Origin: a bacterium
GTDB taxonomy: Bacteria > Fidelibacterota > UBA8477 > JABMPR01
Length of the DNA stretch: 46,330 nucleotides
NCBI GenBank assembly: GCA_013202895.1
Contig: JABMPR010000216.1
Location: 1-46,330 of the forward strand
Direction: 5' to 3'
Shown here: positions 1 through 46,330 of the stretch, piece by piece
Position numbering within the stretch: the stretch's first letter is position 1
How the letters are laid out: each line of letters starts with the position of its first letter
Program-made: the position numbers and the translations under genes
Notes under the pieces: model-generated
Seen by the model: only the letters and a program-made list of their open reading frames with translations
What the model was told of the DNA's origin: nothing
The model's database searches: none

Positions 1-52
1 AGGACACGAGATTTTCATTCTCGGAACAGGAGTTCAATTCTCCTAGGAGTCA
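1..52 (+). tRNA. tRNA-Glu (TTC), 5' end outside the window
   Basis: Only the 3' part is present. The anticodon stem CGAGA/TCTCG closes a 7-base loop TTTTCAT, giving anticodon TTC. It is followed by a T arm AGGAG-TTCAATT-CTCCT (28-44), the 3' acceptor strand AGGAGTC and discriminator A52. The AGGACAC start of the fragment matches the D-arm end usual in tRNA-Glu. CCA is not encoded. Confidence 0.9.
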
Positions 53-53
53 C

Positions 54-87
54 AAAAAAACCCGATAAAATGATCGGGTTTTTTATT
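54..87 (+). terminator. Rho-independent terminator after tRNA-Glu
   Basis: A 6-bp stem CCCGAT/ATCGGG (61-66 with 73-78) has a 6-base loop, an A tract before it and a run of T after it. It directly follows the tRNA-Glu 3' end. The same layout recurs after the tRNA at 46122. Confidence 0.9.
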
Positions 88-511
88 AGAGGTGATGGCT
101 GATCGCGATAAATTTATTTTAGCTCAATCCTTCAAATCTTGTCGAGCTGAAACGCACTTTTCCAATGACCAATGTATGCCACAAAAAGTGATTCAACCTT
201 AATGGCTTTCAGAAAATCAGAACAGGTCGTTTCTATGCAAATAATCATTTCTTCATTTGTACAGCAGGCTAAGGCCAAATTAGTGTTTTGAAATCTACTG
301 ACGAATCTTAAAAACACGTCAATGATTTACAATAAATCAATCGATATGACAACAATACAGTTAGCGCCATAAATGGAATTATATTGAATTGTTTAAGATG
401 GTGCAGGCCCCATTATCTAAGTACTCAGACAGTGGTATCTATGCCATTGATTAGAGGTTTATATCTATGCAGTTAGTATTATTTTGTAGCGTATATCAAA
501 GCGTATGATTG
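88..511. other. Gap without a recognisable gene
   Basis: About 420 bases between the tRNA terminator and the first GNAT gene. A 61-codon minus-strand reading frame (132-317) has no recognisable domain, no clear ribosome binding site and no partner, so it is not called. No repeat or RNA structure was recognised. Confidence 0.5.
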
Positions 512-958
512 ATGAGAAAAGTGAATAAAATATCAGTAAGTATTATTCAATCCTCTGAGGAGAAAGAGCAGGCGTTAAGAATTCGAGAAATTGTTTTTGT
601 GGATGAACAAAAGGTAACTCCCGAGATCGAGTACGATGAGTTTGAAGATGTTTCAACCCATGTTATTGCGTATCTGGATCAGCAAATAGTTGGGACTGCT
701 CGCTGGAGATTGACTGAGAAGGGATATAAGCTCGAACGTTTCGCCGTTTTGTCAGAAGCTCGGGGAAAGGGCGTTGGTGCTGCCCTGGTGGAATTCATTA
801 TTGGACAAATTGATCAGCGGAAACCGGTTTATTTAAATTCACAACTCTCGGCACTCACCTTTTATCTAGGCTTAGGTTTCAGGGCTAAAGGTGAAGTGTT
901 TTATGAAGCAAATATTCCCCATCGCAAAATGTACTATATCCCAAACTCAGAGAGTTGA
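512..958 (+). CDS. GNAT family N-acetyltransferase (YjcF/ElaA-like)
   Basis: A small acetyl-CoA-dependent N-acetyltransferase of about 148 residues, the usual size for a single GNAT domain. The N-terminal block VFVDEQKVTPEIEYDEFED resembles the segment typical of YjcF/ElaA-type GNATs. Motif A is seen as RFAVLSEARGKGVGAAL, whose R/Q-x-x-G-x-G/A core binds the acetyl-CoA pyrophosphate. The C-terminus has the FYLGLGF motif of strand beta6. A TTG lies one codon upstream (509), but the ATG at 512 is taken as start; no strong Shine-Dalgarno is visible for either. The substrate cannot be inferred. It converges on the minus-strand LIM protein gene and appears monocistronic. Confidence 0.85.
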   Translation: MRKVNKISVSIIQSSEEKEQALRIREIVFVDEQKVTPEIEYDEFEDVSTHVIAYLDQQIVGTARWRLTEKGYKLERFAVLSEARGKGVGAALVEFIIGQIDQRKPVYLNSQLSALTFYLGLGFRAKGEVFYEANIPHRKMYYIPNSES

Positions 959-981
959 ATTTGACAAATTGATAGGGAGTT

Positions 982-1956
982 TTATCTGATATTGTCGAGC
1001 TCTTCCAAAATGTACATCCAGCCCTTTTGATAGAGCAATTTTGACATTTTCCGGTAACCGATTCCATAATCTGGATCAAGACTTTCCAGCATACTCTGCA
1101 ATCGAAATTTGGAGTATTGAGAGTTGTCACTTTCATAGACCAATTCACTCCCCAGGTTACAGAATCCTTCTCGAATATCTGGTCTCAAATTGAGATCCTG
1201 TTCAAAAAGATAGATATGCAATAATTCATGGGCCAATACTGCTTTAAACATGAGCATTGGCAGATGGGAGAGTATGTAGATGTGACTTTCTTTTAATATA
1301 ACTTCACCATTCCGAGTCTGAGTATTGTGATCCGTAAATCCCTGCATCGCATCAGAATAAGAAGTAGATTTCTGTTTTAACTCTGTCTTATCCACAATGC
1401 TAATCGGTATATGCTTTGGAAAGTCATTGATCCCATTAGAGGCCAGGAGCCGTTTTACTTGATTTAATGCTGATTCGATGAGGTAGTCATCAGATACAGA
1501 GGTCTCATTGCAAATACCGCAAAGATTTCGCCCGTCACCCAAATCGTATCCACCACCTGTGAGTTCATCGCTGATCAGACGACCACATGAACTGCACTCC
1601 GGAAATTCTTCTGAATGATGCTCATGGAAGGCTGTTCCCCAGAAATCTGTGATGTAACTCCCTTTCAGAGGTAATCTGCAAATATCGCATTTTGGCACAA
1701 TGTGATCGATATAACAATCCTCATGGTATGATTTGTCCTCATGCACATTATAAGGTCCATCTATTGGTTTTTTGCAGTATTGACAGCGAGCTTGGATATG
1801 ATCCGTATAACAATTATCGTGATATGATTTGCCAGCAGTGGTCAGATACTTGCCGCTAATTTCCAGGTTACAATAATCGCACTTTAGTTGGGCGCTTAAG
1901 CTGGATATCATGATAAACAGGCAATGCAATAGTAGATATAATTTTGATTGAAGCAT
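982..1956 (-). CDS. Secreted LIM-type zinc-finger protein with DA1-like metallopeptidase domain
   Basis: 324 residues. A signal peptide (about 1-22, ending SLSA-Q) points to export. Residues 26-149 hold four zinc-binding modules in LIM style: C26/C29/H46/C49, C58/C61/H78/C81, C90/C93 with H111/H114, and C121/C124/C146/C149. The C-terminal half carries the zinc-peptidase motif HELLH (243-247), followed at residue 263 by EGFCNL. This LIM plus HExxH plus downstream EG layout is that of the plant DA1/DAR growth-regulating peptidases (DA1-like domain). The domain match is by eye. Bacterial LIM proteins are rare, and a secreted form cannot have the ubiquitin-linked role of plant DA1, so substrate and role are unknown. 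All apparent metal ligands are intact. It stands alone between two GNAT genes on the other strand. Confidence 0.8.
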   Translation of the reverse strand: MLQSKLYLLLHCLFIMISSLSAQLKCDYCNLEISGKYLTTAGKSYHDNCYTDHIQARCQYCKKPIDGPYNVHEDKSYHEDCYIDHIVPKCDICRLPLKGSYITDFWGTAFHEHHSEEFPECSSCGRLISDELTGGGYDLGDGRNLCGICNETSVSDDYLIESALNQVKRLLASNGINDFPKHIPISIVDKTELKQKSTSYSDAMQGFTDHNTQTRNGEVILKESHIYILSHLPMLMFKAVLAHELLHIYLFEQDLNLRPDIREGFCNLGSELVYESDNSQYSKFRLQSMLESLDPDYGIGYRKMSKLLYQKGWMYILEELDNIR

Positions 1957-2287
1957 AGGGTTCCATCAAGTTCAGTCATTTAGCCTTTAAAAGAAATCAT
2001 TATTCCAATCACATCTGGCAGTATTTTTCTAATCCTCGCCGACAAGGGATCAAGATTCTATATTTCATGCAGTACGACTTCCCATGGTACATATCAAGCA
2101 GAGCCTGCTTGAATTCAGCAAATTTACAAACTGGGCTAAGCTAAAATTACAAATCATTTGCTTAAGAACCCTTTCATTGCAGAATTTGACTCAACAACTA
2201 TATTTTTAGCGTTTTAGCCGTTGGAATAATTATTGGGAACGAGTTAAATCTCTTGTACTGCATCTAGTTAGTTAAGGAATATTTCAA
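1957..2287. other. Intergenic region with divergent upstream sequences
   Basis: 331 bases between the divergent LIM/DA1-like and Eis-like genes. It holds the promoter candidate at 2177-2204 for the plus-strand gene. No other structure, small gene or RNA was recognised. Confidence 0.5.
2177..2204 (+). promoter_or_regulatory. Candidate sigma70-type promoter for the Eis-like gene
   Basis: A -35 box TTGCAG (2177-2182) and -10 box TATATT (2199-2204) are separated by 16 bases and followed by TTTAGC. A near-identical arrangement, including the string AACTATATTTTTAGC, precedes the gene at 7479, which supports a shared promoter type. The call is by inspection only. Confidence 0.5.
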
Positions 2288-3520
2288 ATGTATAAAATCC
2301 GTGAATATGATCCCCAAAAAGATAACAAGGCTGTTTGTCGGATCTGGCGCGAAGTCAACTGGATTGAAGAGGATGGACAAGAGAAATATCTGGATATATT
2401 CCTTTCAGAAGGTAGAGGCTTAGTTGCTGAATATGAAGGTAGTGCTGAATGTCATGTTTCATCAAAGTCAGGCGTTTTACGCTATTTAAAAGAAGACCTT
2501 AAGCTCTCAATCGTAAGCTCCGTGACAACCAGTCGTACTGCCCGTAAGCAGGGATTGGCAAAAAAACTCACAGCCAAATTAATAGCTGCCGATGCTGAAG
2601 CCGGTGCTCTGGTTAGCACCCTGGGCATTTTTGAGCAGGGCTTTTACAATCTGTTCGGATATGGCACAGGTCCTTATGAACATTGGCTGACCTTTGACCC
2701 AGCAGATATAATTAATAAACAAAAGGTCAGGCCACCCAAACGACTTACAAAAGATGATTGGCAGATAATTCATACTTCAATGCTAAATCGTCATCGGCGG
2801 CATGGTGCGGTCTCCATATTGCCGGCCTGTTTCGTTCAATCAGATATTGCTTGGTCAAAAGATGGCTTCGGATTGGGATACACTGATGGAGAGCAAGGTG
2901 AATTAACTCACTTTTTCTGGGCAACCAATAAAGGGGAATATGGACCGACTACCATTCATTTCATGGCCTATCAGAATATGCAGCAGTTTAATGAACTTAT
3001 GGCGGTTATTAAGACCCTGGGAGACCAGATACGCCTCCTGAAAATGAGGGAACCAGCGGGCATTCAAATTCAGGATTTGATCAGAAATCCGTTTAGAAAA
3101 CGAATTGTGTCGGAGAAATCTAAGTTTGAGCATCTAAATCGAGGTACAGCCTACTGGCAAATGCGCATCTGCGATTTAGCAGCCTGCATAGCAGCCACCC
3201 ATTTGAATTCTAAACAAATAAAGTTTAATCTGGAACTAAGTGATCCAATTGAGGACCTACTTGACACCGATTCCAAATGGAGAGGCTGTAGCGGCAAGTA
3301 CACAATCACTCTGGGACCAGAATCTTATGCCAAGCAGGGATATGAAGAGGGCTTAGCATTATTGAGTACTGATATAGGTGCTTTTACACGGCTGTGGATG
3401 GGTGTTCGTCCCGCCAGTGGATTATCGGCAACTGAGAATTTTGTAGGTCCTACTGATCTTCTGGAAGAACTCGATGAGGTTCTATGTCTACCGGATCCGC
3501 ATCCAGATTGGGATTATTAA
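2288..3520 (+). CDS. Eis-like GNAT acetyltransferase with SCP2-type C-terminal domain
   Basis: 410 residues, the usual length of the Eis (enhanced intracellular survival) family, which has two GNAT-like domains and a C-terminal sterol-carrier-like domain. Motif A is seen around residues 80-92 (VTTSRTARKQGLA), and the Eis-style segment FEQGFYNLFGYGTGPYEH follows. The C-terminal 100 residues (FNLELSDPIEDLL through the GLSATENFVGP region) resemble an SCP2 fold. Eis proteins acetylate amino groups of varied amines, including aminoglycosides; the native substrate here is unknown. The ATG at 2288 follows a weak AAGGAA about 9 bases upstream. The gene appears monocistronic and converges on the inositol-lipid operon. 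Confidence 0.8.
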   Translation: MYKIREYDPQKDNKAVCRIWREVNWIEEDGQEKYLDIFLSEGRGLVAEYEGSAECHVSSKSGVLRYLKEDLKLSIVSSVTTSRTARKQGLAKKLTAKLIAADAEAGALVSTLGIFEQGFYNLFGYGTGPYEHWLTFDPADIINKQKVRPPKRLTKDDWQIIHTSMLNRHRRHGAVSILPACFVQSDIAWSKDGFGLGYTDGEQGELTHFFWATNKGEYGPTTIHFMAYQNMQQFNELMAVIKTLGDQIRLLKMREPAGIQIQDLIRNPFRKRIVSEKSKFEHLNRGTAYWQMRICDLAACIAATHLNSKQIKFNLELSDPIEDLLDTDSKWRGCSGKYTITLGPESYAKQGYEEGLALLSTDIGAFTRLWMGVRPASGLSATENFVGPTDLLEELDEVLCLPDPHPDWDY

Positions 3521-3558
3521 GCTAAATCGACTTTAAACTCCAAATTTTCAGGAGCATT

Positions 3559-4530
3559 TTAAGGCTTTTCTCCCGTGGCCAGCACTGCCGGACTTTTGGT
3601 AATTATGCCTCTCTTTGACTGAAAATTTCGCCACCATGCATCAATTGTAGGCGTCAGATACCAGACAATAGCACACAGAAACAATCCAGCATAAATGTCA
3701 ACGACATAGTGATGTCGCAGATAGACGGTTGCAACAATCAATGAAATACCGATTGGCAGAAAAAGCATGAATAGTCCCTTATGGAATCGCCATGCCATTC
3801 CAAGGGTCAGAAAAGTTATAGTGCAATGCAAAGAGGGGAAAGCGCCCCTGGCTGACGAAGCGCTGATATTTACCACGGCCCGAGCGCTGTCTGAGATTAA
3901 AGATGTCCCCTTCCAGATATTGATGCTGTAGAGATCAGCCAGAGCCAGGCGAGGGGGGGCTGCCGGAAAAAGTATGTACAGCATATACCCGCCATAGTAA
4001 CACAACATCATGGTCAGCATCACAGTTCGGAACTCGCGAGTTTCCTTTTTGTAATACATATATAAAACCAGAACCACTGTTATCCAGAAGTAATTCATAT
4101 ACGCAAAAGCTAACCAGTCGGTAATCCAGGGTCGATAAAAGCGCTCAGCCCAGACTGTTGGAGACACACCAAACATCCATTCATCGATATCATTTAAGGC
4201 GAAATGGACATCATTGGGGTTTACAAAATGAATCGTATCATGAAGATTTGTGTAGATGGCAATTGCGAAAATAAATGGCGCAACCTCACGGATAAACCTG
4301 AATATTCGTTTGTCCGGTCTAAACCACAAAAACCAGTAGAAAATAGCCATAAGTGCCAGGGTCACAATAATGCGCCAGAGACCGCCTTCAATTTTTTTTG
4401 AATGCTCCTCAGCGGAGGTATAAAAATACCAATTTGCCCGGATTGTAATCATGATTGAGGGAATCAGGAATACCAGGAATATTATTTCTTCAATTCTGAG
4501 GCTCTGTAATCGCCGCAACCAAACTTTCAT
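3559..4530 (-). CDS. PAP2-family membrane protein, Aur1/inositol phosphorylceramide synthase-like
   Basis: About 323 residues with roughly six membrane segments. Motifs of the PAP2_3 (Aur1-type) family are visible: DEWMFGVSP near 117-125, FPAAPPR near 189-195, GAFPSLH near 230-236 with its catalytic His, and RHHYVVD near 273-279, which supplies the second catalytic His and the Asp. Aur1-type enzymes transfer phosphoinositol from phosphatidylinositol to ceramide; other members are lipid phosphatases. As the last gene of an operon that makes inositol-1-phosphate and carries a CDP-alcohol phosphatidyltransferase, an inositol head-group transfer or inositol-lipid phosphatase role is likely (inference). 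No ceramide-synthesis gene is in the window, so IPC synthase is only one option. The start is ATG 4530; a GTG lies one codon earlier. Confidence 0.8.
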   Translation of the reverse strand: MKVWLRRLQSLRIEEIIFLVFLIPSIMITIRANWYFYTSAEEHSKKIEGGLWRIIVTLALMAIFYWFLWFRPDKRIFRFIREVAPFIFAIAIYTNLHDTIHFVNPNDVHFALNDIDEWMFGVSPTVWAERFYRPWITDWLAFAYMNYFWITVVLVLYMYYKKETREFRTVMLTMMLCYYGGYMLYILFPAAPPRLALADLYSINIWKGTSLISDSARAVVNISASSARGAFPSLHCTITFLTLGMAWRFHKGLFMLFLPIGISLIVATVYLRHHYVVDIYAGLFLCAIVWYLTPTIDAWWRNFQSKRGIITKSPAVLATGEKP

Positions 4531-4579
4531 CACAAGATCAACTCCAACTCCTGAACTCAGGCCTTTCTAATGTTCAAAA

Positions 4580-5065
4580 TCAAATTCGCGGAATTTCCAC
4601 AATACTGAGAATTCCAATTGCTGCCAGGACAAAAATCAGACAGCCTAATACTGCTCCAATCCCTACCGACCACATGGTTTGTCGGCTTGATAAAACCATC
4701 AAGCGCGCAAGTGCCATACCCGACCAGACTCCACCTGCGAAAGGGAGTGCAGTGACAGTCAAAGGTCCCATCCAACCTATTCGCAGAAGTCGAGAAGACC
4801 ACTTTCCTTTTTTTAAATGGACCTGGATTCGCTCTGATCGTTCCCTCAAGTAGATAGCCCAGCGAAAACGATCATAGGAGAGATCAAATATGTGATTTAC
4901 AATGGCCATTAAAACGAATTCACTGATTACCACCACGACGCCAATCTGGTATGCAGTAAGACCGAGGACTAACCCTAGAGGGAAGGCAGCTTTCTTTCCA
5001 AGCATATACTGAGTAATTAAAACTGAGATTATGGGAATGGTTTCAGGAGGAATCAGATTGGTCAT
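4580..5065 (-). CDS. Small membrane protein, putative small multi-drug export family (PF06695-like)
   Basis: About 161 residues with four or five hydrophobic segments. The segment from WMGPLTVTALPFAGGVWSGM on, followed by a Gly-rich helix (GIGAVLGCLIFVLAAIGI), resembles the family annotated as small multi-drug export proteins; the real function of that family is not established. It starts inside or just at the end of the phosphatidyltransferase gene (stop at 5043) and is followed by the Aur1-like gene, so it is translationally coupled in the inositol-lipid operon. An ATG at 5065 is preferred, with CAGG six bases before it; a TTG two codons upstream is also possible. In this context a lipid-handling role is as plausible as drug export (inference). 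Confidence 0.65.
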   Translation of the reverse strand: MTNLIPPETIPIISVLITQYMLGKKAAFPLGLVLGLTAYQIGVVVVISEFVLMAIVNHIFDLSYDRFRWAIYLRERSERIQVHLKKGKWSSRLLRIGWMGPLTVTALPFAGGVWSGMALARLMVLSSRQTMWSVGIGAVLGCLIFVLAAIGILSIVEIPRI

Positions 5066-5666
5066 CCTCAACCTGTTTGACGATCATCAGACGCTGGTAG
5101 GCTGTATAGTTGGCACCAATAGCCAATATAATGATAGAAGTTTCAAAGACAATTTCGGTCCCCCAATATTGTATTCCCAGCGGATTTAAAATAGCACCAG
5201 CTGACAAGATCATGAATCTTTCGAAGCGCTGCATGAAACCCACAAGTTCATTTACTCCAAGTGATTGAGCCCGGGCTCTGATATAACTTACCATCATTGA
5301 ACCCATGATAGCCAGAATTGACCAGAAAAACATTGGGCTGTCTTTGAAGTGATAGGTAATGCCCAAAAACACAAACATTTCCACATAGCGATCCAGTGTT
5401 GAGTCAAGGGCGGCACCAAATTTACTGGAGCGTTCACCCAGTCGTGCTACGGTACCATCCAGAGTGTCCAAAATGCCACTGAAAAGCAAAAAAATTCCGG
5501 CGGTAGCACTTTGACCCAGCATAAAAAACACGGCAGATATGAGACCGATTATTGAAGCCAGAATTGAAATTGAATTGGGATTTAATTGGGCCAGCGGAGA
5601 GCCAGCCACAAGCATTTTCACAAACTTATAATAGCTCTCAATAAGGCTATGTCGATTAATTATCAA
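5043..5666 (-). CDS. CDP-alcohol phosphatidyltransferase, probable phosphatidylinositol(-phosphate) synthase
   Basis: 207 residues with about six membrane helices. The complete family motif D-x2-D-G-x2-A-R-x8-G-x3-D-x3-D is present, running from DTLDGTVAR to DSTLDR, and binds the metal and CDP-diacylglycerol. A second conserved segment, SYIRARAQSLG followed by GFMQRFERFMIL, resembles bacterial phosphatidylinositol-phosphate synthases. Located 12 bases downstream of inositol-1-phosphate synthase, it most likely condenses CDP-diacylglycerol with inositol-1-phosphate at the inner membrane (substrate inferred from context). The start is a TTG at 5666 without a clear Shine-Dalgarno; the next Met is 17 codons inside. 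A phosphatidylglycerophosphate synthase role cannot be excluded from motifs alone. Confidence 0.85.
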   Translation of the reverse strand: MIINRHSLIESYYKFVKMLVAGSPLAQLNPNSISILASIIGLISAVFFMLGQSATAGIFLLFSGILDTLDGTVARLGERSSKFGAALDSTLDRYVEMFVFLGITYHFKDSPMFFWSILAIMGSMMVSYIRARAQSLGVNELVGFMQRFERFMILSAGAILNPLGIQYWGTEIVFETSIIILAIGANYTAYQRLMIVKQVEDDQSDSS

Positions 5667-5678
5667 TTGATTGGATCG

Positions 5679-6989
5679 TTATTCGTAGCTATCATAATAT
5701 TCCTGTCCCAGATGGGTAATCAGTTCTTCACCCATCATCCAGCGCAATGTGTTTTTAAGCTTTGTGAGCTGAATAAAGATGTCATGTTCAGGATATAGCT
5801 CCGGGGCAACCATGGGACTTTTAAAATAGAACGAGAGCCATTCTTGGATGCCACGCATATTATGTCTGAGTGCCAGATCTGCAAAGAGAACCAGGTCAAG
5901 AACAATAGGCGCTGCCAGGATTGAATCACGACACAGAAAATCAATTTTAATCTGCATCTTATATCCCATCCATCCAAAAATATCGATATTGTCCCAACCT
6001 TCTTTTTCATCGCCTCTGGGGGGATAGTAATTGATGCGAACCTTATGATATAAATCGGTGTAGAGATCGGGATAGACATCGGGCTGCAGGATATAATCCA
6101 GAGCCCCTTTTTTGGAGACCTCTTTGGTTTTGAAAGACATGGGATCGTCTAAAACTTCACCATCTCGATTTCCAAGAATATTTGTTGAAAACCAACCTCT
6201 TACACCAAGCATTCTGGATTTCAAACCAGGAGCGAGTATTGTTTTTATCAGGGTCTGTCCTGTTTTAAAGTCTTTTCCGGCGATGGGCATGCCTGTTTGT
6301 TTGGCCAATTCCATGATCGCGGGAATATCCACGGTCAGGTTGGGTGCGCCGTTAAAGAAGGGAACACCACATTTTAACGCGGCATAGGCGTAGATCATGC
6401 TTGGAGCAATTTCCGGGGAGTTATTCACCAGGCCGGCCTCAAATTTTTCCAGAGTGCTGTGAACTTCGGAAGCTTCAATATATACTTCTGTGCTGGCGCA
6501 CCAGACCATCACTTCTCGAGTGGTTTGTTTTGTGGTTCTGAATGTTTTGATATCTTCCATGAGCATTTCAGCCAGAAGCATTTTATTGGCGGCAGATTTT
6601 TTATGTGGTCCATCAAGATTCTTTACGTATTCCTGATCAAAGACAGCTTTCATCGGTTTAACGATTTCTAACGCCGCTTTTGCTCGTTCAAGATCTTGAG
6701 GTGTAAGCACCTGTGCTCTGGCAGCAGCTTGGTAGCCATTATCCTCAAAAATATCCCAGGCACCAAAGACCATGTCCGTCAGATCTGCAAGACGAACAAA
6801 TTCTTTAATTTTAGGGTTGCGATTTTCAGTTCGTTTTCCCAGACGAATCGTCCCCATTTGTGTCAAACTACCGATGGGAGCTGTCTGCCCCTTTATTATT
6901 GCATCTACTCCGGCGATGAAGGTGGTTGAAACTGCTCCCAAACCGGGAATCAATACACCAAGTTTTCCCTCAGGTGCTTTAGTATCCAA
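5679..6989 (-). CDS. myo-Inositol-1-phosphate synthase
   Basis: 436 residues. It converts glucose-6-phosphate to inositol-1-phosphate with NAD in the cytoplasm, the committed step of inositol synthesis. The N-terminal Rossmann loop is GLGAVSTTF (about 16-24). The catalytic core is seen in GKDFKTGQTLIKTILAPGL and in GWFSTNILGNRDG followed by DDPMSFKTKE, which supply the conserved active-site Lys residues and the NxxGNxDG signature. The length fits the bacterial/archaeal class rather than the longer eukaryotic enzyme. The start is a TTG at 6989 behind a strong GAGGAGG (reverse complement of 6996-7002). It is first in the minus-strand inositol-lipid operon, and a candidate promoter lies at 7041-7068. 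Confidence 0.95.
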   Translation of the reverse strand: MDTKAPEGKLGVLIPGLGAVSTTFIAGVDAIIKGQTAPIGSLTQMGTIRLGKRTENRNPKIKEFVRLADLTDMVFGAWDIFEDNGYQAAARAQVLTPQDLERAKAALEIVKPMKAVFDQEYVKNLDGPHKKSAANKMLLAEMLMEDIKTFRTTKQTTREVMVWCASTEVYIEASEVHSTLEKFEAGLVNNSPEIAPSMIYAYAALKCGVPFFNGAPNLTVDIPAIMELAKQTGMPIAGKDFKTGQTLIKTILAPGLKSRMLGVRGWFSTNILGNRDGEVLDDPMSFKTKEVSKKGALDYILQPDVYPDLYTDLYHKVRINYYPPRGDEKEGWDNIDIFGWMGYKMQIKIDFLCRDSILAAPIVLDLVLFADLALRHNMRGIQEWLSFYFKSPMVAPELYPEHDIFIQLTKLKNTLRWMMGEELITHLGQEYYDSYE

Positions 6990-7040
6990 AAAAAACCTCC
7001 TCTATTACTATTCCATAATTGTCTAAAAAAGATGACGCGA

Positions 7041-7068
7041 AATTTAATCTAACAAGCACTTATATCAA
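7041..7068 (-). promoter_or_regulatory. Candidate promoter of the inositol-lipid operon
   Basis: Read on the minus strand, TTGATA (7063-7068) is followed after 16 bases by TAAATT (7041-7046). The spacing equals that of four other candidate promoters in the window. The predicted start lies about 45 bases before the TTG start at 6989. By inspection only. Confidence 0.35.
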
Positions 7069-7129
7069 GATGTGGATTTGTGACTTGCTATAAACTAACC
7101 ACCGATTTTTCGGAACGGCAGCAGTCCAA

Positions 7130-7210
7130 GTCAACCCGAGCTTTAGATAAGGATCTTGACCCGACACAGTGATTCATGATGGAGAGGAATGTTTACCAAG
7201 ACTCTTCATT
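7130..7210 (+). repeat. Degenerate dispersed intergenic repeat, copy 1
   Basis: The block 7149-7181 matches 22829-22861 at 27 of 33 positions, sharing AAGGATCTTG at its start and GTGATT further in. A further shared ACCAAGA(C/T)TC follows in both copies. The left end GTCAACCCGAG is a decayed form of the GTCATCCTGA terminus of copy 2. Confidence 0.6.
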
Positions 7211-7407
7211 TAAACTTATTTATTTGCGACTGACTGCAAGCGAGTTCTGAATAGCAGCGCCTAATTGAGCACGCTATGAGACGGTGACAAGCAGGATAAA
7301 CGTTTCCCTGAATCATGCTTCGACCATCGCTTCGCTGGCTCAGAGAGACACAGCTGGCCTAAAACAATATGACATGCCTATACAATCCGTCCGTCTCAAT
7401 CAACCCA

Positions 7408-7435
7408 TTGCACAACTTTCATTGTGAACTATATT
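7408..7435 (+). promoter_or_regulatory. Candidate sigma70-type promoter for the NlpC/P60 gene
   Basis: TTGCAC (7408-7413), a 16-base spacer and TATATT (7430-7435), followed by TTTAGC. It is nearly the same as the candidate at 2177-2204. The predicted start lies roughly 35 bases before the ATG at 7479. Confidence 0.5.
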
Positions 7436-7478
7436 TTTAGCACTAAAAAAGACAATAAAACAGCATGGGAGTGTATCA

Positions 7479-8708
7479 ATGCAATGGCGATATTTTTGGA
7501 TAATCATCTTAGTTATTCTATTCAACGCCTGTAGTTCTCAAAAGGTAGGGGTCTACGATGATCTGAATAAAAGTAAGATGGACAAGTCTTTTGATAAATA
7601 TCTGGGAACCCCCTACAAGTGGGGAGGAACCGAACCTGGGAGAGGGGTCGATTGTTCAGGTTTCACTTCAGGTGTTTATCGTGATCAGGGGATTATTATT
7701 CCGCGAACGTCAAGAATGCAATACAGCGTGGGGGATGAGGTTTCCAGAGACCAGCTTCAATATGGAGATCTCCTGTTTTATGATACACTGGGTAAGGGCG
7801 TCTCCCACGTTGGGGTTTACACAAAAGGCAATCAGATGATTCATGCCAGCTCCACCCAGGGAGTGACAGAAGTTCCCATAAATTCGGATTACTGGATGAA
7901 ACGCTATATTGGTGCCAGACGTCTCACCGGTTCAGATCTTAGATCGGGAGAGATTGGCGGTGAATTCCATCTCTTACCCAAAGCCTACCCATTCCGGGTT
8001 CGTCGTCTTATTGATATACCCACTGCCGATGTAATCGAGAATCGCTTTATCGGTCTGGATATCCAAAATGATGCGGAAGGAAATTTGCGCGTAGCCAGTT
8101 CTGTCAGTTTGTGGAATCATTGGGAGTTTGGCTTGGAATTTCAAGTCAATCAATTCCTTGGTCATGATGTTGATGCATTCGGACTAGAACTGCCTTTTGT
8201 AAATACCAAATTTCGCATCTGGGAACAAAAAGGCAAATATATACCTTCGCTGGCCGTCGGAATGGAAAGTAATAGTCGCAATTGGACTGTCACCACAGAT
8301 TCAGCTGATGTTGAGACAGTTGAGAATCGCTGGAGTCCACCACGCAATGCCTATGTGGTTGCATCCTACAAATATGATCGGTTTAAAAAACTGCATCTGG
8401 GTCGAGGGCGCCTCAGTGGTGGATTCGCCCAAACAGATTTGTTTGCCTATCATGACACCTCAGCCAGCTATGATGGTGCTGAGGATGCTTTTCTCTTTTT
8501 TGGTGTGGAACAGCAAATCACTCGGCGTCTAATGGCCACAATGGAACTTGATCATTTGTTTTTGAAAGATGTGAAAGCCACCATGAATGTGGGGATAAAT
8601 TTTGCGCTGAATAATGCATCGAGTATTGCCTATACCTGGCGAAATGTAGGTGCCGATGAACGATCGCTGGAACGTGCCATGCAGTTCAGCTACATACTAG
8701 AGTATTAA
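7479..8708 (+). CDS. NlpC/P60 cell-wall hydrolase lipoprotein fused to a C-terminal outer-membrane beta-barrel-like domain
   Basis: 409 residues. A signal sequence ends at Cys18 (LFNACSS), a plausible lipobox although -3 is Phe. Residues 36-150 form an NlpC/P60 domain with the catalytic triad C59 (DCSGF), H110 (SHVGVY) and H122 (IHAS); such enzymes cut peptide cross-links of peptidoglycan. Residues from about 155 to 409 are rich in alternating aromatic and polar strands (for example WEFGLEFQVNQFLG, TMELDHLFL) and the protein ends in an aromatic Tyr. This is the pattern of an outer-membrane beta-barrel with a BAM-type C-terminal signal. The combination is unusual, since NlpC/P60 lipoproteins are normally 150-250 residues. 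Start ATG 7479 with GGGAGTG upstream. The acyltransferase gene begins 14 bases later. Confidence 0.8.
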   Translation: MQWRYFWIIILVILFNACSSQKVGVYDDLNKSKMDKSFDKYLGTPYKWGGTEPGRGVDCSGFTSGVYRDQGIIIPRTSRMQYSVGDEVSRDQLQYGDLLFYDTLGKGVSHVGVYTKGNQMIHASSTQGVTEVPINSDYWMKRYIGARRLTGSDLRSGEIGGEFHLLPKAYPFRVRRLIDIPTADVIENRFIGLDIQNDAEGNLRVASSVSLWNHWEFGLEFQVNQFLGHDVDAFGLELPFVNTKFRIWEQKGKYIPSLAVGMESNSRNWTVTTDSADVETVENRWSPPRNAYVVASYKYDRFKKLHLGRGRLSGGFAQTDLFAYHDTSASYDGAEDAFLFFGVEQQITRRLMATMELDHLFLKDVKATMNVGINFALNNASSIAYTWRNVGADERSLERAMQFSYILEY

Positions 8709-8722
8709 ATCGGAGATTAAAC

Positions 8723-9595
8723 ATGCCTTTTCGCTGGAGACCTGATGGAACTGTTGTAAAAAATGTACCGAATACCCGTCGGATCATGCCCTTTCTCATG
8801 CATGGCAGGTCCGAATCAACGGTTTATTATGAGCAGCATGTGGAAGTGGAAAAAGCCTGGAAATATATTGAAGAATTTCAAAAAAGGACCGGTCATAAAG
8901 CGAGCATTATGCATTTCATAATCTGGCGCTCAGCTCAGGTACTCCATCAACGTCCCGGATTGAATCGTTTTGTCGCCGGTCGTCGTATCTATCAGCGGGA
9001 TGGGATCTGGGTCAGCTTTTCCATTAAAAAGCAGATGCAGGATGACGCACCTCTGGTGGTGGTAAAGAAGAAGATAGATCCAACTTGGGGTTTTGAAGAA
9101 ACAGTACGGCAGATTCAAGGAGGTATCAAGGAGGGCAGGGCCGGTACCAAGTCAACGTCAGATAAAGAAATGGATCTAGCCTTCATGCTTCCCAATTTTA
9201 TAGTCAGCTTTTTTGTCTGGCTATTGAGAACCCTAAATCATTTTGGATGGTTGCCCGGTAGCTTAATCCGTGAAGATGAACTCTATGGAAGTCTGTTCAT
9301 CGCTAATCTAGGAAGTATCGGTTTGCAGCCGGCTTATCATCATCTGTATGAGTATGGAGATATTCCTATATTCATGGCTTTGGGGACCAATGAACCGCGC
9401 ATGATGCTAGATGATCGAGGGCGCCCGGCTGTCAAGGATATCATGACCATTCGCTATAGTTTTGATGAACGCATTAACGATGGTTTTTATTGTATCAAGG
9501 CTCTGGAATTATTAAAAAATCTGGTTGAAGATCCGGAAATGGAGCTCGCCACAGAATCTGAGGAGCCCTTACCTGAGGAAGCACCGGGGATTTAA
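8723..9595 (+). CDS. Stand-alone 2-oxoacid dehydrogenase E2-type acyltransferase domain, catalytic His replaced by Glu
   Basis: 290 residues resembling only the catalytic domain of dihydrolipoamide acyltransferases: no lipoyl domain, no peripheral-subunit-binding domain and no E1/E3 genes nearby. Family hallmarks include the long catalytic core, the segment LFIANLGSIGL (compare SNxGxxG of E2) and the C-terminal active-site motif. That motif should be HRxxDG but reads ERINDG (residues 249-254), so the base His is Glu while Asp253 is kept. The protein may therefore be non-catalytic, use other chemistry, or act as a binding protein. The C-terminus is very acidic. It lies 14 bases after the NlpC/P60 fusion gene, suggesting co-transcription, and a hairpin follows at 9603. 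Function unknown. Confidence 0.75.
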   Translation: MPFRWRPDGTVVKNVPNTRRIMPFLMHGRSESTVYYEQHVEVEKAWKYIEEFQKRTGHKASIMHFIIWRSAQVLHQRPGLNRFVAGRRIYQRDGIWVSFSIKKQMQDDAPLVVVKKKIDPTWGFEETVRQIQGGIKEGRAGTKSTSDKEMDLAFMLPNFIVSFFVWLLRTLNHFGWLPGSLIREDELYGSLFIANLGSIGLQPAYHHLYEYGDIPIFMALGTNEPRMMLDDRGRPAVKDIMTIRYSFDERINDGFYCIKALELLKNLVEDPEMELATESEEPLPEEAPGI

Positions 9596-9602
9596 GGTAG
9601 AG

Positions 9603-9626
9603 GCGAGGATTCAAATCCTCGCTTTG
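9603..9626 (+). terminator. Probable terminator hairpin after the E2-like gene
   Basis: A perfect 8-bp stem GCGAGGAT/ATCCTCGC (9603-9610 with 9615-9622) with a TCAA loop starts 8 bases after the stop codon. The T run is short (TTT), so termination may be weak. Confidence 0.55.
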
Positions 9627-9769
9627 GAATCCAAAGAACGGAGACTGGGCCTGTCGAAGTCGTAGAGGATGTTAACCATACATTGGACATTTCGATCAGT
9701 CGACACTCCTAGAGCTACACCTAGACAAGTAAACTCAACGTCCTAGATTAAATTTATAAGGAGTTAATC

Positions 9770-9982
9770 GTGCAGCATAATAACTGGCAATGTCCGAAAT
9801 GTAAAAATAATGAGTATGAAACCGATCAGTTTGCCGCTACGGGTGGCGGGTTTACAAAGATTGTTGATATTCAGAATAAAAAATTCAACACCATTACCTG
9901 CAACCGCTGCAGATTCACAGAAGTCTACAAAGCCGGTAAATCTGGTACTCTGGAAGATGTCTTTGATTTCTTTACCACTTAA
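9770..9982 (+). CDS. Small zinc-ribbon protein (DUF2082/YpzJ-like)
   Basis: 70 residues with two Cys pairs, CPKC (8-11) and CNRC near 44-47, which would bind one zinc ion. The middle block ATGGGFTKIVDIQNKKF is characteristic of the small family described as zinc-ribbon, possibly nucleic-acid-binding proteins. The start is a GTG at 9770, supported by AAGGAG at 9758-9763. It seems to be a single gene; its role is unknown. Confidence 0.85.
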   Translation: MQHNNWQCPKCKNNEYETDQFAATGGGFTKIVDIQNKKFNTITCNRCRFTEVYKAGKSGTLEDVFDFFTT

Positions 9983-10174
9983 TCTGGATCATTTAGGACG
10001 GAAACAATCCCAAAAACTATAACAAACCCACACTATAGCTTTTCGTTAGAAAATGCTAATTCCATACGCACAAATCATTTACCTGGAGCTAGAGTTAATT
10101 TTTCAGAGTATATTCCCGCGATCCAAACCTGGTGTGGCTCCAGCTTGTTTGGAATGAAATAATGGAGGACAAAC

Positions 10175-10960
10175 ATGATGATTTATTATTCTAAAAAATA
10201 CGGGATCTATTTTTTTCTGATAATATGCTCAATGTTACTTTTTTCATGTGAGGACAAGCTTGTCATCAATACAGACAAAAATACTTATTACGACGATATT
10301 GCCGATCTAACCTATCTTAATGGTCACTTTTTTACCACAAACTATGATCTCTCAGGACATGCCGGTTCCCAAATTGATCTCTTGAAATATGAGTATAACG
10401 TTGAACATATCTTAATCTCAGACAGCTATGATCTGGATATGAATGGCCAGGGTTATCTGGCAATCACAAATGATGGCACCGATCTCTATCTCCAGTCAAG
10501 ATTTTCACAGCTTATCGTAAAAAGCTCCGCCATCGGTGAACGAGCATTTCTGAGGGCTGATGACATCGAAACCAATTGGCAACCAAGCGGATTGGCTTAT
10601 AATGAAAATAATGATTCTCTAACGGCACTTTACCGAAATCTGAATGATTTGAGTCAATACAGGATACGGACGATCTCAAAGGATATTTCCTCAGAAGCAA
10701 CCCGGGATGAATTATTTCAGATAGATTTTGTGGACACGACCTATCACGGGATTTATGCCATGGAATACCATGATTCTAATTTCTATATGCTTGGTGTAGA
10801 CACTAGCCAGGTAGATATCTTGATAACATTTGATCAAGATCTAGGTCTACTAAGCACTGAAGAAATCTCAGATTCAACTGTTGTGGGTCTTTGTTTTAGG
10901 GAAGACAATTTGTACTTCAGTTATCGGGATAAAAGAATTGAGTTGTGGGGAAGCTATTAA
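10175..10960 (+). CDS. Hypothetical lipoprotein, possibly beta-propeller-like
   Basis: 261 residues. A hydrophobic signal ends at LLFSC-E, a good lipobox, so the mature protein is probably lipid-anchored at Cys25. The rest is rich in short beta-strand segments of the kind YLNGHFFTTNYDLSG, LAITNDGTDLYLQSRFS and MEYHDSNFYMLGVD. These loosely resemble repeated propeller blades, but no family is recognised. The start is the ATG at 10175 with GGAGG about 9 bases upstream; a second ATG follows immediately. It has no obvious operon partner: the preceding gene is a zinc ribbon with its own ribosome binding site, and the recombination gene follows after 135 bases. Confidence 0.75.
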   Translation: MMIYYSKKYGIYFFLIICSMLLFSCEDKLVINTDKNTYYDDIADLTYLNGHFFTTNYDLSGHAGSQIDLLKYEYNVEHILISDSYDLDMNGQGYLAITNDGTDLYLQSRFSQLIVKSSAIGERAFLRADDIETNWQPSGLAYNENNDSLTALYRNLNDLSQYRIRTISKDISSEATRDELFQIDFVDTTYHGIYAMEYHDSNFYMLGVDTSQVDILITFDQDLGLLSTEEISDSTVVGLCFREDNLYFSYRDKRIELWGSY

Positions 10961-11095
10961 CCCACTACCTGTTTCTCTGGGGATGAAAACTCATAAAAAA
11001 GGTAGAATTATATTAATAACAAATTAATTCGCCATCCTCAACGACTCAAATCACCTCGCATTCCCCCCGACTTACTTTATTTTCCCTGACATTCT

Positions 11096-14000
11096 ATGAG
11101 CATTGATCTAAAAAAAGTTTTCGACCTGAATCGCAATGTCTTTATCGAAGCCTGCGCCGGTGCGGGTAAAACCTGGCTCTTGTCCAAGCGCTATGCAGCC
11201 ATCATGGATGATTTTGCCCGACAACAGGCTGAGAATCCTCAAAGTCCGCTTCAAGATGCCTCAAATATTCTGGTCATCACCTTCACCAGAAAAGCTGCCG
11301 CCGAAATGTCCGGGCGCATCTATGCCGATCTAAATCTACTTCTAAATGACCAGCCTTTAGCCCATGTACCAGCTGATTTCGGCTCCTACCTGCGCCAGGC
11401 ACCCCAAAGTTATAAAATGCATCTGCGGTCCACCTACTCCAGGAATGCCATCTCTACCATTGATTCTTTTTGTACTCAGATCCTGAGGGACCAGGCTGAA
11501 AATCTAAATATCGATCCAGAATTCCGGATACAGGATGAAGCAGATACGCAAAGAATGGAAATGGAAACCTGGGAAAGCTTCCTGCGAAACCGCAGTCACA
11601 ACCAGGATCCAGATTTAAAATTTCTCCTTGAACATCTCTCAGTTTACCATCTTAGCGAATATGTAAAAAAGTTGCAGACCCACTCTCAATTGATGATGCC
11701 CTGGTTGGAATACCAAGCCTCTCATTCCCCAGAGGAATTACAATCAGAATTCAGAAAAGCACACTCCCTTCCTTCTGTCCTCGAAAAGGTCGAGCGGCAA
11801 TTAATTGACCTGGTGGACAATCTGCCCAATGCTTCTGAGATGATCAATCCTGACCATGCTCAATACCGTAAATTGGCAGATTTGGTCGCCTTCTTAAGCT
11901 CGCTGATTGAAGATGATTATGTATATGGTTTAGAACTCCTGGAGCTGGTCCGAAGAATCGCACTTATCAGCAGTCGCGAAAAATACTATTCATCGATTTC
12001 AATTCCATCCAATGTCTGGCCAACACAATGGGTAGGGGTGATCAGGGAGCGCTATAAATCCTTTATTTCTGAAATTCAGGATCTGCTCCCTTATGACATG
12101 CTCATGGGTGAGATACCCGGAAAATGGGATTTGGATGCCTGTACGGTTCAACATCACCTCTCCCGGTTTTTTCTAGCTTATTTGGAAGTTTTGAATCAAC
12201 GCTTACAACGGGAAGGTGTACTCAGTTTTAATGAGGTGATCCTCCAAACCAGGAAAGTCCTGGAAAATCCGAAAATAGCCGCATACTATGGAAATCGTTT
12301 TAGTCATATCCTTTTTGATGAATTCCAGGATACCAATGATCTGCGCTGGGATATTATCAGATTAATTGCCCAGGGTAAGAGTCACAAACTTAGAGATCGC
12401 GGTTTGTTTATTGTAGGTGATATTAAACAATCGATCTATCGTTTTAACCAGGCAGATGTGCAGGTCATGAACCGTGTCAGAAAGACCCTCTCTGATGCAA
12501 GGGCTTGGATTCTCAGCGCTGATGAGACTTATCGTTCTTCCCGAAAATTTGTAAACACTGTAATTAATCCCCTGATCAGTGCCACATTTCCTGACGCTGA
12601 TGAGCAAGCTGATCTGGCACTGTACGAAACTGCTTTTCGGCCGACTCTTGCGGCTGAAAACAACCCTCCCATGGATGGGAAGCATGAAATTTCTCGTTGT
12701 ATGTTAAGTGTTGTCCTGGAGGACGATAAGTCCGGGGGATCAGCAATTGATGTCATACATACTGCCGATCTATGCCAGGATTGGCTCACATGGATTGAAA
12801 ATCAAGGTATTGAAACAGGGCCTGGACCCGCTGTTGGCATTCTGCTTAGATCATTTACACATATTCTGGATTATATCCGGGTTTTCACAGCTAAAGGGCT
12901 CGATTTTGAAGTCCTCTCCAGTAAAGGATTATTCGCACAACAGGAAAGTTATGACATCTATCATCTACTTAGCGTATTGATTAACCCACTGGACGATCTT
13001 GCCCTGGTGGGAATATTAAGAAGCCCCTTCTTTATCATAATCGATAGCGATATTCAGAAACTTCGCGAGCTGGCAAGTAATGGTCCTAGAACAGGGTGGG
13101 TCTGGAGCAGTCTGAGTCACTTGCAGCCTGAGATTTTCGAGGAAATTCAAGCTTGGCGTAAAGATAGTGCCCGTGAACCACTGGATCGTCTCATCACAAA
13201 CATCATGTCAGGTGCGGATCGCCGTCTGGGATGGATTTCAGAAACCGGTGGTGCACTGAGACTTGCTAATCTTGAGCGTTTAATCCACATGATTCACCAG
13301 CTTTCTCTGGATGGTCTGGGTTTAAGAGAGATACAAGAGTACTTCAAATTTCAGATTCAGCACGGTGAGGCTTCTCAGGCTGAATTACCTGGTGCAACCC
13401 GAATCCAGATATTATCCATTCATAAATCAAAGGGTTTGGAATTTCCAGTTGTGATCCTACCAAACCTGCAGGCTCCACCCAAGTCAGAAACCAGCGGTAT
13501 TTATATTGGTCGTGCTGGCGAACAGTGGCAGGCTGGAATTACCGTAGATACATTCAATGCCAGCCATAAAACCTTGATGTTTCAAAAAATCAAAGCTAAC
13601 ACAAAAGCCGAAGAAGAAGCCGAGGATAAACGACTCTTTTATGTGGCGCTTACGCGGGCCAGATACGGAGTGGGCTTTGTTGCGAGAATAGACACCAAAC
13701 GGCAGCCATGGGCCAACACCTGGTGGCGACGCTATCTCATGCCAGTCTTTGATCTAGAGCTGGATAAAGAACAAGCGCTAACTGACCCCCAATCAATTCA
13801 AAAGAGTTGGCAGGAACGCTCAAGCTCAGAAATGTTTTTCGATCTTACGCTGGGATCTGAAATACTGGCAAAGAAATCTTTCTCACCCCCTGTGGTTGAT
13901 CAGGAAATAATGTCTCAAGCATCATTCGGGGTTCCTCAAATCTATGAGGAGATATCACCCCATACCATTATGGTCTGGATGGATAAAAAGCATTATGCAG

Positions 14001-17000
14001 GTTCAGATGAGCAAAAGACCGGTGAAGATCGTGATCTGGAAACTACAGCGCTGACCTTTGGTCGATTACTGCATCGTGCCATGGAATTGGAATGGTTTGA
14101 CAGCACTTTATATGCAGAACCCATCCAACACTATCTGGAAGAAGAGGGTGTAGTCGATCCAGAAAACCAGAAACTTTTTCAAGAGGATCTGACCGAATGC
14201 CTGACCCTTTATCGCCAAAGCTCACTGTCCCAAAAAATTGCCGCACTATCCGGAATTGATAAATTTCCAGAAATCCCTGTATTTGGATACCTCAAAAGTA
14301 TGTCCCGTGTATTCAAAGTTTCAGGGATTATTGATTTGCTCTACCTGGATGGGGATGACTGGGTCGTTTTGGATTATAAAACGGATAAAGAACTACCTCC
14401 GAATCTGGAACTTAAAGATTATGCATACTGGTATCAGATACAGACCTACTTATGGATATTGAAACTACTATATGGCATCGAAGCGCGGGGAGAATTGTAT
14501 TTTAATCGTTTTGATAAGATCATAACAATCGAATATGAACCTGAATTGTATTTTTCTAAGCTAGCTACACTGGATCATGGACAAGGCTTGCAGCCAATCC
14601 TACCTTCGGGAACAGATATTGAGGCTGAACTACTAGACATTCTTAAGAAACTTGACCCACATAAACCGGTGGTGATCATTGAACCTACAAAAAATAGCAG
14701 TGAACGCCTCATTCAAGCGATGACACTCAGCGAATTGAATCATCCGAGATTGCAGGTTTTGACGCTGAATGATTTTAGAAAATTGACAGAACCTGTTGGA
14801 CGCAGATTGACGCCTTATCTCAGCAGACTGGGGGTCGCCCGGCTTCTCGGTAAGCGTCCTCAATGGGGAATGGTTAATCGCATAGCAGCAGCCTTTTATA
14901 AAGCAACTCGAGGAGAAGTTGTCACTCCAGATAAGCAGGAACTATTCCATAGATTTCTGGTCTGGTGTACAGAACACAAAATCATGACGTCCGGAAAAGA
15001 GTGGGAATTTTCGAAGTTACTACCAGAATTGAAGATTATTGTAAATTCCATCCACTCAACGACGCCTTCTGATTACATGTTTTTAGCTGATTTAGGTGCC
15101 GAACGTGATCTCATTTTTATAGACCCCTTATCCCCTGGAAAACCGGTCTCCGGGTTCCCAATGACCATTAAAGCCTGGATGACACAGGAGGAGATGCCTT
15201 CCCAGGAATTTCGGCATAGCTACACCCCATGTTTTGCCATTCATGAGGAGCTTGTGCTGGTAGCCTCAAAAATTCGTAACATGCTGCAAGGGGGAACTGC
15301 GCCAGGTGATATCCTCATCGCAGTTTCATCAATGGAACGTTATGTGCCTACCCTTAAACGTGTATTTGATCAGGTGGGTATCTCAGTCCGGGTTAGCAAG
15401 CGTGAACCTGTTATGGAACGGCCGGTTACGCAGCTGGCGCTGGCTCTAATTCAGGGTCGTATCGCGCACCTATTATCCTGGGATATGGCGATGTCTGTCT
15501 GGTTGCATCCCTTAGTCATACCCTCAGGTACTCCAGGCAATACACGCATGAAGCTGGACATCGAAGCACGCAAATTGGGGATTACCACTCTTGACAAGTC
15601 CCTTCCTGACAGGTTCAGCCATCCTAGAATCAACCAGGCTGCAAAAGATTTATTAAAATTTGTTACAAAGGAATGGCATCAAGACCGGAATTCAGGACTG
15701 GTGCAAGAGGCAAAGTGGCTTGCATCTATATTGGGTAGATTCCAATTTACGCATCGTTTGAAACCGGGCAGTGTTGCCTCCAAAGCCTATACTTCACTAA
15801 AGAATGCTATCATTGGCATCCGTGTGGATTGGGAACGCTATTTGAGTCAGAAAGGCAGCCTCAGAGATTTAAACCGTGAGTTAAGAGAACGACTCAAGGG
15901 CGTGGAAGTGTCTTCAGCCCAGCAGGGCTTTGGAGTCGATGTTATCTCATTGCTCGACACCTTGAATCTTACTTGTCCACATCTTTTCGTTATTGGATTG
16001 ACAGAGGGACAATTTCCCATTGCGCCTGATAGCAATCCCTATTTAAAACAATCGGAGCTGAATCCCTGGTTCCTGAATTTATATCTTTTCAAGCATTGGC
16101 TGGCACGTCCCCAGGGCAGTTTACATCTAACGTCACCTCTGCGCAATGCTGATGGAACACCGCTTCAGGAGAGTACTTTTTGTCAATACTTGAATAAGCA
16201 GGAATATCCAAAACTTCCGCCCATTAGTCGCCAGGCCCAGCTTGCACAAATGGCTGGAAAAACATTTGCCAGAACACACTCAAAAATTCAGGATCGCCAC
16301 AACGAATTGCTCCTCAATGCAGGGACGGGGGATTGGTATGGAAAGCTTGCTTCACATGCTGAGAGCTCCTTTGATCAGATCTCTGCCTCTGCTTTTGATG
16401 ATTTGATAAAATGTCCCCAACGCTTCTGGTATAGCCGGAAGCTGTATCTGGAACCTGCTGAAACCAATATTGCAGAGCGCCAGGAAATTGAAGTAGGGAA
16501 TCTGGTTCACAAAGTGTTGGAAATATTTGGAAACCAGGAGGGATTTATTTTAGCTGCCACGGATCTTTCAGCAGCGCTGGAAAAACTTGAATCGGTTGCT
16601 CTCAGTTTTCTCAAGGAGCAGGAAATTGACCCTGATGCAGATCTGTTAGATAATAAATGGAGCGAGTTGTATTTTAAGAACTTCCTGGATCCCGATAGAA
16701 ATCTTCTGGCGGCGATGCTAAACTCTGAGACAATGGTCTTAGACAAGTTTGGCGATCCAGGACTTCATGAGCAGGCTTTTGGTGATATAAATGATGAGCA
16801 ATCATGGCCAGCGGTAGTGATTGAGAATGAGTCCTTGAAATTAGCGCTCAGAGGTAAGATTGATCGTGTATTTATTGAGGGGGATAATGTCTGGGCGACT
16901 GACTATAAGACGGGTCATGTTGATATCAAGCAAAGTCGGGAATTCTGGACCAGTCAAATGTTGTTCTACTACCTCATGCTGAAAACACGGTTTCCTGAAA

Positions 17001-17305
17001 AAAATGTCGTTCTTACCTACGAGCAGGTCAAAGACTTCAAAGAGAACAAGTTTGGTTTTAAGGGTTATTTGGGAGATGTTAGTTCCGATAATCCGGTTAT
17101 GGAAACCTTGCCCCCCAGATCGAAAGCAATAATCCCCATTGCTGATGGTGAAGAATGGTCGGTTGAGCGAATCAAGTCTGAAACACTTTCTTATGCTCGA
17201 TATTTGGCTGACAATGTTTTCCCACTCACCAAACGCGATGAATCTATTGCCTGTGCCTACTGTCCGTATGATCGAATTTGCCGAAAGACAGCATTACCAC
17301 GCTAA
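11096..17305 (+). CDS. AddA-AddB fusion: UvrD-type helicase and two RecB-type nuclease domains in one 2069-residue polypeptide
   Basis: One uninterrupted frame. Residues 1-1180 are AddA-like: Walker A EACAGAGKT (18-26), TFTRKAAAEM, Walker B LFDEFQD (DEFQD at 408), GDIKQSIYRF, IHKSKGLEFP (775), VALTRAR, then a PD-(D/E)xK nuclease with GRLLHRAM and LDYKTD (Asp1093). Residues from about 1190 on are AddB-like: a helicase-like region without a recognisable Walker A, then a second nuclease with GNLVHKV and TDYKTG (Asp1936). The four Cys of the AddB iron-sulfur cluster are present: C1773 (KCPQRFWY), C2053, C2056 and C2062. AddAB resects double-strand ends for RecA-dependent repair and is normally two proteins of 1100-1250 residues each. 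Here both are shortened and joined. Both nuclease centres look intact; one motor seems lost. There is no clear Shine-Dalgarno before ATG 11096. Confidence 0.9.
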   Translation: MSIDLKKVFDLNRNVFIEACAGAGKTWLLSKRYAAIMDDFARQQAENPQSPLQDASNILVITFTRKAAAEMSGRIYADLNLLLNDQPLAHVPADFGSYLRQAPQSYKMHLRSTYSRNAISTIDSFCTQILRDQAENLNIDPEFRIQDEADTQRMEMETWESFLRNRSHNQDPDLKFLLEHLSVYHLSEYVKKLQTHSQLMMPWLEYQASHSPEELQSEFRKAHSLPSVLEKVERQLIDLVDNLPNASEMINPDHAQYRKLADLVAFLSSLIEDDYVYGLELLELVRRIALISSREKYYSSISIPSNVWPTQWVGVIRERYKSFISEIQDLLPYDMLMGEIPGKWDLDACTVQHHLSRFFLAYLEVLNQRLQREGVLSFNEVILQTRKVLENPKIAAYYGNRFSHILFDEFQDTNDLRWDIIRLIAQGKSHKLRDRGLFIVGDIKQSIYRFNQADVQVMNRVRKTLSDARAWILSADETYRSSRKFVNTVINPLISATFPDADEQADLALYETAFRPTLAAENNPPMDGKHEISRCMLSVVLEDDKSGGSAIDVIHTADLCQDWLTWIENQGIETGPGPAVGILLRSFTHILDYIRVFTAKGLDFEVLSSKGLFAQQESYDIYHLLSVLINPLDDLALVGILRSPFFIIIDSDIQKLRELASNGPRTGWVWSSLSHLQPEIFEEIQAWRKDSAREPLDRLITNIMSGADRRLGWISETGGALRLANLERLIHMIHQLSLDGLGLREIQEYFKFQIQHGEASQAELPGATRIQILSIHKSKGLEFPVVILPNLQAPPKSETSGIYIGRAGEQWQAGITVDTFNASHKTLMFQKIKANTKAEEEAEDKRLFYVALTRARYGVGFVARIDTKRQPWANTWWRRYLMPVFDLELDKEQALTDPQSIQKSWQERSSSEMFFDLTLGSEILAKKSFSPPVVDQEIMSQASFGVPQIYEEISPHTIMVWMDKKHYAGSDEQKTGEDRDLETTALTFGRLLHRAMELEWFDSTLYAEPIQHYLEEEGVVDPENQKLFQEDLTECLTLYRQSSLSQKIAALSGIDKFPEIPVFGYLKSMSRVFKVSGIIDLLYLDGDDWVVLDYKTDKELPPNLELKDYAYWYQIQTYLWILKLLYGIEARGELYFNRFDKIITIEYEPELYFSKLATLDHGQGLQPILPSGTDIEAELLDILKKLDPHKPVVIIEPTKNSSERLIQAMTLSELNHPRLQVLTLNDFRKLTEPVGRRLTPYLSRLGVARLLGKRPQWGMVNRIAAAFYKATRGEVVTPDKQELFHRFLVWCTEHKIMTSGKEWEFSKLLPELKIIVNSIHSTTPSDYMFLADLGAERDLIFIDPLSPGKPVSGFPMTIKAWMTQEEMPSQEFRHSYTPCFAIHEELVLVASKIRNMLQGGTAPGDILIAVSSMERYVPTLKRVFDQVGISVRVSKREPVMERPVTQLALALIQGRIAHLLSWDMAMSVWLHPLVIPSGTPGNTRMKLDIEARKLGITTLDKSLPDRFSHPRINQAAKDLLKFVTKEWHQDRNSGLVQEAKWLASILGRFQFTHRLKPGSVASKAYTSLKNAIIGIRVDWERYLSQKGSLRDLNRELRERLKGVEVSSAQQGFGVDVISLLDTLNLTCPHLFVIGLTEGQFPIAPDSNPYLKQSELNPWFLNLYLFKHWLARPQGSLHLTSPLRNADGTPLQESTFCQYLNKQEYPKLPPISRQAQLAQMAGKTFARTHSKIQDRHNELLLNAGTGDWYGKLASHAESSFDQISASAFDDLIKCPQRFWYSRKLYLEPAETNIAERQEIEVGNLVHKVLEIFGNQEGFILAATDLSAALEKLESVALSFLKEQEIDPDADLLDNKWSELYFKNFLDPDRNLLAAMLNSETMVLDKFGDPGLHEQAFGDINDEQSWPAVVIENESLKLALRGKIDRVFIEGDNVWATDYKTGHVDIKQSREFWTSQMLFYYLMLKTRFPEKNVVLTYEQVKDFKENKFGFKGYLGDVSSDNPVMETLPPRSKAIIPIADGEEWSVERIKSETLSYARYLADNVFPLTKRDESIACAYCPYDRICRKTALPR

Positions 17306-17486
17306 ATATAAGTTTGCGAGGATTTTAAACCTTCACAAGGCTGCTAAGCCAATCAACTTGAACCCCCACAGCATGTTATCCTTTAGAGCAGTGAAACTCC
17401 TGTTCCTAGATTTAAATTCCATCTATATACATCGGTATAGGATCAAGATTATTCGCCTATTGGCTCAGAATGACGCTATTACGTAT

Positions 17487-19295
17487 TCAGGAGTTCAATT
17501 CGGCGATTTCTTGGTCCAGAGATGCCCAACGTTCGAAAAGCTTGTCAATCTCAGTATTTAGAGCCTCGATGGATAATGAGCATTCCGTTAATATTTCTGG
17601 ATTTGTTGCATTTGCCGGATCATGTAGTTTTTTGTCCAACTCGATTTTTCGCGCTTCTGCTTTACCAATATCTCGTTCCACTTTGGCACTGGTGTTACGT
17701 AGAGATTTCAGTGTCTGATGACGCATTTTATTGTCACGGGGAACGTTGAGTTCCTCTGGTTTTTCCTGCTTATATCCTGAGCGTTGATACTCTATGAGTT
17801 GAAAGGTATCCGCAAAGACTTTTACAGTTCCATCGCCTGATAAGTACATGATTTGATCACATACTCTATCCATGAGGAATCGATCGTGGGTTATTAATAA
17901 CAAGGCGCCGCTATAATCAATAAGACTTTCTTCCAGGACTTCCAGTGTGGGAATATCCAGATCATTTGTCGGTTCATCGAGGATCAGAATTTCAGCAGTC
18001 TCCAACATTAATTTTGCCAGGAGCACGCGGGCGCGTTCACCACCAGACAGCTGAGCAACAGGGAGATCCAACTGTTCCTTTTGGAAAAGAAACTTCTTAG
18101 CCCAGGTACTAATATGTAAGGGATTACCCTGATAGATGACAATGTCCCCATCAGGTGCCAGAGCACGTCTTAGCGATTGATCTGCATCAGGTAATTCTCG
18201 CGTTTGATCCAGGGTCATCATATGGATACCCTGGGCCAGCTCAATTTCCCCGCTATCCGCGGCCAGCTCGCCGCGCAGGATGTTGATTAAACTACTTTTT
18301 CCGCTACCGTTAGCTCCCATTATGCCGATCTTCATCCCAGGGGAGAGAAAAAGCTCTAGATCCTTGAATAAAAGTTTCCCGCCCCTGCTTTTGCTGAGAT
18401 TCCTGGTGAAGAGCAGTTTTTTGGATCGGCGATCCCCAGCTTCAAAATTTATTCCAGCTTCACTGGCTAGGTTATTGCGGTGTTTTAATTCAGACAGATC
18501 GTCTATCATGGTATAAGCCTTATCAATCCGATATTGCGCTTTTGTGGTGCGGGCTTTAGGTCCGCGTCGAAGCCACTCAGTTTCCCGGCGAACCTTGTTG
18601 GACAATGTCAACTCTTCTGAACGTTGGTCGCTCAGATATTTCTCCCTATCCTGAATGAATTGAGAGTAATTGCCTCTAACTTTTAGGTAGCCTTGTTTAT
18701 AGCGATGATCAAGGTCAATGATGGCGTTGCAGATGTTTTCCAGAAAAAGTCGATCGTGGCTGATTAGAATGAAGGCAAAATTGGCTGACTTAAGCAGAGA
18801 TTCTAACCATAGAATGCCTTCCAGATCATTATGATTGGTGGGTTCGTCAAGCAAGACAAGATCACTATCACGGGCCAGGATTGCCGCTAAAGCTACTCGT
18901 TTCTTCCAACCACCGGAGAGCGATTGGACTGACAAATCCAGATCGCTGAACTGGACTTGGTCCTGAATCTCATTCAGTCGTTTCTGAATCTCCCATTTTT
19001 CCAGATGATTAGGGAATTCCGCCTTAATTATTTGTCTGATCGTGGCTCCATCTGGGAAATTATCGATTTGTGAGAGGTAGGCGACACTTGTCCTGGTATT
19101 CGCTGATACCTTGCCTTGATCTACCTGCTCCATCCCGCTCAGAATTTTTAATAAAGTGGATTTACCCGTGCCGTTTGGACCAATTAAACCAATTCGCTCT
19201 CCATTATGAACGTTGAGGGAAAGATCTTTGAATAGCACAGTATTGCCATATGCTTTATGGATACTCTGGGTCGATATCAACACATTTTGAGCCAT
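17487..19295 (-). CDS. uup: ABC-F family ATPase, Uup-like
   Basis: 602 residues with two ATP-binding cassettes in one chain and no membrane domain. Cassette 1 has Walker A GPNGTGKS (39-46), signature LSGGWKKR and Walker B LVLLDEPTNH. Cassette 2 has GANGSGKSS, LSGGERAR and LILDEPTND. Between them is the basic linker of ABC-F proteins (EWLRRGPKARTTKAQYR), and residues from about 535 to 602 form the C-terminal coiled coil typical of Uup. Uup/ABC-F proteins act on ribosomes or branched DNA; Uup influences precise transposon excision in E. coli. It lies 19 bases downstream of the CHAD gene and probably shares its transcript. It converges on the AddAB fusion gene. Confidence 0.9.
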   Translation of the reverse strand: MAQNVLISTQSIHKAYGNTVLFKDLSLNVHNGERIGLIGPNGTGKSTLLKILSGMEQVDQGKVSANTRTSVAYLSQIDNFPDGATIRQIIKAEFPNHLEKWEIQKRLNEIQDQVQFSDLDLSVQSLSGGWKKRVALAAILARDSDLVLLDEPTNHNDLEGILWLESLLKSANFAFILISHDRLFLENICNAIIDLDHRYKQGYLKVRGNYSQFIQDREKYLSDQRSEELTLSNKVRRETEWLRRGPKARTTKAQYRIDKAYTMIDDLSELKHRNNLASEAGINFEAGDRRSKKLLFTRNLSKSRGGKLLFKDLELFLSPGMKIGIMGANGSGKSSLINILRGELAADSGEIELAQGIHMMTLDQTRELPDADQSLRRALAPDGDIVIYQGNPLHISTWAKKFLFQKEQLDLPVAQLSGGERARVLLAKLMLETAEILILDEPTNDLDIPTLEVLEESLIDYSGALLLITHDRFLMDRVCDQIMYLSGDGTVKVFADTFQLIEYQRSGYKQEKPEELNVPRDNKMRHQTLKSLRNTSAKVERDIGKAEARKIELDKKLHDPANATNPEILTECSLSIEALNTEIDKLFERWASLDQEIAELNS

Positions 19296-19314
19296 TAATA
19301 TGGATTATATCTGT

Positions 19315-20175
19315 TTAGTCATTTGCTTTTAATGACAGATAAAGATCAGGGTCCCAGCGGAAATATAGTTTTCCCCCAAGATCAAAAGCCTGGACTAAAA
19401 GTTGTTCCCGTCTGTTAACAATAAAGGCTCGTAGATCCAAACCAGCTATTGAAGGGAGCAGGGACTGAAAGACATCCAGATCGTGGATATCGCCCAATAA
19501 TGTGCCCAAAACCTGACTTCTTACCAGCGGGTGCTCCCTTTGCTCAAGGTCGTCACCAAACAGGAAGCGCAATTGATACCAAAGTCGCTTGACCTTCTTG
19601 CGCCAGCTGTGAATAGTCTCACTTTTTGGGTTATTGATGGCATTTTGCAAGGTTTTCTGGCCTGATTCGAATGAGCTATTTATCTGCAAATATGTCATTT
19701 CAGCAGATGGATCGATACTGCCTGCCTGAAATTGCCTGGTAAAAACACTGACCAAACGATCAATCTCAGCTATTTCATAGGGATTCGGTAGAGGTTTGAG
19801 AACATGAGGATTTTGCTGAAGCCCACTCTCTAGACGAGGATCGAGAAGCTCATTGGAGGCTTCTACAATGGATTGGTATGTTTCCAAGTTTACATGAGCA
19901 TCTCGATAGGGAGCGAGAATGTGGCTCACCTTTCGCAGATATGAATTTTGAATTGCGTAAGCACCAGAGTCAAATCGCAGTATAGCCCGCAGGAATTTTG
20001 TTCTTTTGCGAATACCGTGAATAGCCAAGATAGGATCTATGTGGATGTCAATCAGGAATTCATTTAACTCTCGGAGTAATTGGATGATCTCTTCTCGATA
20101 AGTTGGAAACATGATGGCAATATAATCGATGACCCGACCGATGCTATCAGTTGCCAGGTCGTCGCTGAAACTCAA
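19315..20175 (-). CDS. CHAD domain protein
   Basis: 286 residues of helical CHAD domain. The conserved basic segments are seen in both halves: IHGIRKRTKFLRAILRF near 53-68 with PYRDAHVNLETY, and IHSWRKKVKRLWYQLRFL with GDIHDLDVF. CHAD domains bind inorganic polyphosphate through these His/Arg/Lys surfaces and often locate to polyphosphate granules. No CYTH triphosphatase domain or polyphosphate kinase gene is nearby. The start is a TTG at 20175 without a good Shine-Dalgarno; the next Met is at residue 22, but that would remove little of the domain, so the start is uncertain. It precedes uup in an apparent two-gene operon. Confidence 0.85.
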   Translation of the reverse strand: MSFSDDLATDSIGRVIDYIAIMFPTYREEIIQLLRELNEFLIDIHIDPILAIHGIRKRTKFLRAILRFDSGAYAIQNSYLRKVSHILAPYRDAHVNLETYQSIVEASNELLDPRLESGLQQNPHVLKPLPNPYEIAEIDRLVSVFTRQFQAGSIDPSAEMTYLQINSSFESGQKTLQNAINNPKSETIHSWRKKVKRLWYQLRFLFGDDLEQREHPLVRSQVLGTLLGDIHDLDVFQSLLPSIAGLDLRAFIVNRREQLLVQAFDLGGKLYFRWDPDLYLSLKAND

Positions 20176-20294
20176 AGGTGTATGATGCTATAACACAATT
20201 AGGAAAGAAAGAATACGTTTGTACTCCCAGATCATACATTCAAGTAGCTGAGACCACTTTTCTACGATCCTTGGATCCTGGATCTTATTATCAA

Positions 20295-20322
20295 TGGACA
20301 ATCCTCTTTACAGAACTACATT
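20295..20322 (+). promoter_or_regulatory. Candidate promoter for the penicillin-acylase family gene
   Basis: TGGACA (20295-20300), a 16-base spacer and TACATT (20317-20322), followed by TTCAGC. Spacing and the downstream T-rich/AGC element match the candidates at 2177 and 7408. Confidence 0.4.
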
Positions 20323-20352
20323 TTCAGCATAACAAAATTAGGAGGTGGGGCT

Positions 20353-22782
20353 GTGAAAAAGCTTGGTACGATACTACTTGTCGTCGTCATTTTAGTTGTC
20401 GGTGTGATTGCCTGGGCAAAGTTCTTTTACCTAAAAGGACCGCTAGCAATTTATGAAGGACAACTCACCTTCTCCCAGCTCTCTGAACCTGTTGATGTTT
20501 TTACTGATGAGTTCGGTGTTCCACATGTGTATGCCCAGAATGAGGAAGACCTGTTCTTTGCCGCTGGTTATTTGCAGGCATCAGAACGGCTATATAAAAT
20601 GGATGTTATCGCACGTGCAGTAGAAGGCAGATTGTCGGAAGCCTTTGGTCCTGATTTGCTCGAAGATGATAAATATTTACGAACCTGGGGTTTTCATAGG
20701 ATCGGAAAAAAAGTTGTTAAATCAATGGCATCTGAGACACGCGAGCTTCTCGAACGCAGTGTAGCTGGAATCAACGCCTATATCGATGGACACCATGATG
20801 ATTTGCCAGTTGAGTTCATCATCGCTGGTCATAAACCGCTTCATTGGGAATTAGAGCATATTGTCGGTTATGCCCGGTTAATGGGACATGATCTGTGTCT
20901 GGCATGGATGCCAGAGGTGATTTTTGGTGGTGTTTTGGATAAGCTGGGAGACGAGAAAGCTCGGGAATTATACCCGGTTTACCCTGATACAAAACCCTAC
21001 ATCGTACCCAAAGTCCCTGAAAATTTTAGCGCAGTCGCAGAAGATCTATTTAAAAGCGAAAACAGGATTCGTAATATTACAAGCGCAATTGGTTCGCACA
21101 TAGGGAGCAACAGCTGGGTGCTTAGCGGGACAAAAACAAAGAGCGGGAGGCCCATCCTCGCTAACGATCCCCACCTGGCATTCTCTCAGCCTGCTGTCTG
21201 GTATGAAATGCACCTTGTAGGCGGTCGCTTTGATGTTGCCGGGGTAACGCTGGCAGGTGTCCCTCTGGTCATTCTGGGACAAAATCAGTACTATGCCTGG
21301 GGTTTCACAAACGTTATGGTTGACGACACGGATTTTTATGTCGAGGTTACAGACGAAGAACATCCGGATCAGTATTACTATGATGGAGAATGGCGTGATA
21401 TGATCATCCACCAACAAACTATTCCGGTAAAGGGCGAAGATCCCGTGATCTATGATGTAAGAGAGACGCATCACGGTCCTATCATTAATGATGTACATAA
21501 AGTATTAAAGGTAGAGGAAAATAAGACTTCACCCATAGCGATGTCCTGGGTGGGAAACTATATCACCAATGAAGTTGATGCATTTTTTGGGCTGAATATG
21601 GCTCGCAACTGGGAAGAATTCTCAGCAGCCGCAGAAAATTTCTGGATTCCCGGTCAAAACATGGTCTATGCAGATCTGAATGGCAATATCGGTTGGCGCC
21701 CAGCGGTTGCATTACCCTTGCGAGCACGTGGAACTGGATTAGTCCCACTCCCAGGTGATGATCCACAGTGGGACTGGCAAGGCTTTGTTCCCTTCGAAGA
21801 TATGCCCTATCAGTACAACCCGGATCAAGGTTACATCGCTACAGCAAACAATAAAACCATTGGCGATGAGTTTCCTCACTATATCAGTGCTTATTGGGAA
21901 CCCCCAGCTCGGGCAAATCGTATCCACGAGATGTTAGATGTACCGGACAAGCTTTACGCAGTCGAGGATATGCAAAATATCCAAATGGATTATCTCTCTG
22001 ATCATGCACGTGATCTGACACCCCTATTTGTTGATTTATTAAAAGACGCCGATATGAGTAATCCCCAACTAAAGGCGGCTTTCAATGCGCTAAAAAATTG
22101 GGATTATATACAAGGAAAAACCTCCGTTGCGACAGCTGTGTTCAATGCCTTGTGGGTCAAATTCGCATATAATCTATACGGCGATGAAATGGATCTCATT
22201 GGCCCAGAATTCAAGGACGGTTTCTTTAAATTGGCTAATCTGAGTATTCGGAACGCAATTTTTTTATTGGAGCATCTTCCTGGATCTTCCTGGTTTGATG
22301 ATGTGTCTACGACAGATATAGTGGAAACTCCACAGATGATAGTTGACCGTTCCTTCAGGGAGACTGTATCTGAGCTGGAGGCTCGATTTGGTAAGGATCC
22401 AGTGGATTGGAAATGGGCTGAAATGCATACCCTCACGCACAAACATCCCCTGGCAAAGATAAAGGTTCTGGATTGGCTTCTGAATCTGAATGTCGGTCCA
22501 TTCCCGGCAGCAGGCTCCGGAACTACTGTGAATAATATGGAATACCGCATGTATGATCCATATGATGTAGTTCTTGGACCTTCAGTCAGACACATATATG
22601 ATTATGCCGATTTTCAGAAGGGCGGGCTGAGCGTTTTGCCAACTGGACAGTCAGGGAATCCTTTATCCCCTCATTACGCTGATCAGGCTGAAATGTACAA
22701 TACGGGTAAATATAGAGTCTTTCCCATAGATGAAGAAACGATCAAGAATGCAGGATATAAACATCTGGTTATGATACCCTAG
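20353..22782 (+). CDS. Penicillin acylase family Ntn-hydrolase
   Basis: 809 residues. An N-terminal hydrophobic helix (about 5-25) works as signal or membrane anchor, so the enzyme acts in the periplasm. The N-terminal nucleophile motif GSNSW starts at Gly251, making Ser252 the expected nucleophile after autocatalytic cleavage into alpha and beta chains. Downstream the family blocks SGRPILANDPHL, YYAWGFTNVMVDDTDFY and IATANNKTIGDEFPHYIS are present. The family covers penicillin G acylases, acyl-homoserine-lactone acylases and related amidases; the substrate cannot be told from the sequence. GTG start at 20353, with AGGAGG at 20340-20345. Length is normal and no defect is seen. Confidence 0.9.
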   Translation: MKKLGTILLVVVILVVGVIAWAKFFYLKGPLAIYEGQLTFSQLSEPVDVFTDEFGVPHVYAQNEEDLFFAAGYLQASERLYKMDVIARAVEGRLSEAFGPDLLEDDKYLRTWGFHRIGKKVVKSMASETRELLERSVAGINAYIDGHHDDLPVEFIIAGHKPLHWELEHIVGYARLMGHDLCLAWMPEVIFGGVLDKLGDEKARELYPVYPDTKPYIVPKVPENFSAVAEDLFKSENRIRNITSAIGSHIGSNSWVLSGTKTKSGRPILANDPHLAFSQPAVWYEMHLVGGRFDVAGVTLAGVPLVILGQNQYYAWGFTNVMVDDTDFYVEVTDEEHPDQYYYDGEWRDMIIHQQTIPVKGEDPVIYDVRETHHGPIINDVHKVLKVEENKTSPIAMSWVGNYITNEVDAFFGLNMARNWEEFSAAAENFWIPGQNMVYADLNGNIGWRPAVALPLRARGTGLVPLPGDDPQWDWQGFVPFEDMPYQYNPDQGYIATANNKTIGDEFPHYISAYWEPPARANRIHEMLDVPDKLYAVEDMQNIQMDYLSDHARDLTPLFVDLLKDADMSNPQLKAAFNALKNWDYIQGKTSVATAVFNALWVKFAYNLYGDEMDLIGPEFKDGFFKLANLSIRNAIFLLEHLPGSSWFDDVSTTDIVETPQMIVDRSFRETVSELEARFGKDPVDWKWAEMHTLTHKHPLAKIKVLDWLLNLNVGPFPAAGSGTTVNNMEYRMYDPYDVVLGPSVRHIYDYADFQKGGLSVLPTGQSGNPLSPHYADQAEMYNTGKYRVFPIDEETIKNAGYKHLVMIP

Positions 22783-22808
22783 CCTTGTTTACCGGGCATA
22801 ATCACTAT

Positions 22809-22914
22809 GTCATCCTGAACCATAGGTGAAGGATCTTGGCCCAATACCGTGATTTATGGTGTTATATTGATAAAGACCAAGATTCCTCCCTCGCCAAGGC
22901 GGAGTCAGAATGAC
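22809..22914 (+). repeat. Dispersed intergenic repeat with terminal inverted ends, copy 2
   Basis: A 106-base unit begins with GTCATCCTGA (22809-22818) and ends with TCAGAATGAC (22905-22914), which are inverted copies of each other with one mismatch. The interior shares 27 of 33 bases with 7149-7181. The unit contains no reading frame and lies between two genes. Confidence 0.7.
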
Positions 22915-23039
22915 ACCTATGTGTGTAATCCACAAGCATGTGTTTAGGTTCTTTACTGAATGCCTTGGAATACCTAATTATTGATTTTCAACAATATCGC
23001 TATCCTTGTGATGCTAATATTCCAAACTAATTTGCACAC

Positions 23040-23876
23040 ATGTTTAGCCTGCTCCTGACCCTGGCCCTTCTGGCTATGCTTTTACACCATTTTTTTATAT
23101 GGAAGCCTCTGGATACTTCTGTATTGTATCAAAAGCACGCTTATCTGTTATTCGGGCATCGTGGAACCCCGGAATGTGAGCCCGAAAATACTATGCCTTC
23201 TTTTGAGCGGGCGATTGCAGATGGCTGCAACGCAATTGAATTGGATGTTTATCGAACCACAGACGGTCATCTCATCGTTTTTCATGATGATACCCTTGAA
23301 CGTACGACCAATGGGACAGGCCGGGTTGCAGATCACACACTAGCTGAACTTCAGGAACTTAATGCAGCCCATCACTGGCCAGGAAGAGAAGAAAGAATCC
23401 CAACCTTAAAAACGGTCATCGATACTTTGCCCAATGATATAATTTTTAATTTTGAGATTAAAAACTTCTCATTTTTTTCTGAACAACGTACAGAGTTGGA
23501 ACTGGTTCGATTTATTCGCGAGAACAATCTTCGGGATCGGGTTATACTGTCATCTTTCAATCCCTTAAATATCTGGCGGGTAAAAATGTCCGACCCAAAA
23601 ATATTTACCGCATTACTTTGGTATAATCCCAGTATGTTATCCCTGAGGCACCCAATAGGTGTCCACCTGTCCCACCCTGATCTTTTCCATCCCTTTGAGG
23701 AGAACGTGAACTGGGGGGTGCAGTTTTGGTCCAGAGTAAAACGAATTCCCATGCATGTCTGGGTAGTAAATGATGCGGAGGGGATGAAGAAATTTGCCCG
23801 GAATCCTATGATTAAGGGTATAATGTCAGATAACGCTAAATTATTAGTAGACACACTGGGAGACGAGCTGCTCTAA
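23040..23876 (+). CDS. Glycerophosphodiester phosphodiesterase family protein
   Basis: 278 residues. A single N-terminal hydrophobic helix (about 3-20) would anchor it in the membrane. The TIM-barrel active-site motifs are present: HRG (40-42), EPENT with Glu49/Asn50, AIELDVYRT, and FHDDTLERTTNGTG with the second catalytic His. The enzyme releases an alcohol from glycerophosphodiesters, yielding glycerol-3-phosphate, for lipid head-group recycling. The stop overlaps the start of the MarC gene (TAATG), so both are translationally coupled. ATG 23040 is used; no strong Shine-Dalgarno is visible. Confidence 0.92.
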   Translation: MFSLLLTLALLAMLLHHFFIWKPLDTSVLYQKHAYLLFGHRGTPECEPENTMPSFERAIADGCNAIELDVYRTTDGHLIVFHDDTLERTTNGTGRVADHTLAELQELNAAHHWPGREERIPTLKTVIDTLPNDIIFNFEIKNFSFFSEQRTELELVRFIRENNLRDRVILSSFNPLNIWRVKMSDPKIFTALLWYNPSMLSLRHPIGVHLSHPDLFHPFEENVNWGVQFWSRVKRIPMHVWVVNDAEGMKKFARNPMIKGIMSDNAKLLVDTLGDELL

Positions 23877-24523
23877 TGGAACTACTCCAATATATCGTTA
23901 AAGTACTGCCTGCCGTGATCGTGATTCTGAATCCCTTTGGTGGTGCATTGATCTTTGTTTCTTTGACACAGAGTGATGATCGAGGAGAGCTCATTCAGAA
24001 ATCGCGGCGAACCGCTCTGACTGTTGTAGCAACCCTCTTAGTGTTTATGTTTCTTGGACAACTCATCTTTGAACTTTTTCACATTACTCTAGATGCTTTC
24101 CGAATAGCGGGAGGGATACTGTTATTCGGGATGGGAATGAGTATGATTCGTGGTCAACATCCCCAATCCAAGATTACAGAGAAGGAGCGGGCAGAAGTCG
24201 TCTATCAGGAGGATATTTCTATCATCCCTATGGGTATACCGGTTTTGAGCGGACCAGGTAGTATTGCCACGATTATGGTTTTTCGATCTCATGCTGTGCA
24301 GACCTATGAAATTGTCACCCTTATGATTTCAGTTTTACTGGCAGGTATCCTGGTCTTTTATGTCTTGAAATATTCACATATCATGGTAAACAGATTTGGA
24401 AAAACAGCTCTGCGCATTATCTCACGTCTCATGGGTCTCCTGGTGGTGACCATGGCTGTTCAATTCATCATTTCAGGTGTGACAGCTGTACTATCTGGCG
24501 CTTTCCCGGGACTACTCAGCTAA
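23876..24523 (+). CDS. MarC family integral membrane protein
   Basis: 215 residues with six predicted membrane helices. The MarC/UPF0056 signature NPFGGALIFVSLT (about 20-32) and the downstream segment MGIPVLSGPGSIATIMV are typical. Function of the family is unsettled: it was named after the E. coli marC locus but is not required for multiple antibiotic resistance. Its ATG overlaps the stop of the phosphodiesterase gene by one base, so it belongs to the same transcript. Confidence 0.92.
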   Translation: MELLQYIVKVLPAVIVILNPFGGALIFVSLTQSDDRGELIQKSRRTALTVVATLLVFMFLGQLIFELFHITLDAFRIAGGILLFGMGMSMIRGQHPQSKITEKERAEVVYQEDISIIPMGIPVLSGPGSIATIMVFRSHAVQTYEIVTLMISVLLAGILVFYVLKYSHIMVNRFGKTALRIISRLMGLLVVTMAVQFIISGVTAVLSGAFPGLLS

Positions 24524-24563
24524 GCTCAATACCCAATATACTTCAGATCATTCCATTTTAGTC

Positions 24564-24591
24564 TTGCACTAAGATAATTTTTGTCTACTTT
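24564..24591 (+). promoter_or_regulatory. Candidate promoter of the regulator/TonB operon
   Basis: TTGCAC (24564-24569), a 16-base spacer and TACTTT (24586-24591). The -10 box is the first half of the perfect palindrome at 24586-24604, which would place a bound regulator directly over it. Confidence 0.55.
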
Positions 24592-24604
24592 GTAGTACAA
24601 AGTA
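24586..24604 (+). promoter_or_regulatory. Palindromic operator, probably bound by the winged-helix regulator at 25211
   Basis: A perfect inverted repeat TACTTTG-TAGTA-CAAAGTA lies 40 bases before the first gene of the operon and overlaps the predicted -10 box. Its symmetry suits a dimeric winged-helix protein, and such a regulator is encoded two genes downstream. Pairing of site and protein is inference. Confidence 0.65.
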
Positions 24605-24644
24605 CTTTTCAGCAAAGAAAATGTGCGAAATGATATGAGGAATT

Positions 24645-25205
24645 ATGAACGAACAAATTGAAATGATAGACCGGGTCCTGGGAGAGCTACAGAAAAATGT
24701 TGCCGCAAAAGCCGCTAAAATTTTTCTGCTGGGGTGGGGCATAGTTCTGGGCTGCATCACTCACTTGCTGTTGGGCTATTTTGACAAATATGAGTGGCTG
24801 ATGGTAAATTGGATCGTTATTTCTTTTCTGAGCATGATCCTTGGTATCCTAATGTTTGGGAGAGATACATCAAGATCAAAAAGTTCTAAACATGAGATAC
24901 TGCTACTCAATCTCTGGGGCGTCGCAGGACTCGTCCAGCTGTATATTGGATTTGTAGCTCCATATGCAGGATTTATTGAATCCGAAAACGCATTACCAAT
25001 GGTTCTACTCATAATGTTCATATCAGTGATGGTCACAGGTCTGGCCGTCGATCATAGACCCACAATAGGCTTGAGCATTTTCTGGGTCATTGGGTCAATC
25101 ACAGCCTCTTTACTACCAGACCAGTTTCAAGTACTTGTACTCCTTGTAGTAGTACTCTGTGGATTTCTCCTGCCATCCTACCTCATTAAGGTGAAATTCA
25201 ACTAA
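24645..25205 (+). CDS. Membrane protein of unknown function, partner of the winged-helix regulator
   Basis: 186 residues. A short amphipathic cytoplasmic N-terminus (EQIEMIDRVLGELQKN) is followed by about six hydrophobic segments, paired as GWGIVLGCITHLLLGYF, WIVISFLSMILGILMF, LWGVAGLVQLYIGFVAPYAGF, VLLIMFISVMVTGLAVD, GLSIFWVIGSITASLL and VLVLLVVVLCGFLLPSYLI. No enzyme or transporter motif is seen. ATG 24645 has GAGGA about 6 bases upstream. The regulator gene follows after 5 bases. Pairing of such a membrane protein with a small winged-helix regulator suggests sensing or an envelope-stress role, but this is only inference. Confidence 0.75.
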   Translation: MNEQIEMIDRVLGELQKNVAAKAAKIFLLGWGIVLGCITHLLLGYFDKYEWLMVNWIVISFLSMILGILMFGRDTSRSKSSKHEILLLNLWGVAGLVQLYIGFVAPYAGFIESENALPMVLLIMFISVMVTGLAVDHRPTIGLSIFWVIGSITASLLPDQFQVLVLLVVVLCGFLLPSYLIKVKFN

Positions 25206-25210
25206 GCGAT

Positions 25211-25510
25211 ATGCTAGACTTCAAATCACTGAATCCGTTAATCCATACCCCGGTTCGTTTGGGGATAATGACAGTTTTAAGTCAACAAGATAGCTGTGAC
25301 TTTAACTTTTTGAAGAAAACCCTGGATACCTCAGACGGAAATTTAAGTACCCATATCACCAAACTCGAAACTGCTGGATATCTGAGTATAACAAAAATCT
25401 TCCAAAATAAATTACCAAATACTTCGTACAGCCTGACCCAACTTGGCAAAATGGAATTATCAACCTATCTCACCAAGATGCGCAATATTTTGCAGCAATC
25501 AGAGATTTAG
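25211..25510 (+). CDS. Winged-helix transcriptional regulator (HTH_34-type)
   Basis: 99 residues made up almost wholly of one winged-helix DNA-binding domain: FKSLNPLIHTPVRLGIMTVL (helix 1), then the helix-turn-helix FNFLKKTLDTSDGNLSTHITKLETAGYL with recognition helix around NLSTHITKLE, and the wing TKIFQNKLPNTSYSLTQLG. This is the pattern of the small ArsR/MarR-like group called HTH_34 or transcriptional regulator domain, typically an autorepressor without ligand domain. The perfect palindrome at 24586-24604 in its own promoter is the likely binding site. It lies between the membrane protein and the secreted-protein gene in a closely spaced operon. Confidence 0.88.
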   Translation: MLDFKSLNPLIHTPVRLGIMTVLSQQDSCDFNFLKKTLDTSDGNLSTHITKLETAGYLSITKIFQNKLPNTSYSLTQLGKMELSTYLTKMRNILQQSEI

Positions 25511-25519
25511 AAGACCCAA

Positions 25520-26572
25520 ATGAATAAGCCCATAAATAAATTCAAAGTGATGACCCTCTTGATTTTAGTGATCTTTTTTAATCAAACCTGGGCTCAGAAA
25601 TTCAAATGGCCAAACATTGAAACTTTCATTTCAGATACCTTAAATATTCAAGTCCCGGTGGACTCGACCATCGATGGAGACCTGACTCAATTGAAGGTGA
25701 TCGATTCAAGAGATCTTGAGGGTGATATACTGGGAATTAGCCAGACCAAAAAATTCAGATATATCCCTGTGGATCAGTACCTGGTCCTGAACCAATCTCT
25801 TGCGGATTTGTTCCAGACGCGCTTCGTTACAGACTCTTTGCAGTTATCAGGGACCCTCCATGTTTCAAAACTGATACTCTGGTGGGACGGTGCACCGGTA
25901 CTGAATAAAGGTCTCTGTCTGAATGCCTATACGACCTACCATGATACGAACGCTGAGCCCCAAAGTGATTGGCTCTGGGAAATTCGCCTCAAAAAAGAGA
26001 AGAAGGAGGAGGAAGCCGCCTACTTGAGCAGGTTTGTTCAGGAGCTTATCAACCAGCAGTCAGAAGCTTTGGCCAGGGGTGATTTCAATTCGGAATTCTA
26101 TCCTCATTTGTTTCGTCGGCAGCTCATGACCTGGTCTGAGTTTATCTTTTTCAAGGACGGTTATGCTATAAATGCCCACTTCACCCTGGATTTTCCAGCG
26201 GATCAAAAATCGAGCTGGAAAAGGGGTTCCCCGGGACTGTTTTACAGAAAGTCTGACATCCATGAATCTGTCGCCATTGGTGGGAAGGATCAGCAATGGT
26301 ACTGGCGATTATCACCAGCGTTGATAAGCAAGACCTCAAGCACTTTTCGCTTGGGATTCAATAATTTTGAGGGTGGTCATTTTGATCATCTAAAATACTG
26401 GAACCTCCTATACTTAAACTTTTCAGGTCAGGCTATTCTCGAATATCGTCCGGTTCACCATAAAGGATTATATGGTGGTCTGGGTGTATATGCTGGATAC
26501 AATATTCTTCCAAAGGTTATTCCGCGTGCCGAAATTGGGCTTCTAATGAGTGTGGGGGTGATACTACCATGA
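25520..26572 (+). CDS. Secreted protein of unknown function, upstream of TonB receptor
   Basis: 350 residues. A signal peptide ending near TWAQ (about residue 26) predicts export. The mature part has no recognised family. The middle part is a mixed charged region with a helix KKEKKEEEAAYLSRFVQELINQQ. The last 120 residues have alternating hydrophobic strands (WYWRLSPALISK, LLYLNFSGQAILEYRP, GGLGVYAGYNILPK) and could be a small beta-barrel or beta-sandwich. The stop codon overlaps the start of the TonB receptor (ATGA at 26569-26572), which indicates coupled expression and a role together with that receptor. A periplasmic or outer-membrane location is inferred. Confidence 0.75.
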   Translation: MNKPINKFKVMTLLILVIFFNQTWAQKFKWPNIETFISDTLNIQVPVDSTIDGDLTQLKVIDSRDLEGDILGISQTKKFRYIPVDQYLVLNQSLADLFQTRFVTDSLQLSGTLHVSKLILWWDGAPVLNKGLCLNAYTTYHDTNAEPQSDWLWEIRLKKEKKEEEAAYLSRFVQELINQQSEALARGDFNSEFYPHLFRRQLMTWSEFIFFKDGYAINAHFTLDFPADQKSSWKRGSPGLFYRKSDIHESVAIGGKDQQWYWRLSPALISKTSSTFRLGFNNFEGGHFDHLKYWNLLYLNFSGQAILEYRPVHHKGLYGGLGVYAGYNILPKVIPRAEIGLLMSVGVILP

Positions 26573-28899
26573 TCAGACTCATAATCAGCTATTGTTTTCT
26601 CTTATTGATGGGGATCTCAACTACAGCAAAAGCCCTAGATATCTCCGGTTTTGTCCATGATGCTCAAAGCGGTGAAAGTATCATCGGCGTAAATGTTTTT
26701 ATCAAGGCCAGCGGACGGGGAGCAGCTACCGATCTGGAAGGCTTCTTTATTCTCAGAAACGCTGGCGAGGGACATGTGGAACTCACTCTATCTCACATTG
26801 CTTATGAAGACACGATAATTGATCTGGTTCTGGGCGGGCAAAATCAGTTCATCTCAAGTATTGTGTTGAGACCTCATACCATTGACACCAAAGCCGTCGA
26901 GGTTGTGGGGCAACGCTCAAGCATCATCCAGGATATGGACATCTCAAGCCTCCAGGTTGATCCAGTGATTCTAACCGAAATTCCACAGCTTAATAAGGAT
27001 GTGTTTAATCTTGTGAAATTCTCACCCAGCGTGACTACCTCAGACCCCATGTCCCCCCAGTATTATGTGCGGGGCAGTGATCCCGGAGAGAACCTGGTCC
27101 AGATGGATGGCATGACCATATACAATCCACAACATTTTATGGGCTCCAGTGCCATCTTTAATCCCTATTCAATCAAAAATATAGAAATGTTGGTTGGCGG
27201 CTTTGATGCTGAATATGGCGGTCGCAACGCCTCCATCATGAATATTTCCACACGAGAGGGTCACAAGTCTGAAATCCATGGGGAATTTCGGCCCTCGATC
27301 TCCGGTATCAGTGGTGCCATAGAATTCCCTGCTGGTGAGCGTGGAACAGCCATGCTATCAGGGCGCATGTTCACAGATTTTATGCTGCGGGTCATAATGG
27401 GTACGCCCAATCTGGTCATGGATTATAACGCGGCTTATCAGGTGTTACTTGGAAAGACCCGTCTGAGGTTTTCCGGCTTTTTTGCTCGCGATTATATGGA
27501 TTATAGTGTTGATAATCTCATGCTTTTCTTTCCTGAGGATCTCTTTGATTCTTTTGGTGAAGGTTTTGTGACCAACACCACCAATCGGGCTTTGGGCGTA
27601 AAATTCAATTCGGTACTCCTACCGAACCTTACCCTGGAAGGGCAGGTCTATCACTCAGCCTCCACAGTTGATAATCTGACCTACTTCAATTACTCCATAT
27701 CTGACACTTCAGGCGAGAATCTTGCTGCGCTGGATTACAAAACCCATATCGAGAACAGCATCTCAGAAAATACGGGAAAAGCCAATCTGGCTTGGTATGC
27801 CTTCTGGAACCAAACTGTCAAGCTGGGTGCTGAGCTGAACGATATTAATTTTGCCAATGAAGTTGGCAGGTTCGATGCTCCAGCGAAGCCCAATGAATCG
27901 GGCACACAGTTTCAGGCCTTATTCCTTCAGGATAAAATTGAGTTTGGACCCCTGCAGATCAAGTTTGGACTGCGTAGCTCCAGATCTCTTGCCCAGGGTG
28001 ATTGGCAGATGGAACCTCGGGCATCCGCAAGCCTAAGGATTCCAGGTGGTCACCAGGTCAAGGCAGCTTATGGTAAATATTTCCAATACCTCACCACCAT
28101 GGATTCCAAAGGTGATGAGTTCATCCAGTTTCTGGACTACTATCAATCTCTGGAAGATCGAAAACCATTGAACTCCATTCATTACATCCTGGGTCTGTCC
28201 GGTCCCTTATTTGGAGATGTTGAGTATGAGATGAGTGCCTATTATAAAGATTTAAAACAGTTATACAGGGCGACCTACAGTAATACAGTTACAGCAGGCG
28301 AGCGCTCAGCGCTCATTGAAGGGGGTTCCGGGGAATCATATGGTTTTGAAGTATTGTTGAAAGGTGAATTTGGCCGTTTTTCTGGTTGGTTGGGTTATAA
28401 TTATTCCAAGGGATTTCGCAAGTATCCCTCCATTTTGAATGGCCGGCAAAGCTTGTTTGATGCAGATCAGCCTCACAATTTGAAATCTATACTCCTGTTC
28501 AAATTGACGCCTGATATTGTCGCCAGTTCGACCCTGCAATTCACGTCCGGCTTCCCTCGAACCTGGGAGACCGGAATGCGCATGCATTCCTCCTACGACC
28601 CGCTGACCAATACCATTGGCTGGTTCGCAACCTACCTCACTCCCAAGCGAAACAATGTGCGCTATCCTACCAGACTAGCCTGGGATATTGGTTGGAAGAA
28701 AAAACTGCGCTCCGGTTTTGGATTCAATCTGGCTGAATACCTCGGCGGGGTTGATGCTTACATGACAATGACCATCAGGAACCTGCTTTTTCTCCATCGA
28801 AACCCGGTCTACTACTTTTACATCCCGGAGTATGGTTATTATGGTATGGATGCAGAGCTTTTACCTTCAATCTTTTTTGGCTATAGCTTGGAATTTTAA
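26569..28899 (+). CDS. TonB-dependent outer-membrane receptor with carboxypeptidase-regulatory-like N-terminal domain
   Basis: 776 residues. Signal peptide about 1-22, then a CarboxypepD_reg-like Ig domain (about 24-110, with GFVHDAQSGESIIGVNVFI and AATDLEGFF). The plug follows, with YYVRGSDPGENLVQMDGMTIYN and IEMLVGGFDAEYGGRNASIMNI, then a beta-barrel ending in an aromatic residue (GYSLEF). Such receptors import substrates through the outer membrane with TonB-ExbBD energy. At 776 residues it is at the small end for this architecture. The substrate is unknown; no SusD partner is present, but a DUF4249-like lipoprotein gene follows, a pairing known in Bacteroidota. It overlaps the previous gene by 4 bases. 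Confidence 0.9.
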   Translation: MIRLIISYCFLLLMGISTTAKALDISGFVHDAQSGESIIGVNVFIKASGRGAATDLEGFFILRNAGEGHVELTLSHIAYEDTIIDLVLGGQNQFISSIVLRPHTIDTKAVEVVGQRSSIIQDMDISSLQVDPVILTEIPQLNKDVFNLVKFSPSVTTSDPMSPQYYVRGSDPGENLVQMDGMTIYNPQHFMGSSAIFNPYSIKNIEMLVGGFDAEYGGRNASIMNISTREGHKSEIHGEFRPSISGISGAIEFPAGERGTAMLSGRMFTDFMLRVIMGTPNLVMDYNAAYQVLLGKTRLRFSGFFARDYMDYSVDNLMLFFPEDLFDSFGEGFVTNTTNRALGVKFNSVLLPNLTLEGQVYHSASTVDNLTYFNYSISDTSGENLAALDYKTHIENSISENTGKANLAWYAFWNQTVKLGAELNDINFANEVGRFDAPAKPNESGTQFQALFLQDKIEFGPLQIKFGLRSSRSLAQGDWQMEPRASASLRIPGGHQVKAAYGKYFQYLTTMDSKGDEFIQFLDYYQSLEDRKPLNSIHYILGLSGPLFGDVEYEMSAYYKDLKQLYRATYSNTVTAGERSALIEGGSGESYGFEVLLKGEFGRFSGWLGYNYSKGFRKYPSILNGRQSLFDADQPHNLKSILLFKLTPDIVASSTLQFTSGFPRTWETGMRMHSSYDPLTNTIGWFATYLTPKRNNVRYPTRLAWDIGWKKKLRSGFGFNLAEYLGGVDAYMTMTIRNLLFLHRNPVYYFYIPEYGYYGMDAELLPSIFFGYSLEF

Positions 28900-28909
28900 A
28901 GGTGATGAT

Positions 28910-29842
28910 ATGGACATGACCAATAATACAATGCAAATGGGTACTCACCATCAGAATTTGCCATACTTCAACGGGGCTCAGTATGACACAGAACCCGAAG
29001 CTTGTCTCCCTCAGCTTGTCGAAGGGTCGAAACACAAGCTTGAGTACAGCAATAGAATCATTTTCTATTCTATGTACTTTTTGCTTTTTCTTGTTTTTTC
29101 AAGCTTGTTTACAAGCTGTGACTTGCCACATCAACCAGGTCCCATGCCAACAGATATCGTGGAAACGGAGTTTGAGCCCGGTTTGAACATTCTTGGTGTT
29201 CTTCGTGCCGACGCTGAGATGGGGACCTCCTTCATAAATATCAACAGGGCATTAACCACGGAAGAGATATACACTGATCCCATTGAGAATTTTTCACCAG
29301 AGGTGGATTATGTGAAGGTCAACTCAATCAACTCGGGAACAGAATATCTTTTCCTCCTGGCTGAGGACTCCCCTGATGAGGGAAACTATCGAGATTCGAC
29401 ACTGGATGTCCAGTCTGGAGAAACTTATGATCTGGAGATCAGTGCACCTGGTTTTCCCACATTGACAGCTGAGACAACGATCCCTCAGAAGCCTCAATTG
29501 CTCGCAAATACACTTTCACAAGCTGCTGGTCATATCTCATTTCAGCTTCAACATCATGCCAGTGCTTATGAATATAAGCTGTACTTAATCTTCCTTGAAA
29601 GTGCTCTGGAGAAGGTAGTCAAACCATCCAACGGGGATATCATAGAAGTTGACTGGAATTACGACACCAGCGACGGATCGCCTTTGTTTCTCATGCTTAC
29701 AGCATTGGATGAGAATCTGACCCGCTATGGGAGCAGCCCAATTTCCTTTATTCCCAATACTTACCATCCTGATGGTTCAACAGTCACGGGAGGCTATGGC
29801 TGTTTTGGGTCAGTTGCGATCACTCTCAATACCCTCGAGTAG
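28910..29842 (+). CDS. DUF4249-like lipoprotein with a repeat-derived N-terminal extension
   Basis: The frame runs from ATG 28910, which has AAAGGTGAT just upstream, but the lipoprotein signal (MYFLLFLVFSSLFTSC, from ATG 29072) begins 54 codons later. Residues before it derive partly from a dispersed palindromic repeat (28975-29047). So either translation begins at 29072, where no Shine-Dalgarno is visible, or the protein carries an unusually long N-region. The mature part resembles DUF4249 proteins: NILGVLRADAEMG near the start, a middle block on SGETYDLEISAPGFPTLTAETTIP, and a C-terminal beta-rich region. Such lipoproteins accompany TonB receptors at the outer membrane. It is last in the operon. 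The family assignment is by pattern and moderately secure. Confidence 0.7.
   Translation: MDMTNNTMQMGTHHQNLPYFNGAQYDTEPEACLPQLVEGSKHKLEYSNRIIFYSMYFLLFLVFSSLFTSCDLPHQPGPMPTDIVETEFEPGLNILGVLRADAEMGTSFININRALTTEEIYTDPIENFSPEVDYVKVNSINSGTEYLFLLAEDSPDEGNYRDSTLDVQSGETYDLEISAPGFPTLTAETTIPQKPQLLANTLSQAAGHISFQLQHHASAYEYKLYLIFLESALEKVVKPSNGDIIEVDWNYDTSDGSPLFLMLTALDENLTRYGSSPISFIPNTYHPDGSTVTGGYGCFGSVAITLNTLE
28975..29047 (+). repeat. Palindromic dispersed repeat inside the 5' part of the lipoprotein gene
   Basis: An 8-bp perfect inverted repeat AAGCTTGT/ACAAGCTT (28998-29005 with 29034-29041) encloses CCCTCAGCTTGTCGAAGGG, itself an imperfect palindrome of the CCTGAGCTTGTCGAAGG type frequent in bacterial intergenic regions. 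The preceding GGCTCAGTATGACA resembles repeat ends at 17463-17475 and 22905. No stop codon is introduced, so the host frame stays open. Confidence 0.65.
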
Positions 29843-29857
29843 GAATATTTTGGATTA

Positions 29858-29887
29858 GTCATTGCGAGCGTAATCGCGGGATTGCAG
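29858..29887 (+). repeat. Short dispersed repeat fragment
   Basis: GTCATTGCGAGCG followed by TAATCGCGGGATTGCAG is of the GTCATTGCGAG...GCAATC type found in many bacterial intergenic regions. Only one fragment is in the window, so the identification rests on familiarity with the motif. Confidence 0.4.
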
Positions 29888-30090
29888 TTTTCAGGAAGAT
29901 ATTTGTGTGTGATTTTGCCCCTAAAACCTGTGAGAGTTTGGTCTGTTGAGCCCTTTTACCTCGACTCAGCTTGGTATCACGATTCAGGGGAAGACGATAT
30001 ATTCGGGGGTGCTGATAATTCCATATTTCCGGTCGCTCCATTCAGCATCCCTCTTGCATTTTCCCTATTCATATCCTATGATTTACGATT

Positions 30091-30660
30091 ATGAAAAGCA
30101 CTGACTTAGGTGAGACAAAAATAACATCAGAGACCATCTTTAAAGGACAGTTACTTCATGTTACCCGAGATGAAGTTCTGCTACCTAATGGCAAAACCAG
30201 CGTCAGGGAAGGTATTCTCCATCCCGGGGCAGTTGTCGTCGTTCCTTTCCTGAATGAAAAGACCTTGATTATGGAGCGCCAGTATCGCTATTTCCCAGAT
30301 CGCGTGTTTTATGAGTTACCCGCTGGAAAAACCGACCCTGGAGAGGATTTCCTGACGACAGGCAAGCGCGAGTTATTGGAAGAGACCGGATTCGAAGCGG
30401 AAAAGTGGACTTTCCTCAGCCATCTTTATCCTGCCATTGGATATGCTGACGAAAAGATGACGGTCTATGCTGCTCAAGATCTAAGTTTTCGGGGAATCGA
30501 CCGAGATCAGGATGAATTCCTTGAGATCATTGAAATGCCATTGAATGAAGCCATGGAAATGCTCAGACGGGGTGAGATTACAGACGCCAAGACCATGGTT
30601 GGCTTGTTCTGGGCCGAGAAGCTGGCACGAGGTGAATGGGAGCCACATGTCTACGTCTGA
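30091..30660 (+). CDS. NUDIX hydrolase, ADP-ribose pyrophosphatase-like
   Basis: 189 residues. The NUDIX box G-x5-E-x7-R-E-x2-E-E-x-G is complete, seen as GKTDPGEDF to KRELLEETGFE (about 88-112), and supplies the metal-binding Glu residues. The N-terminal strands (ETIFKGQLLHVTRDEV) and the post-box segment YPAIGYADEKMTVYAAQDL are typical of the ADP-ribose/NDP-sugar pyrophosphatase subfamily. It probably clears ADP-ribose or related nucleotides in the cytoplasm. It is first of five closely spaced genes; the Rieske gene starts inside its last codons. No strong Shine-Dalgarno precedes ATG 30091. Confidence 0.9.
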   Translation: MKSTDLGETKITSETIFKGQLLHVTRDEVLLPNGKTSVREGILHPGAVVVVPFLNEKTLIMERQYRYFPDRVFYELPAGKTDPGEDFLTTGKRELLEETGFEAEKWTFLSHLYPAIGYADEKMTVYAAQDLSFRGIDRDQDEFLEIIEMPLNEAMEMLRRGEITDAKTMVGLFWAEKLARGEWEPHVYV

Positions 30661-31009
30661 TTTTATTTATGCCTGTTTGAAAAAAGACATCCCAATGAAT
30701 GCTGCAAAAAATGTGAGAGTTGCTGGTCTTGAAATTGCCATATTCCACACGGCGGAGGGCTATGTTGCAAGGTCAGGAGTCTGCAAACACAACGCCTTCA
30801 AGCTTGAGCTTTGTGATGTTTCTGGTGATATTGTAAGCTGTCCACGCCATGGGTGGCGATATCGAATATCCAATGGTAAAGGAGTTAAACCCAGCTGGAC
30901 ACAGCTTGATATTTATGCACTTGAGATCCGGGACGAGGAGATCTGGGTGCAAGCCATAGCAGATCAATCAAATCAGGATGATTTTGACACCTCAGCATTT
31001 GATTGGTAA
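30647..31009 (+). CDS. Rieske-type [2Fe-2S] ferredoxin
   Basis: 120 residues from ATG 30647, which overlaps the NUDIX gene end by 14 bases and has GGTGAATGGGAG upstream. A longer frame opens at 30545 but that part is only a shadow of the NUDIX gene. The cluster ligands are C46-x-H48 (CKHNAF) and C65-x2-H68 (CPRHGW), the Rieske pattern. Such small soluble Rieske proteins serve as electron carriers for oxygenases or nitrite reductases, but no such partner is nearby. Its redox partner is unknown. Confidence 0.88.
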   Translation: MSTSDFIYACLKKDIPMNAAKNVRVAGLEIAIFHTAEGYVARSGVCKHNAFKLELCDVSGDIVSCPRHGWRYRISNGKGVKPSWTQLDIYALEIRDEEIWVQAIADQSNQDDFDTSAFDW

Positions 31010-31027
31010 AATAAAGGGGAGAATATT

Positions 31028-31687
31028 ATGTCGGAAGTAGCAGTCGTATTATCTGGGGCAGGCTTTTTAGATGGTGCAGAAATTCAGGAAAGTGTCATTA
31101 CAATGCTCACACTGGATAAAGCTGGAGTCAAGTACCAATGTATGGCTCCAGATGTAGCCCAGATGCACGTGGTTAACCACTTCACCGGTGAAGTTAGCGA
31201 GGGGGAAGAGAGAAATGTCCTGGTCGAGGCTGCCCGGATTGCACGAACAAAGATTATTGATATTGCTATCGCAAATCCCAATGATTACGATGCAGTCATC
31301 TTTCCAGGGGGTTACGGTGCCGCCAAAAACCTATCCAATTTTGCGGTCAAAGGTGCCGCCAGCAGCGTCCAGCAGGATGTTCTGCAGTTTGCCCGTAGCT
31401 TTGCCGCAACTGGTAAACCAATGGGCTTTGTATGTATCTCTCCAGCTCTTATTCCGCATATCTATGGGGCAGATGCAAAATTAACCATTGGATCAGATGC
31501 CGACACTGCAGCCGCAATAACTGAAATGGGAGGAGTTCACGTCAATTGTCCGGTCCAGGATTTTGTTGTTGATGAAGAACGCAAGATCGTATCCACCCCG
31601 GCTTACATGTTGGATGAACGAATTGGGGATGTAGCGACAGGAATTGAAAAGTTAGTACACAAAGTGATTGAGATGATAAATGGATAA
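31028..31687 (+). CDS. elbB: ElbB-like class I glutamine amidotransferase-fold protein
   Basis: 219 residues of the DJ-1/PfpI-related fold. ElbB features are SGAGFLDGAEIQESV at the N-terminus, the segment VVNHFTGE, the oxyanion-region FPGGYGAAKNLSNFA and the nucleophile elbow GFVCISPALIP carrying the reactive Cys. ElbB was linked with early isoprenoid production in E. coli and has glyoxalase-like activity; its true role is not settled. ATG 31028 has a GGGGAG motif upstream. The cupin gene starts 8 bases before its stop, so the two are coupled. Confidence 0.9.
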   Translation: MSEVAVVLSGAGFLDGAEIQESVITMLTLDKAGVKYQCMAPDVAQMHVVNHFTGEVSEGEERNVLVEAARIARTKIIDIAIANPNDYDAVIFPGGYGAAKNLSNFAVKGAASSVQQDVLQFARSFAATGKPMGFVCISPALIPHIYGADAKLTIGSDADTAAAITEMGGVHVNCPVQDFVVDEERKIVSTPAYMLDERIGDVATGIEKLVHKVIEMING

Positions 31688-32009
31688 TTATGTCAAAGAT
31701 CTAAAGCGGGTAACCCACTTTTCAGAAGATACTGCCCTTGTAAATTCAATGTTTAAGAGTGATCAGCTGCAGCTGGATGTCTTGAATCTGAATTCCCAGC
31801 AATATATCTCCCCAGAAATCGAGCCCCTTTCAGATATCATTTATTTCGTCCTACGGGGTGAAGGTGTGTTTGAGGTGGGGGATGAAGTCCTGATTCTGAC
31901 CCGCAACACGACCGTACTTGTGGAACCTGGGGTGAGCTCGGGAATCATAAATGAAAGTGATGAGCAACTCAGCGTACTAAAAATACTTGCACCTCCCGGC
32001 ATTCATTAA
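31680..32009 (+). CDS. Cupin-domain protein
   Basis: 109 residues forming a single small cupin barrel. The first cupin block is around PLSDIIYFVLRGEGVFEVGDE (about 49-69), and the second around TTVLVEPGVSSGIINESDEQLSVLKI. The usual metal-binding His residues of motif 1 (HxH) are not visible, so it may lack a canonical metal site. It overlaps the ElbB-like gene by 8 bases and precedes the Lon-N-like gene by 9 bases. The role is unknown; small cupins often bind sugars or regulate partners. Confidence 0.8.
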   Translation: MDNYVKDLKRVTHFSEDTALVNSMFKSDQLQLDVLNLNSQQYISPEIEPLSDIIYFVLRGEGVFEVGDEVLILTRNTTVLVEPGVSSGIINESDEQLSVLKILAPPGIH

Positions 32010-32018
32010 AAGCAGATA

Positions 32019-32684
32019 ATGAAAAAAGCTGAATCACTGCACGCTCCAGTTTTTCCACTGCCAACGGTCAATCTCTTTCCAGAGACCACTGCCAGTTATC
32101 ACATTTTTGAACCAAGGTATGTTGAAATGATCCAAAGTGTACTTGAACAGGACGGATTACTGGCAATGGGGGTTCTCAGACCTGGTTATGAAGATGAATA
32201 CTACGGGACTCCTGAAATTTATCCTGTGGGCTGTTTGGGTCAGATTCAATCCTATGAAGAATTGGAAAACGGTAACTATAATATTGTCCTGGCAGGTTTA
32301 TTCAGGGTTGGTTTTGGCCAAGTGATCAAGGATAATCCCTTTCGAGTTGTTGAGATGCAGGAGCTGCCCGAATATGATCGTGAGCATGATTTTCGGGAAG
32401 AACGTGAAGATTTGCTGTTACGCTTGAACTATCTGGTTGAGCATTCCCCTGAGAAACTTGATTTTAGTCCTCTTCTGGGTGGAGACGATTCATTCATCGC
32501 TCTGGTAAATATGATCGCCCGCACGCTTCCTCTGAAGAATACGGAGCATTATCAACTCTTGGCTCTAGACTCGGTTCGTGAGCGTGCTAATGGAGCCTTA
32601 AGGCATATTGATGATCAAATCGAAACCATCGAACTGATGAAAAGAATCGACCCTAGAATTTCTGATGAGATCTCTTTGAATTAG
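32019..32684 (+). CDS. Lon N-terminal (substrate-binding) domain protein
   Basis: 221 residues with the Lon substrate-binding fold alone: FPLPTVNLFPETTASYHIFEPRY at the N-terminus, GVLRPG, IYPVGCLGQI and NIVLAGLFRVGF. No ATPase or Ser-Lys protease domain follows. Such stand-alone Lon-N proteins are common; they may bind unfolded proteins, with a function not yet defined. It is the last gene of the run from 30091, followed by 417 non-coding bases. Confidence 0.9.
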   Translation: MKKAESLHAPVFPLPTVNLFPETTASYHIFEPRYVEMIQSVLEQDGLLAMGVLRPGYEDEYYGTPEIYPVGCLGQIQSYEELENGNYNIVLAGLFRVGFGQVIKDNPFRVVEMQELPEYDREHDFREEREDLLLRLNYLVEHSPEKLDFSPLLGGDDSFIALVNMIARTLPLKNTEHYQLLALDSVRERANGALRHIDDQIETIELMKRIDPRISDEISLN

Positions 32685-33101
32685 TTAAAGTATTTAGGCT
32701 GATTTTCAGTTTAGCTTGTCACAGCGACAAATCAACAAACAATGTGGCGAAATACGGCAAGTAAATAGTCCACATCCCCAAAACGCCGGTTCAACCTCTT
32801 TTATTCCCCTGATAATTAATTTCTTCAAGAAGAGACACAGGAATTAGATATACCTCCTTGGTCTAAGAAAAAATATGAAACACCTATAATGGAAATAGTA
32901 GCGCGGGTAAACTAATAACTTGGTGGTGAATTGCTAGCTGTTAGCCATTTCTAAAGTGCTTTGCTGACCCAGTCAAAGACACTTGATATTCTTAAATATT
33001 GTTAACTGGAATCCAATGTGCTGGCATGTGCTTTGCAAATACTATCACAACGATGAAGGCAATAAATTTTAATAACCGATCATACTTACAAGGATGCCAT
33101 T
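32685..33101. other. Hydrogenase upstream region
   Basis: 417 non-coding bases. It holds the sigma54-type promoter at 33022-33037, an inverted repeat TTGTC-ACAGC-GACAA at 32716-32730 and a partial palindrome GCTAGCTGTTAGC at 32933-32945 (77 bases before the -24 box). Either could be an activator site, but neither matches a site I can name. Confidence 0.5.
33022..33037 (+). promoter_or_regulatory. sigma54 (-24/-12) promoter of the hydrogenase operon
   Basis: TGGCAT-GTGCT-TTGCA matches the sigma54 consensus TGGCAC-N5-TTGCW at all but one position. GG (33023-33024) and GC (33035-33036) are separated by exactly 10 bases, as this class requires. The ATG of the first hydrogenase gene lies 64 bases downstream with AAGGA before it. 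Expression would then need an enhancer-binding AAA+ activator, which is not encoded in the window. Confidence 0.75.
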
Positions 33102-34136
33102 ATGGAGTGTTATTCTCTATTACGGACTGATGTCCCAGACTTGATCGATCACCTGGGGGCTTATGGGGAGATCGTAGCACCTCATAGCAAAGGGGATGTT
33201 TCGTATTCATTTGAAGTTGTACAAGACAGTAATAAAGTTGTGTTAGATTATGATAGAACTCTATTACCCTTAAAAAAAATGTTTTTACCCCCGCAAGAAA
33301 AACTTATGGATTTTTCACTCAAATCTTTGAGCTATACACCTATCAAATTGCATATTAAACCAAGGGTCTTTTTTGCTATACATAGTTATGAGATGCAATC
33401 AATTTTAAGATTGGATCATAGTATGCTCTCAGGACAGGCCGAATCGAATTATCTCAGGCGTCGTAAAAAATCGCGATTTATCGGAATCTCATTTAAGCCA
33501 GATGAATTTCACTTTTCTGAAAGCGTTGGGATACCCATTGAGGAGATGGAGGGCTTTGACCTCTATCTAAATGAAGTTGATGGTGATTATCAGCTATATG
33601 TGCTTACAAAAAATGGACATTCGCTGATTGAGGGCTTTGAAAAAATCAAAACGGCCGAGCCGGAAATCGCAGAAGACCGAAAATTTAATAAAAAGATACG
33701 TTTTCATTATAATCGATTACCCCAGGTCTTCCAATATGCCTATCATTCTGAAATCTGGGCTGAAGTGGCCTCACGCTGTGTCGGTTGCGGGTCCTGCACA
33801 CTGACTTGTCCGACTTGTTTCTGTTTTGATGTAAAAGACGAGGTGACTGTCACTGCAGAATCAGGAATGCGTCAACGTAGCTGGGATAGTTGTATGTTAA
33901 GCACATTTGCAGAGATTGCCGGTGGCGAAAACTTTCGTGAAAAAACCATCAATCGAACGCGACATCGTTTATACCGAAAATTTAAATATATAACTGACGA
34001 AGAAGGCTTGCCCTGGTGTGTCGGATGTGGTCGGTGTACTGCTTTTTGTCCCGCTGAAATCTCTCTCCCTGATATATTGAATGATCTCATAAACGAAGAT
34101 GAAAAAGCCCAACATCACCATCAGGTGATGGCATAA
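33102..34136 (+). CDS. hydB: [NiFe] hydrogenase group 3b, beta subunit (4Fe-4S)
   Basis: 344 residues. The C-terminal part carries two ferredoxin-type cysteine sets: from C226, CVGCGSCTLTCPTCFCF, and from C306, CVGCGRCTAFCP, each ending in the CP typical of [4Fe-4S] ligation. The N-terminal 200 residues match the sulfhydrogenase beta-subunit type (HydB) with PHSKGDVSYSFE and KMFLPPQEKLMDF. It passes electrons between the NAD(P)-binding gamma subunit and the small subunit, in the cytoplasm. First gene after the sigma54-type promoter; AAGGA supports ATG 33102. The order beta-gamma-delta-alpha equals that of soluble hydrogenase I of Pyrococcus. Confidence 0.9.
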   Translation: MECYSLLRTDVPDLIDHLGAYGEIVAPHSKGDVSYSFEVVQDSNKVVLDYDRTLLPLKKMFLPPQEKLMDFSLKSLSYTPIKLHIKPRVFFAIHSYEMQSILRLDHSMLSGQAESNYLRRRKKSRFIGISFKPDEFHFSESVGIPIEEMEGFDLYLNEVDGDYQLYVLTKNGHSLIEGFEKIKTAEPEIAEDRKFNKKIRFHYNRLPQVFQYAYHSEIWAEVASRCVGCGSCTLTCPTCFCFDVKDEVTVTAESGMRQRSWDSCMLSTFAEIAGGENFREKTINRTRHRLYRKFKYITDEEGLPWCVGCGRCTAFCPAEISLPDILNDLINEDEKAQHHHQVMA

Positions 34137-34149
34137 AAGGGGGGCAATC

Positions 34150-35001
34150 ATGAAACGCATACAAGATGTAAGTGAAGAAGAAATTAAAGATCTCTATTAC
34201 CCCACGATGTGCAAGGTGACAAAAGCACGGCAGATTACTTCGATGGAAAAATGGTATGAGCTGGAAATGCCTGCCAGTCAGGACCTGGGACATGGTCCAG
34301 GTCAATTCGTAGAGGTCTCCGCTTTCGGTATTGGAGAAGCACCCATCTCAATTTCAAGCTCACCCTCCCAGAAAGGCAGTTTCGAGCTTTGTATCCGACA
34401 GGTCGGCACCTTGACAAATGTACTCAAGAACTATGGGGAAGGCGATTCGATCGGAATCCGTGGACCTTTTGGGACTGGCTATCCCATGGAATCATTATTG
34501 GGAAAAGATATTTTGATTATTGCCGGTGGAATTGGATTGGTTCCGCTCCGATCATTGATTCACTATGTGTTGGATAAACGTGAGGAGTTCGGTCGTTTAA
34601 TCATTCTCTATGGTGCAAAAAATCCTTCAGAATTACTATTTAAAGAAGAATTAAGCGATTGGGAAGCGCGAGATGATGTGGAATTACATCTCACAGTGGA
34701 TCAAGCAGATGATACCTGGACAGGAAACACGGGTGTAATTACAACCCTTATTCCTGAATTGGATCTTAATCTTAACATGACCATCGCAGCTATCACCGGT
34801 CCGCCTATCATGTACAAATTTGTCATCATGTCATTAAAATCAAAGCAACTCCAGGATGATCATATATATGTTTCACTGGAGCGTCGGATGAAATGTGGAG
34901 TTGGTAAGTGTGGTCACTGCCAGATAAATGGTGTTTACTGCTGTCAGGATGGTCCTGTTTTTAACTACTCTGATATTAAACCGTTGCGGGAGGCTCTTTA
35001 A
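34150..35001 (+). CDS. hydG: [NiFe] hydrogenase group 3b, gamma subunit (FAD/NAD(P)H reductase)
   Basis: 283 residues of the ferredoxin-NADP reductase fold. The FAD-binding part includes GPGQFVEVSAFGIGEAPISI, the nucleotide-binding loop is IIAGGIGLVPLRSLI, and the C-terminal [2Fe-2S] ligands are C249, C254, C257 (MKCGVGKCGHC) and C264 or C265. It exchanges electrons with NAD(P)H, so the hydrogenase can both oxidise H2 and make it from NADPH. Its stop overlaps the next start (TAATG at 35001). Confidence 0.92.
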   Translation: MKRIQDVSEEEIKDLYYPTMCKVTKARQITSMEKWYELEMPASQDLGHGPGQFVEVSAFGIGEAPISISSSPSQKGSFELCIRQVGTLTNVLKNYGEGDSIGIRGPFGTGYPMESLLGKDILIIAGGIGLVPLRSLIHYVLDKREEFGRLIILYGAKNPSELLFKEELSDWEARDDVELHLTVDQADDTWTGNTGVITTLIPELDLNLNMTIAAITGPPIMYKFVIMSLKSKQLQDDHIYVSLERRMKCGVGKCGHCQINGVYCCQDGPVFNYSDIKPLREAL

Positions 35002-35735
35002 TGAAACCTAAAGTTGCTTTCTTCGATTTCACAAGTTGTGAGGGTTGCCAGCTAAACAAGCTAAACCTGGAAAACGATCTTCTTGATATCCTCAAACACG
35101 TAGATATTGTCGAATTCCGGGAAGCCATGGATGACAGGGCCGATTTATATGATGTGGCATTTATTGAAGGTTCCATCTCAACGCCTGCGTGTGTGGAAAG
35201 AATTCATGATATCCGACGTCGGGCAAAAATACTGGTCGCCATTGGGTCCTGCGCAGTAAATGGTGGTGTAAATGCCATGAAGAACCTTCATCCAATAGAT
35301 GAAGTGCGTGAAACTGTATACGGTGACGATAAGTATCTGTTTGCAACATTGCCTGCCATGGCCATCTCATCAGTGGTCAAAGTTGATTATGTAGTAAGGG
35401 GCTGTCCCATGACCCAGCAGGATTTTCTGAGACTGCTTATTTCGCTGGTACTTGGAAAACAGCCACCGAAATATAGGACACCCGTCTGTGTTGAATGCAA
35501 ACTGAGAGAGAGCGAGTGTCTCTATAATAGAGGCATGGTTTGCCTGGGACCCATAACTCGCGGTGGTTGTGATGCGATCTGCCCCAGTTTTGGACAATTC
35601 TGCACGGGTTGTCGTGGTTTGATGGATAATCCCAATTTGGAGGGAATGTCAGAGATAATGACCAACCACGGCATTAGTCTGGAAGAGGCTCAAAAACGCA
35701 TGTTGCTCTACAATTCGAATGAGGTAAAGTTATGA
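35001..35735 (+). CDS. hydD: [NiFe] hydrogenase group 3b, small (delta) subunit
   Basis: 244 residues. The proximal cluster ligands start with CEGC (13-16), followed by GSCAVNGG and GCPM near 137. A C-terminal Cys-rich part (CVECKLRESEC, CLGP, CDAICPSFGQFCTGC) provides two further [4Fe-4S] clusters. There is no Tat signal peptide, so the enzyme is cytoplasmic as expected of group 3. It overlaps the large-subunit gene by 4 bases. Confidence 0.93.
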   Translation: MKPKVAFFDFTSCEGCQLNKLNLENDLLDILKHVDIVEFREAMDDRADLYDVAFIEGSISTPACVERIHDIRRRAKILVAIGSCAVNGGVNAMKNLHPIDEVRETVYGDDKYLFATLPAMAISSVVKVDYVVRGCPMTQQDFLRLLISLVLGKQPPKYRTPVCVECKLRESECLYNRGMVCLGPITRGGCDAICPSFGQFCTGCRGLMDNPNLEGMSEIMTNHGISLEEAQKRMLLYNSNEVKL

Positions 35736-37036
35736 GTCGCGATTTAAATATTAAAGTTCATCATCTGACTCGTGTTGAGGGTCACGGCAACATTGTTGTG
35801 AACATGAAGAACGGCGTATTGGAAAAAGCCCATTTAAGTATCGTAGAACCACCTCGGTTTTTTGAAGCCATGCTGAAAGGCCGCAGTTTTCATGAAGCCG
35901 CCATCATTACCTCTCGAATCTGTGGAATCTGCTCATTAGGTCATCAAATGACCTCACTGGTGACCACAGAGGATGCTCTGGGCCTTGAAATCTCCGAGCA
36001 AACCAGGTTACTTCGGAAACTACTGGTTCATGGAGCAACATTCCAATCGAATGTATTGCATGCCTACTTTCTTGCTGCACCTGATTTTCTAAATGTAGGA
36101 AGTGTCTTTCCTCTTATCGCAACTCACAAAGATGTGGTGCTAAGAGCATTGCGCATGAAACGACTGGCAAATGATATCGGTGATATCGTTTCTGGTAGGG
36201 CCGTGCATCCAATTACACCTGTTCCTGGTGGCTTCACTAGTATCCCCGAAAAAGGGGAGTTGCTTGAGATTAAACGTCGTCTTTTAGAGGAAGCCCTCCC
36301 CGACGGTCTAGAGACAGTGGAAACCATGAAAGCCCTGGCAGGAGCCATCCCACAGTTTGAAAGAGAAACTGAATATATTTCTCTTAAACATGGAGATGAA
36401 TATGCCTTGTACGAAGGTGATATTTTCTCTTCTGACACAGGCTTAGTATCGGTTCGAAATTATCTTGATGTGACCAACGAGTTTGTTGTGAAACATAGCA
36501 CCTCCAAACACACGAGATACAATCGCAGTTCCTATTTCGTGGGCGCCCTGGCTCGGTGGAACAATAATCAAGCTCAATTGTCTGAGGAAGCCCATGCTGC
36601 AGCGGAAGCCATGGGACTAAAACCAGATTGCCATAACCCATTTATGAATACGATTGCCCAGGTTGTGGAGATCGTTCACTGTATTCTCGACAGCGTTCGC
36701 ATCATCGATAAACTCATCGCCAATGGTCTCAAAAATGAGAAACCGAATCAAACACCAACACGCTATGGTAGGGGGGTAGGTTCAAACGAAGTCCCCCGTG
36801 GTATTCTATTTCACGATTATACATATGATAACAAAGGTAACATTGTCGCGGCCAATTGTATTATTCCAACAGGCCAGAATCTTGCTAATATTGACGATGA
36901 TATGATGAAATTAGTTCCAGAAATTGTTGATAAGAGTAAAGCAGAAATTACATCGAATCTGGAGATGCTGGTTCGGGCATATGACCCTTGCATCTCCTGC
37001 TCTGTTCACATGTTGAATGTGGAGTTTATAGAGTAA
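35732..37036 (+). CDS. hydA: [NiFe] hydrogenase group 3b, large (alpha) catalytic subunit
   Basis: 434 residues. The four Cys that bind the Ni-Fe site are C64 and C67 (RICGICSLGH) and C420 and C423 (DPCISCSVH). An eight-residue tail after His426 (MLNVEFIE) is the propeptide that the maturation protease removes; the gene for that protease starts 6 bases downstream. The N-terminal HLTRVEGHGNIVV is typical. It catalyses H2 oxidation or proton reduction. The length fits group 3b. The hyp maturation genes are not in the window. Confidence 0.95.
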   Translation: MSRDLNIKVHHLTRVEGHGNIVVNMKNGVLEKAHLSIVEPPRFFEAMLKGRSFHEAAIITSRICGICSLGHQMTSLVTTEDALGLEISEQTRLLRKLLVHGATFQSNVLHAYFLAAPDFLNVGSVFPLIATHKDVVLRALRMKRLANDIGDIVSGRAVHPITPVPGGFTSIPEKGELLEIKRRLLEEALPDGLETVETMKALAGAIPQFERETEYISLKHGDEYALYEGDIFSSDTGLVSVRNYLDVTNEFVVKHSTSKHTRYNRSSYFVGALARWNNNQAQLSEEAHAAAEAMGLKPDCHNPFMNTIAQVVEIVHCILDSVRIIDKLIANGLKNEKPNQTPTRYGRGVGSNEVPRGILFHDYTYDNKGNIVAANCIIPTGQNLANIDDDMMKLVPEIVDKSKAEITSNLEMLVRAYDPCISCSVHMLNVEFIE

Positions 37037-37041
37037 CTTAT

Positions 37042-37515
37042 ATGTCTACCTTGACCGTAATCGGTATTGGAAACAGACTTCGCGGTGATGATGCCATTGG
37101 TCCCATGGTTATTGATGCCCTGAGGGAGAGGCATGACACCGAATTAAAACTGGTGGATGCTGGGAATGATGCACTCGGAATTCTGGAATATTTTGATAAT
37201 CAGGGGTCAATTATGATAGTGGATGCCTGCAGGATGAACAAAGCTCCGGGCACTGTCTTGGAATTCAACGCCTCCAAGGCCGCAATGGTTTTGGATATGG
37301 ATCCCCTGTCCCTACACGGCTTGGGTTTAGCGGAAGCGTTGCAGATGGCGGAATCATTGCAAATGCTGCCCAGTGAATTGAAAATCATTGGTATTGAACC
37401 TGATTCGATTCAATTTAGTGGCAATCTCTCACCACCCGTTCAAAGGGCATTGATAATTGCCACTGAAAAAGTTCAGGATGAGCTTCATCGCGTAGCCGAA
37501 CGCATCATGACTTAG
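37042..37515 (+). CDS. Hydrogenase maturation endopeptidase
   Basis: 157 residues from ATG 37042. An earlier in-frame Met at 36988 lies inside the large-subunit gene and is rejected. N-terminal GIGNRLRGDDAIGPMV with the nickel-binding Asp, DAGNDALG, VDACRM and LSLHGLGLAEAL with a conserved His are the HycI/HyaD/HoxW family motifs. It checks nickel insertion and cuts the large-subunit tail. Located directly after hydA. Confidence 0.93.
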   Translation: MSTLTVIGIGNRLRGDDAIGPMVIDALRERHDTELKLVDAGNDALGILEYFDNQGSIMIVDACRMNKAPGTVLEFNASKAAMVLDMDPLSLHGLGLAEALQMAESLQMLPSELKIIGIEPDSIQFSGNLSPPVQRALIIATEKVQDELHRVAERIMT

Positions 37516-37554
37516 AAAAATTTTGGCGCCTGCGCCTGGGAGGAAAAACACAAA

Positions 37555-37941
37555 ATGGCAAAAAAAGTATTAATCATCGATGATGATTTCGACCTGGTAG
37601 AAGCAATGCGTATTACTCTGGAGACTGCTGGATTTGAGGTCCTGGATGCGCAAGATGGGGAAAAAGGGTTAGAAAAGATCAGAAAGGAGACGCCAGATCT
37701 TGTGATCCTAGATGTTATGATGGCATCTATTGATGAGGGCTTTCATGTTGCTTATAAGATTCGTGAAGATGCAAACATCAAAGATACACCCATCGTCATG
37801 CTTACTGCTGTTGGCAATCAAACCGGCTTCAGCTTTGATCCTGAACAGGATGCTGATTTTTTACCAGTTGATGCCTTTCTTGAAAAGCCGGTTAATCCGA
37901 AGATGTTGGTTGATGTTGTTCGTCAAAACATAAAAATCTAA
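37555..37941 (+). CDS. Stand-alone response-regulator receiver domain
   Basis: 128 residues, one receiver domain with no output domain. The acidic pocket is IIDDDFD (about 7-13), the phosphorylated Asp is D53 (LVILDVMM) and the conserved Lys is in FLEKPVNP. A longer loop (GNQTGFSFDPEQDADFLPVDA) sits between the beta4 Thr/Ala region and the Lys. It sits between the hydrogenase protease and the histidine kinase with small gaps. It must act by protein contact, perhaps on an activator encoded elsewhere (inference). Confidence 0.9.
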   Translation: MAKKVLIIDDDFDLVEAMRITLETAGFEVLDAQDGEKGLEKIRKETPDLVILDVMMASIDEGFHVAYKIREDANIKDTPIVMLTAVGNQTGFSFDPEQDADFLPVDAFLEKPVNPKMLVDVVRQNIKI

Positions 37942-37986
37942 TAAAATAAAGTTCCTATGATCTCGCTGAAAATGAGTTAATAATTT

Positions 37987-39324
37987 ATGCCAATCTTTCC
38001 AGAAACACCTACTTTTTCAACCGCGTCCATGTTTCGTCGTAACAGGTGGTTGATCAGTTTGAGATGGTACGCAATCCTGGGTTTATTACTGGGGGTGTTG
38101 CTGCTCAAAATATTCGAAATAGGATCCGTCCCAAGTATCCTCTGGATGACCATTTTGGCTGTCGTTCTGTTTATTTTAAATTTGTTCTATTTTACCTTCG
38201 TTTCAGGAAAAGTGAGACGGGGAAAGATCAGTCTGGTATCCCTCCTCAATCTTCAAATGGCTATGGATTTACTTCTCCTTACCATTCTCATCTATCTCAC
38301 AGGCTGTGAAGAGAGCCCCCTGGCATTTTTCTATGTCTTTCACATCATATTAACCAGTATCATTTTTCCGGGAGGGTTTTCCTACCTATACTCTCTATTT
38401 GTTGTTGCACTCTATTCGGGACTGCTTGTTCTGGAACATGGGGGTATTGTTACTCATATCTGTTTTTTCCAGGATGTCCACATTGCGAATACCCCTGGGC
38501 TAGCTATTAGTGTCTGGTTTATTGTAGTAGTTACGATGATTGCTACCGCCTATCTGGCTCAAAATGTCACGATGCGACATCGTCGAGTCCGAGAAAAACT
38601 GGAAATTGCCAATCAAAAGCTGAAAGAGATCAACAAGACCAAAACGACCTTTTTCAGATATGCGAGTCATGAAATGAAGGCACCAGTTGCCACCATTCAA
38701 TCAACCCTGATGGTGATTGAAGATATTCTGGGGCAGGATGTAGATGATCGTGTAAAAGATATGCTTCAAAGAGCCATTGGGCGGACAGCTGGCATGATCC
38801 TATTGTTAAAGGATCTTGCAGATCTCACTTATAGCAACTTCCAGGAAGCACAAAAATTTGAAAATCTGGATTTGACCATGCTTCTACAAGATTTGATTTC
38901 AGATGCCCAGCCGAATATTGAGCGTAAAAACCAAAAACTTGATTTCGTCCCTCCCGCATATAGCTGTGAATTTTTTGCTGATCCTATCGCTCTGAATAAA
39001 ATATTTATAAACCTGCTTTCAAATGCTATCCGCTACACTCAAGATGATGGGAAAATAGAAATAAGTCTTAAACAAAAAGGGTCTACCTACGTTGTGAGCG
39101 TCAAAGATAACGGTCCTGGAATCCCTGAATCTGAGCAGGCAAATATCTTCCAGGAGTTTTACCGCACACCTGCAGCTCGAAAACTTATATCGGAAGGTAC
39201 CGGTTTAGGGCTCCCTATCGTGATGCGAATGATTGAATTGCATAAGGGGACCATAAATGTTTTCAGTAAGGAAGGCCAGGGCAGCGAGTTTGTAGTAATT
39301 TTACCCATAGGGGGGAGCTTGTGA
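37987..39324 (+). CDS. Membrane histidine kinase, RegB-like sensor region
   Basis: 445 residues. About six membrane helices (20-200) are followed by a linker coiled coil, HisKA with the phospho-accepting His228 (YASHEMKAPVATIQ) and a HATPase with N box (INLLSNAIRYTQDDG), G1 (DNGPGIPE) and G2 (GTGLGLPIV). Between helices 3 and 4 the segment YLTGCEESPLAFFYVFHI resembles the YLTGGxxNPF quinone-binding segment of RegB/PrrB redox kinases. A redox or quinone signal is thus plausible (inference). It likely phosphorylates the receiver encoded just upstream. It ends within the ACT gene start (GTGA overlap). Confidence 0.9.
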   Translation: MPIFPETPTFSTASMFRRNRWLISLRWYAILGLLLGVLLLKIFEIGSVPSILWMTILAVVLFILNLFYFTFVSGKVRRGKISLVSLLNLQMAMDLLLLTILIYLTGCEESPLAFFYVFHIILTSIIFPGGFSYLYSLFVVALYSGLLVLEHGGIVTHICFFQDVHIANTPGLAISVWFIVVVTMIATAYLAQNVTMRHRRVREKLEIANQKLKEINKTKTTFFRYASHEMKAPVATIQSTLMVIEDILGQDVDDRVKDMLQRAIGRTAGMILLLKDLADLTYSNFQEAQKFENLDLTMLLQDLISDAQPNIERKNQKLDFVPPAYSCEFFADPIALNKIFINLLSNAIRYTQDDGKIEISLKQKGSTYVVSVKDNGPGIPESEQANIFQEFYRTPAARKLISEGTGLGLPIVMRMIELHKGTINVFSKEGQGSEFVVILPIGGSL

Positions 39325-39794
39325 AAAAAGAGTCTATTGGTGGAATTATTGTTGATGAGGACCTGACTTTCATCCGAATATTCGATCTACCCGATAAACC
39401 TGATTGGGGCGGCTCAGCCTTAGAGGAATTTTGTTTCTATGGTCTGACAATTAATTTTATCAGCGAAAATATTGACAAAAATGGTAATGCCAATATGTCA
39501 ATCTCCCTTAAAAAGGCTACGCAGGAAGCTTTGTCTAAGGTAGTTGAATCGATTAAGAAACTGCATGAAAATATTGGTGTAGAAATGATTGACAATGTTT
39601 GTTTGCTCACAGTCTATGGTCCCCATTTTAAAGATCGCTGCGGGCTGGCTTCTACTTTTTTTAGAGTTTTAGGTGTGCGCGGTATCAATATTCTTTCGAT
39701 CTCTACCTCAATAAGCTCCATATCAGCCATTGTTGAAAAGAAAAACCTCGCCGCTGCCGATAAAGCTCTGCGAGATGTATTCGATGTGCCCTGA
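39321..39794 (+). CDS. ACT-domain protein of the aspartokinase regulatory type
   Basis: 157 residues. Two ACT domains in the arrangement found at the C-terminus of aspartokinase are seen: FDLPDKPDWGGSALEEFCFYG for the first, and VYGPHFKDRCGLASTFFRVL with GINILSISTSISSISAIVE for the second. No kinase domain is present. ACT pairs of this kind bind amino acids such as lysine or threonine. The GTG start at 39321 overlaps the kinase stop by 4 bases, so it is coupled to the histidine kinase. Why such a domain is placed in a hydrogenase operon is not known; a ligand-binding adaptor is one possibility (inference). Confidence 0.85.
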   Translation: MKKESIGGIIVDEDLTFIRIFDLPDKPDWGGSALEEFCFYGLTINFISENIDKNGNANMSISLKKATQEALSKVVESIKKLHENIGVEMIDNVCLLTVYGPHFKDRCGLASTFFRVLGVRGINILSISTSISSISAIVEKKNLAAADKALRDVFDVP

Positions 39795-39905
39795 TCACCA
39801 CCCTTAGCATTCTGATCAAACTCACGATAATTCAAAAAAGGTTCAATATCCTGTCTATTTCAGGTTATTTTTATTCACTGGGCAATACTACAGGAGCAGC
39901 CAATA

Positions 39906-40349
39906 ATGGGATTTAATCACGAACTGACAGAGCAGTTGAAGACAGCTATGAAAGCCAAAGATCAAGCGACTCTGAAGACAGTACGTGATCTCAAAACCCG
40001 GATTAAGACCCGGGAGATTGAGAAAGGTGAATCACTCACTGAAGCGGAATTTATCAAACTGGTTCAAACCGCGGCAAAACAACGCAAAGAATCCATCATA
40101 TTTTATAAACAGGGCAATTGACCAGAGTTAGTCGTGGCAGAGCAGGAAGAATTAGAAATCCTTGAAAAATACCTTCCTAAGGCGATGTCAGAAGCTGAAA
40201 TGGAAGTGCTTGCAAAAACAGTCATTTCGGAGACTGGAGCTGAGAGTCTCCAGGATATGGGGCGTGTAATGGGAGCGCTGATGAAAGCGGCTGCAGGACG
40301 TGCTGATGGTAAACGTTTACAGGAAATAGTAAGAGGATTGCTTAACTGA
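39906..40349 (+). pseudogene. yqeY: yqeY (GatB/YqeY family), interrupted by an in-frame TGA
   Basis: The full frame of 148 codons corresponds to the usual YqeY length but has TGA at 40119-40121, codon 72. Before it are KTVRDLKTRIKTREIEK and AAKQRKESIIFYKQGN; after it, in the same frame, PELVVAEQEELEILEKYLPKAMSE and GRVMGALMKAAAGRADGKRL. Both halves look fully conserved. Family members usually have a Gly/Arg-rich turn here, so TGA is one transition from CGA (Arg). A GTG at 40134 could restart the second half. Options are a recent nonsense mutation, a sequencing error or readthrough. YqeY resembles the GatB tail domain and has no firmly known role. It is followed directly by cvpA. Confidence 0.8.
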
Positions 40350-41269
40350 TGGCTACTGGGTTCGATCTAATTGGCCTTTTGCTAATCCTGATTATGGCTT
40401 TGAGTGGGCTTAAAAAGGGTCTCATTGATGGCGTTCTAAAAATGGTTGGAGTTTATGCTGCCATTTATGCTTCGATGAATTATAACCAGTATGGCACGTT
40501 ATTTATAGAGCCTCTGATTTCTATCCCAGATGCATATAAAACCGGGGCTGGTTTTGTGATCGTATTTGTGGTTGTTATGTATTCCTTCACTTTTCTGGCT
40601 TTCTTACTTCGGAAATTAGTGACGACCATGCATCTGGGGATCTTTGACCGGGTTGGTGGAATCACATTTGGTGTGACAAAAGCAGGGTTAATTCTGTCAG
40701 CTGTTGTATGGGCTTTCGCCATGGTACCCCAGAGTCTGCGAGGGACCTGGCAGCAGGAATCAAAATTATACCCACTGGTTGAAATCTTTGCCGCTAATAT
40801 GGTTCAAATCTTTTCATTGGATGATGAACTCGCCCTACTTCAAACCACGGTTGGCTCCCTAATGGGACAAGGACAGGCTGGAATGCTGGAGCAGGCTCTG
40901 GGTGGGGTGAATGCCAACTCGAAGGACAGGGAGGAGGGAACCCTCTCGGAGGATGGTCAAAGTATTATTCCTCATGCTGGTGGTCGAATGGATGGTAGCA
41001 GAGATTTTTCACAAAATAAAGTATTACAAAAAGCCCTGGAATCTCTGGAAGGACCCCAGAAGGAAATTATAGAAAAAGCCCTGGAAGCAATGCAAACTGG
41101 GAATGCGAATTCTCTACTGGAAGGAGCTATTAAAAGTAAAGATGCTTCTGGTAAATCACTGATGGATGAAGCGATGAAATACATGGATCCAACCCAGAAA
41201 GCTGATTTACATGATAAGATAAAAGAGATGGAAGCAGAGATTCAGGATCCCCAAAACACAAGCCAATGA
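40349..41269 (+). CDS. CvpA family membrane protein
   Basis: 306 residues. The first 150 hold four membrane helices with the CvpA pattern (FDLIGLLLILIMALSGLKKGLIDG, LGIFDRVGGITFGVTKAGLIL). The remaining half is a soluble helical tail with many Gln/Glu/Lys residues, longer than in plain CvpA proteins (about 160 residues). E. coli CvpA is needed for colicin V production and bile tolerance; the molecular role is open. It overlaps the stop of yqeY by one base and the start of mutS2 by 4 bases (ATGA at 41266). Confidence 0.88.
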   Translation: MATGFDLIGLLLILIMALSGLKKGLIDGVLKMVGVYAAIYASMNYNQYGTLFIEPLISIPDAYKTGAGFVIVFVVVMYSFTFLAFLLRKLVTTMHLGIFDRVGGITFGVTKAGLILSAVVWAFAMVPQSLRGTWQQESKLYPLVEIFAANMVQIFSLDDELALLQTTVGSLMGQGQAGMLEQALGGVNANSKDREEGTLSEDGQSIIPHAGGRMDGSRDFSQNKVLQKALESLEGPQKEIIEKALEAMQTGNANSLLEGAIKSKDASGKSLMDEAMKYMDPTQKADLHDKIKEMEAEIQDPQNTSQ

Positions 41270-43638
41270 GCCCAACTGAAGCATCCCCCCTTAGCTATCA
41301 GCATTTAGGTTTTGATGATGTCCGCACCTGGTTGGCGGATGAAGCTGCCGGTCCGACCATCAGACTTCGTTTTGAGGAATTGCATCCCTTTTCTGATCGA
41401 GAGCTGCTTGAATTACGATATGACCGGATTGCTGAGATCGATCTTCTCATGGAGTTCAACACCAGTTTTCAAATTCGTCAATATGACGATCTTCAAGAGA
41501 CACTCAAACTGCTGGCATTGGATGGGAGCACATTATATCCGGTGAATTTACTGGCACTGAATAATGTCCTTGAACAGTGCCGAATTCTTCAGAAAACCTA
41601 TTTGAAAAGTGTAGCGGATGAAGCATCAGTGTGGCGAGAAAGTTTTGATAGGATAAATCCCTTACCAAAAATTGAGAAAGACATTCAAGGGATTATTGGA
41701 GCGGACGGTGAAGTCCAGGACAATGCCTCCGTCACCCTGGCAAACTTAAGGCGCAAGCTGCGCAAATCTGGTGGAGCTGTACGTACACGGATGAATACCC
41801 TGGTCAAGAAATTTGGCGAAAAGGGCTATCTCAATGAGCAGCAGGCAGGAATCAAGGGTGGTCGTATGGTTCTGCCGGTACTTAGCAGCTATAAGAATCA
41901 AATCAAAGGTGTCATCCAGGATATGTCCAATACCGGAACGACAACTTTTATCGAACCCTTCGAAATTATTGAGCTTAATAATCAAATCAAAACCATGGAA
42001 ATGGAGGAGCAACAGGAAGTTCATAAAATCCTGCGGGACCTCACTGCACGACTCCACCCACACCATCACACCATTCACACTAATTATGAAATTTTAAAGG
42101 ATTTGGATACTCATTTTGCACTGGCAAAATTCGGTAAAACATTTGCCTGTTCAATTCCCACGCTTTCAGTATCTGGTGAATTCAGATTAAAGTCCGCCCG
42201 TAATCCACGATTAGCCCTGCAGCGAAAAGTGGTGCCTCTGGATCTGTATATGGATGCTGAAACTTCCACACTGATTATTACGGGTCCCAATGCTGGCGGT
42301 AAAACTGTGGCACTTAAAACAATTGGTCTCCTGGCTCTAATGTCCAATGCGGGTGTCCCTATTCCCGCGGCAGAGGGCAGCATTATACCTTTCTTCGATA
42401 AAATCTTTTCTGATATCGGTGATCAACAGTCTCTTGTGAATGATCTCTCAACCTTTTCAGCCCATATTGGATCCATCATTAATATTTTAGAAAATTCCAC
42501 TTCCCAAAGCCTGGTTTTATTGGATGAATTGGGTACTGGTACGGATCCTGCGGAAGGAGGGGCACTCGCTCGAGCAATTCTTGAAACACTGGGAGAGACT
42601 GGCGTAAGAACTGTAGCTACTACCCATCTTGGCGATCTTAAGGTATATGCCCACGAAGCCAAGCATGTAATGAATGGTGCCATGGAGTTTGACCAAAATG
42701 GTCTCAAACCCACCTACAAGTTTCAATCTGGAATCCCTGGTAGTAGCTATGGGTTTGAGATATCCAAGCGTTTGGGTTTGGCAGCAGAAATTTTGAACCG
42801 AGCTCGCGGTTATATAGGCTGGGCTCGTGACAGCATGGAGAAACTCTTGCGGGCATTGGAAGCAGAACGAGTGACTCTCTCAAGTCTCAAGTCGGATAAT
42901 GCTGCCCTCCAACGTGATTTAAAGATGAAGCAAAAACGAATGGATACGGCATTAGAATCAGTGCAAAAGGCTGAACGCAAAGCAGATCGAGATGCTGCAA
43001 AACAGGCAGGTCAAATAATCTCCAATGCCCGTCAGACTGTTGAGCAGGTCATCCGCCAGATTAGGGAAAACCAGGCAGGCAAAGAAAGCATTAAGGAGGT
43101 TCGAGGAACTCTTGACGAGCTTGAATCCAGATTAGAAAAGGTGGTTGAGCAAACGCAGGAACCCTTAAAACTAGAAAAATTATCGATTGAAGAGATTGTC
43201 AAGGGTACATCCATAACTGTACTGAGTCTTGATCAAGTGGGAATTGTACTTGAGGAACCTGTCCGTGGGAAAGTACTGGTAGAGGTTGAAGGTAAACGAT
43301 TGCGGGTTCCCATGGATTGGTTGGGGCAAGGTCCGGCTCCCAAGCAAGAAATTTCGCCGAAACCAACTGTTGTCAATGTTTCGAAGCGTGGGGAAAGTAC
43401 TTACTCGCTTGATTTAAGAGGTTATCGGGCAGATGCGGCTATCGATGAATTGGGTTCCTTTATTGATCAGGCAGTTTTAAACAATATGTCCATGCTTCAA
43501 ATCATACACGGGAAAGGAACCGGTGTGATCAAAAAGGTAGTCCATGAGGTTTTGGATAAGCATCCAGCAGTAAAGAAGAAACGACTTGGTGGACAAGATG
43601 AAGGTGGTGCCGGAGTAACTTTTGTGGAAATGAAGTAG
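41266..43638 (+). CDS. mutS2: MutS2 endonuclease/ATPase
   Basis: 790 residues. MutS-type ATPase with Walker A GPNAGGKT (340-347), Walker B VLLDELGTGTDP and ATTHLGDL. A long coiled coil follows (about 520-640), and a C-terminal Smr domain has LDLRGYRADAA and IIHGKGTGVI near the end. MutS2 lacks the mismatch-recognition domain; it suppresses recombination or rescues collided ribosomes depending on the species. The LDLR of the Smr domain supports nuclease activity. It is coupled to cvpA by a 4-base overlap. Confidence 0.96.
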   Translation: MSPTEASPLSYQHLGFDDVRTWLADEAAGPTIRLRFEELHPFSDRELLELRYDRIAEIDLLMEFNTSFQIRQYDDLQETLKLLALDGSTLYPVNLLALNNVLEQCRILQKTYLKSVADEASVWRESFDRINPLPKIEKDIQGIIGADGEVQDNASVTLANLRRKLRKSGGAVRTRMNTLVKKFGEKGYLNEQQAGIKGGRMVLPVLSSYKNQIKGVIQDMSNTGTTTFIEPFEIIELNNQIKTMEMEEQQEVHKILRDLTARLHPHHHTIHTNYEILKDLDTHFALAKFGKTFACSIPTLSVSGEFRLKSARNPRLALQRKVVPLDLYMDAETSTLIITGPNAGGKTVALKTIGLLALMSNAGVPIPAAEGSIIPFFDKIFSDIGDQQSLVNDLSTFSAHIGSIINILENSTSQSLVLLDELGTGTDPAEGGALARAILETLGETGVRTVATTHLGDLKVYAHEAKHVMNGAMEFDQNGLKPTYKFQSGIPGSSYGFEISKRLGLAAEILNRARGYIGWARDSMEKLLRALEAERVTLSSLKSDNAALQRDLKMKQKRMDTALESVQKAERKADRDAAKQAGQIISNARQTVEQVIRQIRENQAGKESIKEVRGTLDELESRLEKVVEQTQEPLKLEKLSIEEIVKGTSITVLSLDQVGIVLEEPVRGKVLVEVEGKRLRVPMDWLGQGPAPKQEISPKPTVVNVSKRGESTYSLDLRGYRADAAIDELGSFIDQAVLNNMSMLQIIHGKGTGVIKKVVHEVLDKHPAVKKKRLGGQDEGGAGVTFVEMK

Positions 43639-43784
43639 ATTATTGAAACATAAAATTTGGTCAAGAAGAATCCAGGTTGAGGCCAAGTGATTATTGTCTT
43701 GCCAGATTTAGACTATTAATAGATTCAAGCTACAATTCAAATCCCCTGATTTAAAAATCTCGCTTATCTTCCTCGCAATTAATT

Positions 43785-45572
43785 ATGGCTCTGATACCGG
43801 AACATATTATCGAACAAGTCCGTGAGGCAAATGATGTTGTGGAAGTCATCTCTGACTATGTTCAGCTAAAACGATCGGGACGTAACTGGTTTGGTCGTTG
43901 CCCCTTCCACAATGAAAAAACCCCCTCCTTCAGTGTTAGCTCAGATAAACAAATTTATCATTGCTTTGGCTGCGGTGAGGGTGGCAATGTAATCAATTTC
44001 ATCATGCAGCATGAACGGCTTGATTTTATATCTTCCGTAAAATTACTGGCTGATCGAGTCAATATTCACATTGAGACAGATACCAGCGAACCTCGGAAAA
44101 AAGATGACCGGGCAACGATTTATAATATGCATGAAATCGCCTGCAGAGCCTTTGAAAAACAGCTGTCAGACAGCACTGGAAACAGCGCCAGAGAGTATCT
44201 TCTCCAGCGGGGGCTCTCTGAAGAGACTTTGAGGCTTTTCCGGGTTGGCTTTGCACCTGATGGTTGGGATACAGTGACTCTGGAAGTTATGAAGTTGGGA
44301 CTCGCTCAGGATCTGCTGAGCAAGAGTGGTCTGCTTATGCCCAAGACCAGTGGCGGCTATTATGATCGATTTCGAAACCGCATCATGTTTCCCATTTCTG
44401 ATATAAATAACAAGGTCCAGGCATTTGGCGGTCGGATTTTTGGGGACGGTGAGGGCGCCAAATACATGAACAGTCCTGAAACTCCCATTTATCATAAAGG
44501 AAGAACGCTCTTTGGCCTGAATCTTAGCCGTGATGAGATCAGAAAATCACGGATGGCCATTCTGGTGGAAGGTTACATGGATATGATCCGACTTTTCCAG
44601 GAAGGTTTTAAGAATGTGGTTGCTGGTACGGGTACGGCTTTCACTCCAGAGCAGGCCGGGTTGATTAAACGGTTTGCTGATAAGGTTTTTGTGTGTTATG
44701 ATGGTGATAGGGCGGGACAAAACGCTGCTCAAAAAGCCGGCTTGACGCTACTGGATAAAGGTCTGGATGTCCGCATAATTAAATTTGCAGAGGGTGAAGA
44801 TCCTGACAGCTTTTTTGATGAAAAGAATGCCCGAGCTTTTGAAAAAGTCATGGAAGCTGGTCTGGATTTTATGACTTTCGTACTCAGATCCAATCAAGAT
44901 AAAATGGAATCACCAACTTCACGTACAGCTTTTCTTGAGGGTCTCGTGACTGATTTAGCAAGCATGAATAACGAGATTCTCAGGGGGATGTTGGCCGGTC
45001 AACTTGCCGATGAAATGCATGTTCCGGAGGAGGCTGTCATGAGCTTACTCAAAAAACAGGTTCACCGCATGCGCCGGTCAGATTTTGTGGCTGAAAACAG
45101 AAGACCAGTGCAAAAACCTGCTGGTAACTCGCTGAGTAGTCCGGAAACAGGCTCTCAAAAAGCTGAATTCGAATTGTTGCGTTTGCATTTGAGTGAGGAT
45201 GAAAGTTTGTTGAATTGGCTAATTTCGACCATCAGTGATGATGATATTCATCAGATGCATTATATCGAGATATTTCAACTTTTCCGTGGTCGTATGCGTA
45301 AGGAGTTACCCATCAATCATTCTCGATTGCTGGATGAGATTGAATCCAACGATCTACGCAGGTTCATCACACGCCTGATCAGTGAAGCCCGACCAGACCT
45401 GGAGAGCATTGCGCATGCGCATCAGTGTGTAAAAAAAATTGAGTGGTGGCGGATTCAATCTGAGTTGGATATAATGAAAACTCAAATACGTGAAGCAGAA
45501 GCGCGGGGTGACGACTTTGGTGAGCTATTCAAACGCAAGGCTGAGCTCCAGACCCAACAACAGAACCTATAA
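43785..45572 (+). CDS. dnaG: DNA primase DnaG
   Basis: 595 residues. A CHC2 zinc finger has C39, H42, C60 and C63 (CPFHNEKTPSF, YHCFGCGEGG). The TOPRIM catalytic core has E262 (VEGYMD) and D306/D308 (YDGDRAG). A C-terminal helical region (about 440-595) would bind the replicative helicase. It makes RNA primers at the replication fork. Length is normal. The rpoD gene often found downstream is absent here; 549 non-coding bases follow. No clear Shine-Dalgarno precedes ATG 43785. Confidence 0.96.
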   Translation: MALIPEHIIEQVREANDVVEVISDYVQLKRSGRNWFGRCPFHNEKTPSFSVSSDKQIYHCFGCGEGGNVINFIMQHERLDFISSVKLLADRVNIHIETDTSEPRKKDDRATIYNMHEIACRAFEKQLSDSTGNSAREYLLQRGLSEETLRLFRVGFAPDGWDTVTLEVMKLGLAQDLLSKSGLLMPKTSGGYYDRFRNRIMFPISDINNKVQAFGGRIFGDGEGAKYMNSPETPIYHKGRTLFGLNLSRDEIRKSRMAILVEGYMDMIRLFQEGFKNVVAGTGTAFTPEQAGLIKRFADKVFVCYDGDRAGQNAAQKAGLTLLDKGLDVRIIKFAEGEDPDSFFDEKNARAFEKVMEAGLDFMTFVLRSNQDKMESPTSRTAFLEGLVTDLASMNNEILRGMLAGQLADEMHVPEEAVMSLLKKQVHRMRRSDFVAENRRPVQKPAGNSLSSPETGSQKAEFELLRLHLSEDESLLNWLISTISDDDIHQMHYIEIFQLFRGRMRKELPINHSRLLDEIESNDLRRFITRLISEARPDLESIAHAHQCVKKIEWWRIQSELDIMKTQIREAEARGDDFGELFKRKAELQTQQQNL

Positions 45573-45815
45573 AACCAGGTTTTAAATCTCCTCGATTTTA
45601 ATCTCAATAAGATTTGTCTTTTCTGAAAACCTGTTTGAGCGGTCCATCGGAATTCAAATTATTCAACATAAATCACGGCTTGTATCAAAAATGAGTGAAT
45701 ATAGCTGATGGGGAATTGGATTTACTAATCCAAAGTGGTGATATCAATGGTTATAGTCTTAATAATCAATGATATAGGACTGCTGAAAAAAAACACAGGA
45801 ATCATAAGCAGATGC

Positions 45816-45844
45816 TTGACATGCTTTGGGTTTGCATGTAAAAT
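45816..45844 (+). promoter_or_regulatory. Strong sigma70-type promoter with inverted repeat in the spacer
   Basis: TTGACA (45816-45821), a 17-base spacer and TAAAAT (45839-45844). A perfect inverted repeat ACATGC-N9-GCATGT (45819-45839) spans the spacer and touches both boxes, a typical operator position. Confidence 0.65.
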
Positions 45845-45850
45845 ATCAAC

Positions 45851-45901
45851 GGAAAAATGACAGCGAGGAGTCCCTTATTCATTTGAACTAAGGGACTTTT
45901 T
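45851..45901 (+). ncRNA. Candidate small RNA, about 50 nt
   Basis: The predicted transcript starts about 7 bases after the -10 box and ends at a hairpin with a 9-bp stem AGTCCCTTA/TAAGGGACT (45869-45877 with 45889-45897) and T run, a rho-independent terminator. A 9-codon frame MTARSPLFI (ATG 45857, TGA 45884-45886) runs into the hairpin; it could be a leader peptide or chance. No matching known RNA family was recognised. Confidence 0.5.
45869..45901 (+). terminator. Rho-independent terminator
   Basis: 9-bp perfect stem, 11-base loop and five T directly after the stem. It lies 25 bases after the predicted -10 box, so it would stop nearly all transcripts from that promoter before the tRNA. Confidence 0.75.
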
Positions 45902-46121
45902 GCATTTAGGGAAGCTTGTAAGCAGGCTTTCAAATTGCCAACTCGTGCAATAGCCTCATTCTTACAAAAATTCTTCCTCAAATAAGGAGAGCTTAGCACA
46001 CACGAAATACAATCTCATTGGATGTACCTGAACCCCCGATTATTTTAGTCGGCTTTTAGGAATTAGAATCATCAATTTGGATCACTGGAATTAATGAAAT
46101 CTTGTTCATAATATATAGATG

Positions 46122-46195
46122 GGGCCCATAGCTCAATTGGTTAGAGCGCCTGACTCATAATCAGTAGGTTCGGGGTTCGAGTCCCTGTGGGCCCA
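46122..46195 (+). tRNA. tRNA with CAT anticodon (Ile2 or elongator Met)
   Basis: The acceptor GGGCCCA (46122-46128) pairs with TGGGCCC (46188-46194), discriminator A46195. The D arm is GCTC...GAGC, the anticodon loop CTCATAA gives CAT, and the T arm is CGGGG-TTCGAGT-CCCTG. The C4-G69 and C5-G68 acceptor pairs are those recognised by TilS in tRNA-Ile2, which favours the lysidine-modified Ile decoder, but elongator Met cannot be excluded. CCA is not encoded. Confidence 0.9.
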
Positions 46196-46198
46196 CAG

Positions 46199-46228
46199 AA
46201 AAACCCGCCCTTTCAGGCGGGTTTTTTA
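46199..46228 (+). terminator. Rho-independent terminator after the CAT tRNA
   Basis: Stem CCCGCC/GGCGGG (46204-46209 with 46216-46221) preceded by A's and followed by six T's. Confidence 0.9.
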
Positions 46229-46233
46229 ATGCA

Positions 46234-46310
46234 GAACATTGAACAGGCAATCTAGAATGTCGAAGGGAAACTTCAGCGTTCTTCAATCCTTGTTCAATAT
46301 TCGATATTCA
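46234..46310 (+). repeat. Dispersed inverted repeat of the TTGAACA...TGTTCAA type
   Basis: The left arm (ACATTGAACAGG near 46236-46247) and the right arm (CCTTGTTCAATATTCG, 46288-46303) are imperfect inverted copies. The motif GAATATCGAATATTGAACAAGG on the reverse strand is a familiar intergenic repeat of several bacterial groups. Only one copy is in the window. Confidence 0.45.
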
Positions 46311-46330
46311 GGGAGAGGTTCAACCGAATA

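Follow-up and report, generated by a model that had tools for sequence, protein, structure and literature searches.

The gene at positions 11096–17305 of the plus strand of the window (the whole analysed stretch of Fidelibacterota DNA, 46,330 nucleotides long) very probably encodes, as judged from its sequence, a natural single-chain AddAB. The best reading of its product is an enzyme with one motor, two nucleases and an altered Chi control. AddAB-type enzymes decide between the repair and the destruction of a broken DNA end, and no description of a single-chain form was found in the literature searched.

Results

The fused addA-addB gene runs from ATG to stop as one frame of 2069 amino acids without an internal stop, in a window free of N. 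The search for the same fusion in related genomes, which the earlier note had proposed, returned a complete fused frame in 30 of 245 genomes of the mostly uncultured phylum Fidelibacterota/Marinimicrobia, and the junction was spanned in 7 further genomes, the frames of which are cut by contig ends. A stop or frameshift at the junction, named in the note as an argument against a functional fusion, was not observed: the junction is in frame in all 30 genomes with complete frames, one of which (G036) is a single contig of 2,788,509 bases. Purifying selection is indicated for both halves (pN/pS about 0.25–0.28, against one congener and with synonymous sites saturated). One genome flagged as carrying a TAA (G056) in fact contains a 2068-aa frame without a stop, in which two N bases render one codon as X. 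A 1172-aa frame without an AddB match (G053), considered as a counterexample, is truncated at the junction by the end of its contig and was counted neither way.

The first half was described in the note as a UvrD-type helicase with a RecB nuclease in the same open frame, and this was borne out. Residues 1–940 (11096–13915, plus strand) form an AddA-like UvrD-type helicase, i.e., an SF1 motor, matched on the whole chain by the Pfam families UvrD-helicase (PF00580, 4e-49) and UvrD_C (PF13361, 6e-23), by the NCBIfam AddA models TIGR02785/TIGR02784 (E 5e-77 and 3e-76) and by the AddA chain 3u44_A of the PDB (2e-27); the score against TIGR02785, 259.7 bits, lies below the curated cut-off of 707.65. 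A Walker A-type motif, ACAGAGKT, is located at residues 19–26 (11150–11173, plus strand), and this type occurs in 24 of the 24 fused rows, while the pattern GxxxxGK[ST] is found nowhere in the 2069-aa chain of the window. The AddA nuclease domain covers residues 950–1165 (13943–14590, plus strand; PDDEXK_1 match at 13997–14506), with the catalytic residues H993, D1080, D1093 and K1095 kept in all 13 aligned fused proteins and the D1093 codon (14372–14374, plus strand) situated in the motif LDYKT. The linker between this nuclease and the first AddB strand, with borders set by eye, comprises 46 residues in the window protein (1146–1191; 14531–14668, plus strand) and 38–47 residues among 13 fused proteins. 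The statement that both halves are shorter than usual did not hold: the A half has about 1170 aa, compared with 1121–1211 aa for separately encoded AddA within the phylum (13 frames), and the B half about 900 aa, compared with 817–1176 aa in 35 separate AddBs.

The second half contains a motor-dead, helicase-like AddB core at residues 1185–1740 (14648–16315, plus strand), assigned by profile alignment, by profile search to 3u44_B and by Foldseek. In hhalign, 870 columns of the AddB-half profile aligned with the profile of separate AddBs (100%, E 4.6e-65), and in a profile search of the PDB (hmmsearch) the AddB chain 3u44_B scored 1.9e-24, AdnA 2e-7 and RecC 4e-5. Single-sequence matches to the NCBIfam AddB models were weak (1e-5 to 8e-4), with 23.1 bits against TIGR02773, below its curated cut-off of 903.7. 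The structure model of the AddB half is of moderate confidence (pLDDT 70, pTM 0.44, TM about 0.41 to 3u44_B), and with it the first five Foldseek ranks were all AddB chains (E 1e-25 to 1e-24). This model replaced a poor longer one (residues 960–2069, including the AddA nuclease; pLDDT 58.6), in which the first 410 residues were of poor quality; the probable cause was the alignment of separate AddBs against the AddA nuclease. The AddB nuclease domain with its iron-sulfur cysteines occupies residues 1755–2063 (16358–17284, plus strand; H1805, D1923, D1936, K1938); PDDEXK_1 matches the chain in two stretches, the best at 1761–2063 (2e-37, Pfam), and the catalytic residues are present in 24 of 24 fused rows. 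D1936 (codon 16901–16903, plus strand) lies in the motif TDYKT, and the cysteines C1773 (16412–16414, plus strand) and C2053, C2056 and C2062 (17252–17281, plus strand), identified from the sequence and the alignment, were found where the note had placed them. All four cysteines are likewise present in 20 of the 24 fused rows and absent in one four-member subclade. The absence of a Walker A loop from the AddB half was also correctly noted (GxxxxGK[ST] in the first 100 aa in none of the 24 fused rows), but it is not distinctive, as the pattern appears in the same region in only 6 of the 28 rows of separate AddBs, a set that includes truncated ones. The counts of Chi-contact, iron-sulfur and Walker A residues refer to 24 fused, 1 split and 28 separate AddB rows.

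A separate addB gene would, according to the note, argue against a functional fusion. A search with PF12705, which misses any AddB devoid of PDDEXK, revealed none in the assembly to which the window belongs (88% complete) and none in 10 genomes with the fusion and a stated completeness of at least 90%; in these 10, the other PDDEXK_1 matches lie in frames of 207–374 aa. Outside the phylum, no frame longer than 1341 aa occurred among the matches listed for Calditrichota (40 genomes), for the phylum of an Ignavibacterium genome (247 genomes), for the phyla of a Poribacteria genome (84 genomes) and an Aminicenantes genome (297 genomes), both searched at E ≤ 1e-12, a threshold which misses weak matches, or for a further 8 genomes. 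In a wider scan of genome contigs, L036 (Neomarinimicrobiota) was the only one of 80 loci listed with both halves in one frame. In plasmids, AddB-like matches occurred in 19 records, all of them partial and below 80% coverage of the query.

Wherever both separate genes were present, addB preceded addA (51 of 51 loci), and the order in the fusion, A-B, is the reverse of this operon. Therefore, the loss of a stop codon cannot explain the fusion. For the AddA tree, rows were selected among the retrieved loci (24 fused, 2 split, 35 separate), and a careful subset used 24, 2 and 7 rows, respectively; L133 was left out of the AddB tree, and L108 and L132, also named for exclusion, had no AddB row. 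The profiles were derived from the 30 complete-frame genomes (A1, 13 fused proteins; A2, 16 C-terminal halves, 15 fused and 1 split). In each tree a single branch set the fused and split proteins apart from the other rows, with SH-aLRT values of 99 (AddA), 100 (AddB) and 100/100 (careful subset), in trees that carry long branches and uneven composition. Since all sampled fused proteins group together in both half-trees, one fusion origin fits, and the fusion probably arose once in Fidelibacterota, apparently long ago. A tandem duplication of addB-addA, after which the two inner copies, A and B, became joined, would be a route to the observed order.

At the position of B. subtilis AddB F210, which contacts Chi, phenylalanine occurs in 0 of 24 fused rows, compared with 21 of 26 separate AddBs with a letter there, the mapping of this position and of the latch glutamate (E129) being a distant alignment. 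The window protein has isoleucine, and 5 of the 26 separate AddBs also have no phenylalanine. The latch position is basic or neutral in the 8 fused rows of the window's order; Glu or Asp stands there in 7 of the 24 fused rows, and the latch glutamate is retained in the split row. Because the fused proteins form one clade, the 24 rows are not 24 independent events.

In one genus the chain has been split again, inside the AddA nuclease domain and thus at a site different from the original A/B junction, so that the catalytic His belongs to one chain and Asp/Asp/Lys to the second. An intein or trans-splicing was considered for this genus and rejected: both breakpoints fall inside the nuclease alignment, and neither piece carries additional sequence of intein size.

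Discussion

The window derives from a fragmented metagenome-assembled genome of 362 contigs and 88% completeness, a source in which two genes might be joined by mis-assembly or by a missed stop. The likelihood of such an artefact is negligible, as independent genomes rule it out: the matching full-length frames extend down to about 30% identity, one of them lies in a one-contig genome of 2.79 Mb, the linker stays at 38–47 residues in the 13 aligned proteins, and the halves stand in the reverse order of the separate genes. It is also very improbable that the C-terminal half is RecC-like or AdnA-like rather than AddB. AdnA and RecC matches do exist by profile, and Foldseek also returned chains of both, yet below AddB, which came first by either method, and the match to separate AddBs spans 870 columns. 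Moreover, AdnA retains its motor, whereas no Walker A was seen in the B half, and RecC is not known to have an active nuclease or iron-sulfur cysteines. A linker of about 46 residues could be exposed, and the chain might then be a precursor from which a protease releases AddA and AddB, with an ordinary heterodimer as the working enzyme; this is unlikely, and the narrow range of linker lengths speaks against it. The reading as a single-chain, single-motor, two-nuclease enzyme, already suggested in the earlier note, gains support from the domain profiles, the intact catalytic residues and the AddB-half match, and the searches for a separate AddB and for a broken junction did not refute it. The note's further point, a fixed 1:1 stoichiometry, carries little weight, since the two-chain AddAB is itself a 1:1 heterodimer; the difference made by the fusion lies in joint synthesis and in tethering. 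The reversed gene order, the change at the Chi contact and the renewed split do not figure in the note.

The changed Chi-contact position probably means that the single-chain enzyme reads a different recombination signal or is only weakly controlled by one. A more far-reaching proposal, that it chiefly destroys foreign DNA and has wholly lost Chi control, is improbable. The replacement at the F210 position in all fused rows and the altered latch in the window's order are in line with it, and in B. subtilis AddAB the F210A substitution weakens the Chi response (PMC4824097). The same paper reports a stronger Chi response for the latch mutant E129A, however, and acidic residues persist at the latch in some fused rows and in the split row. 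Furthermore, one lost contact does not show that every signal is lost.

For the single-chain enzyme with altered Chi control, the domains would act as in the published AddAB model (PMC4824097). At a DNA end, the single motor would pull along the 3'-ended strand and unwind the duplex, the AddB core would feed and scan the 3' strand, the AddA nuclease would cut the 3'-ended strand and the AddB nuclease the 5' strand, and a 3' overhang for RecA would be the product. In the re-split genus, the chain with the helicase and the scanner chain with two nucleases may share the AddA active site in trans. It is conceivable, at somewhat less than even chances, that a single order-inverting fusion freed AddAB for rebuilding, with the Chi contact gone, the iron-sulfur cysteines lost in a subclade and the chain re-split with an AddA active site assembled in trans. 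In the 24 sampled proteins, the tethered AddB has always kept its nuclease residues, has kept the iron-sulfur cysteines in 20 and the Chi-contact phenylalanine in none. From the re-split genus it can be read where the chain is divisible, and a nuclease site to which two proteins contribute is predicted. A natural single-chain form also offers one gene to clone, mutate and image, and removes subunit dissociation as a variable.

Among known systems, RecBCD, an enzyme of three subunits, resembles the window protein in its RecB-type motor and nuclease and in a scanner fold like that of RecC, but the window chain has no RecD-type second motor, and its scanner half carries a second nuclease active site and iron-sulfur cysteines. 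The mycobacterial AdnAB consists of two motor-nuclease subunits and shares the two nuclease domains and the UvrD-type fold, whereas the second half of the window chain is devoid of a Walker A. Bad/DNA2-like enzymes have a single nuclease and are not known to carry a scanner half of the AddB type. Their likeness to the window protein is the presence of a helicase and an iron-sulfur nuclease in one polypeptide (PMC7430649). In the searched libraries, both halves had their closest relatives in AddAB (RexAB) of the B. subtilis type (PDB 3u44, 4ceh–4cej), with which the window enzyme shares the AddA motor and nuclease and the helicase-like AddB core and nuclease with iron-sulfur cysteines; it differs in being one chain of A-B order instead of two chains encoded as addB-addA, in the absence of the Chi-contact phenylalanine and in a B half of about 900 aa, compared with 1166 aa for the B. 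subtilis AddB chain.

Identity of the fused protein

The frame at 11096-17305 (+) is a single open one of 2069 residues, and every catalytic aspartate and cysteine that the earlier note had placed in it was found in position on checking the translated sequence. The UvrD-type helicase and the two nucleases claimed there agree with the Pfam matches (UvrD-helicase, UvrD_C, and PDDEXK_1 in two stretches). In NCBIfam, the AddA models matched the N-terminal half (E 5e-77 and 3e-76) and the AddB models matched the C-terminal half only weakly (E 1e-5 to 8e-4), all of these matches lying under the curated cut-offs. The C-terminal half is AddB, as its described likeness had indicated. A profile of 16 such halves (15 fused, 1 split) aligned across 870 columns with fifteen separate AddBs from other phyla (probability 100, E 4.6e-65), and in the PDB it found B. 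subtilis AddB first (1.9e-24), far above AdnA (2e-7) and RecC (4e-5). The AlphaFold2 model of this half reached a mean pLDDT of 70 and a pTM of 0.44. AddB chains took the first five Foldseek places (E 1e-25 to 1e-24), but TM reached only about 0.41, which makes the domain placement unsure; a previous model extending over the AddA nuclease as well scored lower (pLDDT 58.6). The AddA nuclease residues H993/D1080/D1093/K1095 were HDDK in 13/13 aligned proteins, as were the equivalent AddB nuclease residues, and the linker in these proteins measured 38-47 residues. The AddB nuclease residues were retained in 24/24 fused rows and the four Fe-S cysteines were present in 20/24; the loci missing the cysteines (L029, L135, L166 and L167) form one subclade in both trees.

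Distribution in the phylum

The fusion is real and widespread within one phylum, that of the window's genome, which NCBI lists as Fidelibacterota and for which PMC11652737 gives Marinimicrobia/SAR406 as the earlier name. The best named match to the fused protein, among the matches listed, was a Candidatus Neomarinimicrobiota contig (62% identity). The AddB half found matches in 151 of 245 Fidelibacterota genomes, and the proposal to look for the same fusion in related genomes was answered by a complete fused open frame (1930-2145 aa) in 30 of the 245; that of genome G056, although flagged with a TAA, has 2068 codons and no internal stop. Seven more frames, cut by a contig end, span the junction from the AddA nuclease on (G009, G010, G011, G014, G016, G047 and G077); those of G010, G014 and G016 start inside this nuclease, and thus show the junction with the helicase not on the same contig. 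Fused frames were found in groups f1, f2, f4, f6, f15, f16 and f31. Of the 19 genomes in the window's genus (its own included), 12 carry the complete frame and 5 more a cut but junction-spanning one, while G007 has a C-terminal piece only and G005 none. One of the genomes with a complete frame, G036, is a single contig of 2,788,509 bases. Separate AddA and AddB are present in other families of the phylum. A separate addB elsewhere in the genome had been named as an argument against a functional fusion; in ten fused genomes at least 90% complete none was seen, since PDDEXK_1 beyond the fused frames occurred in frames of just 207-374 aa.

The window is the entire contig of a 3.59 Mb genome in 362 contigs, 88% complete. 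In this genome PF00580 (UvrD-helicase) matched the fused protein only and no separate UvrD/PcrA was seen; congeners show one of about 743-765 aa, and the absence is probably due to assembly incompleteness. Beside the fused gene, PDDEXK_1 was matched in stand-alone frames at L002:985-1776 (334 aa) and L003:1501-2295 (316 aa). Genome G006 has two complete fused genes (C20:46157-52363 and C37:32324-38527), which are 63% and 62% identical to that of the window, and G089 (C17 and C21, locus L178) has one, together with a second fused-type frame of 1536 aa cut by a contig end. These second copies may stem from duplication, or the assemblies may mix strains. Frames of about 1000 aa with a weak AddB-profile match occur in many genomes of the phylum. 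The sole example examined (G057, L174:4871-7888, minus strand) is a PcrA-like helicase with a nuclease-like stretch at its C-terminus, and its best PDB match was PcrA (7e-60), followed by other helicases of the UvrD type and by AdnB.

Origin and probable re-splitting

Trees were built for the AddA helicase (61 rows), AddB (52 rows) and a careful AddA set (33 rows), and all three carried warnings of long branches and of uneven composition. The fused proteins and the split ones of genus g22 together form one side of a branch, with SH-aLRT 99 (AddA) and 100 (AddB) and a support of 100/100 in the careful tree. In the AddA tree, two separate Fidelibacterota proteins, L132 and L133, are neighbours of the fused group and sit on a very long branch; the remaining 11 are placed among proteins from other phyla.

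Simple stop-codon loss as the origin is ruled out by gene order. Among 93 loci examined, 51 (40 from named genomes in other phyla, 10 from Fidelibacterota and 1 from a Calditrichota search) had both genes separately recognised on one strand, with addB preceding addA in 51/51. If an operon of this kind lost its intervening stop codon, the product would be B-A, whereas the fused order is the reverse, A-B, and therefore the fusion required a rearrangement. A tandem duplication whose outer copies were later lost may have been the route. In the separate-gene loci of Fidelibacterota, addB and addA share a strand yet lie 932-1795 bases apart in 9/10. The two unfused loci read have a membrane-protein-like gene on the opposite strand between them (L122:3208-4716, 502 aa; L125:3472-4290, 272 aa). 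In the Calditrichota search, the fused AddB profile scored highest with separate AddBs of two genomes, at L164:4441-7572 (1e-66) and L165:4602-7814 (3e-59); both have Tyr at the position of F210, the Chi-contact residue of B. subtilis AddB. At L165 addB is followed by addA after 156 bases, and at L164 no AddA was recognised within the 14.5 kb fetched.

In genus g22 (G050, G065 and G080) the fused-type protein is discontinuous. A helicase frame of 1038-1044 aa (G080, G050) stops within the AddA nuclease domain, past the conserved His, and a second frame, whose start precedes the conserved Glu, Asp, Asp and Lys, runs on into AddB. The latter is complete in G080 (1013 aa), while in G050 and G065 a contig end truncates it; the helicase piece of G065 was not found. 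A contig break is ruled out as the cause in G080, because each piece lies on its own contig, flanked on both sides by other frames. Between species, dN/dS of the pieces was about 0.15 (0.159/1.08), 0.21 (0.161/0.78) and 0.18 (0.218/1.18). Fission after fusion is the better order of events, since the split row falls inside the fused group of the AddB tree, past a starred branch, and a fused-only clade excluding the split proteins was rejected in the careful AddA tree (AU p 0.0185), although this last test is not strong. Should the two g22 chains come together, the His of one and the Asp/Asp/Lys of the other would jointly make up the AddA nuclease site.

Chi control and relation to known systems

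According to the accessible part of Gilhooly et al. (2016; PMC4824097), the AddB substitution F210A lowers the Chi response, the E129-R629 salt bridge, termed absolutely conserved, keeps the latch shut, and E129A increases the response. With both positions mapped by alignment, F210 corresponds to Phe in 21 of the 26 separate AddBs that have a residue at this site (a further two are gapped) and in 0/24 fused rows; the window protein has Ile and the split row Val. Four separate rows are gapped at the E129 position; of the other 24, 20 have Glu/Asp there, as do 7/24 fused rows, which include 0/8 of the window's order, and the split row retains Glu. This suggests that Chi reading is altered and falls short of proving its loss; all the fused rows belong to one clade.

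Among the papers listed from the non-subscription literature, phylum names included, no title or abstract describes an AddA-AddB fusion, nor is one mentioned in the accessible parts of PMC4824097, PMC5101192, PMC11143384 and PMC6452273 on AddAB; the last, in the part available, surveys AddAB, RecBCD or AdnAB as present in 88% of its genomes. The fused protein descends from AddAB and is predicted from its sequence to work like it. AddAB, however, is defined by two subunits, whereas the fused protein is one chain, and by the Chi-contact Phe, which the fused protein lacks at that position. Therefore, with two defining features failing, it is placed apart from the ordinary members, as a novel one-chain form of AddAB.
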